Source: Candidatus Nitrosocaldus sp. (lineage in GTDB: Archaea; Thermoproteota; Nitrososphaeria; Nitrososphaerales; Nitrosocaldaceae). From it: a DNA stretch of 45,109 nt. The translations under genes and the position numbers were made by a program. Below the pieces are notes generated by a model. That model was not told the DNA's origin, searched no databases, and worked only from the letters and a program-made list of their open reading frames with translations. The DNA lies in contig JANWZS010000014.1 in the NCBI GenBank assembly GCA_025054855.1, positions 1 through 45,109 of the forward strand, given 5' to 3'. Positions 1 to 45,109 of this stretch are shown in pieces (positions within the stretch are counted from its first letter, which is position 1; each line of letters opens with the position of its first letter).

Positions 1-1133
1 TTCTTGATCCAGGGCCTGAGGAGTTCACTCCAGGCGTTGAGTGCCGATGAGTACTCGTAGGAGCATCTATACGCTCTCTCATACGGGAGATCGCTGCTAT
101 CGTACCTTGAGGGGTCCTTGCCGTATGCTAGGCAGAGGATATCGTAGTACCTCTGCACGAAGAGCATGTGTGTATCCCAGTACCTTGCATCTCTTCCAAG
201 CTTATCCTCCCTCATCGCATCATATAGCCAGATGAGGGGATGTATATCATCCCCGTCGTTCAGCATCATGACCACTGCAAAGTTATCCGCAGCATACTCA
301 ACACCAACTATTGGGAGTGTATATGCATCCATGAGTGCATGGGCAGCCTCGTGGTAGAGTAGGAACTTCACTAGTGTAGAGAACCCCTCAGCATCATCTG
401 GATGTAGAGCCATGAATCTGTTGATGCTTGAGTAGCAGAGCACTATCCTCTTGCTAGCCTGCTCATAGTACCCCGATGCACTCCTGCATCTATCATCCTC
501 ACCAACCACTATCCTCACATCATGAGGAAGGATGAACCTATCGTTCAGGGTATCTACATGCATATCAAGCACGCCTGATCTGAGAAGTATGCTCCTTACG
601 CTAGAGTACCTATCCGTATCCATGTACATGATAACGAAATCTCCTGTATCCTCAACCTCTCTACCATCTGATCCCGCTCCCCTCTGCCTCACCGAGGATT
701 CCAGCAGATCTCTCAATACATCATTGCCGTTACTGCTGCTGCTACTACTACTACTCCCATCATTGCTGTTACCGTTGATGCTATCCTCTTCACTCTGCGC
801 CTGCATCTGCATCTGCATCTGTGTCGGCATCTGTCTACTAACCGCCTCATCCCTGCTCTGACTCATGGAATCTACCATCCCCTTCAACTCAAGTATGCTG
901 GAGTCCATATCCTTTACCCTCTCATCCATAGCATCGTATCTCTTACCGAGTTCATCGAGCTCAGCGTACACATCGCTCTTGCTGATGACCCTACTCTCAT
1001 ACTGGTTGATCTCCTCGGAGAGGCTGTATACCATGAATATGCTTGCTATACCTAGAGCCACTGCCACGGCTACCATGGCTGCAAGTAGCAGGGGTACCAG
1101 TTCATCCCTCCTCATAAGCATTGTTGTGTACAT
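1..1133 (-). CDS. Membrane-anchored DUF4344-like putative metallopeptidase (3' end outside window)
   Basis: The reading frame is open from an ATG at 1133 down to base 1, so the C-terminus is missing. The N-terminus has one hydrophobic segment (about residues 12-35), followed by a coiled-coil-like stretch (about 38-90), then a Gln/Met and Ser/Asn/Gly low-complexity linker. The C-terminal half carries a zinc-protease signature, HEAAH at residues 261-265 (bases about 341-353), followed by a PIVGVEYAAD segment. That pairing of HExxH with a downstream E/AAD region resembles the DUF4344 putative metallopeptidase family. It is probably a membrane-tethered protease domain whose side of the membrane I cannot tell. 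ATG alternatives are at 1121 and 1115. No experimental function is known for this family. Confidence 0.72.
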   Translation of the reverse strand, partial: MYTTMLMRRDELVPLLLAAMVAVAVALGIASIFMVYSLSEEINQYESRVISKSDVYAELDELGKRYDAMDERVKDMDSSILELKGMVDSMSQSRDEAVSRQMPTQMQMQMQAQSEEDSINGNSNDGSSSSSSSSNGNDVLRDLLESSVRQRGAGSDGREVEDTGDFVIMYMDTDRYSSVRSILLRSGVLDMHVDTLNDRFILPHDVRIVVGEDDRCRSASGYYEQASKRIVLCYSSINRFMALHPDDAEGFSTLVKFLLYHEAAHALMDAYTLPIVGVEYAADNFAVVMMLNDGDDIHPLIWLYDAMREDKLGRDARYWDTHMLFVQRYYDILCLAYGKDPSRYDSSDLPYERAYRCSYEYSSALNAWSELLRPWIK

Positions 1134-1173
1134 CTCTGTACTAAATAGTGGTATGTATCTTCTAGAACTTACA

Positions 1174-1183
1174 CCTTAAATAT
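1174..1183 (+). promoter_or_regulatory. TATA-like box for the gene starting at 1204
   Basis: CTTAAATATG, with TTAAATA at 1176-1182. Its centre lies 25 bp before the ATG at 1204 but only 10 bp before the ATG at 1189, so it favours 1204 as a leaderless start. Confidence 0.5.
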
Positions 1184-1203
1184 GATCCATGCCAATCACC
1201 TGT

Positions 1204-1746
1204 ATGGAGAATGTGATAGCAGTATACTGTAGGAGTAGTGAAGGAGTTAGTACAGATGGGGCTATACCAAGGCATGTCATGAATAGGCTTGATACAGCAA
1301 AGAACCTGCTCTCCAGGCTCGTCAGATCGCATGCAGATGATAGCCTAATCAAGGTCATCCTGTTTGCAGGGAGAAGGGAGGAGGGTGAGCATTATGCAAG
1401 GCTCTTACCACATGAGGGTGTAGGTGTTGAGGAGTGCAGTAACATAGCAGATATGGCAGAGAAGGTACTTACCATGATAGGCTTCTACAGCAAGGGCAGG
1501 GATGAGGGTAACTATGCTGCCAAGAGGGTCTACTTTGTGCTATCGAACTGGCAGTGGCAGTACATAGAACCACTGCTCAGGCTGAAGGATGAGCGTGTAA
1601 GGTTCTTCTTCGAGGGTGCTCTGGATGAGAGGAGTGTAGAGGAGATAGAGGCTGAGATGAGGATGGAGGGCAAGGTTAGGTTGAGGGTTGAGAACTCCTT
1701 CGTTGACAGGCTCATGGGCATGCTAACTAGCGATCTGAAGGGTTGA
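1204..1746 (+). CDS. Hypothetical protein, weakly DUF218/YdcF-like
   Basis: A 180-residue soluble protein. An in-frame ATG at 1189 would add five residues, but the TATA-like box at 1176-1182 sits 25 bp before 1204. The arrangement of an early arginine-containing helix, a hydrophobic strand (KVILFAG), a middle nucleotide-like region and a later strand (VYFVLSNWQWQY) loosely recalls DUF218/YdcF proteins. I do not see a diagnostic motif, so this is a remote guess. It is divergent from the DUF4344 gene and is followed by three unrelated small genes in the same direction, each with its own TATA-like element rather than a tight operon. Confidence 0.6.
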   Translation: MENVIAVYCRSSEGVSTDGAIPRHVMNRLDTAKNLLSRLVRSHADDSLIKVILFAGRREEGEHYARLLPHEGVGVEECSNIADMAEKVLTMIGFYSKGRDEGNYAAKRVYFVLSNWQWQYIEPLLRLKDERVRFFFEGALDERSVEEIEAEMRMEGKVRLRVENSFVDRLMGMLTSDLKG

Positions 1747-1790
1747 GCAGGATGAAAGTATTTTACATGCCACTGATGGTATAGTATAGT

Positions 1791-2480
1791 ATGCCAATGG
1801 ACCTATACGGAGTGCTCAAGCTCGTGGAGCAGGAGGTTGAGGAGATGAGGAGGAGGCAGCAGCACGTGATAGCAGCGTACCAGCAGCAGACCAGGGAGGA
1901 GCTTGCCAGGAGGCTTGCTGAGGCTGGGGAGCATATACTCGCAGCAGCAGAGGCCAAGGTAAATGAGCTGAATGCTGTAGAGCATGGCGAACCATACATC
2001 ATCGCTACGGAGAGGCACGTACTCTACATATCCAGGAGGTTGAGCGATGAGCGTGTAAGCGTGAGCATAGATCCCATAGTCTACCCTACACCATTCAACC
2101 TGAGGCTGATCATAGATGAGCCATGCGTGGCACTGCACAGCGTATCTTCTAGCACTGGCATACTCTCACTCAATAAGAGAACAATGATAAGGGGTGTTGA
2201 TAGGATAGAGCAGGTGGATGGCAGTGCCATAGACGGGATAGTCAGGGTATGGTTGAGGGATTACGACGACGAGTCTGCTGCAAGGAGGATCATAAGGGGT
2301 ATAGCATCGCTCAGGAGCATCGATAGACTGGTTGAGTACATGCTCACCTCTGGGAGCCATACCAGGAGGAGCACGATATACAGGTGTGAGGAGCACGACT
2401 CTGAGCCCATGCATGAGCATGATACCATGGTATCAGGTAGTTCGGTTCGGGACATCATAAGGCACCATCTCAAGTGCTAG
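1791..2480 (+). CDS. Hypothetical protein with N-terminal coiled coil
   Basis: A 229-residue protein I do not recognise. Residues about 8-62 are rich in Glu, Arg, Gln and Ala with heptad-like spacing and should form a long helix or coiled coil. The middle (about 70-170) alternates short hydrophobic strands and looks like a beta-rich globular domain. The tail is His/Cys/Glu-rich (RCEEHDSEPMHEHD) and could bind metal, which is inference only. The coiled coil is superficially like the N-terminal stalk of V/A-ATPase E subunits, but the rest does not support that. A TATTTTA element at about 1759-1765 lies ~27 bp before the ATG. Confidence 0.6.
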   Translation: MPMDLYGVLKLVEQEVEEMRRRQQHVIAAYQQQTREELARRLAEAGEHILAAAEAKVNELNAVEHGEPYIIATERHVLYISRRLSDERVSVSIDPIVYPTPFNLRLIIDEPCVALHSVSSSTGILSLNKRTMIRGVDRIEQVDGSAIDGIVRVWLRDYDDESAARRIIRGIASLRSIDRLVEYMLTSGSHTRRSTIYRCEEHDSEPMHEHDTMVSGSSVRDIIRHHLKC

Positions 2481-2523
2481 ATACGATTAAAGTTGATCCG
2501 TGCATGGGTTATTTTGATAGAAA

Positions 2524-2534
2524 AATTATTTATG
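2524..2534 (+). promoter_or_regulatory. TATA-like box for the gene at 2556
   Basis: An A/T run containing ATTATTTAT, centred about 27 bp before the ATG at 2556, consistent with an archaeal core promoter and a leaderless message. Confidence 0.5.
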
Positions 2535-2555
2535 TGGCGTTGAGCAAGCAATGCC

Positions 2556-3113
2556 ATGGCAGATTACATGCTCCTGTATCCCAGGACGGTGAGCCTGGTT
2601 AGGGGCCTGATACACCTCATCAGGAGGGATGAGGTCAAGGAGGGCCCGCTCTACCTCCTCGTCAGGAGGGATGTGAAGGATGTGGTGGAGATGTTCCTGG
2701 CTGAGGGGTTCCATAGGCTGATCTTCTGCGAGAACAGGAAGAGGATGCAGATAGGTCGTGGGCTGACGAAGATGCTGAACAAGGGGTGGGAGATGCATGT
2801 AAGGCTCATGAGTGTCAACGGTATGGGTGATGCTATAGCCATAGGGGGTGAGGTGGAGATCTCCAGAAGGTACATCCAGCATATATTCAGTGCTAGAGGT
2901 GCTGTACTCTATGAACTAGCAGAGATGCTCAAGAGGAATGGTATAGACTACAAGATATGGAATGCTAACCTCAATGAGTACGTTGGTAGGATAATAGATA
3001 ACCATCAGATCAGGCTCAAGGGTATACCCATGCTTGTACCATGGGTACCATCATGCTTCGTTGGTGGTGGATACGGACTGATACACCTCCTCAGGTTCCT
3101 TGGCATGATATAG
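2556..3113 (+). CDS. Hypothetical protein (185 aa)
   Basis: A 185-residue soluble protein with no motif I recognise. It alternates basic helices (KMLNKGW, RRYIQHIF) and hydrophobic strands (GPLYLLVRR, HRLIFCENR) and ends in a hydrophobic Gly-rich tail (FVGGGYGLIHLL). It starts at an ATG 27 bp downstream of a clear TATA-like box. It lies in a run of four co-directional unassigned genes. Codon use matches the neighbours, with no sign of transfer. Confidence 0.6.
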   Translation: MADYMLLYPRTVSLVRGLIHLIRRDEVKEGPLYLLVRRDVKDVVEMFLAEGFHRLIFCENRKRMQIGRGLTKMLNKGWEMHVRLMSVNGMGDAIAIGGEVEISRRYIQHIFSARGAVLYELAEMLKRNGIDYKIWNANLNEYVGRIIDNHQIRLKGIPMLVPWVPSCFVGGGYGLIHLLRFLGMI

Positions 3114-3168
3114 ACTGATAGGTGGGATGAGTAGATAAATAAGCATCCTCTACCATCAATTATCATCG

Positions 3169-3750
3169 ATGCATGCAAGGTTGGTGCACATGGGCCTATC
3201 CCAGGCCGAGGTAGAGGCGTTGTTCAACCTCCTCAACGAGCAGTTCGATGTGGTGGAGGAGGTCATAAGGGATTATGGGCAGCAACAGCAACAGCAACAG
3301 GTAAGGGAGTACTGGGGCATGGATGATGATGACACATTCAGCATGCAGGAGGATGATGGGCAGATGCTGATAAGTGCCATAGGCATAGACCTCCCAGTAC
3401 GGTACGACAAGAACTTCGTGAAGAGCATCGGTTTTGAGAGGTGGGAGGTCTTGAAGGAGATCATCAAGAACATAAAGTGGAGGAGGGGCAAGGGCACACT
3501 CGCATTCAGGCTAGGGTTCCTAGGCTCGCCCACGATAGTCTTCAGTATAGTGCATGGCAACAGCAAGGTATTCAACAAGGCCATAGAGGGTATAGAGTAT
3601 ATACTCGACACAGTACTCTTCAGATCCATCCCAGATGCGGAGGAGATAAGGTTCGTATTCTCGCATGATGATATGAGGTGGTACCCAAGGAGTGCGTACC
3701 TCCATGGTAGAGAGTACAGGTATAGAGAGGGTGTATGGAGCACTGCATAA
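3169..3750 (+). CDS. Hypothetical protein with internal glutamine run
   Basis: A 193-residue protein of unknown function. Residues 37-43 are a run of seven Gln encoded by mixed CAG/CAA codons (about 3278-3300), followed by an Asp-rich acidic stretch, then a well-formed alpha/beta region (about 65-193). The Gln run looks like a simple-sequence expansion, a recurring trait in this window. The ATG at 3169 lies about 30 bp after an AGATAAATAAG box. It converges with the gene at 3759-4208, the two stops being 8 bp apart. Confidence 0.6.
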   Translation: MHARLVHMGLSQAEVEALFNLLNEQFDVVEEVIRDYGQQQQQQQVREYWGMDDDDTFSMQEDDGQMLISAIGIDLPVRYDKNFVKSIGFERWEVLKEIIKNIKWRRGKGTLAFRLGFLGSPTIVFSIVHGNSKVFNKAIEGIEYILDTVLFRSIPDAEEIRFVFSHDDMRWYPRSAYLHGREYRYREGVWSTA

Positions 3751-3758
3751 GTGTGTGG

Positions 3759-4208
3759 TTAGTTGCTGTTGCCCTTACCTATCAGCGAGTGCTCGTTCAG
3801 CATATCGCTCAACTCCCTGTACTTCCTGTCTATAAAGTCTACAGCCTCGTCGAGCCTCTTGCTCTTACCATACCTGTACCTCACGAGTTCCCTATGCCTC
3901 CAGTAACTGTTGCCCTCATCTACCGCTAGCGTGGTGAAGTAATCTGGGCCCTTGAGGTTATCTGGGAGCCTTATATTGTAAGGCAGAACGTACTCGACTA
4001 TGAACCACTCATCCCCATCTGGGTAATCGCACCCAGTCTGCAGATCGAAGAAGAGGTGTAGATGGTCGTTCATGGTGATGCCCTCCCCCTCTATGTTCGG
4101 ATGCTTTACGCTCGACCGCCTATAGTTACGCTTCATAAGCTCTGGCTCAAAGTATACACTCACCACAGCCTTCCTTAATACCACATTCGCCTCGCTTAAA
4201 TTCAACAA
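3759..4208 (-). CDS. Hypothetical protein (149 aa), probable TTG start
   Basis: No family is recognised. The protein is acidic/aromatic, with beta-like segments (VVSVYFEPEL, HLHLFFDL, EWFIVEYVLPYNI) and a basic C-terminal helix. There is no ATG at the 5' end. TTG codons at 4208 and 4205 lie about 24 bp after a strong TATAAAATA box (about 4225-4233, minus strand), supporting a leaderless TTG start. The first ATG would be at 4136 and would remove a predicted strand. Confidence 0.55.
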   Translation of the reverse strand: MLNLSEANVVLRKAVVSVYFEPELMKRNYRRSSVKHPNIEGEGITMNDHLHLFFDLQTGCDYPDGDEWFIVEYVLPYNIRLPDNLKGPDYFTTLAVDEGNSYWRHRELVRYRYGKSKRLDEAVDFIDRKYRELSDMLNEHSLIGKGNSN

Positions 4209-4386
4209 GAGTAACCCGTCGTAGTATTTTATAACTTTTTAACCATATGCTGTATTGCTCTCCATCTTTCTTAACTGCCCCACTCGCAGGTGGGTATATG
4301 CTTGGAATGTTGTTGATCATGCGGTGCGCCTCCATCCCCTCCCATTCACTCTATCCATTCCATGCAGTGCACCATTACCGATTCGC

Positions 4387-4980
4387 TCACTCCACTCTGA
4401 TGACCCTTCGTTCAGTGAGCACTACGCACACCCTAGCATCCTCCTCGCTATGGGGTATGCTGCTCAGCACCTGAAAGTCATACGCAACCCCTATCCTCAC
4501 GGCATCCGGGTTGGTGCGAATGTACCTATCGTAGTACCCCTTGCCATACCCTATCCTGTACCCATGCTCATCCCATACCAGCCCTGGCACAAGTATGAGA
4601 TCAGGATCGACGACCTCGCATGCACTAGATGGCTCCAGTATACCATACCTGCCCATGGTGAGATCGATCACAGGATCGACTACCCTAGCGAAGATCATCT
4701 CCCTGCCATGTATGCGTGGGTATGCAAGTACCCTGCCATGCTCGAGCAGGTATCTGGCTAGTGCTGATGTATCAACCTCTGATCCTATGGGGCTGTACAG
4801 GCCTACTATGCTGGAGGAGTTGAACTCATCCATCATCAGTACCCTGCCCTGTATGATATCACTCCTACCGATTATATCTGCCCTGCTGAGGGAGTTCCTC
4901 AGGTTGAGCATGTACCTCCTCAACTCCTGCTTCCTCCTGTACACTGAATCTGTGCCATCTTGGTAGATGTGCATGGTCAT
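4387..4980 (-). CDS. 5-formyltetrahydrofolate cyclo-ligase
   Basis: The enzyme converts 5-formyl-THF plus ATP to 5,10-methenyl-THF in the cytoplasm. Diagnostic stretches are the N-terminal basic helix (YRRKQELRRYM), GLYSPIGSEVDT and the C-terminal nucleotide/folate signature GYRIGYGKGYYDRYI. Length is about 197 aa, normal for the family. The frame stays open to an ATG at 5028, but those extra 16 residues (MTDGWMDGCG...) are read from a TGGA repeat tract, so ATG 4980 or 4974 is preferred. The gene lies just downstream of folD, and purN is close by, giving a one-carbon cluster. Confidence 0.9.
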   Translation of the reverse strand: MTMHIYQDGTDSVYRRKQELRRYMLNLRNSLSRADIIGRSDIIQGRVLMMDEFNSSSIVGLYSPIGSEVDTSALARYLLEHGRVLAYPRIHGREMIFARVVDPVIDLTMGRYGILEPSSACEVVDPDLILVPGLVWDEHGYRIGYGKGYYDRYIRTNPDAVRIGVAYDFQVLSSIPHSEEDARVCVVLTERRVIRVE

Positions 4981-5002
4981 ACCCTCGGCGTTCCTTACCC
5001 CA

Positions 5003-5050
5003 CATCCATCCATCCATCCATCAGTCAATCAATCAACCAATCAATCAAAT
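5003..5050. repeat. Tetranucleotide tract (TGGA)n/(TTGA)n before the cyclo-ligase gene
   Basis: About five CATC units followed by seven imperfect AATC/AACC units. On the coding strand of the downstream gene this reads (GATT)n then (GATG)n, ending about 25 bp before the preferred ATG. Each GATG unit carries an ATG. Confidence 0.85.
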
Positions 5051-5107
5051 CCGCCAACCCACCCATCGTACCTTCTAGACCTGCCAGCCGGTCATTCCAT
5101 TACCTCC

Positions 5108-5956
5108 TTAATCCACATCGATCCCCTCGTTCAGTGCAGCTGCGATGACCGTATTCCTCAGGAGCATGGCAACGGTCATGGGTCCAACACCACCTGGCAC
5201 GGGGGTCATGTAGGATGCCTTCTCCATAACACTCGAGTCTGCATCACCAACCAGCCTACCGTTGACCCTGTCTATACCAACATCTATGACCACTGCACCA
5301 TCCTTCACCATATCTGCGGTCAGAACGAACCTACTCCTGTCACCTACAGCAGTAACCAGTATATCTGCCTCTCTACACATCTCTCTGATGTTGGCTGTCT
5401 TCGAGTGGCATATTGTTACGGTAGCGTCCAGGTGCAGGAGCATCGTACTCAGAGGCTTGCCCACAAGCACGCTCCTATTGACTATGGTGACATGCTTCCC
5501 TGCTGGGTCTATCCTGTAGTGCTTCATCAGCTCAACTATACCAGCGGGTGTGCAGGGGAGCAGCTTTGCGACATCGTACGCCAGTAGACCTATGTTGAAC
5601 GGGGTGAGGCAGTCGACATCCTTGCTCGGCTTTATCATGCTAGTGATCAGGAACTCGTTTATATGCCTTGGCAGGGGTAACTGCACGAGTATGCCATGAA
5701 CCCTCCTATCCTCGTTGAGTATAGTTATGAGTTCTATCAGCTGGTTTGTGCTGTAATCCTCTGGCAGGTGATGGTTTATGGTCCCTATACCAACCTGCTC
5801 GCATGCCCTATGCTTGTTCCTGACGTATGTTGCTGATGCCTCATCATTCCCTACAAGCACTGTTGCAAGGTATGGCTCTACGCCCTTCTCCTTCAGGGTC
5901 TTGACAGTACTACTCACGTGTTCGGTGACCTTGCTTGCTACGCTTTTGCCATCCAT
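5108..5956 (-). CDS. folD: Bifunctional methylene-THF dehydrogenase / methenyl-THF cyclohydrolase
   Basis: FolD interconverts 5,10-methylene-, methenyl- and 10-formyl-THF using NAD(P). The family signatures are present: YVRNKHRACEQVGI with the catalytic Lys, GILVQLPLPRHI, VTIVNRSVLVGKPLS and the C-terminal PVPGGVGPMTVAML. From ATG 5956 the protein is 282 aa, typical for FolD. The frame extends to a TTG at 5995. A TTG at 5968 is 27 bp from a TTTTAATT box (about 5993-6000), so a leaderless TTG start adding four residues is also plausible. The 10-formyl-THF it makes would feed PurN, encoded 700 bp away. Confidence 0.96.
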   Translation of the reverse strand: MDGKSVASKVTEHVSSTVKTLKEKGVEPYLATVLVGNDEASATYVRNKHRACEQVGIGTINHHLPEDYSTNQLIELITILNEDRRVHGILVQLPLPRHINEFLITSMIKPSKDVDCLTPFNIGLLAYDVAKLLPCTPAGIVELMKHYRIDPAGKHVTIVNRSVLVGKPLSTMLLHLDATVTICHSKTANIREMCREADILVTAVGDRSRFVLTADMVKDGAVVIDVGIDRVNGRLVGDADSSVMEKASYMTPVPGGVGPMTVAMLLRNTVIAAALNEGIDVD

Positions 5957-6221
5957 GAGCACTACCAAGCCAGGGATTACTCTTGGCAATAGCAATTAAA
6001 ATCTTCCCATCGGTCAGGGCGAGATGAATGGTAGCCGTGCGTGGATGATCGATGTATGGATCTGCTGATCTCAACAGGTAACTCCATATACTGCTTATTC
6101 ATGCTAAGAGTTACATATATTAAGGGATTTATTAATAAACATACAGAATGATAAGCTAAAGCTATACCTTCTATATACAAAATACGTAATATAGATATAT
6201 GTTAGATGCAAGGCTTAGATC

Positions 6222-6596
6222 ATGAGCGAGACGAGCGAGCAGAGGGATACGATCATAGTGAGATGCAGTAGGTGCAATGGTTGGCTAGCATCAACAAACC
6301 CCAGATTCATAGATGGGCATCTGGCTAACTGCTCATCTGAGGGTGATGGTGAGAGGGATAGAGAGGTTGTACAGGGTGAGCATCACCGCTATATGCTGAA
6401 GGTGAGGCGAGAGTCAAGGATAGAGCATAGCCAGATGGTTAGATGCATAGCGGAGATAGATGGTATAAGGACCAAGGTGATAGCATCGCATATCAGGAGG
6501 GGTAAGTTCGTTGTGCTCAGCACTAGCGTATACGAGTACAGGTACCTCGTTGGAAGGGTTATAGATGCATCGGATATATGCGCAATCCTACTCTGA
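6222..6596 (+). CDS. Small protein with N-terminal CxxC...HxxxC zinc motif
   Basis: A 124-residue protein I cannot assign. Cys15 and Cys18 (RCSRCNGW), then His33 and Cys37 (DGHLANC), form a likely zinc site. An acidic linker of about 20 residues follows, then a basic beta-rich domain (MLKVRRESR, TKVIASHIRRGKFVVLS). This could bind nucleic acid or protein, which is inference. ATG 6222 lies about 25 bp after a GATATATG box at about 6193-6200. Its stop codon lies inside a 13-bp tandem repeat. Confidence 0.65.
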   Translation: MSETSEQRDTIIVRCSRCNGWLASTNPRFIDGHLANCSSEGDGERDREVVQGEHHRYMLKVRRESRIEHSQMVRCIAEIDGIRTKVIASHIRRGKFVVLSTSVYEYRYLVGRVIDASDICAILL

Positions 6597-6625
6597 CTAC
6601 TCACTCTGACTACTCACTCTGACTA
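6591..6625. repeat. 13-bp tandem repeat, 2.7 copies
   Basis: The unit CTCTGACTACTCA occurs at 6591-6603 and 6604-6616, with a partial copy at 6617-6625. It overlaps the stop codon of the upstream gene and lies between two convergent genes. Confidence 0.9.
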
Positions 6626-6652
6626 GACTATGACCATATCTCTTGGTACTTA

Positions 6653-7279
6653 TCATATGAGTATCCTGACCCTCCTACCCTCTATCCTAAGCCTGCCCTC
6701 AGCGAAGAGCTGTACTGCCCTAACGTAGATTACATGCTCCCTCTCCAGTATCCTGCTCGCTAGACTCTCCACATCATCATCCTCCCTCACCTCTACAGCC
6801 TCCTGCAGTATTATGGGCCCTGTGTCCACACCCTCATCCACAAAGTGCACAGTGCACCCAGTCACCTTCACACCATACTCCAGTGCCTGCCTCTGTGCAT
6901 GCAGGCCTGGGAATGCGGGGAGCAGCGATGGATGGATGTTCATGATCCTCCACCTGTACCTCCTCACGAACTCACTGCTCACTATCCTCATGAACCCTGC
7001 TAGGCATACAAGCCCGTTATCTGGCATAACATCGTGCTCCTCAAGGCATGCCAGTATCCTCTTGTCGTACTCCCAGTCCGCACCCTTCCTTCCATCATCA
7101 TCTATGACAACGGCATCTACACCATACTGCCTTGCCACATCGAGTGCCCTAACATTGGGCCTGTTGCTCACCACTACCTTGGGCACAACGTTGCTTATCC
7201 TACCTTCCCTTATGCCCCTGAGTATGGCCTCCATGTTGCTCCCCCTGCCAGATACGAGTATGGCAAGGTTTATGCTCAT
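6653..7279 (-). CDS. purN: Phosphoribosylglycinamide formyltransferase (GAR transformylase)
   Basis: PurN transfers formyl from 10-formyl-THF to GAR in purine synthesis. Seen: the N-terminal strand and Gly-rich loop LAILVSGRGSNMEAIL, the catalytic segment RIMNIHPSLLPAFPG with Asn and His, and HFVDEGVDTGPIILQ with the catalytic Asp. At 208 aa it is normal length. ATG 7279 is chosen because a TATATAAA box lies about 26 bp upstream. The frame continues to 7348 but would then include non-homologous residues. It belongs with the FolD and formyl-THF ligase genes nearby. Confidence 0.95.
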   Translation of the reverse strand: MSINLAILVSGRGSNMEAILRGIREGRISNVVPKVVVSNRPNVRALDVARQYGVDAVVIDDDGRKGADWEYDKRILACLEEHDVMPDNGLVCLAGFMRIVSSEFVRRYRWRIMNIHPSLLPAFPGLHAQRQALEYGVKVTGCTVHFVDEGVDTGPIILQEAVEVREDDDVESLASRILEREHVIYVRAVQLFAEGRLRIEGRRVRILI

Positions 7280-7348
7280 AGCATAAGCATGCTTACACTG
7301 CTTTATATATGAAGAGGTGCCATGTACATTGTGACCACTGCCATCCAT

Positions 7349-7879
7349 GGCTCACCCATCTCCACCGATCCCTTCCTGTATTCATCTTTACCTGTTCGAT
7401 GGTGGATACTGTAAGTGTTTTAGGATATGCTAGAGCATCATCTGACCATGGGAATGGGTCTTGATGCTCGCATGGCGGTTCACATTCAGAGTGCATAGCA
7501 TGATATTGCAAGCATGTATGACCAGTCGGTTAGCCTGAAGCAGAGGCTCTGTCTGTAGATGATGCCCCTACTACCTTGTACCGCCTAACATCCATGACAT
7601 CCCAACGGTGATAAGGGTGATCATCGTTGCTCAGCCTGCAGGTTGGCTCCATCCACTTGACAGGTTAGGGTACTGGTAGCACACACCAACTACTACCTTA
7701 GACCATGTGGACCTGTCAGCATCATGGTAAGTCAAGTCACACTGGCCTTGCACAGATATGCTAGACATACATGCATACATACCGCTTATCACCATGACCA
7801 TGGGTAGATAGAGGAGTATCGTCCATCCCCACGCCTTCGTGAACCAAATCTTAATAAATCATCTTCGAGCCCTTACCCC
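7349..7879. other. Gene-free stretch with nested inverted repeat
   Basis: There is no convincing coding frame on either strand. A 72-codon minus-strand frame (7293-7511) overlaps the purN promoter and has no recognisable content. Within the stretch, TGACAGGT (7658-7665) pairs with ACCTGTCA (7711-7718), extendable by one G-U pair at each end. Inside that, GGTAG (7675-7679) pairs with CTACC (7694-7698). This could be a structured RNA or a protein-binding site. I do not recognise an RNase P, SRP or box C/D signature. A TTAATAAATC box at about 7850-7859 serves the gene at 7880. Confidence 0.4.
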
Positions 7880-8896
7880 ATGCTCATCTACGCTGATTCT
7901 GGTGTAGTGGTTGAGTATAATGGTAAGAGGATAGCCCTGGACCCAAGCAAGGAGGCAGCAGCGACAGATATGATCTTCGTATCCCATGCACATACAGATC
8001 ATATGCATAGGCCCGTGGCTAGTAGGGCAAGGGTAGTAGCCTCGATGGAGACCCTAAGGATAGCAGAGGCCCGTGGATTCAGGTACCCTAACGCTACCCA
8101 TGAGCCTGATCCAGGAGTGCAGATGCTCAACTCTGGTCATGTGCTGGGCTCGAGGGCACTGCTCATAGATGATAAGATACTCTACACTGGCGATATATGC
8201 ACCAGGGATAGGGCATTCCTCAAGGGCGCAAGACTGCCGAGGTGTGATACCCTAATAATAGAGTCAACGTATGGGAGGAGGGGTTACAGGTTCCCAAGTG
8301 TAGATGATGTTGTGCATAGGGTGAATACGCTCATCTCAGAGATGTACTCCAAGGGCCTGCCAGTGATACTCATGGGCTACCCACTGGGCAAGGCACAGAT
8401 CATAACCAGCCTGTTCAGGCACTGGGAGCCCCTGTACATACATGAGAGCGTGGCAAGGATCAACAGCATATACAGGGAGCTGGGTGTGGAACTGGGCGAT
8501 GATCATGCTGTTGTGTACAGCAGTCATAGTGATGATGGTCGTGATGATGATGGTTATGGTTATGGTGGTCTGAAGCATGGCCCATGGCTCATGGTGGCAC
8601 CAAAGCAGAGCAACGACTCTACATTCGTAAGGATGATGAAGAAGCGTTACAATGCTGTAACCATAGCATTCACGGGCTGGGCATTGGCACCATGGCATAC
8701 AAGACTACATGACTACACTATACCGTTGAGTGACCACTGCGACTTTGATGAGCTCGTGCAGGTTGTAAATGCATGTAGACCAAACAGGGTGTACACATTC
8801 CATGGGTTTGCAGATGAGTTCGCATCCCATCTGAGGGGTATGGGCTACGATGCAGAGGCCATAGGAAGCAACAAGAGGATACTCGACTATATATAG
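7880..8896 (+). CDS. MBL-fold nuclease of the Lhr/ligase-associated type
   Basis: A 338-residue metallo-beta-lactamase-fold protein with the zinc/manganese motif HAHTDH at residues 36-41, followed by GHVLGSRALLIDD, LYTGDICTRD, DTLIIESTYGRR and later PLSDHCDFDELV and YTFHGF. This matches the beta-CASP-like exonuclease subfamily related to RNA 3'-processing factors. In bacteria it travels with ATP-dependent ligase and Lhr. A low-complexity insert (HSDDGRDDDGYGYGG) lies near residue 215-232. It is immediately followed by the Lhr-like helicase, so a common role in nucleic-acid repair is likely. RNA processing remains an alternative. Confidence 0.85.
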   Translation: MLIYADSGVVVEYNGKRIALDPSKEAAATDMIFVSHAHTDHMHRPVASRARVVASMETLRIAEARGFRYPNATHEPDPGVQMLNSGHVLGSRALLIDDKILYTGDICTRDRAFLKGARLPRCDTLIIESTYGRRGYRFPSVDDVVHRVNTLISEMYSKGLPVILMGYPLGKAQIITSLFRHWEPLYIHESVARINSIYRELGVELGDDHAVVYSSHSDDGRDDDGYGYGGLKHGPWLMVAPKQSNDSTFVRMMKKRYNAVTIAFTGWALAPWHTRLHDYTIPLSDHCDFDELVQVVNACRPNRVYTFHGFADEFASHLRGMGYDAEAIGSNKRILDYI

Positions 8897-8913
8897 TAGT
8901 CTTGCAGGACGTA

Positions 8914-11754
8914 ATGAATAATAGTGCTTCCATGCTGCGTAGCACGTGTATGATAAGGCATGCAGATGAACTCTACACTTACAGGGATGAGGATATAATA
9001 GATATGCTCGATCCCGTGCTCAAGGAGTGGTTTAGGAAGAGGTTCAGGTCGCTAACCCCTCCACAGAGGCATGCCATACCAAGCATACTCCAGGGGAACA
9101 ACACTCTGGTAGCGAGTCCAACTGGCTCAGGGAAGACGCTGAGTGCCTTCCTGAGCATAATAAGCGAACTCGTGAGGCTTGCAAGGAGCGACATGCTGGA
9201 GGATAAGGTCTACTGCATATACATAAGCCCACTCCGCTCGCTGAACAACGATATAGCGAAGAATCTTAGAGAGCCTCTGGATGAGTTATCTGCGCTGGAT
9301 GCATCAGTAGGCAAGATAAGGGTTGGGGTCAGGACTGGGGATACGCCGCAGAGCGAGAGGGCAAGGATGCTCAGGAGGCCCCCTCACATACTCATAACCA
9401 CGCCAGAGAGCATAGCGATAGTGCTTTGTGCACCAAGGTTCAGGGAGAGGTTCAGGGATGCCAGATGGGTTATAGTGGATGAGATACACGAGCTCTGCTC
9501 ATCCAAGAGGGGTGTGCATCTGAGCCTGAGTCTAGAGAGGCTACAGGAGATGTGCACTAACAGGTTGGTAAGGATAGGGTTGAGCGCTACACTGCACCCT
9601 CTGGAGGAGGTTGCTAGATTCCTAGTTGGTTACGATGATGCAGGGGAGGAGAGGGACTGTGTTGTAGTCGATGCGAGGTTCGTCAAGCCCATGAGCATAG
9701 TAACCATCTCCCCTGTAAGGGATATAGTGCATGCAAAGGCAGATGAGCTGAATAGGAGGATGTATGCAATCATCAGGGATATCATAAGGAGGAACAAGAC
9801 CACGCTCATATTCACCAACACAAGGTCTGGGGCTGAGAGAGTGGTATACCATCTCTCGAAGATGAATGTGGTTGATGCTGATGAGCTCGCTGCCCATCAC
9901 AGCTCACTCTCCAGGGAGATAAGGCTGGATGTAGAGGATAGGCTCAAGAATGGGAGGATGCGTGCTGTAGTGACCAGCACAAGCCTCGAGCTGGGCATAG
10001 ATATAGGGAGCATAGATGCAGTCGTGCAGATAGGCTCCCCCAAGTCCATAGCGAGGTGCATACAGAGGGTCGGCAGATCTGGTCACTCACTCGAGCTGGA
10101 GTCCAGAGGCTACCTCATAGCGATGGATAACGATGATCTCGTAGAGGATGCGGTTATGTGCATGAACGCAATGCGTGGCAAGATAGATAGCGTGCATATA
10201 CCAACCAACTGTCTGGATGTGCTTGCACAGCATCTGGTCGGATTGGCTATAGAGAGGAGGCAGAGGGTTGAGGATGCGTACAGGTTGGTAAGGAGGAGTT
10301 ACTGCTACAGGGATCTAAGCATGGAGAGCATGAGGAGGGTGCTTATGTACCTCGCTGGTATGTACAAGGGGCTGGAGGGGCACAAGGTCTACGGCAAGAT
10401 ATGGTACGATGAGGGTACGGATGAGTTCGGTAAGAGAGGGTCTACAGCAAGGATGATCTACGCTACCAACATAGGCACCATACCGGATGAGGTGGCAGTG
10501 AAGGTTTACACTAGGGATGGGAAGTGGGTGGGAAGCATAGAGGAGGAGTTCCTTGAGCGCCTGAGCCCTGGTGACATATTCGTGCTCGGGGGCAAGACCT
10601 ACGAGTTCATCTCGAGCAAGGGGCTGACAGCGGTGGTCAGGAGCGTTGAGGGGCTGAGACCAACCATACCTAGTTGGTTCAGCGAGATGCTTCCATTGAG
10701 CTTCGACCTCGGTGAGGAGATAGGGAGGTTAAGGGATGAGATATTCTCCATGCTTGAGCAGGGGATGACTGGAGAAGGAGAAGGGGGAGGAGGAGAAGGG
10801 GAGGAGGGGGTGGGTAATGGTAGGAGGAGGGGGAGGAGGAGAGGGCAGAGTAAGGGTAGGAGCAGCAATAGTAGTAGTAGTAGTAGTGATGGGGCAGTGT
10901 ATGGTGGGGATGCTGGTTATAGGGTAGAAGTGATGGTTAAGGATAGGATAGCAAGGATGATCATGGAGAGGTTATATGCAGATGAGAATGCTGCACATGC
11001 CATAGTTGAGTACATGTACGCACAGTACAGATTCCTTAGGGTTCTGGGCATCCATGAGCATCCGAGTGATAGGAACCTCATGGTGGAGCACTATGTCGAT
11101 GAGCATGGTAGGGACAACCTGATATTCCACTGCGTATTCGGTAGGAGGGTCAACGATGCACTTGCAAGGGCGTACGCCTACGCTGCCAGGCTCATCCTCA
11201 GGAGGAACGTTGCGGTTACCGTGAGCGACAGTGCGTTCATGCTGACACTTGGGGATGCTGGCGTTGAGGATATGGCATCGTTAGCAGGGAGGATCATCTC
11301 TACGGTCAACTCCTCCAACATAAGATCGCTCCTGCTGAATGCCATCAAGAGTACGGAGATGGTCAGAACCAGGTTCAGGCACTGTGCAACAAGATCGCTG
11401 ATGGTGCTCAGGAACTACAAGGGTTACGAGGTCACGGTTGCAAGGCAGCAGACCAACGCTGAGATACTGATGAGGCTGTGCGAGAGGCTAGATAACTTCC
11501 CAGTCCTCGAGGAGACGTACAGGGAGGTTATGGAGGATCTGATGGATGTGAGGAGGGCGGAGCATGTGCTCAGGGATGTGGAGGAGGGTAGGAGGAGGTT
11601 CGTATTCTACAGTGCCAGGGATGTACCATCACCGTTCAGCCACATGCTCATAGTCTCTGGCTACAGCGATGTCGTGCTGATGGAGGATAGGAGGGAGATG
11701 CTCGAGGCGCTTCATGAACTGGTTATGAGGAGGATAGGTGGTAGCAGTGACTAG
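8914..11754 (+). CDS. lhr: Lhr-type DEAD/DEAH superfamily 2 helicase
   Basis: A large helicase (946 aa) with ASPTGSGKT (motif I), ISPLRSLNND (Ia), VDEIHEL (II), GLSATL (III), TSTSLELGIDIG (V) and QRVGRSGH (VI), then the long Lhr-Core C-terminal region with winged-helix and other domains. Lhr proteins are ATP-dependent 3'-5' translocases acting on DNA or RNA-DNA duplexes. A 45-residue Gly/Glu/Arg/Ser insertion (about 10768-10900) interrupts the C-terminal part and looks like simple-sequence expansion. The frame starts at TTG 8902. ATG 8914 is preferred; 8932 and 8950 are alternatives. It starts 17 bp after the nuclease gene and likely shares its transcript. Confidence 0.93.
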   Translation: MNNSASMLRSTCMIRHADELYTYRDEDIIDMLDPVLKEWFRKRFRSLTPPQRHAIPSILQGNNTLVASPTGSGKTLSAFLSIISELVRLARSDMLEDKVYCIYISPLRSLNNDIAKNLREPLDELSALDASVGKIRVGVRTGDTPQSERARMLRRPPHILITTPESIAIVLCAPRFRERFRDARWVIVDEIHELCSSKRGVHLSLSLERLQEMCTNRLVRIGLSATLHPLEEVARFLVGYDDAGEERDCVVVDARFVKPMSIVTISPVRDIVHAKADELNRRMYAIIRDIIRRNKTTLIFTNTRSGAERVVYHLSKMNVVDADELAAHHSSLSREIRLDVEDRLKNGRMRAVVTSTSLELGIDIGSIDAVVQIGSPKSIARCIQRVGRSGHSLELESRGYLIAMDNDDLVEDAVMCMNAMRGKIDSVHIPTNCLDVLAQHLVGLAIERRQRVEDAYRLVRRSYCYRDLSMESMRRVLMYLAGMYKGLEGHKVYGKIWYDEGTDEFGKRGSTARMIYATNIGTIPDEVAVKVYTRDGKWVGSIEEEFLERLSPGDIFVLGGKTYEFISSKGLTAVVRSVEGLRPTIPSWFSEMLPLSFDLGEEIGRLRDEIFSMLEQGMTGEGEGGGGEGEEGVGNGRRRGRRRGQSKGRSSNSSSSSSDGAVYGGDAGYRVEVMVKDRIARMIMERLYADENAAHAIVEYMYAQYRFLRVLGIHEHPSDRNLMVEHYVDEHGRDNLIFHCVFGRRVNDALARAYAYAARLILRRNVAVTVSDSAFMLTLGDAGVEDMASLAGRIISTVNSSNIRSLLLNAIKSTEMVRTRFRHCATRSLMVLRNYKGYEVTVARQQTNAEILMRLCERLDNFPVLEETYREVMEDLMDVRRAEHVLRDVEEGRRRFVFYSARDVPSPFSHMLIVSGYSDVVLMEDRREMLEALHELVMRRIGGSSD

Positions 11755-11879
11755 TAGGGATGGGTAGATAGGGGCTATGAGTAGATAAAGGGTAAGGGAA
11801 GGGTAGGGCTCAAATGTGCATCCACAAGAAGGAGATAAGGAATATACCTGCCTCTATGTTGCCTTCTACCTGATCTGGC

Positions 11880-12710
11880 TTGGGTATAGATCTCATCGAG
11901 TTGGAGGAGGGGGTGAGCATAGCGAGCCCCTATCCATGCGTGTACCTTGAGGAGCAGAGCACGCTACTGTTTGCTGATACACATCTGGGCTTGGAGGAGC
12001 AGAGGGAGAGGCTCGGCATACACATACCCTATCCTGTGACCGAGCATATCATAGAGTGCATACTGAGACCTGTGAGGGAGCTCTCATGCAGGAGGGTTAT
12101 GATACTCGGGGATGTCAAGCATGAGTTTGGGAGGCCCAGTGCCGAGGAGTGGTACTCCCTGAAGAAGCTCGTTGGTGCACTGCGCAGGAGCAACTGCGAT
12201 CTGGAAGTGGTAAGAGGGAACCACGACAACTACATAATCTACATACTCAATGAGTTGGGTGTTAGACTGCACGATCCCCATGCACTGCTCGAGCGCAGTG
12301 ATGGTAGCAGGATACTGCTCATCCATGGTCACCTGGAGAGTGGGTTGATGTACGATGAGTCGCAGCATATAAGGCTTGTGGTCATGGGGCATGAGCATCC
12401 GTCCATAGCCATAAAGGATGATCTAGGCGCAAAGCATAGGTTCAAGGCATTCCTGTACGGTAAGGCGATGGTGCATGGTGCTCCTGGCACCTCCAACTCG
12501 ACCGATCGAGGCCAGAGTACAGATGTAAGAATACTGGTTCTCCCATCGCTCTCCCCATTGGCCTACGGCAATCCACTCAACGAGAATACAGTGATAAAGA
12601 GCCCCGTGCTGAGGCGCATAGGCGTTGAGTGGCTGACACCATACCTCATAGAGGTGGGCATGATGGTGAAGAGGTTCCCAGAGGTGCGTCACCTCATGCC
12701 TGCCAGATAG
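11880..12710 (+). CDS. PdeM/SbcD-related metallophosphoesterase
   Basis: Calcineurin-like phosphoesterase of the archaeal SbcD-related group, homologous in motifs to bacterial ligase-associated PdeM. Metal-ligand motifs in order: DTHLG (33-37), GDVKHEF (77-83), RGNHDNY (112-118), HGH (149-151) and GHEHPS (170-175). Expected activity is Mn-dependent phosphodiesterase or endonuclease on DNA. No ATG is available: an in-frame stop lies just upstream, so translation starts at TTG 11880 or GTG 11913. The fixed association with Lhr and an MBL nuclease suggests DNA repair. It lies 125 bp after lhr. Confidence 0.9.
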   Translation: MGIDLIELEEGVSIASPYPCVYLEEQSTLLFADTHLGLEEQRERLGIHIPYPVTEHIIECILRPVRELSCRRVMILGDVKHEFGRPSAEEWYSLKKLVGALRRSNCDLEVVRGNHDNYIIYILNELGVRLHDPHALLERSDGSRILLIHGHLESGLMYDESQHIRLVVMGHEHPSIAIKDDLGAKHRFKAFLYGKAMVHGAPGTSNSTDRGQSTDVRILVLPSLSPLAYGNPLNENTVIKSPVLRRIGVEWLTPYLIEVGMMVKRFPEVRHLMPAR

Positions 12711-12731
12711 ACATGATGCATATGCAGCTAC

Positions 12732-13823
12732 CTACCTGCCGTATGAATCCCTGAAGTAGGGGATCACCTTCCTGCCGAAGAGCTCTATGTTCTTGTACAG
12801 TCCTTCGCCCCAGAACCTTATTATAAAGTGCTCAACCCCAGCCTTGATGAACCTCTCTATGCTTGGTATCACATCATCTGGCTTCCCTATACCTATGGCT
12901 GATCTGGCTATGCTGTCAGGTATCTGCTGTGCAGCCTCCCTCATCCTCTGCATCAGATCTGGCCTAGACATGGCATACTCTGTGAAGTACTGCCTAAAGT
13001 CGAAGTCCTTGGGCATCTCCATGTTGTACACCTTGAGGAGTTCAGGCTTGTAGAGGCTGACCTTCACAGCACTCCTCAGCTTGAGCCATGCCTCCTCAGG
13101 GTCCTCCGTAAAGTACACATCGTAGTCTAGCCCACGCTCGACCACATCCTCTCTACCATGGGCCTTAGCCTTCTCCGCTATAATCCTTGAGTGGTGCTCG
13201 TACAGCTCAGGTGTGTATGCTATTGGTAGCCAACCATCACCGTACTTTGCGGTTATCTCGAGCGTCCTCTGTGCACCTGCTGCTATGAATATTGGTGGCC
13301 TGGGCTGCTGTATGCTCCTGGTCTGCAGGCATGCATTGTTCAGCCTGTAGAACTTGCCCTCGAAGCTGACCCTCTCATCTGGCGAGGATCTGAAGAGCAA
13401 CTGTATCACCTGCAGTTGCTCCTCTAGCCTGGATACGGGCTTGTCCCACTGGATACCAAAGTCGTTTATGTTCTGTGCCTCGCCAGCACCTATGCCGAGT
13501 ATCGCTCTTCCCTTGGATACCCTGTCGAGTGTAACGGTCTGCAGCGCAACGGTCGATGGATGCCTCCTTATGGCATCGGTGACGCATGTGCCGAGCATTA
13601 CGTTCTTTGTGACCTGAGATGCGGCAGCGAGTAGTATCCATGCATCGTTGACTATGGCCTTGGGCCACTGGGGCACGTTGGTGTGATCCATGCTCCATAC
13701 CGAGTCGTAGCCTAGCCTATCGGCAAGCATGTACGCCATCAGCTGCTGATCCTCACCGAGTCCTAATCTGGCAACGTTCAACCCATTCTGTATCCCAAAC
13801 CTTATCCTCCCATCTCTAGCCAT
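12732..13823 (-). CDS. LLM-class (luciferase-like, probably F420-dependent) oxidoreductase
   Basis: A TIM-barrel flavin/F420 oxidoreductase of the luciferase-like family, related in layout to methylene-H4MPT reductase (Mer). Seen: RIRFGIQNG at the N-terminus, GYDSVWSMDHT, the conserved LGTCVTDAIRRHPSTVALQ strand-helix and GRAILGIGAGEAQN, then PPIFIAAGAQRTLEI. Size is 363 aa. The exact substrate cannot be read from sequence. In an archaeon F420 is the likely cofactor. ATG 13823 is 28 bp from a TTTATTAG box (about 13848-13855), making it the probable leaderless start. ATG 13835 would add four residues. It converges with the phosphoesterase gene. Confidence 0.85.
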   Translation of the reverse strand: MARDGRIRFGIQNGLNVARLGLGEDQQLMAYMLADRLGYDSVWSMDHTNVPQWPKAIVNDAWILLAAASQVTKNVMLGTCVTDAIRRHPSTVALQTVTLDRVSKGRAILGIGAGEAQNINDFGIQWDKPVSRLEEQLQVIQLLFRSSPDERVSFEGKFYRLNNACLQTRSIQQPRPPIFIAAGAQRTLEITAKYGDGWLPIAYTPELYEHHSRIIAEKAKAHGREDVVERGLDYDVYFTEDPEEAWLKLRSAVKVSLYKPELLKVYNMEMPKDFDFRQYFTEYAMSRPDLMQRMREAAQQIPDSIARSAIGIGKPDDVIPSIERFIKAGVEHFIIRFWGEGLYKNIELFGRKVIPYFRDSYGR

Positions 13824-13933
13824 GCAATTACTCATAGCCAGGTTACTAATAAACTAATTCGTACAAGGAGATCAAAGAATTGAAGGATGTTTGTTGCTGT
13901 CATAGTTGGCGATTATCATGGTTGGTGCCCTTG

Positions 13934-15031
13934 CTAGGCCACCTTTATCACGGCCCTCCCCCTTATCCCTCCCTTCTCCAGCTTCTCAAACGCCTCGTTG
14001 ATCTCATCCAGCCTGAACCTCTCCGAGATCATGTTCGCAACATCTATCACTCCCTTGCTTGCCAGTGATATTATCTCTGGCATATCTATCCTGGGCTTAC
14101 CACCATACGAGCCTATTATATGCACTCCCTTCCTCACTAGGAAGTTTATCTCGAACCCTGCCTCGTTACCCTTGGATGATAGCCCCACGAGCACTGCCCT
14201 GCCCCCAGACCTAACTGATCTTATCGCACTGCCTATGGTCTCCCTCATCCCTATAACCTCTATCGCAGCATCCACACCCCTACCATCAGTGATATCCATT
14301 ATTGCCTTGACAGGGTCCTCCCTCTTTGAGTTTATAACATGCTTTGCTCCTATACTCTTGGCATACTCCAGCTTCTCATCCCTTATGTCTATTGCTATGA
14401 CATCGGTGTTGAATACCCTGCTTGCTATCTGCACGACATTGCTCCCCACGCCTCCTATCCCGTACACTGCTACCTGCTCAGCCGGCTTGAGGGAGGCGTT
14501 CCTGCATGCACCATATGCAGTCATTATAGCACAGCCGAGTATTGATGCATCATCTATGTTCATACCATCTGGTATCCTGAAGACTGAGGTTGCTGGTATG
14601 ACTGAGTGCTCTGCATGTGCTGCCATGGAGTACATGTACACAGTACTCCCATCCTTTGCGCTCAACCTGCTCGTACCATCGTAGTAGACGCCCTTGAGCC
14701 TGTTGTAGTTGTAGAAGCTCTCGCACAGATCCTCATTGCCACGTATGCATAGCCTGCACCTCCCGCATGGCAGTATGAATGGCCCAACTACCCTATCGCC
14801 CCTCTGCACGTTATCAACCCCATTGCCCACAGCCTCAACTATGCCAGAGACCTCGTGCCCAAGCACAGCCGGTAGCGGGAATGGTATGTGCCCTCTAAGC
14901 ACATGCAGGTCTGTATGGCAGAGTCCCACTGCGCTGACCCTTATGAGTACCTCGTTGTCCTTGGGCTTGGGATCGTTCAACTCCTCTATGCGGAGTCCAG
15001 ACTCGACGGATCTGAGCACTGCTGCCTTCAT
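13934..15031 (-). CDS. Zinc-dependent medium-chain alcohol dehydrogenase
   Basis: A 365-residue MDR protein. Catalytic zinc ligands lie in GLCHTDLHVL and the GHEVSG motif. Structural-zinc cysteines are in CGRCRLCIRGNEDLC. The Rossmann fingerprint is GIGGVGSNVVQIA. Closest in layout to NAD(P)-dependent alcohol/aldehyde reductases. In Thaumarchaeota a semialdehyde or acryloyl-CoA reductase role in the 3HP/4HB cycle is possible, but the sequence does not decide. The ATG at 15031 lies about 26 bp after a TTTAAGTA box. The next gene upstream is citrate synthase on the same strand, with a 111-bp gap. Confidence 0.88.
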   Translation of the reverse strand: MKAAVLRSVESGLRIEELNDPKPKDNEVLIRVSAVGLCHTDLHVLRGHIPFPLPAVLGHEVSGIVEAVGNGVDNVQRGDRVVGPFILPCGRCRLCIRGNEDLCESFYNYNRLKGVYYDGTSRLSAKDGSTVYMYSMAAHAEHSVIPATSVFRIPDGMNIDDASILGCAIMTAYGACRNASLKPAEQVAVYGIGGVGSNVVQIASRVFNTDVIAIDIRDEKLEYAKSIGAKHVINSKREDPVKAIMDITDGRGVDAAIEVIGMRETIGSAIRSVRSGGRAVLVGLSSKGNEAGFEINFLVRKGVHIIGSYGGKPRIDMPEIISLASKGVIDVANMISERFRLDEINEAFEKLEKGGIRGRAVIKVA

Positions 15032-15142
15032 GCAAGAGGTTAATGTACATGCATACTTAAACCAATCTCTGATTGACTGCTGGTAAGATGATAAGGTATG
15101 GGAGGTAGCAGGTGTGGTATGATCTTATCGTTCATCATCATG

Positions 15143-16327
15143 CTATGCCTGCTTCGCCGTATCGCTACCCCTCTTCTGCACTGGCACATACTCACAGCCG
15201 AGTGGCCCACAGTACCTCCCAACGTACGTTGCTGCTGGCCTGTACAGCACGGGCTTCGGCTGTGCCTCAGCAAACTTCTCCTCTATGACGTGTGCACACC
15301 ATCCAGATATCCTTGCCATTGCGAATATGCACGTGTACAGATCCATGGGTATGCCCATTGCGTAGTATACGGATGCGCTGTAGAGATCAACGTTTGCGTA
15401 TATCTCCACACCCCTCCTCCTCCTCACCTCCTCCTTTGCCACCTGCTCCATCCTGCTCGTTATTGAGTACCACCTGCTCCCTGTCTTCGCTGCAAGCCTC
15501 CTGCTCATCTCTCTGAGGACCTTTGCCCTGGGGTCATCGGTCTTGTACACTGCATGCCCAAGGCCCATTATCTTATCCCCAGCATCGAGCCTTGCCTTGA
15601 CCCACTCCTCAACCCTGCTCTCATCCCCTATCTCTAGCAGGTTCCTCATCACAGCAACGTTTGCCCCTCCATGGAGGTCGCCAGAGAGCGCTGCTATGGC
15701 AGCGCATATACATGCGTACATGTGTGCCCTGGTAGATGCCACCTGCCTTGCAGCGAACGTCGAGGCGTTGAAGCTGTGCTCTGCATGGAGTATAAGGCAT
15801 ATATCGAACATCCTAGCAGTCTCCCTATCTGGCACGCTCCCCAGGAGCATGTAGAGCGTGTTTGCTGCATGGGAGAGATCAGGGTTTGGCTCTGGTATGG
15901 GCCTGTTGCTCCTTATCGCATTCCATGTGGCGACTATGGTGGGTAACTTTGCGATCAGGCTTGTACTCCTCTCAAGGTTTGCTGGCTTGCTCTCATCTAT
16001 TGGATCATAATCTGCGAGCATCGCTACGGATGAGATGAGCACATCCATGGGCCTTGCATCCCTCGATCTATGAAGCATTGCATCTGTAACCTCCTTGGGG
16101 AGGGCCCTTGCCCCTCTCAGATGCTCATCGAACTCCTCGAGCTGCTCCTTGGTTGGGAGATCGCCATAGAGCAGTAGGTACGACGTCTCCTCGAATGTAG
16201 AGTTCTTTGCCAGATCGAATATATCGTAGCCCCTGTAGAGTAGCCTACCATTCTCCCCATCTATTAGACAGAGCTTGGTATCGGCAACCTCCACATTCCT
16301 TAGGCCTATGTTCTTTATGCTGAACAC
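15143..16327 (-). CDS. gltA: Citrate synthase
   Basis: Condenses oxaloacetate and acetyl-CoA. Seen: the N-terminal LCLIDGENGRLLYRGYDI (archaeal/2-methylcitrate synthase-like short form), then LILHAEHSFNASTFAAR with the first catalytic His, GLGHAVYKTDDPRAKVL with the second, and ANVDLYSASVYYAMGIP with the C-terminal catalytic Asp. At 394 aa it is the compact type. ATG 16327 is about 26 bp from a CTTTAATAA box. With acetyl-CoA synthetase 2 kb away it marks central carbon metabolism. A 2-methylcitrate synthase activity cannot be excluded. Confidence 0.95.
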   Translation of the reverse strand: MFSIKNIGLRNVEVADTKLCLIDGENGRLLYRGYDIFDLAKNSTFEETSYLLLYGDLPTKEQLEEFDEHLRGARALPKEVTDAMLHRSRDARPMDVLISSVAMLADYDPIDESKPANLERSTSLIAKLPTIVATWNAIRSNRPIPEPNPDLSHAANTLYMLLGSVPDRETARMFDICLILHAEHSFNASTFAARQVASTRAHMYACICAAIAALSGDLHGGANVAVMRNLLEIGDESRVEEWVKARLDAGDKIMGLGHAVYKTDDPRAKVLREMSRRLAAKTGSRWYSITSRMEQVAKEEVRRRRGVEIYANVDLYSASVYYAMGIPMDLYTCIFAMARISGWCAHVIEEKFAEAQPKPVLYRPAATYVGRYCGPLGCEYVPVQKRGSDTAKQA

Positions 16328-16403
16328 ATACTTAGTTTTGCTGGGGGATTATTAAAGTTAAGGCCGTAACATGGCCTGATACATGGATGTGGATGCTATG
16401 AAA

Positions 16404-16415
16404 CATTAATATAAT
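16404..16415 (+). promoter_or_regulatory. TATA-like box for the zinc-ribbon membrane protein
   Basis: ATTAATATAATT, centred about 28 bp before the ATG at 16438. The next TATA-like element on the opposite strand (about 16349-16358) serves citrate synthase. Confidence 0.5.
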
Positions 16416-16437
16416 TTGTAGCCATAATAGTAGTAGT

Positions 16438-16650
16438 ATGGTCTGGGTGTACGTTGTGGTTGGCCTGCTCATAATACTGGTGCTTGTTGTGCTACTCAAG
16501 GGTGAGAGGAGATCCACGACGCACAGCAGGGGCCATGGCCAGTACCATGATATGAGTGGTACACTGACGATATGCCTGTCGTGTGGGAGCAGGTTCAGGG
16601 GGTCCAAGTGCCCCTACTGTGGATTCGAGCATGCAGAGCACAGGTTATAG
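16438..16650 (+). CDS. Small single-pass membrane protein with C-terminal zinc ribbon
   Basis: 70 residues. Residues 2-20 are a hydrophobic helix (VWVYVVVGLLIILVLVVLL) followed by a basic stretch, so the C-terminus is probably cytoplasmic. The tail holds ICLSCGSRF and KCPYCGFEH, two CxxC pairs separated by about 8 residues, forming a minimal zinc ribbon. Function unknown. Such fusions are common as small archaeal membrane regulators or assembly factors. A clear TATA-like box lies at 16404-16415. Confidence 0.75.
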   Translation: MVWVYVVVGLLIILVLVVLLKGERRSTTHSRGHGQYHDMSGTLTICLSCGSRFRGSKCPYCGFEHAEHRL

Positions 16651-16684
16651 CAGGTGGATGCATGAACATGAACACACGTGTGAC

Positions 16685-16703
16685 TATCCCTCCTTGAGGG
16701 GTA
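16685..16703. other. Hairpin after the zinc-ribbon gene
   Basis: TATCCCTC and GAGGGGTA can form an 8-bp stem (one T-G pair) around the loop CTT, 35 bp after the stop at 16650. It lacks the T-run expected of an archaeal terminator, so its role is uncertain. Confidence 0.35.
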
Positions 16704-16836
16704 TCTACTCTCCTGTATACCATCCTTGCTTGCGTGTGTGAATGCATGCGTATTATGCTTGTGCAGGTGCATTGGTACAGATCAGATACAAGTATATGCT
16801 ATGCCTGCCCGTATGAGGTGTAGATGCAATCCAGGT

Positions 16837-16888
16837 GGATATGGATGGATGGATCAATGGATGGATGGATGAATGGATGGATGGATGA
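16837..16888. repeat. (TGGA)n tract before the secreted-protein gene
   Basis: Nine or more ATGG units, with single-base interruptions (CAATGG, GAATGG), ending about 37 bp before the ATG at 16925. It is the same tetranucleotide, in the same sense relative to the downstream gene, as the tracts before the cyclo-ligase and Nudix genes. The rest of the 16651-16924 gap holds the hairpin at 16685-16703 and nothing else I can name. Confidence 0.9.
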
Positions 16889-16924
16889 GGGTGTTATGCA
16901 AGGTACCAGGGATAGACTTTTACC

Positions 16925-18364
16925 ATGCCTATTCATAGTACCTGCGTGAGATGGCCAGCACTGGCACTAGCAGTGGTTACACTCTCCAGCATGATCACAC
17001 CTCTAGGCATCATCCACGGTGGGGGCGGTGTGCAGATAAAGGATGTAGAGACCATACCTGCACATGTGATGGCTGGTGAGGTGTTCAGGATAAGGGCTGT
17101 AGTAGTGAACAACAGCGACTCAACCATAACGTACAGGGGATTATGTGAGTCACCGATCTCTGCAGAGTTCGATCGACATGTTAGGGTTGAGTATGCACCA
17201 GCATGCCTTGGCTTCACCATCCATGAACTGAAGCCTGGGGAGAGTGCAGAGGTTACAGGACCCCCATCGGGCACGATATACAGGGCAGTATCCTCAGGTA
17301 TGACAAGGGCTAATATAACATTCACATACTATGTTGATGATAGGATGATGAGCACATCTACCGCCTTAGAGTTCAATATAGTTAAGGATAGTCCAGCAGA
17401 GTTGGATCGGCCATTCAGCATGAAGATAGACTCTATCGTTAGGATTATAGATAGGAGTGGTAAGGGAGGCTTGCTACTGATCAGGTTCGCTGATGTACTT
17501 GAAGACTCGAGATGCCCTGAGGGTGCACACTGCATACGTGCAGGGAGCGCAACCGTGATGCTTGAGGTGACCAGTGTACATGGGAGCATGTATCTCGATC
17601 TTGCAGTTGGGGATATGGGCTATGATGCAAGGAGGATAATGGGCTACACAGTAAGTCTACTAGATGTCAGACCATATCCAAGGGTCGATGGGCGTATAGA
17701 GAAGGATGAGTATGCTATAGAGCTCCTTGTGTCAAATAGCATACCTGTAGAGCATGGTGCAGTGAAGGGGCATGGCTATGATGGTAAGAGGATGATGATG
17801 GTATGGAATGAGCATAGCAAGAGGGGGTTCATGATACTGGGCTCTGATGCGATCCGCTTCACGGTTGAGAGGAAGGAGTGTGAGAACGGTTATGGTTACG
17901 ATGTATGCTTCAGCGCAATCCTGCAGGATGGTAAGAGTATGGATGTGAAGATCAACTATGATAGCAGTCTGCGCATAATCGTGGATAGCAGACCGTTCGA
18001 TGTTAAGAGGATGATGGTACTCTCCGATGGCATGCGTGTAGAGTATACAGAGATCATGCTTGGGGAAGGTGAGGAGGATGGCCCACTACTGGTCATGGAT
18101 GTGGAGGATATTGATTATGTTGCTGGGATAAACTACCAGAAGTACCCTACTGAGGCAACTAGACCTGTGATACTGGAGTTTGGTGATACTGTGAGCGATG
18201 GCTGTACGGTGACCCTCAAGTTCGTTGGAGTCAAAGGCGGTCTAACAGCTAAACCGGTGGTTATCGAGGAAGCAAGTGCAATATTCATAAAAGAGGTTGT
18301 AGATAGGGGTAGGTGCCCCATGTATACTAATCCAACGTCCAGTAGCCAGCACCGTAGCCCATGA
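16925..18364 (+). CDS. Secreted or surface protein with a DSRCPxxxxC motif
   Basis: 479 residues. Residues about 9-32 form a signal peptide or N-terminal anchor (WPALALAVVTLSSMITPLGI). The next ~120 residues look like an Ig-like/beta domain (VFRIRAVVVNNSD, TANITFTYYV-like strands). Around residue 195-210 lies FADVLEDSRCPEGAHCIRAG, a motif I associate with small bacterial lipoproteins of unknown function. A second, degenerate module near the C-terminus ends in VVDRGRCPMYT. No TM helix follows, so it is exported or lipid-free surface-bound. Function unknown. It converges with acs, with the stops 22 bp apart. Confidence 0.75.
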   Translation: MPIHSTCVRWPALALAVVTLSSMITPLGIIHGGGGVQIKDVETIPAHVMAGEVFRIRAVVVNNSDSTITYRGLCESPISAEFDRHVRVEYAPACLGFTIHELKPGESAEVTGPPSGTIYRAVSSGMTRANITFTYYVDDRMMSTSTALEFNIVKDSPAELDRPFSMKIDSIVRIIDRSGKGGLLLIRFADVLEDSRCPEGAHCIRAGSATVMLEVTSVHGSMYLDLAVGDMGYDARRIMGYTVSLLDVRPYPRVDGRIEKDEYAIELLVSNSIPVEHGAVKGHGYDGKRMMMVWNEHSKRGFMILGSDAIRFTVERKECENGYGYDVCFSAILQDGKSMDVKINYDSSLRIIVDSRPFDVKRMMVLSDGMRVEYTEIMLGEGEEDGPLLVMDVEDIDYVAGINYQKYPTEATRPVILEFGDTVSDGCTVTLKFVGVKGGLTAKPVVIEEASAIFIKEVVDRGRCPMYTNPTSSSQHRSP

Positions 18365-18385
18365 TCAGCAGTCAACATTAACCCA

Positions 18386-20323
18386 TCAGCCCATCAGATG
18401 CCTGAACTCCTCATACACCCTCTTGACCTCATCCACGGATGCCTCATCCTCTAGTGTTGTTGTATCACCTACCTGTGCACCGTTAACTACAGCCCTGAGC
18501 AGTCTACGCATTATCTTCCCGCTCCTGGTCTTAGGTAACCTGCTTACAAGGTATATGCTCTCTGGCCTTGCTATGGCACCAAGGCTGCTCTCAACCTGCC
18601 TGATTATGGAACTCCTCAGCGACTCATAGTCCGTACTGCCCTCCTTCGGCACAACGAACGCAACTATGCTCTCCCCCTTGATCTGATCTGCCTTGCCCAC
18701 CACGGCAGCCTCTGCAACCGATGGATGAGAGACTATGGCACTCTCAACCTCCATCGTGCCTAACCTATGGCCAGCAACCTTCAGCACCTCATCTGCCCTC
18801 CCCAGTAGCCAGAAGTACCCATCATCATCCACCATGGCATAGTCTGCAGAGTAGTACACGCCATCGAACCTCGACCAGTACACCTTCCTGTAACGCTCAT
18901 CATCTCCCCATATGGTGAGCATGAGCCCTGGCCATGGCCTCCTCACCACGAGATAACCCTTCCTGCCCCTAACCTCCTTCCCATCCTCATCTACAACAGC
19001 AGCATCTATCCCTGGAAGAGGTATAGATGCCGATCCAGGCTTCATGGGTATCAGTTCTATACCTGCTGCATTGGCTATCAACGCAGCACCAGTCTCCGTC
19101 TGCCACCATGTATCGACCACAGGGCACCTCTCCTCCCCTATGGTCCTGTAGTACCAGAGCCAGACCTCAGGGTTTATGGGCTCTCCCACTGTGCCGAGCA
19201 AGCGGAGCGATGAGAGGTCATGTGCCTTTGCATACTCTATGTTGTAGCGCATGAGCATCCTCAATGCAGTAGGTGTTGTGTAGAATATCGTTGCCCTGTA
19301 CCTCTCTATCAACTCGAACCACCTGTGCACTGATGGATGGTCTGGAGTGCCTTCGTACATTATGAGTGTTGTTGCGTTCATGAGAGGGGCATACACCACG
19401 TACGAGTGCCCTGTGACCCATCCTATATCTGCTGTGCAGAAGTACACATCCTCATCCCTTACACCGAATATCCACCTGAACGTTGCGTTTGCGTATGTAA
19501 GGTATCCTCCAGTTGAGTGCACTATGCCCTTCGGCTTCCCTGTGGTGCCAGAGGTGTAGAGGATGAACAGTGGTTCGTTGCTCTCAACCCTCTCTGGCTC
19601 GCAGTGCTCATCCTGCCTGCTGGTCAGGTCATGCCAGTCTATGTACTGTACACCACTGCTACCACCAGAACTGGTGCTTGCATCGTTCAACCTCCTGAGG
19701 AGTATAACATGCTCCACGCTCTTGCATGAGTTGAGTGCAGAGTCCACATTAGCCCTCAGATCTATCACCCTTCCCCTCCTGTAGTACCCATCTGCAGTCA
19801 CCACTAGCCTAGCATGGGAGTCGTTGATCCTGTCTGCCAGTGCACTGGCACTGAATCCAGAGAATACTACGGAGTGCACCACTCCAATCCTTGAGCATGC
19901 GAGCATAGCAACTGGGAGCTCGGGGACCATGGGCATGTATATCGTCACCCTGTCCCCCTTCCTCAAACCCAGAGACTTGAGTGCATTTGCTAGCCTGTTG
20001 ACCTCCCTGTGCATATCCCTGTATGTGATGCTCCTCCTCTCATCATCTTGCTCCCCCTGCCAGTGTATCGCAACCTTACTGCCCCTGCCATCCTCTATGT
20101 GTCTGTCGAGTGCGTTGTATGATGCGTTTATCAGCCCATTGATGAACCACCTTGCGAATGGAGGCTTCCAGTCCAGTACCCTATCCCAATGCCTGAACCA
20201 ATCGAGGAGTGATGCCTGCTCGGCCCAGAACCCCTCTGGGTCCCTTGCTGCCCTCTCCCTCATCCCCATGAGTATGCTACCATCACCAGTACCCTTCGTT
20301 ATCTTTGTTGAACCTGCAAGCAT
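18386..20323 (-). CDS. acs: Acetyl-CoA synthetase (AMP-forming)
   Basis: Activates acetate (or another short acid) with ATP and CoA. Seen: the N-terminal acs region, LYTSGTTGKPKGIVHS (A3, ATP binding), WWQTETGAALI (A5), YYSADYAMVDDDGYFWLLGRADE (A7-A8) and LPKTRSGKIMRR (A10) with the catalytic Lys. Length 645 aa is typical of Acs rather than shorter acyl-CoA synthetases. Propionate or 3-hydroxypropionate as substrate cannot be excluded. A Ser/Gly insert (STSSGGSSG) sits near residue 220. The start is supported by a TTTATTAA box about 27 bp upstream. Confidence 0.93.
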   Translation of the reverse strand: MLAGSTKITKGTGDGSILMGMRERAARDPEGFWAEQASLLDWFRHWDRVLDWKPPFARWFINGLINASYNALDRHIEDGRGSKVAIHWQGEQDDERRSITYRDMHREVNRLANALKSLGLRKGDRVTIYMPMVPELPVAMLACSRIGVVHSVVFSGFSASALADRINDSHARLVVTADGYYRRGRVIDLRANVDSALNSCKSVEHVILLRRLNDASTSSGGSSGVQYIDWHDLTSRQDEHCEPERVESNEPLFILYTSGTTGKPKGIVHSTGGYLTYANATFRWIFGVRDEDVYFCTADIGWVTGHSYVVYAPLMNATTLIMYEGTPDHPSVHRWFELIERYRATIFYTTPTALRMLMRYNIEYAKAHDLSSLRLLGTVGEPINPEVWLWYYRTIGEERCPVVDTWWQTETGAALIANAAGIELIPMKPGSASIPLPGIDAAVVDEDGKEVRGRKGYLVVRRPWPGLMLTIWGDDERYRKVYWSRFDGVYYSADYAMVDDDGYFWLLGRADEVLKVAGHRLGTMEVESAIVSHPSVAEAAVVGKADQIKGESIVAFVVPKEGSTDYESLRSSIIRQVESSLGAIARPESIYLVSRLPKTRSGKIMRRLLRAVVNGAQVGDTTTLEDEASVDEVKRVYEEFRHLMG

Positions 20324-20428
20324 GACTGATTGATATAGGCTAGGGCAGTTAATAAAGGTATACGGGAGTTGGATCTGCTCGATAGGCGACAGGTGAATAC
20401 TTTAATAACCTGATGAAGTACGATGGGC

Positions 20429-20764
20429 ATGCGTGCAGAGGCATACAATGTGAATGATGTGCTGAATGCTATGGGGAGGGGGAGGGAGTGGTGCTGCACA
20501 TTCCTGCATAGGGGTAGCATGGATGTTGGAGTACTACGCTTAATGCCTGGAGAGGATGACCCACAGGCCCCACATGTTAACGATGAGGTATACTACATCA
20601 TAAGAGGCGATGGGTTCATAAGGATAGATGGTAAGGATGTACCCATACAGGAGGGTAGCGTCATATTCGTGCCAGCAAGGGCAAGGCACAAGTTCCATGG
20701 CAATACAAGGGAGTTGATAGCGCTCTACGTATTCGCTGGCAGTGATGAGGATGAGACCGGATAA
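20429..20764 (+). CDS. Cupin-domain protein
   Basis: About 111 residues, one conserved beta-barrel cupin. Motif 1 is PHVNDEVYYIIRGDG (metal-binding His and Glu) and motif 2 is GSVIFVPARARHKF with the second His pair. Probably a small metal-binding enzyme or sensor; the substrate cannot be inferred. ATG 20429 is 27 bp from a TTTAATAA box at about 20401-20408. ATG 20423 would add two residues. It is divergent from acs, whose promoter lies in the same 105-bp gap. Confidence 0.85.
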   Translation: MRAEAYNVNDVLNAMGRGREWCCTFLHRGSMDVGVLRLMPGEDDPQAPHVNDEVYYIIRGDGFIRIDGKDVPIQEGSVIFVPARARHKFHGNTRELIALYVFAGSDEDETG

Positions 20765-20934
20765 GGTGCAGGGCTGAGGATGGTATAGAGAGATAGATAG
20801 CGGTAGTAGCATATGGATGGCTGACTATGATGATGATGAGTATATCATCAGATGTTGTTGTTGGTGATGCTATGACTGCTGCTGCTACTGTCACTTCTAC
20901 TGCTGCTATCCTACTGCACTATGATGAACATCGT

Positions 20935-20960
20935 TGCTACTACTACTACTACTACTACTG
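20935..20960. repeat. (CTA)n trinucleotide run
   Basis: Nine near-perfect CTA units. It lies between the cupin gene and the 3' end of the tRNA. The rest of 20765-20997 is TGA/TGC/CTA-rich simple sequence, and I see no gene in it. Confidence 0.85.
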
Positions 20961-21040
20961 ACATGTAACGTGGTATGGCTCGTGTATGAGCAAGTTATGC
21001 CGGGGGCGGGATTCGAGCCCGCGACCTCCAGATTATGAGT

Positions 21041-21060
21041 CTTGCCCCTCCTGTGGAGGT
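21041..21060 (-). other. tRNA-Met intron 2 (20 nt, position 30/31)
   Basis: The fold is a relaxed bulge-helix-bulge. Outer helix GAG/CTC (21069-67 with 21039-37). Central CGCC/GGCA (three pairs plus one C-A mismatch). Two AGA bulges (21062-60 and 21042-40). Inner helix CCTCC/GGAGG closed by ACA. Cutting each bulge as AG|A excises 20 nt and restores the CCAGA anticodon stem. Because AGAC flanks both ends, the boundary can slide by up to four bases without changing the product. Confidence 0.75.
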
Positions 21061-21084
21061 CTGGCGCTCTAACCAGGCTAAGCT

Positions 21085-21125
21085 CTCAGGCCATGTATCT
21101 ACTCTACTCTACTCCTCTGCTTGGT
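21085..21125 (-). other. tRNA-Met intron 1 (41 nt, position 8/9)
   Basis: A complete hBHBh' motif. Outer helix AAGC/GCTT (21135-32 with 21083-80, using two leader bases). Central 4-bp helix CGGG/CCTG (21131-28 with 21090-87). 3-nt bulges GTA and AGA. Inner helix CCA/TGG. Cutting GT|A and AG|A joins U8 to A9 to give GGGGUAGCUUAG. Confidence 0.85.
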
Positions 21126-21267
21126 ACCCCGGCTTCTCCCGGCACATAGAGGTTGTAGGAGGCATTTAATTTACTTTATTATGGGTAGCGATAATTCTCT
21201 ATATATCCATACCCATCCATCGATTAACCCATGCACGATACTCTACACTGCACGTGCCTGCAGATGC

Positions 21268-22866
21268 CTAACCATTACCGTCCCTGCCGTACGCCTTCAG
21301 CATCGTATCCCATCTGGCATTGCTGCGCCTGACCCATTGGAACTTCCTCTGCAGGGATGCTGTGTATATTCTAGCCCAGTCTATACCAACGTATCTGCAC
21401 CATGCGTAGAAGAGCCTTGGGTCTATGTAGTTGCGTAGTGATGTTGCTAGATTGTAATCCCTGCACTGCCTCGCAAGATCTATCTGGAGCCTTAACCTCT
21501 CTACCCTCTCCTTCAGCCTCTCCTCCTGCCTCTTCGTCTTCACCTCCTTGCCCATCAGCTCCCTGAGCCTCTCCTCCTTCCTCCTCAGCGACTCCTCGAA
21601 GTTCTTAGGCACTGCCCTCTTGTGGTTGCATGCTATCGCTGCTTGAAGGTTTGCCAGCTTGGCATGGTATACCTTGACATGCTCACTCTCTCCAGCGATA
21701 CTGCCGTTGATGCCAGCAAGGTACCCCCTGACCACATCCGTAGCAAGGTACGTCCTGAAGGCCTTGGCTGTCAGCCCATCCATTATACTGCTCAGGAACC
21801 TGTTCACATGCCTGGAGTTTATCCCAGCGAATATCTCCTCCCCCTCCCTCTTGTCCGCTACGAACTCCTGGAGGTTCCTGTACGCTATAGCATCCATCTC
21901 ACTCTCCACCACTACACTCTTCTGCCACCTGACGGAGTCCTTGCCGAGGAAGTCGAACTCTATGCTCTTCCCATCACCATTGAACCTGATATGCTCAACC
22001 CTCAACGTACTCGCACCAACCGTATCTGCCTCATCCGCATCCTTCTCATCACCAACCCTCATGGCAAGCCTGTAGATCAGGTAGCATACGGTCGCTACCT
22101 TCCTCCTCTTCTCATCCCTAGCCCTCATCTCCCTCTCTATCCTTGCTACTACCCTGTCTATCTGCTTCGCTAGCCTCATGGCCGTATCGTACTTGGCCTT
22201 GTCCCTCTCCTGCCTTATCCTCGAAGAGTCTGCTAGCCATACGTACTTCTCCTTGCCGGTCAACCTGTCTACCCACTTTGCGAGCCAGATCGAGTCATGG
22301 TCATGTACTATGGCCTTCCAGTTCGCCTCTGGCACTGGTGCATCCTCACCAAGGTTGAGGATTATATCGCTTGCCTCAACCCTAGCCTTCCATCTACCCC
22401 GCAGCGGATGCTCACCTCTACCCATGAATATGCCTGGGGGCTCCACCATCCAGTTCGCTACCTCATACCTCTCACCATCAACTATGGCGTAACCGTATAT
22501 GGACTTCAACTGCTCCCTGAGCCTCTTCCTCTCGCTAGCGAGCCTCCTCTTCGTATCCTTGTCCATGTTCAGTCTCATCTCCCTCTCCCTATCAACGTAC
22601 GCATAGACCTCGCTGAAGTCTATATCCTCTATGCTGGCACTCCTGTACTCCTCAGGGAATAGCTTGAGGAAGTCTGAGAGGAAGTTGAGTACGAATACCC
22701 TGTCCTTCACGTATGGGGTATCCTTCTTCTTTGCGAATGCGTATGCCATCTCCTCCTGCTCTGGGGTCAGCCTTATGCTCCTGCCCTTGATCCTTATGCT
22801 CAGGCCCTTCGCCTCATAGGGGGGAGGTAGTGCGACCCCATTGTGCTGCAGCTGCCTCCACTTCAT
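21268..22866 (-). CDS. top1B: DNA topoisomerase IB (eukaryote-like)
   Basis: Relaxes DNA through a 3'-phosphotyrosine intermediate. The N-terminal core contains EPPGIFMGRGEHPLRG and the KRRKVATVCYLIYRLAMRVG region with catalytic Arg/Lys. FRTYLATDVV is the second catalytic-Arg-equivalent area. The C-terminal TSLRNYIDPR carries the nucleophile Tyr480 of 532. A charged coiled linker (about 415-465) separates core and tyrosine domain as in the eukaryotic enzyme. It is a marker gene for Thaumarchaeota/Aigarchaeota. A CTTATATTATA box lies about 27 bp before ATG 22866. Confidence 0.96.
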   Translation of the reverse strand: MKWRQLQHNGVALPPPYEAKGLSIRIKGRSIRLTPEQEEMAYAFAKKKDTPYVKDRVFVLNFLSDFLKLFPEEYRSASIEDIDFSEVYAYVDREREMRLNMDKDTKRRLASERKRLREQLKSIYGYAIVDGERYEVANWMVEPPGIFMGRGEHPLRGRWKARVEASDIILNLGEDAPVPEANWKAIVHDHDSIWLAKWVDRLTGKEKYVWLADSSRIRQERDKAKYDTAMRLAKQIDRVVARIEREMRARDEKRRKVATVCYLIYRLAMRVGDEKDADEADTVGASTLRVEHIRFNGDGKSIEFDFLGKDSVRWQKSVVVESEMDAIAYRNLQEFVADKREGEEIFAGINSRHVNRFLSSIMDGLTAKAFRTYLATDVVRGYLAGINGSIAGESEHVKVYHAKLANLQAAIACNHKRAVPKNFEESLRRKEERLRELMGKEVKTKRQEERLKERVERLRLQIDLARQCRDYNLATSLRNYIDPRLFYAWCRYVGIDWARIYTASLQRKFQWVRRSNARWDTMLKAYGRDGNG

Positions 22867-22934
22867 CTGTAGATCTTGTACCCCCTACTATAATATAAGT
22901 GCAGTTCAGTCAATTAGCATAATTATTTTGCATG

Positions 22935-23351
22935 TCAGCATGCACCGTAGAGACAGGACTCCAGTGCCTCCCTGAGCATTGGGACGGTATCGAAGCATGG
23001 TAACTCCTCAGGCCTTATCCAGAGGTACGAGTCATGCTCCCAGTCGAGCCTGACCCTATCGCTGCTTGACTCGAATAGGTATGGGTGCACGATCCACACT
23101 GTATCGTTAGCCTCATCCACCACCTCCACCTCTCTACCAGTGCTCACAAGCCTCAGATCCCTCCTAGATATGCCAGTCTCCTCCTCTATCTCCCTGTACG
23201 CCCTCTCCAGGGCATCCTCACCCTCCTCTATATAGCCCGAGACCCCAGCCCACTTGTGCCTCATGGTCCTAACCATGCCACTCCTCCTGAGTATGAGTAT
23301 CCTACCATCATGCATCACGAACGAGGTTACCACATGCACCACCCTCTTCAT
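22935..23351 (-). CDS. Nudix hydrolase
   Basis: 138 residues with a full Nudix box: GYIEEGEDALERAYREIEEE followed by TGI (GX5EX7REUXEEXGU). Such enzymes hydrolyse nucleoside diphosphate derivatives; the substrate is unknown. The N-terminus MKRVVHVVTSFVMHDGRILIL is a typical first strand. The frame extends to 23369, but the additional MDEWMG is read from a TGGA repeat, so ATG 23351 is preferred. Confidence 0.92.
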   Translation of the reverse strand: MKRVVHVVTSFVMHDGRILILRRSGMVRTMRHKWAGVSGYIEEGEDALERAYREIEEETGISRRDLRLVSTGREVEVVDEANDTVWIVHPYLFESSSDRVRLDWEHDSYLWIRPEELPCFDTVPMLREALESCLYGAC

Positions 23352-23360
23352 GCCCATCCA

Positions 23361-23434
23361 CTCATCCACTCATCCATCCATCCATCCATCCATCCATCAA
23401 CTCATCCATAATCCATCATCCATAATCCATCAAT
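23361..23434. repeat. (TGGA)n tract before the Nudix gene
   Basis: Seven or more perfect CATC units plus degenerate copies (ACTCATC, ATAATCCATC). On the gene's sense strand it reads GATG repeated and ends within 10 bp of the preferred start codon. Confidence 0.9.
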
Positions 23435-23476
23435 CGATCTATTCATACCTGTAATAAGACCTCAACCAGCACAGGA

Positions 23477-24520
23477 CTATGCCCTCCCCGAATCCCCACC
23501 CCTGCCCGCTACCACATCCCTCAGCACCCTATACATCAGCCTGTACGAACCCTCTATATCCGTGCACCCTCCCATCTTACGCTTGGCCCTAGCGTATACC
23601 CTCTTGAGCGCATCCCCATCCTTGGCATCTATAGATTCCAGGATACGCCTGTTGCTCGATATGAACCTCCTCAGGTAGCGCTTGACATGCCTGTTCATAA
23701 GCAGGGAGGAGAATAGTGCTGGGTCATCGTTCAGTATACCCTCGAGTATGAGGGACTGCAGTGTGAACGTGCTCCCTGCAAGCCTCTTGCATAACGCTAT
23801 ATCATCGCAACCTCCAAAGAGATCGACGAATGCCACGTTCATAGCATACACCATGCCTAGGACCAGGGCCATTACCCTATCATGCTCATCAGCACCATCA
23901 ACAACTATCATAGTAGCATCTGGGAATACGGTCCTTGCAGTACCCTGCTCCTCCTCTCCATCGAGAACAGGTACCAGCACGAACCTGTTCGATGCATTGA
24001 TATCTGCACCAGGACCGAAGAGCGGGTGTATGGAGAGTGGCCTTATGCCATACCTCTCAGCAGCCCTCCTCATTGCCCTATGCGCATCATGCTTGATTGA
24101 TGATATCTCCACTAGTGTAGAGCCCTTGCGCATATGCCTTGCTACTATGGGCACCATCTTGGGTATAGTATCCATGGGAAGGGAGAGCATGATGAGATCT
24201 GAGCTGTCAAGTATGGATGAGCCATAGTTGCTACCATCGAGCAGGGAGGAGTCGAGTATGGTTACCCTACCTTCCCCTTCTCCTTCTTCCTCTTCCCCTT
24301 CTCCTCCTCCTACTCTTCCCCTTCTCCTCCTCGCCCCATCCACCACAACTCCCTCTATCTCCATGTCGCCTCTCTTCCCAGATGGTGCGAGTGATGAGTA
24401 TAGCGAGCGTAGAGCCTCCATATCTATATCGTTGATGTATATGTTATGACCCCTTGCATGGAAGTATCTGGTGAACCATGAACCCATCCTGCCCCCAGCG
24501 CCTATTATGGTTATATCCAT
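23477..24520 (-). CDS. tyrA: Prephenate dehydrogenase (TyrA family)
   Basis: Oxidative decarboxylation of prephenate to 4-hydroxyphenylpyruvate. Seen: the Rossmann start MDITIIGAGGRMGSWF, DLIMLSLPMDTI, STLVEISSIKHDAH, and SIHPLFGPGAD with the catalytic His. A basic/acidic simple-sequence insert (RRRRGRVGGGEGEEEEGEGEG, near 68-89) splits the Rossmann half. It is the last gene of the aromatic cluster, 137 bp after the mutase-aminotransferase fusion. The NAD or NADP preference cannot be told. Confidence 0.9.
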   Translation of the reverse strand: MDITIIGAGGRMGSWFTRYFHARGHNIYINDIDMEALRSLYSSLAPSGKRGDMEIEGVVVDGARRRRGRVGGGEGEEEEGEGEGRVTILDSSLLDGSNYGSSILDSSDLIMLSLPMDTIPKMVPIVARHMRKGSTLVEISSIKHDAHRAMRRAAERYGIRPLSIHPLFGPGADINASNRFVLVPVLDGEEEQGTARTVFPDATMIVVDGADEHDRVMALVLGMVYAMNVAFVDLFGGCDDIALCKRLAGSTFTLQSLILEGILNDDPALFSSLLMNRHVKRYLRRFISSNRRILESIDAKDGDALKRVYARAKRKMGGCTDIEGSYRLMYRVLRDVVAGRGGDSGRA

Positions 24521-24604
24521 GGATCATCACATCCATCTGCTCACTGATACCCTGATCCCCTGACCTCATCATACATACTATCCATAACGTAATCAATCAT
24601 AGCC

Positions 24605-24652
24605 ATCATCATCATAATTATAATCATGATCATGATCATAATCGTGATCATC
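24605..24652. repeat. ATCATGATC-rich simple sequence between tyrA and the CM-AT gene
   Basis: ATC/ATG units with internal palindromes (ATGATCATGATCAT near 24626-24640). The region holds no coding frame. Confidence 0.75.
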
Positions 24653-24657
24653 ACCCC

Positions 24658-26172
24658 TCATCTCTTGCTCATCTCCTCAAGTACCCCTCCTATCACATCT
24701 AGACCCCTGCTGAGTAGCCTCTCATCCTGCCCAGCGGATATCCTTATGAACCTCTCATAGCAGGAGCCGAACCCGCTACCTGGTGCCACTGCGACACCCC
24801 TCTCGAGCAGGGTATCGAATAGCCTGCTCATACTGCACTCTACATCTATCCTGGCGAAGACGTACATGGCTCCATCGGGTCTATGGAACGATACTGGCAT
24901 ACTCTCCATCCTTCTACATATCATATCCAATCTGGATCTAATGATCATGGCATTCCTCCCAACATCATCCATGCTGGATAGCGCTGCGAGTGCGGAGTAC
25001 TGTATGGGCTCAGCGACACACGTGAGCATCATGCTCTGCAGCCTACCCATCTCATCTATGATGGGCTTGGGTGCAGCAGCATACCCTACCCTGAAGCCCG
25101 TCATCGATGGGCCCTTTGAGAATGATGATACCATCACCATGTCATCACTACCATAGGAGAGGATGCTCCTGAACTCCTTGAATGCAAGATCGGCATAGAC
25201 CTCATCGCTCAGGAGCACCACGCCCCTCCTGCTCCTGGCAACATCCACTATGCTATCCAGCGTGTCCCTGCCTATGATCTTCCCAGTCGGGTTGTTGGGG
25301 TAGTTCAGTATGATCATCCTCGTGGAACCATTGAGCATGCCCTTCAACCGCCCAACATCCACATCCCATCCATCCTCAAGGTTGGTACTCAGCCTCCTCA
25401 CCCTCGCACCGATGAACTCTGCTATATCCGTGTATGCAGGCCATGCTGGTTCTATGATGACCACCTCATCCCCTGGCCTGAGCAGTGCAAGCATGGCAAG
25501 GTATATCGCAAACCTCCCCCCTGGGGTGACTATGACCTCATCCTTGGTTACGGATGCACCATACCTAGAGTTGAGCATCAATGCTATAGAAGACCTCAAC
25601 TCCTCTATGCCCTTGCTCTCAGTGTAATGGTACCTGCCTCTATCAAGGGCATCTATGAGCGAGTCCCTGACCCTGGATGGGATATGGAGCCTGGGCTCCC
25701 CTATCTCGAGGTGTATCATCTCCCTACCACTACGCTCAAGCATCCTAGCCTTCAGGAAGACATCGACTGGCCTTACCCTGGATGCGGAGCCATCGCCTGT
25801 AGGAGGAGCGATAGTTGCAGTGGCAGTGGTAGTGGTAGCAGCAGCAGTACCTTCCATCTCCTTACTCTTGCCCTCCCTTCCCCCTCCACCCTCACTGCTC
25901 ATCTCCTGCATGGCCATCTGAACCCTCGTTGACTCTGCGAATAACAGGTTTAGTATCCTGTTGACGAAGCTCCTATCGAGGGATAGGGCATCGCACATGC
26001 CCAGTATATGGCTCCTCAACTCCTCCTCGGCCCTGACATCCACTATACCCATACCATGCCTCATCTTCACACCGCCTATCCTCCTAGCCACCTCCAACCT
26101 CCTACCTAGAAGCCTCACCATATCCTCGGTAAGGTTCCTTATCTCCGCCCTGAGATCATCCAACTCGCTCAT
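24658..26172 (-). CDS. Chorismate mutase - class I aminotransferase fusion
   Basis: Residues about 1-90 are an AroQ-type chorismate mutase (LDDLRAEIRNLTEDMVRLLGRR, KMRHG, DVRAEEELRSHI). A Gly/Thr/Ala-rich linker of about 40 residues (TAAATTTTATATIAPP) follows. From about 135 it is a PLP aminotransferase of fold type I (YTESKGIEELR, NYPNNPTGK, SFSKGPSMTGFRVGY with the Schiff-base Lys, FIRISAGQDE). One polypeptide could make prephenate and transaminate prephenate, phenylpyruvate or hydroxyphenylpyruvate. ATG 26172 is chosen; GTG 26181 overlaps the aroC stop. It lies directly between aroC and tyrA. Confidence 0.9.
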   Translation of the reverse strand: MSELDDLRAEIRNLTEDMVRLLGRRLEVARRIGGVKMRHGMGIVDVRAEEELRSHILGMCDALSLDRSFVNRILNLLFAESTRVQMAMQEMSSEGGGGREGKSKEMEGTAAATTTTATATIAPPTGDGSASRVRPVDVFLKARMLERSGREMIHLEIGEPRLHIPSRVRDSLIDALDRGRYHYTESKGIEELRSSIALMLNSRYGASVTKDEVIVTPGGRFAIYLAMLALLRPGDEVVIIEPAWPAYTDIAEFIGARVRRLSTNLEDGWDVDVGRLKGMLNGSTRMIILNYPNNPTGKIIGRDTLDSIVDVARSRRGVVLLSDEVYADLAFKEFRSILSYGSDDMVMVSSFSKGPSMTGFRVGYAAAPKPIIDEMGRLQSMMLTCVAEPIQYSALAALSSMDDVGRNAMIIRSRLDMICRRMESMPVSFHRPDGAMYVFARIDVECSMSRLFDTLLERGVAVAPGSGFGSCYERFIRISAGQDERLLSRGLDVIGGVLEEMSKR

Positions 26173-26177
26173 GCTGA

Positions 26178-27287
26178 TCACTCTCCACGCCTAAGCACTG
26201 GAGGTATCATACCAGCCCTTATCGCATGGTCGGCAAGTATGAGAGCGACCATGGCCTCTACAACTGGCACTGCTCTGGGCACCACACATGGATCGTGCCT
26301 GCCTGCAACTACGATCTCTGCACTCTCCATACTCTCCATATCCACAGTGCGCTGGGCCTTGGCTATGGATGATGCTGGCTTGAACGCAACCCTGAGCAGT
26401 AGGGGCATGCCGTTGCTCAACCCCCCGAGTATCCCACCAGCGTTGTTTGTAACGGTGACTATCTTCTTACCATCCTCTATGGCATAGGGATCGTTGTTCT
26501 CAGAGCCCCTGAGCCTCGAGCCCTGGAAGCCAGAGCCGAACTCCACACCCTTGACTGCTGGTATCGAGAAGAGTGCCCTGCTCAGATCTGACTCTAGAGC
26601 ACCGAATATAGGCTCCCCCAGCCCTACGGGCATGTTCAGTGCTATGCACTCAACCACACCGCCCAGCGAGTCGCCATCATGCCTGGCCTTGACTATCGCC
26701 TCCCTCATGAGTCCTGCAGCGCTCGAGTCTGGGCACCTGACATCGTTGCTGTACCTCCTCCTCTTCTCCTCTATGGATAGGCTAGGGTTCATCCTTATGC
26801 CCCCTATCTCTAGAGTGTATGCTATGATCTCTATCCCAAGGGTGTATGCGAGTAGCCTCTCCGCAACCGCCCCAGCCATGACGAATGCTGCGGTCAATCG
26901 CCCAGAGAACCTGCCCCCTCCCCTGTAGTCGTTGAAGCCAGAGTACTTCACATACGCTGGATAGTCAGCATGCCCTGGTCTGGGCTTGAGCCTCAACTGC
27001 TCATACGCCCTAGAGTCCTGATCCCTGTTCCAGATCAGCATGCATATTGGCGCACCAGTTGTATAGCCATTGAATAGCCCAGAGAGTATCTCAACCCTGT
27101 CCTCCTCCCTCCTTTGAGTAGTGACTATGGACTGGCCTGGCCTCCTGAGATCGAGTTTATGTTGTATATAATCCTCGCTCAAGGGGAGGCCAGCAGGGCA
27201 TCCATCCACTACAACCCCTACGCATCTACCATGGCTCTCCCCGAATGTTATCATCATGAAACGCTCCCCTAGTATATTACCAAGCAT
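26178..27287 (-). CDS. aroC: Chorismate synthase
   Basis: FMN-dependent conversion of EPSP to chorismate. N-terminal signature MLGNILGERFMMITFGESHG, then DLRRPGQS, RRREEDRVEILSG-like region, GHADYPAYVKYSGFNDYRGG and FSGRLTA. At 369 aa it matches the family. The frame extends to 27377, but homology starts at ATG 27287, which is 26 bp from an ATATAT box (27311-27316). Probably leads its own transcript with the CM-AT and tyrA genes. Confidence 0.96.
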   Translation of the reverse strand: MLGNILGERFMMITFGESHGRCVGVVVDGCPAGLPLSEDYIQHKLDLRRPGQSIVTTQRREEDRVEILSGLFNGYTTGAPICMLIWNRDQDSRAYEQLRLKPRPGHADYPAYVKYSGFNDYRGGGRFSGRLTAAFVMAGAVAERLLAYTLGIEIIAYTLEIGGIRMNPSLSIEEKRRRYSNDVRCPDSSAAGLMREAIVKARHDGDSLGGVVECIALNMPVGLGEPIFGALESDLSRALFSIPAVKGVEFGSGFQGSRLRGSENNDPYAIEDGKKIVTVTNNAGGILGGLSNGMPLLLRVAFKPASSIAKAQRTVDMESMESAEIVVAGRHDPCVVPRAVPVVEAMVALILADHAIRAGMIPPVLRRGE

Positions 27288-27310
27288 ATGCAAGGCATAC
27301 CGATACAGAC

Positions 27311-27316
27311 ATATAT
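27311..27316 (-). promoter_or_regulatory. Promoter element for aroC
   Basis: ATATAT, 26 bp from ATG 27287, with the palindrome CTTTTAAAG just upstream (27317-27325). The methyltransferase promoter (TTTAAAA, 27355-27361) lies 40 bp away facing the other way. Confidence 0.5.
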
Positions 27317-27383
27317 CTTTTAAAGCTAACCCATCGATCAGTTTCATATCTACATTTAAAAGTGGTATGAGCGACACAGGGGT

Positions 27384-28142
27384 ATGCTCAGGTGCAGATC
27401 AGGGCGTATGTTGAGGATAGATGATGATCATCTCATAGTATTCGATGACTTTCGCAACGTTGAACTGGATGAGAAGGCTGACCTGATATTTGCAGATCCA
27501 CCATTCGGTATAGAGTTCAAGGCGAACATGGCAACGTACAACAGGAGCCCAGATGCACTCTCGTACGTTGAGGTTCCAAGCAGGGAGTATCCAGGGTTCA
27601 TAAGGGAACTCGTAGGATGGTGCTACAGGAGCCTGAAGGATGATGGTAGCATGTGGCTTGTCTCAGGGTGGAACAACCTGAGGCATGTTCTGGATGCTGT
27701 TGAGGATGCAGGGTTCGTACAGTTGAACCATGTCATATGGAAGTACCAGTTCGGTGTATTCACACGCAGAAGGTTCGTCACATCCCACTACCATCTGCTA
27801 CTCCTTGTCAAGGATGCAGATAGGTACACATTCAACAAGCCAGAGCACTACGCTGAGGATGTCTGGATAATAAAGAGGCCATACCAGCACGGCGAGGCCA
27901 CTGCTGGCAATGAACTCCCAGATGAACTGGTCGAGAGGTGCATATACGCATCTTCCAACGAGCGTGATCTCGTGCTGGACCCAGTGCTCGGCTCTGGCAC
28001 GACCATGAGGGTATGCATGAGGATGGGCAGGAGGTGTTTAGGCATTGAGATCAACCCTGCACTGGAGAAGAGGATCAGGAGGAAGTTGGGGCTCTACGAT
28101 GCCGTGGATGAAAATATGGGTTTGCATGGCGTAAACCGCTAG
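27384..28142 (+). CDS. Solitary DNA N4/N6 amino-methyltransferase, beta-type order
   Basis: 252 residues. Motif IV DLIFADPPFG at residues about 34-42 precedes the SAM-binding motif I (LDPVLGSGTTMR, about 195-206), the beta-class order of N6-adenine/N4-cytosine DNA methyltransferases. There is no adjacent restriction enzyme or specificity gene, so it is an orphan. The recognition site cannot be read. ATG 27384 is 26 bp after TTTAAAA; ATG 27408 is an alternative. It is the only plus-strand gene within the aromatic cluster and ends 4 bp from the aroA stop. Confidence 0.85.
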   Translation: MLRCRSGRMLRIDDDHLIVFDDFRNVELDEKADLIFADPPFGIEFKANMATYNRSPDALSYVEVPSREYPGFIRELVGWCYRSLKDDGSMWLVSGWNNLRHVLDAVEDAGFVQLNHVIWKYQFGVFTRRRFVTSHYHLLLLVKDADRYTFNKPEHYAEDVWIIKRPYQHGEATAGNELPDELVERCIYASSNERDLVLDPVLGSGTTMRVCMRMGRRCLGIEINPALEKRIRRKLGLYDAVDENMGLHGVNR

Positions 28143-28146
28143 TCTC

Positions 28147-29487
28147 CTACTGGTCGAGCACTCTAACACCTGCGCCCAGAGCCATAAGATCATCAAGGAA
28201 TGATGGATAGGATACATCTACACTGCTGAGCCCTCTAACTACAGAGCGCTCAGTGAGGAGGGAGGCTATGCAGAGCACCATGAAGAGCCTGTGGTCATCG
28301 TAGGACTCTAGCATAGCATCCCTCACGGTCTCAGGGGGGGTTATTATTAGCCCATCATCCAACTCCTTTACCACCGCACCCAACTTGATCAACTCCCTAG
28401 CAAGGTTAGCTATCCTATCGGTCTCCTTGAACCTCGCATGTGCTACACCTGTTATCTCAACCCTCCCCTTGCACTTCAATGCCAGCACTGCAACCACGGG
28501 GAGCAGGTCAGGGCTCTCACCGAGGTTGAATGATCCACCATCCAGCCTGCTCTCCTCAACATGCACAGTCCCTCTCCCTGCATCGACATGTATGCTTGCG
28601 CCCATCTCCCTGAGTATATCGACTATCCTCGAGTCTGCCTGTGGCAGTGTGAAGTCTAGACCCTCTACGGTGACTCGCCCAGCTAGGGCCCCAGCAGCAA
28701 GCATTATAGCAGCGCTTGAAAAGTCCCCCGGCACGGTGAAGTATGCATGCCTGTACTGCTGCCTTGGTATGCTGTAGTATCTATAGTCATCGTTCTCCAC
28801 CTCTGCCGAGAATACCCTCATGACCGCTAGCGTAGAGTCTATGTATGGTCTAGATACCTGCTCCCCTAACACCCTCACGCTGACATCCCTCCTTGCATAC
28901 ACAGATGGTATGAGCAGTGCGGAGATGAACTGGCTGGAGATGCTACCAGTTATCCTTGCGTCTCCTCCCTCTATACCACACCCGTTGACCAGCAGTGGAG
29001 GGGTACCAGATGCAAGAGACCTGCACTCTACTCCGAGCTGCCTCAGAGCATCCAGCAGGGGTTGCATGGGCCTCCTGTTCAGGCTAGAGTCGCCATAGAG
29101 CATGGTGTTACCCTCCTTGACCAGTGCTGATACTGCTGTGAGCATCCGTATGGTCGTGCCAGAGTTCTCCGCATCTATCTCCCTATAGCCAAGGGTGAAC
29201 CCCCTTCTACCATGAACTATGAGCATCCTACCAGTATAGCCTCCTCCATCCTTCCCTTCATCCCCCTCGCCCTCAACACTCTCTATGTAAGAGCCGAGTA
29301 CCCTGCACCCGTGTATGGTAGCCCTGGTATCCCTGGCGAGTAGCGCATTCCTAACTACCGATGGCTTGCCATCATCCACCAGCGAGGCTATAACCACTGC
29401 CCTGTGCGTATAGCTCTTGCTTGGCGGGCATCTCACCCTCCCATCCACCCTTGAACGCCTAACCTCAACACTATCCCCCAACCCCAA
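28147..29487 (-). CDS. aroA: 3-phosphoshikimate 1-carboxyvinyltransferase (EPSP synthase)
   Basis: Transfers enolpyruvyl from PEP to shikimate 3-phosphate. Seen: CPPSKSYTHRA (PEP-binding Lys/Ser region), DAENSGTTIRML, NRRPMQPLLDALRQLG, TGSISSQFISALL, GDFSSAAIML and the late RFKETDRIA. A Gly/Glu/Asp/Lys insert (GEGDEGKDGGG) is near residue 70. No ATG exists at the 5' end. The frame starts at TTG 29487 (or 29481), overlapping the shikimate kinase stop by about 17 bp and implying translational coupling. Confidence 0.95.
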   Translation of the reverse strand: MGLGDSVEVRRSRVDGRVRCPPSKSYTHRAVVIASLVDDGKPSVVRNALLARDTRATIHGCRVLGSYIESVEGEGDEGKDGGGYTGRMLIVHGRRGFTLGYREIDAENSGTTIRMLTAVSALVKEGNTMLYGDSSLNRRPMQPLLDALRQLGVECRSLASGTPPLLVNGCGIEGGDARITGSISSQFISALLIPSVYARRDVSVRVLGEQVSRPYIDSTLAVMRVFSAEVENDDYRYYSIPRQQYRHAYFTVPGDFSSAAIMLAAGALAGRVTVEGLDFTLPQADSRIVDILREMGASIHVDAGRGTVHVEESRLDGGSFNLGESPDLLPVVAVLALKCKGRVEITGVAHARFKETDRIANLARELIKLGAVVKELDDGLIITPPETVRDAMLESYDDHRLFMVLCIASLLTERSVVRGLSSVDVSYPSFLDDLMALGAGVRVLDQ

Positions 29488-30382
29488 CCATGCTCACCCT
29501 CGCCTTCTCATTACTAGCCCTGCTCCTTATAACCTCTCCGTAGTTCTGCCATGTGCATGCCAGATCCCTGGCCTTGCTCTCACTATCCGTTATGGCTGTA
29601 ACTGCAGGGCCATTACCGCTTATCCCTGCTGCCAGCACACCATGCTCAAGCGCATCCATGACGAGATGGTATGGGATGGAGAGCAGGGATGATACCAGCA
29701 CACCATTGAGTACCATGGCATCCCAGTACCTCCCCTCCTCCGCAAGCCTCACGGCATGGTTGAAGTGCTCCACCATCAGAGGCTGCCTCAGCCTCATGGG
29801 ATCGCTCCTCCTTATGCCCATGGGGAGGAGTATGATGACATGCATATCCTCACTTACCCTCTCATGCCTGATTATCCTCCTGGCATAGTTATCAGTAACG
29901 AATACACCACCAAAGTAGCATGCGCATGCATCATCGAACGCACCAGTTATGCTAACTCTGCTCTCTATGGATGCTGATACCGCAGCATCTATGACGTGTA
30001 GATCTGTAGGGGTTATCCCATGGCTATCCAGCTCATCATGGCCATGGTGGTTGGCTAGCCTGTAAAGTGCCAGTGCTATGGCATTGGATACAGCGCTAGA
30101 GCTCTTGAGGCCATAGCCCATAGGTATCCTTGACCTTATCTCAACCGTTATATCCTTGCTACTGAGCATCTCATCTGGCATGACATGCCTTGCTATGCTG
30201 CGTATGAACTCTGCATCCCCAGTGTTAGACTCTATCCTACCGCTACCATCGCTCATACCAACGGTTACATTGACACCCAGCCCTATGCCTAGTGTGGAAC
30301 CCTTACCAGTAGGTATAGCATTAACTATCGATATGGCGCCATGCATGCTCACCGTGGCGAACAACCCTCTGGGACTGCCCAT
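29471..30382 (-). CDS. aroK: Archaeal shikimate kinase (GHMP family)
   Basis: Phosphorylates shikimate with ATP. This is the archaeal GHMP-superfamily type, not the bacterial AroK/AroL P-loop type. Seen: AISIVNAIPTGKGSTLGI near the N-terminus, the ATP loop PMGYGLKSSSAVSNAIALA (about 92-110), and the C-terminal GISGNGPAVTAI motif. 303 aa. It sits between aroE and aroA in operon order. Expressed downstream of aroE with 6 bp between them. Confidence 0.93.
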   Translation of the reverse strand: MGSPRGLFATVSMHGAISIVNAIPTGKGSTLGIGLGVNVTVGMSDGSGRIESNTGDAEFIRSIARHVMPDEMLSSKDITVEIRSRIPMGYGLKSSSAVSNAIALALYRLANHHGHDELDSHGITPTDLHVIDAAVSASIESRVSITGAFDDACACYFGGVFVTDNYARRIIRHERVSEDMHVIILLPMGIRRSDPMRLRQPLMVEHFNHAVRLAEEGRYWDAMVLNGVLVSSLLSIPYHLVMDALEHGVLAAGISGNGPAVTAITDSESKARDLACTWQNYGEVIRSRASNEKARVSMVGVGG

Positions 30383-30388
30383 ACGAAT

Positions 30389-31288
30389 TCACCCGAGCAT
30401 GCTGAGCACCGCCCTGCTCATGACATCCCTGGGCGCATCTATACCAAGCCAGATACCCAGTGCTCTGGCACCCTGCTCAACGAGCATCTCATACCCATAG
30501 ACCACTGTAGCCCTGGCCTTGAGCGCATTCCTTATGAGCCGAGTCTCCATGGGCCTATACACCAGGTCATAGACTATGCTCCCACCATCTATATCGCTGC
30601 TATCCAGCACGCTCGTATCCTCGTAGCCATGCATGCCTAGAGGCGTGGCATTGACTATGAGGTCGCATCCCCTAGAGTATGCACCTGCATCGTTCAGCCT
30701 AACCACCTTGCAGTCTATACCAGCATCCCTTGCCATCTCATATAGTATCCTAACCTTCTCATCCTCAACCCTACTGGCTATGATGACCTCACCAACACGC
30801 TCGTCTATGAGTGCTACAAGAACTGCCCTGGCAGCACCACCAGCACCCATGATCATCGCACTCCTCCCCCTGAGTATCACACCCCTCCTCCTCAGGGGCT
30901 GGATGAAGCCATGCACATCGGTGTTGTAGCCCTTCATCCTCGAGCCATCCACCTTGACTGTATTGACAGCATTGACCCTTCTGCATATGGGGTCGAGATC
31001 ATCCAGCATGCCCATTATCCTTATCTTGTGCGGTATGGTCACACTGAAGCCGTATGCCCTCTCTCTCAGCATCTCTACAGCAGTGCTCAACTCATCCTCC
31101 CTGACCCTGATGGCAACGTACCTGTAACCTAGACCCAGGGCGGAGAAGACGGCGTTATGCATTGCTGGGGATAGAGAGTGCTCTATGGGGTCTCCGATGA
31201 CACAGAACATCCTCTCACCTCTACCGCTACCATCATCATCATTATTATTATCATCGTCTACTCTTACCATAGCAAACATCACATCCAT
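30389..31288 (-). CDS. aroE: Shikimate dehydrogenase
   Basis: NADPH-dependent reduction of 3-dehydroshikimate. Seen: VIGDPIEHSLSPAMHNAVF (substrate Ser pair), FSVTIPHKIRIM with the catalytic Lys, NAVNTVKVDG, GYNTDVHGF, MGAGGAARAVL and NATPLGMHG. The N-terminal DDDNNNDDDGSGRG run precedes the first strand and looks like simple-sequence expansion. GTG 31297 and ATGs at 31288, 31279 and 31270 are candidates. 31288 is chosen. Confidence 0.94.
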   Translation of the reverse strand: MDVMFAMVRVDDDNNNDDDGSGRGERMFCVIGDPIEHSLSPAMHNAVFSALGLGYRYVAIRVREDELSTAVEMLRERAYGFSVTIPHKIRIMGMLDDLDPICRRVNAVNTVKVDGSRMKGYNTDVHGFIQPLRRRGVILRGRSAMIMGAGGAARAVLVALIDERVGEVIIASRVEDEKVRILYEMARDAGIDCKVVRLNDAGAYSRGCDLIVNATPLGMHGYEDTSVLDSSDIDGGSIVYDLVYRPMETRLIRNALKARATVVYGYEMLVEQGARALGIWLGIDAPRDVMSRAVLSMLG

Positions 31289-31373
31289 AGCATTCACGCA
31301 TATCGGCTACAGGAAGCCTGAACATGATCATCATCGCTATCACTATCACTCTCACCATCACTATACCCATCTC

Positions 31374-32156
31374 TCATACATGCCCATGGAGCACAGACCC
31401 TATCACCCCTGCCACCATATCTATGGTACATCTATCGCCCCTTATACCTTTGGCACTGCTGCATCTCCTGTGCAGTGCATCGTACACTGCCCTCATCTGC
31501 CTCAACGTGAGCTGTGATGGTGCTAGGGGCTCATCCAGGGCAGCGTAGGTGAATGGTGCGCCGAGCAGTGTGCATAGAACCCTAGATGCCAGTCCATGCT
31601 CGCCCATGCAGAACGCTACCAGCCTCACACCACTACTACCTATCTTATCGTAGAGGGAGAGTATGCTCTCATTGTCATCTATACTCTTGGCCATGGTGAC
31701 CATCTTCACACTGCTGCTGTATTCTAGCATATCATGCATGATCCCAGCGAGGTCATCCCTGCTAGGTGTGCGGTTGAAGTCATGGTACGATACGAGTAGA
31801 TCACAGTCTAGTGCTCTCAGATGATCGTACAACTCCTCGCCATGATCACCAGTGAGGGTGCTGTACTCAACATCGAGCAGCATGGGTCTGAACGAGGCTA
31901 ATCTCTTCAAGATGATCAGCCTCTCAGCCTCACTCCCATCGAATACACCACCCTCACCCCTACTCCTGCACGTGAATACCATCCTATCCCTATGCTCCAT
32001 CACAGCATCGAGCATATCGCCTAGGGAGTTGATGCTGGAGTAGTCGAACCTCACCTCAACGATATCTGAGCCCTCGCTGAATGCCCTTGCTATATCCATG
32101 GCAAGACGCCTGCGATCTCTTGCCGGTACGCTCGTGCATATCTTACCCATGATCAT
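31374..32156 (-). CDS. aroD: 3-dehydroquinate dehydratase, type I
   Basis: Schiff-base dehydratase. Seen: DIVEVRFDYSS (EVRxD/E substrate Arg), the VFTCRSRGEGG strand-loop, YHDFNRTP, VKMVTMAKS containing the Schiff-base Lys, and FCMGEHGLASRV. 260 aa. ATG 32156 (ATG 32150 two codons later). It lies between the DHQ synthase and aroE genes. Confidence 0.95.
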   Translation of the reverse strand: MIMGKICTSVPARDRRRLAMDIARAFSEGSDIVEVRFDYSSINSLGDMLDAVMEHRDRMVFTCRSRGEGGVFDGSEAERLIILKRLASFRPMLLDVEYSTLTGDHGEELYDHLRALDCDLLVSYHDFNRTPSRDDLAGIMHDMLEYSSSVKMVTMAKSIDDNESILSLYDKIGSSGVRLVAFCMGEHGLASRVLCTLLGAPFTYAALDEPLAPSQLTLRQMRAVYDALHRRCSSAKGIRGDRCTIDMVAGVIGSVLHGHV

Positions 32157-32171
32157 TACATCAGTCTCCTG

Positions 32172-32230
32172 ATTATGGTGATGGTGAGGGCGATGAGAGG
32201 GCTGATGGTGATGGTGATGGTGATGGTGAT
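32172..32230. repeat. (GGTGAT)n hexanucleotide run
   Basis: Six or so TGGTGA units between the aroD start and the stop of the DHQ synthase gene. It is non-coding. Confidence 0.85.
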
Positions 32231-32234
32231 CTGC

Positions 32235-33365
32235 TCACTTCTCAAGTATGAACTCATCTACCTCTATGCCGAAGTGCCTCCCCCTGCTACCCTTTGCATA
32301 TACTAGCACCTCATCCCCTGCCTTGAGATCTGTAACAGATACAAGCCTCCCATCCCTGCCCATGAACCTTATCGTCTCTGCATTCTGTACTATTATGCTA
32401 CCCTCCTCCCTTGCACCATCAACCTCTATATCTGCTCTCACTAGCCTCATAGGTCTAGTCTCTATCTTGACCCTTCCTACGATGGCATCCCTGGCCTTCC
32501 CATCACTGCTCACTATAAGCACCTCATCCCCTGCCTCAAGCTCTGCAAGGTACTTGGTCCTGCCATCTGGCATGAGCGTGTAGCAGTGCACTGCCCCAGC
32601 GTTCACCCTGAATGGTCTAGGGGATGTGAACTCCGACCCTATAGCCTCATTGTGCATGAGGAACATGAAGTTTGCCCTGCTGCCTATCAGCATACCCTCC
32701 CCAACCTTGAGCATGGATGCTGTATCAACACATACCCTCTCGCCTACGCCAGAGTCCCTGACCTCCCTGACCACGGCATACCCCAACCTGAACTCCTTGC
32801 TCTGCATGTACACAAGGCTCTGCCTCACACCAGCCATATCCGAGGCCTCGAGGATGACCCCATCGACCCCTACCTGGAGCACGTTGAAGAGCGTTCTGAC
32901 CTCGCCAGCGTCCCTTGCATACGCAAGTATCTTCGTATTCATGCCCTGCAGCATCGCTATTATATTCTCTAGCGGTATTATCTTCCAGTCATCCGCATCA
33001 ACGAGCACAAAGTCTGCACCTTGCCTAGCGGCATCAACTATTAGGCTCTCATCACTCTTACCCTTCACCCTAACGAGCAGACCAGCGCTCCTACCACCAT
33101 CCTTCACCCTCCTGAGTTCATCCATGCTCGAGCATACATGCATATCAGCAGCATCGCTCCCATGTACAGTGATCAGGCCATCGAGTAGGTGGGATGGTAG
33201 CGATGATGGGTCTATGTAGATATACCTTATACCCTCCTCCTTGAGTTGTGATAGCAGTGACTCTATGCTATGCTTGGAGCCTACGGGCTTGACTATGAGC
33301 ATCCTCCTCATCCTGCTACCCTCCATGGCAGTCCCAGCAGCACTAGACCTGCTAACCTCAGCCAT
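32235..33365 (-). CDS. aroB': 3-dehydroquinate synthase II (archaeal, AroB')
   Basis: The archaeal route makes 3-dehydroquinate by oxidative deamination and cyclisation of ADH, the product of AroA'. Seen: FVLVDADDWKIIPLENIIA, LQVGVDGVILEASDM, CVDTASMLKVGEGMLIGS, FRVNAGAVHCYTLMPDGRT and two repeated KAGDEVL(I/V) modules. 376 aa, though the first ~20 residues are probably not conserved (an ATG at 33311 gives MRRMLIVKP). It overlaps the 3' end of the ADH synthase gene by 8 bp, so they are co-transcribed. Confidence 0.94.
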   Translation of the reverse strand: MAEVSRSSAAGTAMEGSRMRRMLIVKPVGSKHSIESLLSQLKEEGIRYIYIDPSSLPSHLLDGLITVHGSDAADMHVCSSMDELRRVKDGGRSAGLLVRVKGKSDESLIVDAARQGADFVLVDADDWKIIPLENIIAMLQGMNTKILAYARDAGEVRTLFNVLQVGVDGVILEASDMAGVRQSLVYMQSKEFRLGYAVVREVRDSGVGERVCVDTASMLKVGEGMLIGSRANFMFLMHNEAIGSEFTSPRPFRVNAGAVHCYTLMPDGRTKYLAELEAGDEVLIVSSDGKARDAIVGRVKIETRPMRLVRADIEVDGAREEGSIIVQNAETIRFMGRDGRLVSVTDLKAGDEVLVYAKGSRGRHFGIEVDEFILEK

Positions 33366-34152
33366 CCCCCCTTCTCACCTCCCTCAGAGCCTCCTTCACG
33401 CTTGCATCATCGAATATTATGCTTGCTAGAGCCCTTATCATCGCTTGGGGACTCTTATGCTGGAATATGTTCCTCCCGAACGTCACGCCTATGGCCCCAG
33501 CCTCCATAGCACCCTTGGTCATCTCGAGTACCTCCTCATCGCTGCTAGCCTTGGGCCCCCCTGCTATCACTATGGGTACGGGGCATCCCTTCACCACACG
33601 CCTGAAGCTGTCAGGGTCCCCAGTGTATACAGTCTTAACTATATCTGCACCAGCCTCTGCACCAACCCTGGCTGTATGCGCAACCACCTCTGGGTCGTGT
33701 GCATTCTTTATATTCTCGCCCCTAGGGTACATCATCGCCACGAATGGCATGCTCCATTCCATGCACTCACTTGCCACATGCCCAAGTTTGATGAGCATCT
33801 CAGGCTCCTCCTTGGAGCCTATGTTTATGTGCACGGATACACCGTCTGCCCCAAGCCTAACGGCATCCTCAACACTACCCATGAGTACCTTCCTGTTTGG
33901 TGCAGGGCCCAGGCTTGTGCTGCCCGAGAGGTGCACTATCACACCTACCCTGCTCGGCCTGGGCATGCTCTTGAGTATGCCCTTGTTCACAAGCACACTC
34001 GTCAATCCAGCATCCTCACACCTGTATATCATGCCATGGATATCATCTATCCCTGCTATGGGGCCCGAGGATATGCCATGGTCCATGGGGATGCAGAGCA
34101 TCTTCCCATCCCTGAGTATCCTGCTCAACCTAACCTCCCTCCCAGTGACCAT
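33358..34152 (-). CDS. aroA': 2-amino-3,7-dideoxy-D-threo-hept-6-ulosonate synthase (AroA')
   Basis: Fructose-bisphosphate-aldolase-like class I enzyme that starts the archaeal DAHP-independent shikimate entry. Seen: LCIPMDHGISSGP, GVIVHLSGSTSLGP, GVSVHINIGS, PFVAMMYPRG, ADIVKTVYTGD with the Schiff-base Lys, and GVTFGRNIFQH. 264 aa. It leads the operon: TTAAATA at 34174-34180 lies 25 bp before ATG 34152. Confidence 0.95.
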   Translation of the reverse strand: MVTGREVRLSRILRDGKMLCIPMDHGISSGPIAGIDDIHGMIYRCEDAGLTSVLVNKGILKSMPRPSRVGVIVHLSGSTSLGPAPNRKVLMGSVEDAVRLGADGVSVHINIGSKEEPEMLIKLGHVASECMEWSMPFVAMMYPRGENIKNAHDPEVVAHTARVGAEAGADIVKTVYTGDPDSFRRVVKGCPVPIVIAGGPKASSDEEVLEMTKGAMEAGAIGVTFGRNIFQHKSPQAMIRALASIIFDDASVKEALREVRRGDG

Positions 34153-34173
34153 AGGGAAGAGAGAAAATGAACC

Positions 34174-34180
34174 TATTTAA
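34174..34180 (-). promoter_or_regulatory. Promoter of the aromatic cluster
   Basis: TTTTTTAAATAGG on the minus strand, 25 bp before ATG 34152. Probably drives at least AroA', AroB', AroD, AroE, AroK and AroA. Confidence 0.6.
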
Positions 34181-34271
34181 AAAAGTTGTCAAGGCCCGTA
34201 GGAGCGTATGAGCATCCACGGGCAGAGTTGATCATCCTGTTGTTCACACAACACGCCTACACTGCCTTAAC

Positions 34272-34490
34272 CTAAGCTACTATCTCTGCTGTTGCGAACC
34301 TGTTGGCAACGTTGGATATCCTTATCTTGTACTCCTTGCCTATCTCTGCGCCCTGGACGAATATCACAAAACCCTTGATCCTTGCTACGCCATCGCCCTT
34401 CTTGCTCATCTCATCTATCCTGACTGTGTACTCCTGCCCCTTCTCCACTGGCTTAGGTCTTATATCGAAGCCTGTTCTTCTAGTGCTCGT
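34272..34490 (-). CDS. TRAM-domain RNA-binding protein with no canonical start codon
   Basis: The downstream part reads FDIRPKPVEKGQEY, then TVRIDEMSKKGDGVARIKG, FVIFVQGAEIGKEYKIRI and NVANRFATAEIVA, a clear single TRAM domain of the small archaeal kind (RNA binding or chaperone). In this frame a TAA at 34496-34494 precedes any ATG, GTG or TTG. The first in-frame start is GTG 34448, inside the conserved region. An ATG at 34509 and a TATA-like box (34523-34532) exist upstream, but that ATG is in another frame and hits TAG at 34482. A +1 shift at CAC-TAG-A would join it. A non-AUG start (ACG 34490 after GGAGGTG) or a sequence error are alternatives. Coordinates are given from ACG. Confidence 0.75.
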   Translation of the reverse strand, partial: TSTRRTGFDIRPKPVEKGQEYTVRIDEMSKKGDGVARIKGFVIFVQGAEIGKEYKIRISNVANRFATAEIVA

Positions 34491-34522
34491 ACGTTACACC
34501 TCCTACCATTATTACATCCACC

Positions 34523-34532
34523 TAAATATAAA
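34523..34532 (-). promoter_or_regulatory. TATA-like box for the TRAM gene
   Basis: TTTATATTTA on the minus strand. Its centre is about 19 bp before ATG 34509 and 38 bp before ACG 34490, so the likely transcript start (about 34502) lies inside GGTAGGAGGTG. Confidence 0.5.
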
Positions 34533-34672
34533 CCAATAGATACGCATCGTGTATTGGCTTATGATACCAGTATGGGATTGGGTTATTATGTATGTATTAT
34601 GCATGCATGCATGAGTAGGATCTGCGATTCTATGGTAAACGTTAAATATGATATGATGATGCTGCATACTGT

Positions 34673-34915
34673 ATGAGTAGCGAAGTAAGCCAGGATATAA
34701 AGACGATAGATGTTAGGGGGCTCTTCTGCCCTGAACCAGTCTTCAGGACCAAGATAGCCATGGAGAGGCTTACAGTAGGTAGCATGCTCAAGGTCATTGC
34801 CGATGACCCAGATGCTGAGGAGGATATAAAGCGGTGGGTCCAGAGGACAGGGCATGAACTCGTGAGCCTGAACAAGGAAGGCAGCAACCTGATCTTCCTC
34901 ATAAAGAAGAAGTAA
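34673..34915 (+). CDS. TusA/SirA-like sulfurtransferase
   Basis: 80 residues. IDVRGLFCPEPVFRTKIAM carries the persulfide Cys of the RGxxCPxP motif, followed by DDPDAEEDIKRW and a C-terminal strand. It probably carries sulfane sulfur. It lies 3 bp before a cysteine synthase gene, suggesting a sulfur-handling unit. The ATG lies 28 bp after a GTTAAATA box (about 34641-34648). Confidence 0.92.
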   Translation: MSSEVSQDIKTIDVRGLFCPEPVFRTKIAMERLTVGSMLKVIADDPDAEEDIKRWVQRTGHELVSLNKEGSNLIFLIKKK

Positions 34916-34942
34916 CAGATGCAGGGAGAGAGAGGGTTAGGT

Positions 34943-35992
34943 ATGAGGGCGCTTACACCAGAGCTCCTGGATAAGATAGGCAACACGCCGTTGATAGAGT
35001 TGAGATCATTCTCAGACGGCAGCACAAGGATACTCGCCAAGCTCGAGTGGTTCAACCCCTTCGGCTCCGTGAAGGATAGGGCAGCGTACTGGATGTTCAA
35101 GGATGCAGAGAGGAGGGGCCTAATAGTCAGGGGCAAGCATGTGATAATAGAGCCCACGTCTGGGAATACGGGGATAGCGCTTACAGGGATAGCCAGGCTG
35201 CTGGGTTATGAGGTTGAGATAGTGATACCTGAGAAGGTGAGCGAGGAGACCAAGGGCATACTCAGATCGTTGGGAGCAAACCTGTACGAGACATCCGATG
35301 ATCTATGCCCTAGGGTTGGTGTTGGTACGGATCAGAGCATATCTCTAGCGAAGGCCATAGCAAGGGCTAGGCCTGAGAGGTACTACATGCCCAACCAGTA
35401 TGAGAACGATGCGAACTTCCTTGCGCACTACGAGGGCACTGGGCCTGAGATATGGGCGCAGACCAATGGAATGGTGACGCACTTTGTAGCAGGTGTGGGT
35501 ACTGGAGGTACGATAACCGGTGTGGGGCTATACCTGAAGGAGAGGAGCAAGGCCATAAGGGTGATAGCGGTGCAGCCGCAGAGGCAGCACCTCATCCAGG
35601 GGTTGAGGAACTTCGAGGAGTCCAATGTGCCAACGCTCTTCGAGCGTAGAGCGCACGTAGTTGATGAGTGGTATACGATAACCAACGAGGAGTCGTTCAA
35701 GATGGTCAGGGAGCTGTATGAGAGGGAGAGGCTCCTGGTCGGGCCATCGTCTGGCTGTGCGATGGCTGCAGCGTGCAAGGTCAGGGACAGCATGGGATCA
35801 TCCATGGAGGGTTATAACGAGCATGGGAAGGGGGGCAGGAGGGAGAGGGATAGGGAGAGGGTCATAGTGGTTGTATTTGCAGATAATGGAAGGAAGTTCA
35901 GAAGCCTCTATACCCAACAGGGGGTATTCAGCAGTGAGGAGTTCGATGATGCGTTGAGGAGTGCTGTAATGCTAGGTGAGTCGTTCTTTTAA
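34943..35992 (+). CDS. PLP-dependent cysteine synthase
   Basis: About 349 residues. Seen: LDKIGNTPLIELR, NPFGSVKDRAA with the PLP Lys, EPTSGNTGIALTGIA, the GVGTGGTITGVGLYL phosphate loop and VGPSSGCAMAAA. The substrate (O-acetylserine, O-phosphoserine or O-succinylhomoserine) is not decided, though archaeal homologues often use O-phosphoserine. An Arg/Glu/Gly-rich insert (GKGGRRERDRERV) is near residue 300. ATG 34919 starts 3 bp after the tusA-like gene; ATG 34943 is preferred because MRALTPELLDKIG matches the family N-terminus. Confidence 0.9.
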   Translation: MRALTPELLDKIGNTPLIELRSFSDGSTRILAKLEWFNPFGSVKDRAAYWMFKDAERRGLIVRGKHVIIEPTSGNTGIALTGIARLLGYEVEIVIPEKVSEETKGILRSLGANLYETSDDLCPRVGVGTDQSISLAKAIARARPERYYMPNQYENDANFLAHYEGTGPEIWAQTNGMVTHFVAGVGTGGTITGVGLYLKERSKAIRVIAVQPQRQHLIQGLRNFEESNVPTLFERRAHVVDEWYTITNEESFKMVRELYERERLLVGPSSGCAMAAACKVRDSMGSSMEGYNEHGKGGRRERDRERVIVVVFADNGRKFRSLYTQQGVFSSEEFDDALRSAVMLGESFF

Positions 35993-36180
35993 TGATGATC
36001 TTAACCATTGGTTCAGGATAGTATTCGTCTGTCAAGAGATCGCCATGACCAGCACCTAACTGCTGTACACCATCATCCTGCTCCATCACTAAACACCGAT
36101 AACAGGTTGGATATTACCTGATCGCTCACTGAACTGTACTGAACTCACCACGCCTACTCTGTCCATTCATCCACATACAC

Positions 36181-37167
36181 TCATCTACCGTTATGGTACT
36201 TCTCTGCAAGATACCTCTCCACATCTAGAGCAGCCATGCACCCAAACCCAGCAGCGGTTACAGCCTGCCTGTACACAGGATCATGCACATCCCCAGCAAC
36301 GAATACACCATCTACATTCGTCCTGGTATGGTCCCTGACCTTGATGTAACCGTGCTCATCCATATCTATCTGCCCCTTGAATATCCTTGTGTTTGGCTCA
36401 TGCCCTATGGCTATGAATATGCCCCCACACTTCAACTCGTACCTCTTATCGTTGGTGATATCCCTTATGAGGACGGCGTTGACCTTCCTATCGCCAAGTA
36501 TATCCTCTACAACAGAGTTCCACACGAAGCTCACCTTTGGGTTGGTGAATGCCCTCTCTTGCAGTATCTTGCTTGCTCTTAGCCTATCCCTCCTATGCAC
36601 TATCTGGACCCTGTTGGCGAACTTCGTTAGGAAGAGTGCTTCCTCTACTGCACTGTCCCCTCCCCCAACCACGACTATATCCTCGCCCTTGAAGAATGGC
36701 CCATCGCACGTTGCACAGTACGAGACCCCTTTACCAGCGAACCTCTCCTCGCTCTTCAGCCCGAGCTTCCTTGGAGAGGCACCAGTTGCTATTATCACTG
36801 CATCCGCCTCTAACCTCTTGTCCACCGTGTTGATCACGAAGGGGTTGTGCGTGAACTCAACGCTTGTAGCGATATCATCGAGTATCGTTGCGCCGAACCT
36901 CTCTGCCTGAGCACGCATGTTCATCATCAACTCTGGGCCGAATATACCATGGGGAAAGCCTGGGAAGTTCTCAACCGTACCAGTGTTCATCAACTGCCCT
37001 CCTGGTAGATCCCCACTCACTACAAGGGTATCAAGCTTCGCTCTTGCAGTGTATATCGCAGCGGTGAGACCCGCAGGACCAGAGCCAAGGATTATCACAG
37101 AGTACCTATCCTTGAGCTCCCTACCCTCCTCCATGGATGCTGTTGATATGTACATGGAGTTTGACAT
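36181..37167 (-). CDS. trxB: Thioredoxin reductase
   Basis: FAD/NADPH enzyme. Seen: VIILGSGPAGLTAAIYTARA, SYCATCDGPFF with the redox-active CATC, the second Rossmann IVVVGGGDSAVEEALFL with HRRDRLRA, and VFVAGDVHDPVYRQAVTAAGFGC. 328 aa. The frame extends to TTG 37185, but ATG 37167 is 27 bp from the shared ATTTAAAT element at 37191-37198. Confidence 0.95.
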   Translation of the reverse strand: MSNSMYISTASMEEGRELKDRYSVIILGSGPAGLTAAIYTARAKLDTLVVSGDLPGGQLMNTGTVENFPGFPHGIFGPELMMNMRAQAERFGATILDDIATSVEFTHNPFVINTVDKRLEADAVIIATGASPRKLGLKSEERFAGKGVSYCATCDGPFFKGEDIVVVGGGDSAVEEALFLTKFANRVQIVHRRDRLRASKILQERAFTNPKVSFVWNSVVEDILGDRKVNAVLIRDITNDKRYELKCGGIFIAIGHEPNTRIFKGQIDMDEHGYIKVRDHTRTNVDGVFVAGDVHDPVYRQAVTAAGFGCMAALDVERYLAEKYHNGR

Positions 37168-37190
37168 AGGGGAGCATCCAAGCAAACCTT

Positions 37191-37198
37191 ATTTAAAT
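37191..37198. promoter_or_regulatory. Shared palindromic TATA element between trxB and the DCC-like gene
   Basis: ATTTAAAT, a perfect palindrome, lies 27 bp from the trxB ATG (37167, minus) and about 24 bp from the plus-strand ATG at 37218. It can serve both directions, and no other TATA-like candidate lies in the 50-bp gap. Confidence 0.55.
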
Positions 37199-37217
37199 CA
37201 TGATACGATGATATGCT

Positions 37218-37769
37218 ATGCAGTGCTATGATGGTGGGGTAGGAGGAACGCTACTGCTCTACGATGATAGGTGCCATCACTGCACAAGGTTCGCCCTGCT
37301 CGTGCATAGGCTCTACGCTCATATAGGATACAGGGTAGTGTTGATCGGACTCTACAGTGTGGAGGGGGTGAGGGTTAAGGCTCTGCTGTATGAGTACTGT
37401 GATCCAGATGCGATGTTCTGGCTCATACATATAGACCATGGCCGTATAGAGGCGTATGGAGGGAGGGTCGCACTATGCAGGTTGGCGATCGAACTTATCA
37501 AGGGCATAGCACGCAAGGTGCGTATGGTGGATGCAGTGACAAGAGAGGGGAGGAGAGGAGGTGAGGTAGGGGGAGGAGTAGGAATGGGAGAGGAGGGAGG
37601 AACGAATAGTAGGGTAGTTGGATACCAGTTGGTATCTACCGATCATGCTGGTGATGCATATAGATGCAGCATACCGTGCAGAGAGGAGGGATGCAATCTA
37701 TTCTCAAGGATGATCAGACTGCTCCTCAACGGTAAGAAGGTTACCATTATGGAAGATCATCAAAAATAG
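37218..37769 (+). CDS. DCC-like thiol-disulfide protein
   Basis: 183 residues. LLYDDRCHHCTRFA places a CHHC redox pair at residues 19-22, after a first strand, as in the DCC (DUF393) family. A Gly/Glu/Arg low-complexity insert (GRRGGEVGGGVGMGEEGG, about 111-128) follows, and the tail has three further cysteines (RCSIPCREEGCN). It is divergent from thioredoxin reductase with a single shared TATA element, so a redox partnership is plausible but unproven. Confidence 0.7.
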   Translation: MQCYDGGVGGTLLLYDDRCHHCTRFALLVHRLYAHIGYRVVLIGLYSVEGVRVKALLYEYCDPDAMFWLIHIDHGRIEAYGGRVALCRLAIELIKGIARKVRMVDAVTREGRRGGEVGGGVGMGEEGGTNSRVVGYQLVSTDHAGDAYRCSIPCREEGCNLFSRMIRLLLNGKKVTIMEDHQK

Positions 37770-37880
37770 GATTGCATGGTCTTCTTCTTCTCTCCTTCTC
37801 TTCTCCTTCTATTACTACTACTACTGCTACTACCAGCAGTACTACAAGCAGTCATCATGAATAATGTCAGCAGCATGCTT

Positions 37881-38684
37881 TTAGTGCTCTACGCTCACCT
37901 CAACCTCTTCCTTCAACTTCATCGCTGCTATCTCTGCTGCCCTCCTCCCAGAGAGTAGCATGGCACCGAACGTTGGTCCCATCCTTGGCAGTCCAAACGT
38001 CTCAGCAACGCTCATCCCAGCGACTATCAGCCCTGGGTACACCTCAGATGTATGCTCAACCACAAGGTCTTCAGACTCCTCAACCCACATAGGGTTCATT
38101 CCAGAGAACTTCACGAGCCCCCTATCCATGAGCCTCCTCACGGCAACGGCATCATGGCCAGATGCATCTATCACCACCTTGGCCTCTAGTGCGACTGGGT
38201 CGACGCACGTTATGTTCCTAGGCAGTGCAGATACGGGCATCCAGTTCACCACTACTCCAGCAACCCTCTTCCTCCTCAGCACTAGATCATCGAACTTTGT
38301 GAGGTTCAGGAACTTGACCCCAGCATCACATGCAGATGCTATAAGCTTTGAGCATGCATTGGGGCCAGGAGTGGCATATAGACCATCGCTCACCTGCTTG
38401 TACTTCACGCCCAGTTCATCGAGGACCTTGTTTGCTGGCGCCCTAACTGTTATGGGGTTCATCATGAAGCCCCCTATCCAGAACCCTCCGCCAAGGTAGT
38501 TGTTCTGCTCGACTATCAGTGCCTTGAAGCCCATCCTTGCTAGGTCCCTCCCAGCCATCAACCCTGCAGGGCCAGCACCTATTATTATCACATCGCTATC
38601 AGCATACTCCATGAACGTCTCATGGAACATCTCTGCTATGGTCCTGGTTATCTCCTTCTCACTCACCTTTGCGAATATAGGCAT
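37881..38684 (-). CDS. thi4: Thi4-type thiazole synthase, Cys-containing
   Basis: Makes the thiamine thiazole from NAD and glycine. Seen: SDVIIIGAGPAGLMAGRDLA (FAD/NAD fold), VEQNNYLGGGFWIGG, NPITVRAPA, and NITCVDPVALEAKVVIDASG with a Cys (residue 160) at the sulfur-donor position, then GMNPMWVEESEDLV and GLPRMGPTFGAMLLSG. Yeast-type enzymes have this Cys and sacrifice it, while methanogen enzymes such as that of Methanocaldococcus have His and use sulfide. ATG 38684 is 26 bp from an ATTAAATAT box (38705-38713); TTG 38699 and ATG 38690 are alternatives. Confidence 0.92.
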   Translation of the reverse strand: MPIFAKVSEKEITRTIAEMFHETFMEYADSDVIIIGAGPAGLMAGRDLARMGFKALIVEQNNYLGGGFWIGGFMMNPITVRAPANKVLDELGVKYKQVSDGLYATPGPNACSKLIASACDAGVKFLNLTKFDDLVLRRKRVAGVVVNWMPVSALPRNITCVDPVALEAKVVIDASGHDAVAVRRLMDRGLVKFSGMNPMWVEESEDLVVEHTSEVYPGLIVAGMSVAETFGLPRMGPTFGAMLLSGRRAAEIAAMKLKEEVEVSVEH

Positions 38685-38801
38685 ATGCATACTCCCCAAC
38701 GGTGATATTTAATGGTTGGTATGCATAGACGTGCGCACATGTCCATGCAATGGGGCAAATCTTATATAGGATCTGGAGTAACCTAATCAGTACTAGAAGT
38801 T

Positions 38802-39743
38802 ATGGATAGCAGTGGTGGTAGCAGCAGTGATGATCATGCCCTAGGCTTTGATGCAGGGAAGAGGGTATCGAAGATAACATTCATAACGTTGTTTGCCATA
38901 GGTGTAGCAGAAGTAACTATAGGGCTGATCAGCAACAGCGTAGTGCTCATAGCAGATGGTATAGACTCGTTCGGTGACTCTGCCATAACGCTCATAGTGC
39001 TCCTTGGACTACTCTTTGCCACGAAGCCCAACAAGGTTGATGGCAGTGGCAACAGTAGCAGCGATGGTGCGGGTGCGGGTAGGGGTGCAGACCGCTTCCG
39101 TTACTACAAGATAGAGAGCTTCGCTGCATTCGTCGCTGCTATAGGCATGGTGAGTATGGGTGTGGTAATAATCATCAGGGCGGTGGAAGCACTGCTTGAT
39201 CCAGTAGAGATAGTGCATCCAGAGATAGCCTTGATAACGCTTGCATCTGCTGCCATAGTATCTGGTTATAGAGCGCTACAGATGAGCAAGATTGCAGGTA
39301 AGTACAACCTACTCTCACTGAAGGCTGGAGCAAGGAACTCCATAAAGGATAGCATGGCCTCTGTGATAGGGTTCTTCAGCATACTGGTAGCAGTATACCT
39401 TGGCTTCCCTCAGGCAGATCCAATAGGGGCTATCATAATAGCAGCGTTCATATTCTCCATATCATACTACATACTCAAGGACTCATCGCTAGTGCTACTG
39501 GATATAATAAAGAATCCCCAGATGGTAGAGCAGGTGAAGGCCCTCATCGAGCGGGGGCATGGGGTTAAGGTGAGCAGCATATCCCTGAGACCTATGGGGC
39601 CGTTCCTGCATGCTGAGATAAGCGTGGTGCTGGATGGAGGTATGACCATTGCTGAGTTCAAGAGGCTCGCAGATGGTATAAAGAAGAGCGTTAGGAGGAG
39701 TTTCCCTACCATCCAGAGGATTGCAGTTATAATAGAGTCATGA
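38802..39743 (+). CDS. CDF-family cation efflux transporter with unusual metal site
   Basis: 313 residues, about six TM segments in the first 220 residues, then a cytoplasmic C-terminal domain (VKVSSISLRPMGPFLHAEISVVLD). The first metal pair reads D55-SFG-D59 rather than HxxxD, and the TM5 pair is N179-SIK-D183. DxxxD/NxxxD occurs in Mn or Fe-type CDFs, so Zn specificity is doubtful. An N-terminal Ser/Gly/Asp stretch and a cytoplasmic loop insert (GSGNSSSDGAGAGRG, near 81-95) are simple-sequence expansions. A TTATATA box lies at 38762-38768. Confidence 0.88.
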   Translation: MDSSGGSSSDDHALGFDAGKRVSKITFITLFAIGVAEVTIGLISNSVVLIADGIDSFGDSAITLIVLLGLLFATKPNKVDGSGNSSSDGAGAGRGADRFRYYKIESFAAFVAAIGMVSMGVVIIIRAVEALLDPVEIVHPEIALITLASAAIVSGYRALQMSKIAGKYNLLSLKAGARNSIKDSMASVIGFFSILVAVYLGFPQADPIGAIIIAAFIFSISYYILKDSSLVLLDIIKNPQMVEQVKALIERGHGVKVSSISLRPMGPFLHAEISVVLDGGMTIAEFKRLADGIKKSVRRSFPTIQRIAVIIES

Positions 39744-39791
39744 TCCTCTTCATGCACATGCCAATGGTGGCATGGCCTCTCTACTCTCAGC

Positions 39792-41612
39792 CTACTCTCC
39801 ACCTACATGAACCTGCCTCGTAACCTTCAGCTGCCTCTTATACATGGATACTATCTCATCTACAGTAGTTGCATCCTCAGCGCTCTTGTCATCCCTAACC
39901 CTTGTGAACTTTGGGAACCTCAACGCTAGGCCGTTATCCTTCCTTATCGAGTTCAGTGCGCATGTGTGCAGTGGGCTGAGCGTTATCTCTGATGCTATTA
40001 CCTCCACGACTATCCTGGGCTCGAACCAGACATCCGCCTCTAGCCTAGAGTTCACCCTCGCATGCCTATGCTCCATCCTATACGGGCTGAGCATCGTGTA
40101 GAACCTGTTGAGGTCCTCATCGGTGAACCCTGTACCCACCTTGCATACCGTGTAGAATGTATCATCGTCTCTACTGTACGATGCTAGGAGTAGTGCACCA
40201 TACCTGCCCACCCTCCTACCCCTGCCATGGAACGCACCAACCACAACCAGATCCAGTGTATCGGCCAACTCGCTCCTGTACTCCCTCTTCAACTTGACCC
40301 ATGAGTATCCCCTTGCACCAGCCCTGTATGGGCTGTTGAGGTCCTTGATCATCAGCCCTTCACACCCCTCGTTTATTGCCTTGAACATGTAATCCTCTAT
40401 GGTCTTTGCATCATCTGCGATGATCATGGGCACTATACTGACTGTTCTACCACCACCCCCAGCGCTACTGCCACCATCGCTACCACCACTACCACTGCTA
40501 CCATCAACCAGCAGACCCTCCAGTATCCTCCTCCTCTCCATATACGGTAGATCTATGCATACCTTACCATCAACGTAGAGTACATCGAAGAGGTTCAGTG
40601 CTATTGGATACTCCCTCATGGCCTCTTCCACACCGTACTTCCTTCTCCTGTGCATCAACTCCTGGAACGGTAGGTACTCCTGGGTATCCTGGTTTATCGC
40701 CACTGCCTCCCCCTCAACTATCACATCCCTGTATCTGATACCTGTAACTACAGCATCCACAGCGTCAGGGTAGTGGCTGGTTATATCCTCAAGCCTCCTA
40801 GAGAATATCTTAACCCTGTCACCGTGCTTGTGTATCTGCAGCCTCTCACCATCTAACTTGTACTCTGCAGCACATTGCCCATTCATCCTCTCAAGTGCCT
40901 CCTCTGCACTTGCAACACGCTCAGCGAGCATGGGCCTTATGGGCCTGAAGAGTTCCATCCTGATCGCCTTGACCGCATCCAGTCCCCCATCCACGAGACT
41001 CCTTGCCACCAGCCCAAGATCACTGGTCAGGTTGTATGCCCTCTCCAGCACATCCCTGCTCTCCTTGCCCCCAGCGAATGCTATGGCCAATGCATCCAGA
41101 ATAGTATAATCTGCAACACCAAGCCTCAACCTCCCGGTGACCATCTTGAGTATGTACTTACCCTCCCTGGGCTCTGCATCGTTGAGCAGGTTGCATATAT
41201 ACCTTATCTTTGCATCCTGGGAGCCCTGCCCCTTGAGTGCTGCAACCCTCTCTAGCGTATAGTATACCCTCTCTACTGTCAGTTTATCCCTGAAGAGCAC
41301 GCCCTGCACCCTCCTGCTCAAAGCCTCCTCCGCAGCCTCCCCTATATCGCCCCTCCTTACATACATCTCCTCAACCCTCTTCACATCCAGCCCAGAGGAG
41401 ATAGCCAGTGCTCTCAACGCCATCTTATCTGCTACACCAAGCTCCACACCTTCGTACTCTGGCCTCAGCCTCCCAAGCATCAGGTACACGACCTTGTCCA
41501 CGAGTTCCCTGGGAGTGCTCCTGAACAGCCTGACTATGAGCTCCGTGAGTTCTGTCCTCCTGCTGGTAGCCTCCATCTCAGTGAAGACATCAACTACTGT
41601 GGAGTAGTCCAT
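39792..41612 (-). CDS. lig: ATP-dependent DNA ligase
   Basis: 606 residues. The nucleotidyltransferase motif I YKLDGER has its adenylated Lys at about 252. Further motifs include IFSRRLEDIT (III area), VIVEGEAVA (IIIa/IV), CEGLMIKD (IV/V region) and SWVKLKREY (V). The N-terminal ~200 residues are the DNA-binding domain and the C-terminus an OB fold. A Ser/Gly/Asp insert (SSGSGGSDGGSSAGGGG, about 372-388) sits in the catalytic domain. As the only ligase here it completes, at a distance, the set seen with Lhr, MBL nuclease and phosphoesterase. It is also the expected replicative Okazaki ligase. Confidence 0.96.
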   Translation of the reverse strand: MDYSTVVDVFTEMEATSRRTELTELIVRLFRSTPRELVDKVVYLMLGRLRPEYEGVELGVADKMALRALAISSGLDVKRVEEMYVRRGDIGEAAEEALSRRVQGVLFRDKLTVERVYYTLERVAALKGQGSQDAKIRYICNLLNDAEPREGKYILKMVTGRLRLGVADYTILDALAIAFAGGKESRDVLERAYNLTSDLGLVARSLVDGGLDAVKAIRMELFRPIRPMLAERVASAEEALERMNGQCAAEYKLDGERLQIHKHGDRVKIFSRRLEDITSHYPDAVDAVVTGIRYRDVIVEGEAVAINQDTQEYLPFQELMHRRRKYGVEEAMREYPIALNLFDVLYVDGKVCIDLPYMERRRILEGLLVDGSSGSGGSDGGSSAGGGGRTVSIVPMIIADDAKTIEDYMFKAINEGCEGLMIKDLNSPYRAGARGYSWVKLKREYRSELADTLDLVVVGAFHGRGRRVGRYGALLLASYSRDDDTFYTVCKVGTGFTDEDLNRFYTMLSPYRMEHRHARVNSRLEADVWFEPRIVVEVIASEITLSPLHTCALNSIRKDNGLALRFPKFTRVRDDKSAEDATTVDEIVSMYKRQLKVTRQVHVGGE

Positions 41613-41634
41613 ACGGGGAAGGTAGCATGATAGG

Positions 41635-41641
41635 TTAATAA
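41635..41641. promoter_or_regulatory. Shared TATA element between lig and rps25e
   Basis: TTAATAA at 41635-41641 (TTATTAA on the minus strand) is centred 26 bp from both the lig ATG (41612) and the S25e ATG (41664). Only 51 bp separate the two starts. Confidence 0.6.
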
Positions 41642-41663
41642 GTTGCTATCCCCAAGCAGTGGT

Positions 41664-41996
41664 ATGGGTGGAGCAGGCAAGAAGTCTGTTGGGGCAGAGG
41701 CGAAGAGACAGGCAAGGGAGCAGGAGCAGGAGGCGAGGAAGGATAAGGGTAAGAAGGAGAAAGGGGAGGAGAGGCAGAAGGGTGCTGTGCTCGCTGATGA
41801 TAAGCAGGTGATCAGTACCATCTCCTCTATGAAGGCTGTGACTGCGCAAGGATTGGCTAGGAGCATAGGGGTCAAGGTATCAGTTGCCTATGCTATGCTG
41901 AGGAGGTTGGAGGCCCAGGGATCGATCAGGAAGTTTGGAGGCTACAGCGGACATTACGTGTACCAGTTGATAGATAACGAGGCTACCAGCAGATAG
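41664..41996 (+). CDS. rps25e: Ribosomal protein S25e
   Basis: 110 residues. The N-terminal ~45 residues are Lys/Arg/Glu/Gln-rich (REQEQEARKDKGKKEKGEE). The C-terminal winged-helix part reads ISSMKAVTAQGLARSIGVKV and SVAYAMLRRLEAQGSIRKF, the S25e core. Part of the small subunit. The TTG at 41643 precedes, but ATG 41664 matches the TATA spacing. It is divergent from lig and may share regulation. Confidence 0.92.
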   Translation: MGGAGKKSVGAEAKRQAREQEQEARKDKGKKEKGEERQKGAVLADDKQVISTISSMKAVTAQGLARSIGVKVSVAYAMLRRLEAQGSIRKFGGYSGHYVYQLIDNEATSR

Positions 41997-42009
41997 ATTG
42001 ATGGCGTTT

Positions 42010-42034
42010 GGTGGGTGGGTGGGTGGGTAGGTAG
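42010..42034. repeat. (GGTG)n run after rps25e
   Basis: Four GTGG units and TAGG variants just after the S25e stop. The remaining stretch to 42176 shows only simple sequence (TGGTGCTG units), with no gene seen. Confidence 0.75.
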
Positions 42035-42176
42035 AGGGATGTATTGGAGCAGGAGATGTGGGAGGAGGAATGGGATCGTCGAGGTGTATTTGGTAGAGAG
42101 AAGGATGGATGTTGGTGCTGGTGCTGTTGGTGCTAGCGCCGGTGTTAGTTTGCTATAGTGACCTATGAGTGTATGG

Positions 42177-42569
42177 TCAACCATCGCTAGGGAGGAGTAG
42201 GAGTACGTCTCCAGCACCTATACCCTCTAGCACCTCTATGTTGCTAGTTACTCTGCCCAATGGGTTGAACATCATACCCTTCACATCTTTGAGGAAGATG
42301 CATACTGCGCCATTAGCCACCATGAATCCTACATCCCCTCTCCTGAACTCATCCCTCTGCTTCTCCCTACCTAGTGCAAGCCCCGTCTCCATGTATATGA
42401 AGAGCCCATCGAACCTGTGAGCCCTGCCCTCGATGGGTAGTGCCCTGATTATGGAGCCTACGGTCAGTGGAGCAAGATGTCTGGCGAACTCACATTCGCA
42501 TCTACCCTTACCCCTAACCTCCATGATAAGCCTGATCCTGGATACTGACATGATAGCAAGTACTGGCAT
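42177..42569 (-). CDS. Cyclophilin-like fold protein
   Basis: 130 residues. The core RALPIEGRAHRFDGLFIYMETG and FRRGDVGFMVANGAVCIFLKDV, ending in VLEGIGAGDVLLL, resembles the small archaeal cyclophilin-like (DUF369) family. Whether it has prolyl isomerase activity is unknown. Starts at ATG 42569 or ATG 42551 are not separated by promoter spacing. It is divergent from rpoK. Confidence 0.7.
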   Translation of the reverse strand: MPVLAIMSVSRIRLIMEVRGKGRCECEFARHLAPLTVGSIIRALPIEGRAHRFDGLFIYMETGLALGREKQRDEFRRGDVGFMVANGAVCIFLKDVKGMMFNPLGRVTSNIEVLEGIGAGDVLLLLPSDG

Positions 42570-42613
42570 CCAGTAGTAACGTTTATTTGTATTGTTAAGG
42601 ATTCTGCACCTGT

Positions 42614-43177
42614 TTGGTAGAAGGAGGTAAACCTTCCAGATCCAAGAAGGGTAGAGTACCCAAGAGAGAAGAGAAGGTGAGGAGTGATGGTATGATTACT
42701 GCTGAGAAGACAGGTAGCGATGTGAAGGATGCAATGATCGGCAAGGATGTGGATATGGTCGCTCAAGTGGTGAGGGATGAGGGTGGTGGTAGTGGTAGTG
42801 GTAGTAGTGGTAGTGGTTCCATATCTAATACCATCGCAGGGAGCATCGCTCAGGAGCAGCAGGTACGGCTAGAGCAGCAGCAACAGAAGAGCAACAATGA
42901 GATAGGCGTGAACCTTGTAGAGGTCAGGTCTGAGGATAGGAAGGTACTGATAGGCCCTGCTAGGCTGACACGGTTCGAGAGGGCCAGGATAGTTGGTGCT
43001 AGGGCACTGCAACTATCGCTAGGAGCACCACCACTAATCCAGATACCAAAGGATGCCATAGATCCGATCTCCATAGCAGAGTACGAACTGAACAGCAAGG
43101 CCTTACCCATCTCCATAAGGAGGATACTCCCAGACGGGCACTATCAGGATATCCCGATAGTATGGCTCATGAACTGA
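42614..43177 (+). CDS. rpoK: RNA polymerase subunit RpoK (Rpb6 homologue) with long N-terminal extension
   Basis: The last ~79 residues (VLIGPARLTRFERARIVGAR, ALQLSLGAPPLIQIP, LPISIRRILPDG) are the RpoK/Rpb6 core that clamps the largest subunit. Residues 1-108 are an extension rich in Gly/Ser (GGGSGSGSSGSGS) and Gln/Glu (EQQVRLEQQQQKSNNE). Archaeal RpoK is normally about 60-100 aa. The frame starts at TTG 42614, about 29 bp after a TTTATTT element (42582-42588). ATG 42692 would give a 161-aa product. A purine-rich AAGGAGGTAA lies just inside the first codons. Confidence 0.92.
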   Translation: MVEGGKPSRSKKGRVPKREEKVRSDGMITAEKTGSDVKDAMIGKDVDMVAQVVRDEGGGSGSGSSGSGSISNTIAGSIAQEQQVRLEQQQQKSNNEIGVNLVEVRSEDRKVLIGPARLTRFERARIVGARALQLSLGAPPLIQIPKDAIDPISIAEYELNSKALPISIRRILPDGHYQDIPIVWLMN

Positions 43178-43277
43178 TCTTCTTCCTTCATTTATTTATT
43201 CGTGTTGTGAGTTGATGTATAATCTAAATGAAATGATCCTATAATAAAAAGTAGGGGTATGTGCTGGATCTGGTAAC

Positions 43278-43406
43278 CTACTTGCTCCTTACCATCGCAA
43301 CGTTGGTTCTGGTCTTCCTCCTACCCACTATATCCAGTATAGTGTATGTGCCGAACATCCCTACTGCGAACGCAACTATTGCGTACACCTCTATCATCCT
43401 GATCAC
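43278..43406 (-). CDS. 42-residue single-span membrane protein
   Basis: Reads MIRMIEVYAIVAFAVGMFG, then TYTILDIVGRRKTRTNVAMVRSK: one hydrophobic helix (about 6-25) and a basic tail. The GTG start at 43406 is 27 bp from an AATATAA box (43430-43436), a promoter fit seen throughout the window. ATG 43397 is an alternative. Function unknown; it resembles small subunit-like or regulatory membrane peptides. It is too small for a family call. The neighbouring gap (43178-43277) holds AT-rich sequence and nothing else named. Confidence 0.6.
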   Translation of the reverse strand: MIRMIEVYAIVAFAVGMFGTYTILDIVGRRKTRTNVAMVRSK

Positions 43407-43428
43407 CAAGACTACACTACAGTAATCT

Positions 43429-43438
43429 GAATATAAGC
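43429..43438 (-). promoter_or_regulatory. TATA-like box for the 42-residue membrane protein
   Basis: GAATATAAGC (forward), 27 bp from GTG 43406. Confidence 0.45.
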
Positions 43439-43517
43439 ATGATTCATCTCCAAATAATAGAACTTTGCAAGGGGGAAGAACCCTCAGGAGATGAGCTTAC
43501 TATTCATAATTGCGTGC

Positions 43518-44330
43518 TCAGACCTCCTTCAGTCTGCTCTCATCGAATGAGCCAGAGGCATACCACTTGTACCTGAAGAAGTCTATACACCACTCACGGA
43601 ATAGAGGATCGCTACCGAATAGCATGTAGTTGAGGTCTGTATCCCCACGCTGGTCTGGGAAGAGTACCGCTGCGTGCTTGTCGGTTGCTATAACCATGAC
43701 CTCCACCCTATCGCACATCCTCCTCTCAACCACCCCCTTCCTTATGTACTCCTGCCAGTCTAGCCTGTTGAGTATCTCCCTCCTGCCCTTGGGCACTATG
43801 GTGTTGTGGCCGAAGATGTATGAGAACCTTATACCCTGCCTAACCCTCTCCACCAAGGGCTCTATAAGGTCTAGAGGGACTTGGGCCATCAACTCCATTA
43901 TGTACTCATTGGCATTGGCGTAGATCATCTTCCACCTCTCGAGCACTGCAACCACTCCACTAACTAGTTCTGTGCTGTTGAGGGCACCAATACGCTGTAT
44001 GAACTTCATGGGCAGATCACCAAAGGTATGCTCCTCAAAGTAGTGCTTGTTCTTTGCCAGGAACTCGAACGAGGGGATCTGCGTTATCACACTCCTACCA
44101 TAGGTGGTCAAGGAGAGCATGCCATCGGAGTCCTTCTTCACCAGCCCAGCATCCATCAGCCTGTTCGCATTCCTGTGCACCTCCTGCACTGTAGCATCCA
44201 GCTCCTTTGCTAGGGCTGAGAGCTTCATGCTCTTCTCGCTGAGTCTGAAGAGTATGCTCCTCCTAAGCTCCCCAGCCAGCTCCCAGAATATGTCGTATGG
44301 CGATGCCTCATCCATCATGCTTTTACTCAT
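43518..44330 (-). CDS. Winged-helix transcriptional regulator with FilR1-like domain
   Basis: 270 residues. The N-terminal wHTH reads MKLSALAKELDATVQEVHRN and ANRLMDAGLVKKDSDGMLSL. The C-terminal ~170 residues resemble the FilR1 (methanogenesis regulatory) middle domain: IPSFEFLAKNKHYFEEHTFG, FSYIFGHNTIVPKGRREILN, then a KHAAVLFPDQRGDTDLNYML strand-rich end. It probably senses a small molecule. The regulon is unknown. Neighbour genes give no clue. Confidence 0.82.
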   Translation of the reverse strand: MSKSMMDEASPYDIFWELAGELRRSILFRLSEKSMKLSALAKELDATVQEVHRNANRLMDAGLVKKDSDGMLSLTTYGRSVITQIPSFEFLAKNKHYFEEHTFGDLPMKFIQRIGALNSTELVSGVVAVLERWKMIYANANEYIMELMAQVPLDLIEPLVERVRQGIRFSYIFGHNTIVPKGRREILNRLDWQEYIRKGVVERRMCDRVEVMVIATDKHAAVLFPDQRGDTDLNYMLFGSDPLFREWCIDFFRYKWYASGSFDESRLKEV

Positions 44331-44378
44331 ATCGGTGAATCATACGCACCTGCATCTAAATTTTTTGATTGGGCAGAT

Positions 44379-44918
44379 CTAGCGCCTCCTCTTCCTGAAC
44401 CTCTTGCTGTAGTTATCTACAGCATAGGATATGATACGTTTGGCCTCAGCAGCATCCTTCCAGCCTATAACAGCAACCTCCTTACCCTCGAGCTGCTTGT
44501 AGACCTGGAAGAAGTGTGCTATCTCCTTAAGCACATGCTCCTCGATATCCCTCATGTCCATGTACCCAGAGTACCGAGGGTCATCCTTGGCTACGCACAG
44601 GATCTTATCATCCTGTACCCCAGAGTCAACCATCCTCAGCAGGCCTATGGGTCGAGCCTGTATAAGCACCCCTGGATACGTTGGGTTGCTCACAAGCACC
44701 AGGGCATCGAGAGGGTCTCCATCATCTGCCAACGTCCTAGGTATCAGCCCATAGTCTCCAGGGTAGTGGAGGGGGGAGAAGAGCACCCTATCCAACTTGA
44801 GTATGTTCTTATCCTTATCGTACTCGTACTTGTTCTGCGAGCCCTTGGGTATCTCGACTATCACGTTAACAACCTCAGGCATATGCTCCCCAGGCTCTAT
44901 ATCATGCCATAGATGCAT
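44379..44918 (-). CDS. ppa: Inorganic pyrophosphatase (family I)
   Basis: 179 residues. Hydrolyses PPi with Mg2+. Seen: VIVEIPKGSQNKYEYDK, PGDYGLIPRTLADDGDPLDALVL with the DxDPxD metal-binding motif, KDDPRYSGYMDMRDI and the C-terminal GWKDAAEAKRII. Normal length. The start at ATG 44918 is 26 bp from ATAAATAA (44941-44948). Confidence 0.96.
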   Translation of the reverse strand: MHLWHDIEPGEHMPEVVNVIVEIPKGSQNKYEYDKDKNILKLDRVLFSPLHYPGDYGLIPRTLADDGDPLDALVLVSNPTYPGVLIQARPIGLLRMVDSGVQDDKILCVAKDDPRYSGYMDMRDIEEHVLKEIAHFFQVYKQLEGKEVAVIGWKDAAEAKRIISYAVDNYSKRFRKRRR

Positions 44919-44998
44919 ACAGGCATCTCCAAAGACCAGAATAAATAATTACCTATATCAAAATGTTATTTATATGCCCATGCAGGTTAGTCTATTCT

Positions 44999-45109
44999 AT
45001 GGGCTTGAATAAGCAACTCAGGGATGTGCTTGAGCAGTTGATAGATGATACCATGGTGCAGAGTGCAGACTTTGTGAACGTTGCGAGATCGTTCAGGCCA
45101 TTGATAAGT
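44999..45109 (+). CDS. Partial unassigned protein (5' end only)
   Basis: ATG 44999 opens a frame through the right edge: MGLNKQLRDVLEQLIDDTMV followed by QSADFVNVARSFRP. The 37 residues are mostly helical and soluble. No family can be named. A TTATTTATA box (44966-44974) lies about 29 bp upstream, divergent from the ppa promoter. Confidence 0.55.
   Translation, partial: MGLNKQLRDVLEQLIDDTMVQSADFVNVARSFRPLIS

Follow-up and report, generated by a model that had tools for sequence, protein, structure and literature searches.

How is a conserved gene translated when its frame offers no canonical start codon ahead of the domain that it encodes? This question is raised by a TRAM-domain gene on the minus strand of the 45,109-nucleotide stretch of DNA analyzed here (the window, which is contig C5 of the 1.56-Mb genome G000). 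Read from an ACG at 34490-34488, the gene comprises 72 codons and a stop and occupies 34490-34272, with its TAG at 34274-34272, and its frame lacks any ATG, GTG or TTG further upstream.

The TRAM gene and its upstream region

The frame is a confident TRAM gene. The TRAM domain (PF01938) was matched by hmmscan at 34448-34278 on the minus strand, corresponding to residues 16-72 of a 73-residue frame, with E=1.2e-13 and 51.1 bits against a Pfam cut-off of 21, so that a single domain spans most of the protein. The NCBIfam equivalog PyTRAM (NF053605) was also matched, scoring 86.4 bits where the cut-off is 85, and a further profile match, far under the whole-protein cut-off, was to the TRAM portion of an aIF2-beta family. 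By its profile matches the gene product is thus a predicted standalone RNA chaperone of the PyTRAM type, RNA binding and unfolding being known for its relatives (PMC6705878). No other TRAM gene was found in the window genome, and homologues were present in 53 of the 61 genomes searched.

Upstream of the domain, on the minus strand, the elements lie close together. A TATA-like box, TTTATATTT, at 34532-34524 is the same in all five congeners, and its center is about 24 bases from a Shine-Dalgarno (SD) sequence, AGGAGGTG, at 34504-34497, a distance that together with the usual archaeal TATA-to-start spacing suggests that the transcript probably starts near the SD. The duplex of this SD with the 3' end of 16S rRNA has a predicted energy of -13.8 kcal/mol. 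It is followed directly by a TAA at 34496-34494, which is in frame with TRAM and bars any start further upstream, then by CGT at 34493-34491, and then by the ACG that we propose as the initiation codon. Two other candidate start points exist: an ATG at 34509-34507, which opens a mini-frame (34509-34480, MVGGVTYEH) that ends with TAG at 34482-34480, and a GTG at 34448-34446, the first canonical codon in the TRAM frame. The preliminary description had this anatomy right on the sequence, including the open TRAM frame, the TAA, the first GTG and the mini-frame, with the GTG now placed at the edge of the domain.

Downstream of TRAM, at 31374-34152 on the same strand, are three frames that resemble an archaeal shikimate (aro) operon; as read from the sequence, they would encode an aldolase-like synthase, a 3-dehydroquinate synthase II-like protein and a 3-dehydroquinate dehydratase-like protein.

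Conservation of the start site within the genus

Comparison of the window with its five congeners (L002-L006) bears on each of the possible starts. The 17 bases AGGAGGTGTAACGTACG, which comprise AGGAGGTG-TAACGT-ACG and so include the SD, the in-frame TAA and the ACG, are identical at 17 of 17 positions in all six species. Four-fold sites of the gene differ between the window and the congeners at 9-12 of 24-25 positions (36-50%), and the 17 bases between the promoter and the SD carry 7-9 differences. Each of the six genomes of the genus contains the pattern AGGAGGTG-N6-ACG a single time, always at the TRAM gene, which argues that it is not due to chance.

It had been proposed that ribosomes begin at ATG 34509 and enter the TRAM frame by a +1 frameshift, and the two frames do adjoin in the window. 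This proposal does not survive the comparison with the congeners, in which the equivalent of ATG 34509 is either no ATG at all (GAAGAAGGATAGGAGG, GAGAAGAGGAGTAGGAGG) or is ATGAGTAG, with an immediate stop; moreover, ATG 34509 lies about 19 bases from the center of the TATA-like box and may not be transcribed. We rejected programmed frameshifting because its upstream start is not conserved, and regard it as extremely unlikely.

Initiation further downstream is also very unlikely, whether at GTG 34448 or at another near-cognate codon, for example ATA. No canonical codon precedes this GTG in frame, and gene callers would select it, giving a protein of 58 amino acids, but it is GTC in three of the congeners and GTA in two, and a protein begun there would lose the conserved N-terminal PKP residues; it was therefore rejected as the start. 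The ATA is too distant from the SD.

Because a single base separates ACG from ATG, an error of sequencing or assembly, or decay of the gene, would give the same picture in one genome, and a one-base error had been put forward as an explanation. The probability of this is in our judgment negligible, since six species, each assembled independently, share the same ACG, SD and TAA, and ACG is found again in eight other families, making nine in all, while the protein remains 94-97% identical to its congeners despite diverged silent sites. Nor did alignment of the 5' region reveal a close relative with ATG where this genome differs: the close relatives all have ACG, and ATG appears at this position in other lineages (such as G076, locus L179). 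Initiation at ACG 34490, which the preliminary description had offered as a further possibility, is the reading that gains from conservation both across the genus and across families.

We also considered how often ACG opens frames elsewhere, using 400-kb samples of the congener G001 and of G015, the latter (61% GC) being too open-framed for a clean count. Among 90 frames with a strong SD in the G001 sample, 51 began with ATG, 22 with TTG and 17 with GTG, and the only ACG that opened a frame was that of the TRAM gene. At the level of sequence, ACG is demonstrated to be rare as a start elsewhere in the genus.

ACG at the TRAM start across the order

TRAM homologues were gathered from the order and the class, and their starts were placed by N-terminal homology together with the SD, with unclear cases read by eye; automatic choice of the start by the best SD alone was dropped, because glycine-rich GGA-GGA runs within genes led it astray. 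The family and genus codes used below (f, g) are the labels of the search tool. In the main group of 95 genes (KPVE type), the start is ACG in 46, ATG in 34, TTG in 13 and GTG in two. The 46 ACG-start genes belong to 16 genera of nine families: f1 (6 of 7 genes), f2 (2 of 2), f10 (24 of 34), f12 (3 of 3), f13 (6 of 7) and f14 (2 of 3), with one gene each in f4, f16 and f17. A start other than AUG, GUG or UUG, standing behind a good SD, is thus conserved in all of these genes, and ATG serves several lineages well (f3, f7, f8 and part of f10).

Several features of the alignment indicate that these ACG codons are start codons rather than internal threonine codons. In all nine families the ACG occupies the position at which homologues carry ATG, GTG or TTG, with comparable spacing from the SD. 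The synonymous codons ACA, ACC and ACT were not found at this position among the ACG-start representatives and the homologues examined, whereas the 76 internal threonine codons of the same genes comprise 25 ACC, 23 ACA, 18 ACT and only 10 ACG (13%). An upstream canonical codon in the open frame is absent in 33 of the 46 ACG genes. The position itself is fixed by locus L179 in G076, a species of another genus, which reads gacgctaggatgtgaaaag ATG AGTTTCGG, also written gacgctaggatgtgaaaag-ATG-AGTTTCGGACGAGG, where its relatives have ACG in the same context. That ACG is the start, with the ACG, the SD and the in-frame stop conserved together, is strongly supported by these sequence comparisons.

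When the ACG label is mapped on the TRAM protein tree, it requires six changes (5-7 in bootstrap replicates, against a mean of 31.8 for shuffled labels), and the starred branches force at least four, on a tree that has few columns and many weak forks; ACG would accordingly have persisted for long periods, with more than one gain or loss. The retention of ACG in 46 genes points to a weak, probably regulated start and not to sequencing error.

Weak starts seem to be common for the TRAM gene generally. In part of f9 (L138, L203 and Nitrosotalea loci such as L058), the TRAM start is a GTG in the context GGAGGTGYAACG-GTG, so that an ACG stands directly before the start codon. A second candidate for an ACG start was encountered in family f10 (L276:8491-8742, equivalent to G015:C1:983491-983742), where a small frame with no Pfam match has its best SD directed to an ACG (GGGGAGGTGAGCGTT-ACG-TCAGAGGAG); it was not counted, because three codons ahead of this ACG there is an in-frame GTG, and its homologues are distant and present in 5 of 41 genomes of the family. 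TRAM-like stretches with in-frame stops were seen at G056:C1:1517321-1517524 (two TGA) and G060:C52:79897-80058 (one TAG) and are probably decayed copies. TRAM matches also lie inside very long open frames, one of 823 codons in G320:C27 (L222) and one of 664 codons at G046:C2:30370-30738, the latter with two matches in tandem.

Proposed initiation at ACG and its possible regulation

The explanation that best accounts for the whole is that the SD directs initiation by Met-tRNAi at ACG 34490, and that this weak codon is under selection, probably with low or tunable output; we hold this with considerable confidence. In this mechanism, the strong SD AGGAGGTG would set ACG 34490 in the ribosomal P site, the mRNA would be read unedited, and the initiator Met-tRNA (CAU) would decode the ACG despite the mismatch at the second position, giving a 72-residue standalone TRAM RNA chaperone with an N-terminal methionine. 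Among the tRNA genes examined, at 30 of 35 tRNA places with several intron-bearing ones uncalled, no initiator-like tRNA(CGU) was found, and the tRNA-Thr(CGU) looks elongator-like and is close to tRNA-Thr(UGU) and tRNA-Thr(GGU). One tRNA-Met(CAU) that was read has the GGG/CCC stem of the initiator type. In archaea aIF1 is reported to discriminate against noncanonical starts (PMC8211752), and initiation at ACG should therefore respond to the stringency of initiation.

An alternative is that a C-to-U deaminase edits the ACG in the mRNA to AUG, after which initiation would be ordinary. We know of no site-specific C-to-U editing of mRNA in archaea. Editing would suit the same DNA pattern, including the strong SD and the ATG of some lineages, and has a precedent in chloroplast rpl2, psbL and ndhD, where the DNA likewise has ACG at a conserved start position, but where AUG is made by C-to-U editing (PMC9845219), for which no counterpart is known in this archaeal group. 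It would also need a recognition element across the dissimilar leaders of f1, f2 and f10, to all of which only the SD and the ACG are common, and we consider it unlikely. Direct decoding of ACG by Met-tRNAi has its own parallel in near-cognate initiation in yeast, where ACG is workable with Met-tRNAi (PMC6898956), and the archaeal factors aIF1, aIF1A and aIF2 resemble their eukaryotic counterparts (PMC7531240). The archaeal case differs from eukaryotic ACG initiation in being SD-directed, in that the ACG is apparently the sole start of the gene, and in its conservation across families.

A comparator system closer in its organization is bacterial infC, encoding IF3, which according to the summary in PMC9845219 (citing Butler et al. 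1987) starts with AUU and is under translational autocontrol. Like infC, the TRAM gene is a single gene with a near-cognate start behind a good SD and a small RNA-binding product tied to translation, the tie in this case being suggested by similarity to the C-terminal TRAM-like addition that one aIF2-beta copy carries in halophilic and methanogenic archaea (PMC8576121). It differs in that the codon of infC is AUU, while here it is ACG, with a second-position mismatch, in an archaeon; and TRAM is an RNA chaperone that is not known as a proofreader of start codons. Its autocontrol is proposed by analogy. In domain and size class the protein is like other standalone archaeal TRAMs, namely TRAM0076 of Methanococcus maripaludis, which interacts with many RNAs and opens hairpins in 5'UTRs (PMC6705878), and the cold-shock TRAMs (PMC5572242), but the ACG start is new here; no passage on a start codon was found in these two papers.

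Likewise, no paper describing a conserved archaeal ACG start was found in the open-access literature. AUG, GUG and UUG are the start codons listed in a 2020 review on archaeal initiation (PMC7531240), and ACG goes unmentioned in a review of recoding in archaea from 2021 (PMC8211752). An ACG start that is kept across nine families, apparently for a single gene in each genome, would offer a natural test of start-codon selection by the eukaryote-like archaeal machinery. It has a practical consequence as well, as gene finders limited to ATG, GTG and TTG truncate or miss the TRAM gene across a large order that includes ammonia oxidizers.

What the weak codon is for may be reflected in the leaders. 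In f3, f4, f10, f12, f13, f14 and f17, a hairpin of 4-6 bp ends directly, or one base, before the SD, with stems such as AGCGC-GCGCT, AGTGT-ACACT, AGCGTT-AACGCT, AACGT-ACGTT and ACCG-CGGT. When 15 leaders were aligned, 94.6% of the cells were paired and three pairs showed double-sided changes, giving a covariation score of 0.41 compared with 0.00-0.16 for slid versions, and RNAalifold returned the same stem. Of 300 genomes, 28 carry the leader pattern AGGANRTGAAARNACGA, at 29 places in total; 26 of these fall in f10, f14 and f17, families that bear TRAM, where they coincide with the TRAM gene at the coordinates checked. The hairpin likely acts as RNA, although the same covariation would be expected of an inverted repeat in the DNA to which a regulator binds; a test for a second helix covering the SD gave no support. 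The hairpin is absent from the window genome and its genus and from f2, f11 and f16, where the short leader and the SD remain, and it cannot therefore regulate the window gene.

Taken with the unfolding of 5'UTR hairpins by TRAM0076, the TRAM-like addition on aIF2-beta and the autocontrol of infC from its AUU, these leaders suggest by analogy that expression is possibly kept low and autoregulated. Selection would keep the weak codon, probably for low, tunable output, a likely form of which would be a negative feedback in which abundant TRAM protein or high initiation stringency would reduce initiation at ACG, and in which the strong SD would rescue initiation when they are low. More broadly, Nitrososphaerales-type archaea may keep an ACG start for a single chaperone gene, to which many families would have added a hairpin abutting the SD and an infC-like autogenous control, with the chaperone sensing or melting its own leader; we put this forward tentatively, rating it somewhat below an even chance. 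A simpler alternative, which concerns the regulatory step and not initiation at ACG, is that the ACG sets a fixed low expression with no feedback from TRAM. For this a weak codon and a strong SD suffice, and the window genome, with no leader hairpin, is consistent with it, but in many ACG families the covarying hairpin abuts the SD, and the binding of RNA and unfolding of 5'UTR hairpins by standalone TRAM proteins (PMC6705878) suggests an active switch there. A fixed level comes fairly close to an even chance in our assessment.

A related leader stem (ACCG-CGGT or ATCG-CGGT) also accompanies a second TRAM paralogue in f10 (L166, L167, L198 and L171-L175), which starts with TTG or ATG, indicating that duplicated copies differ in start strength.
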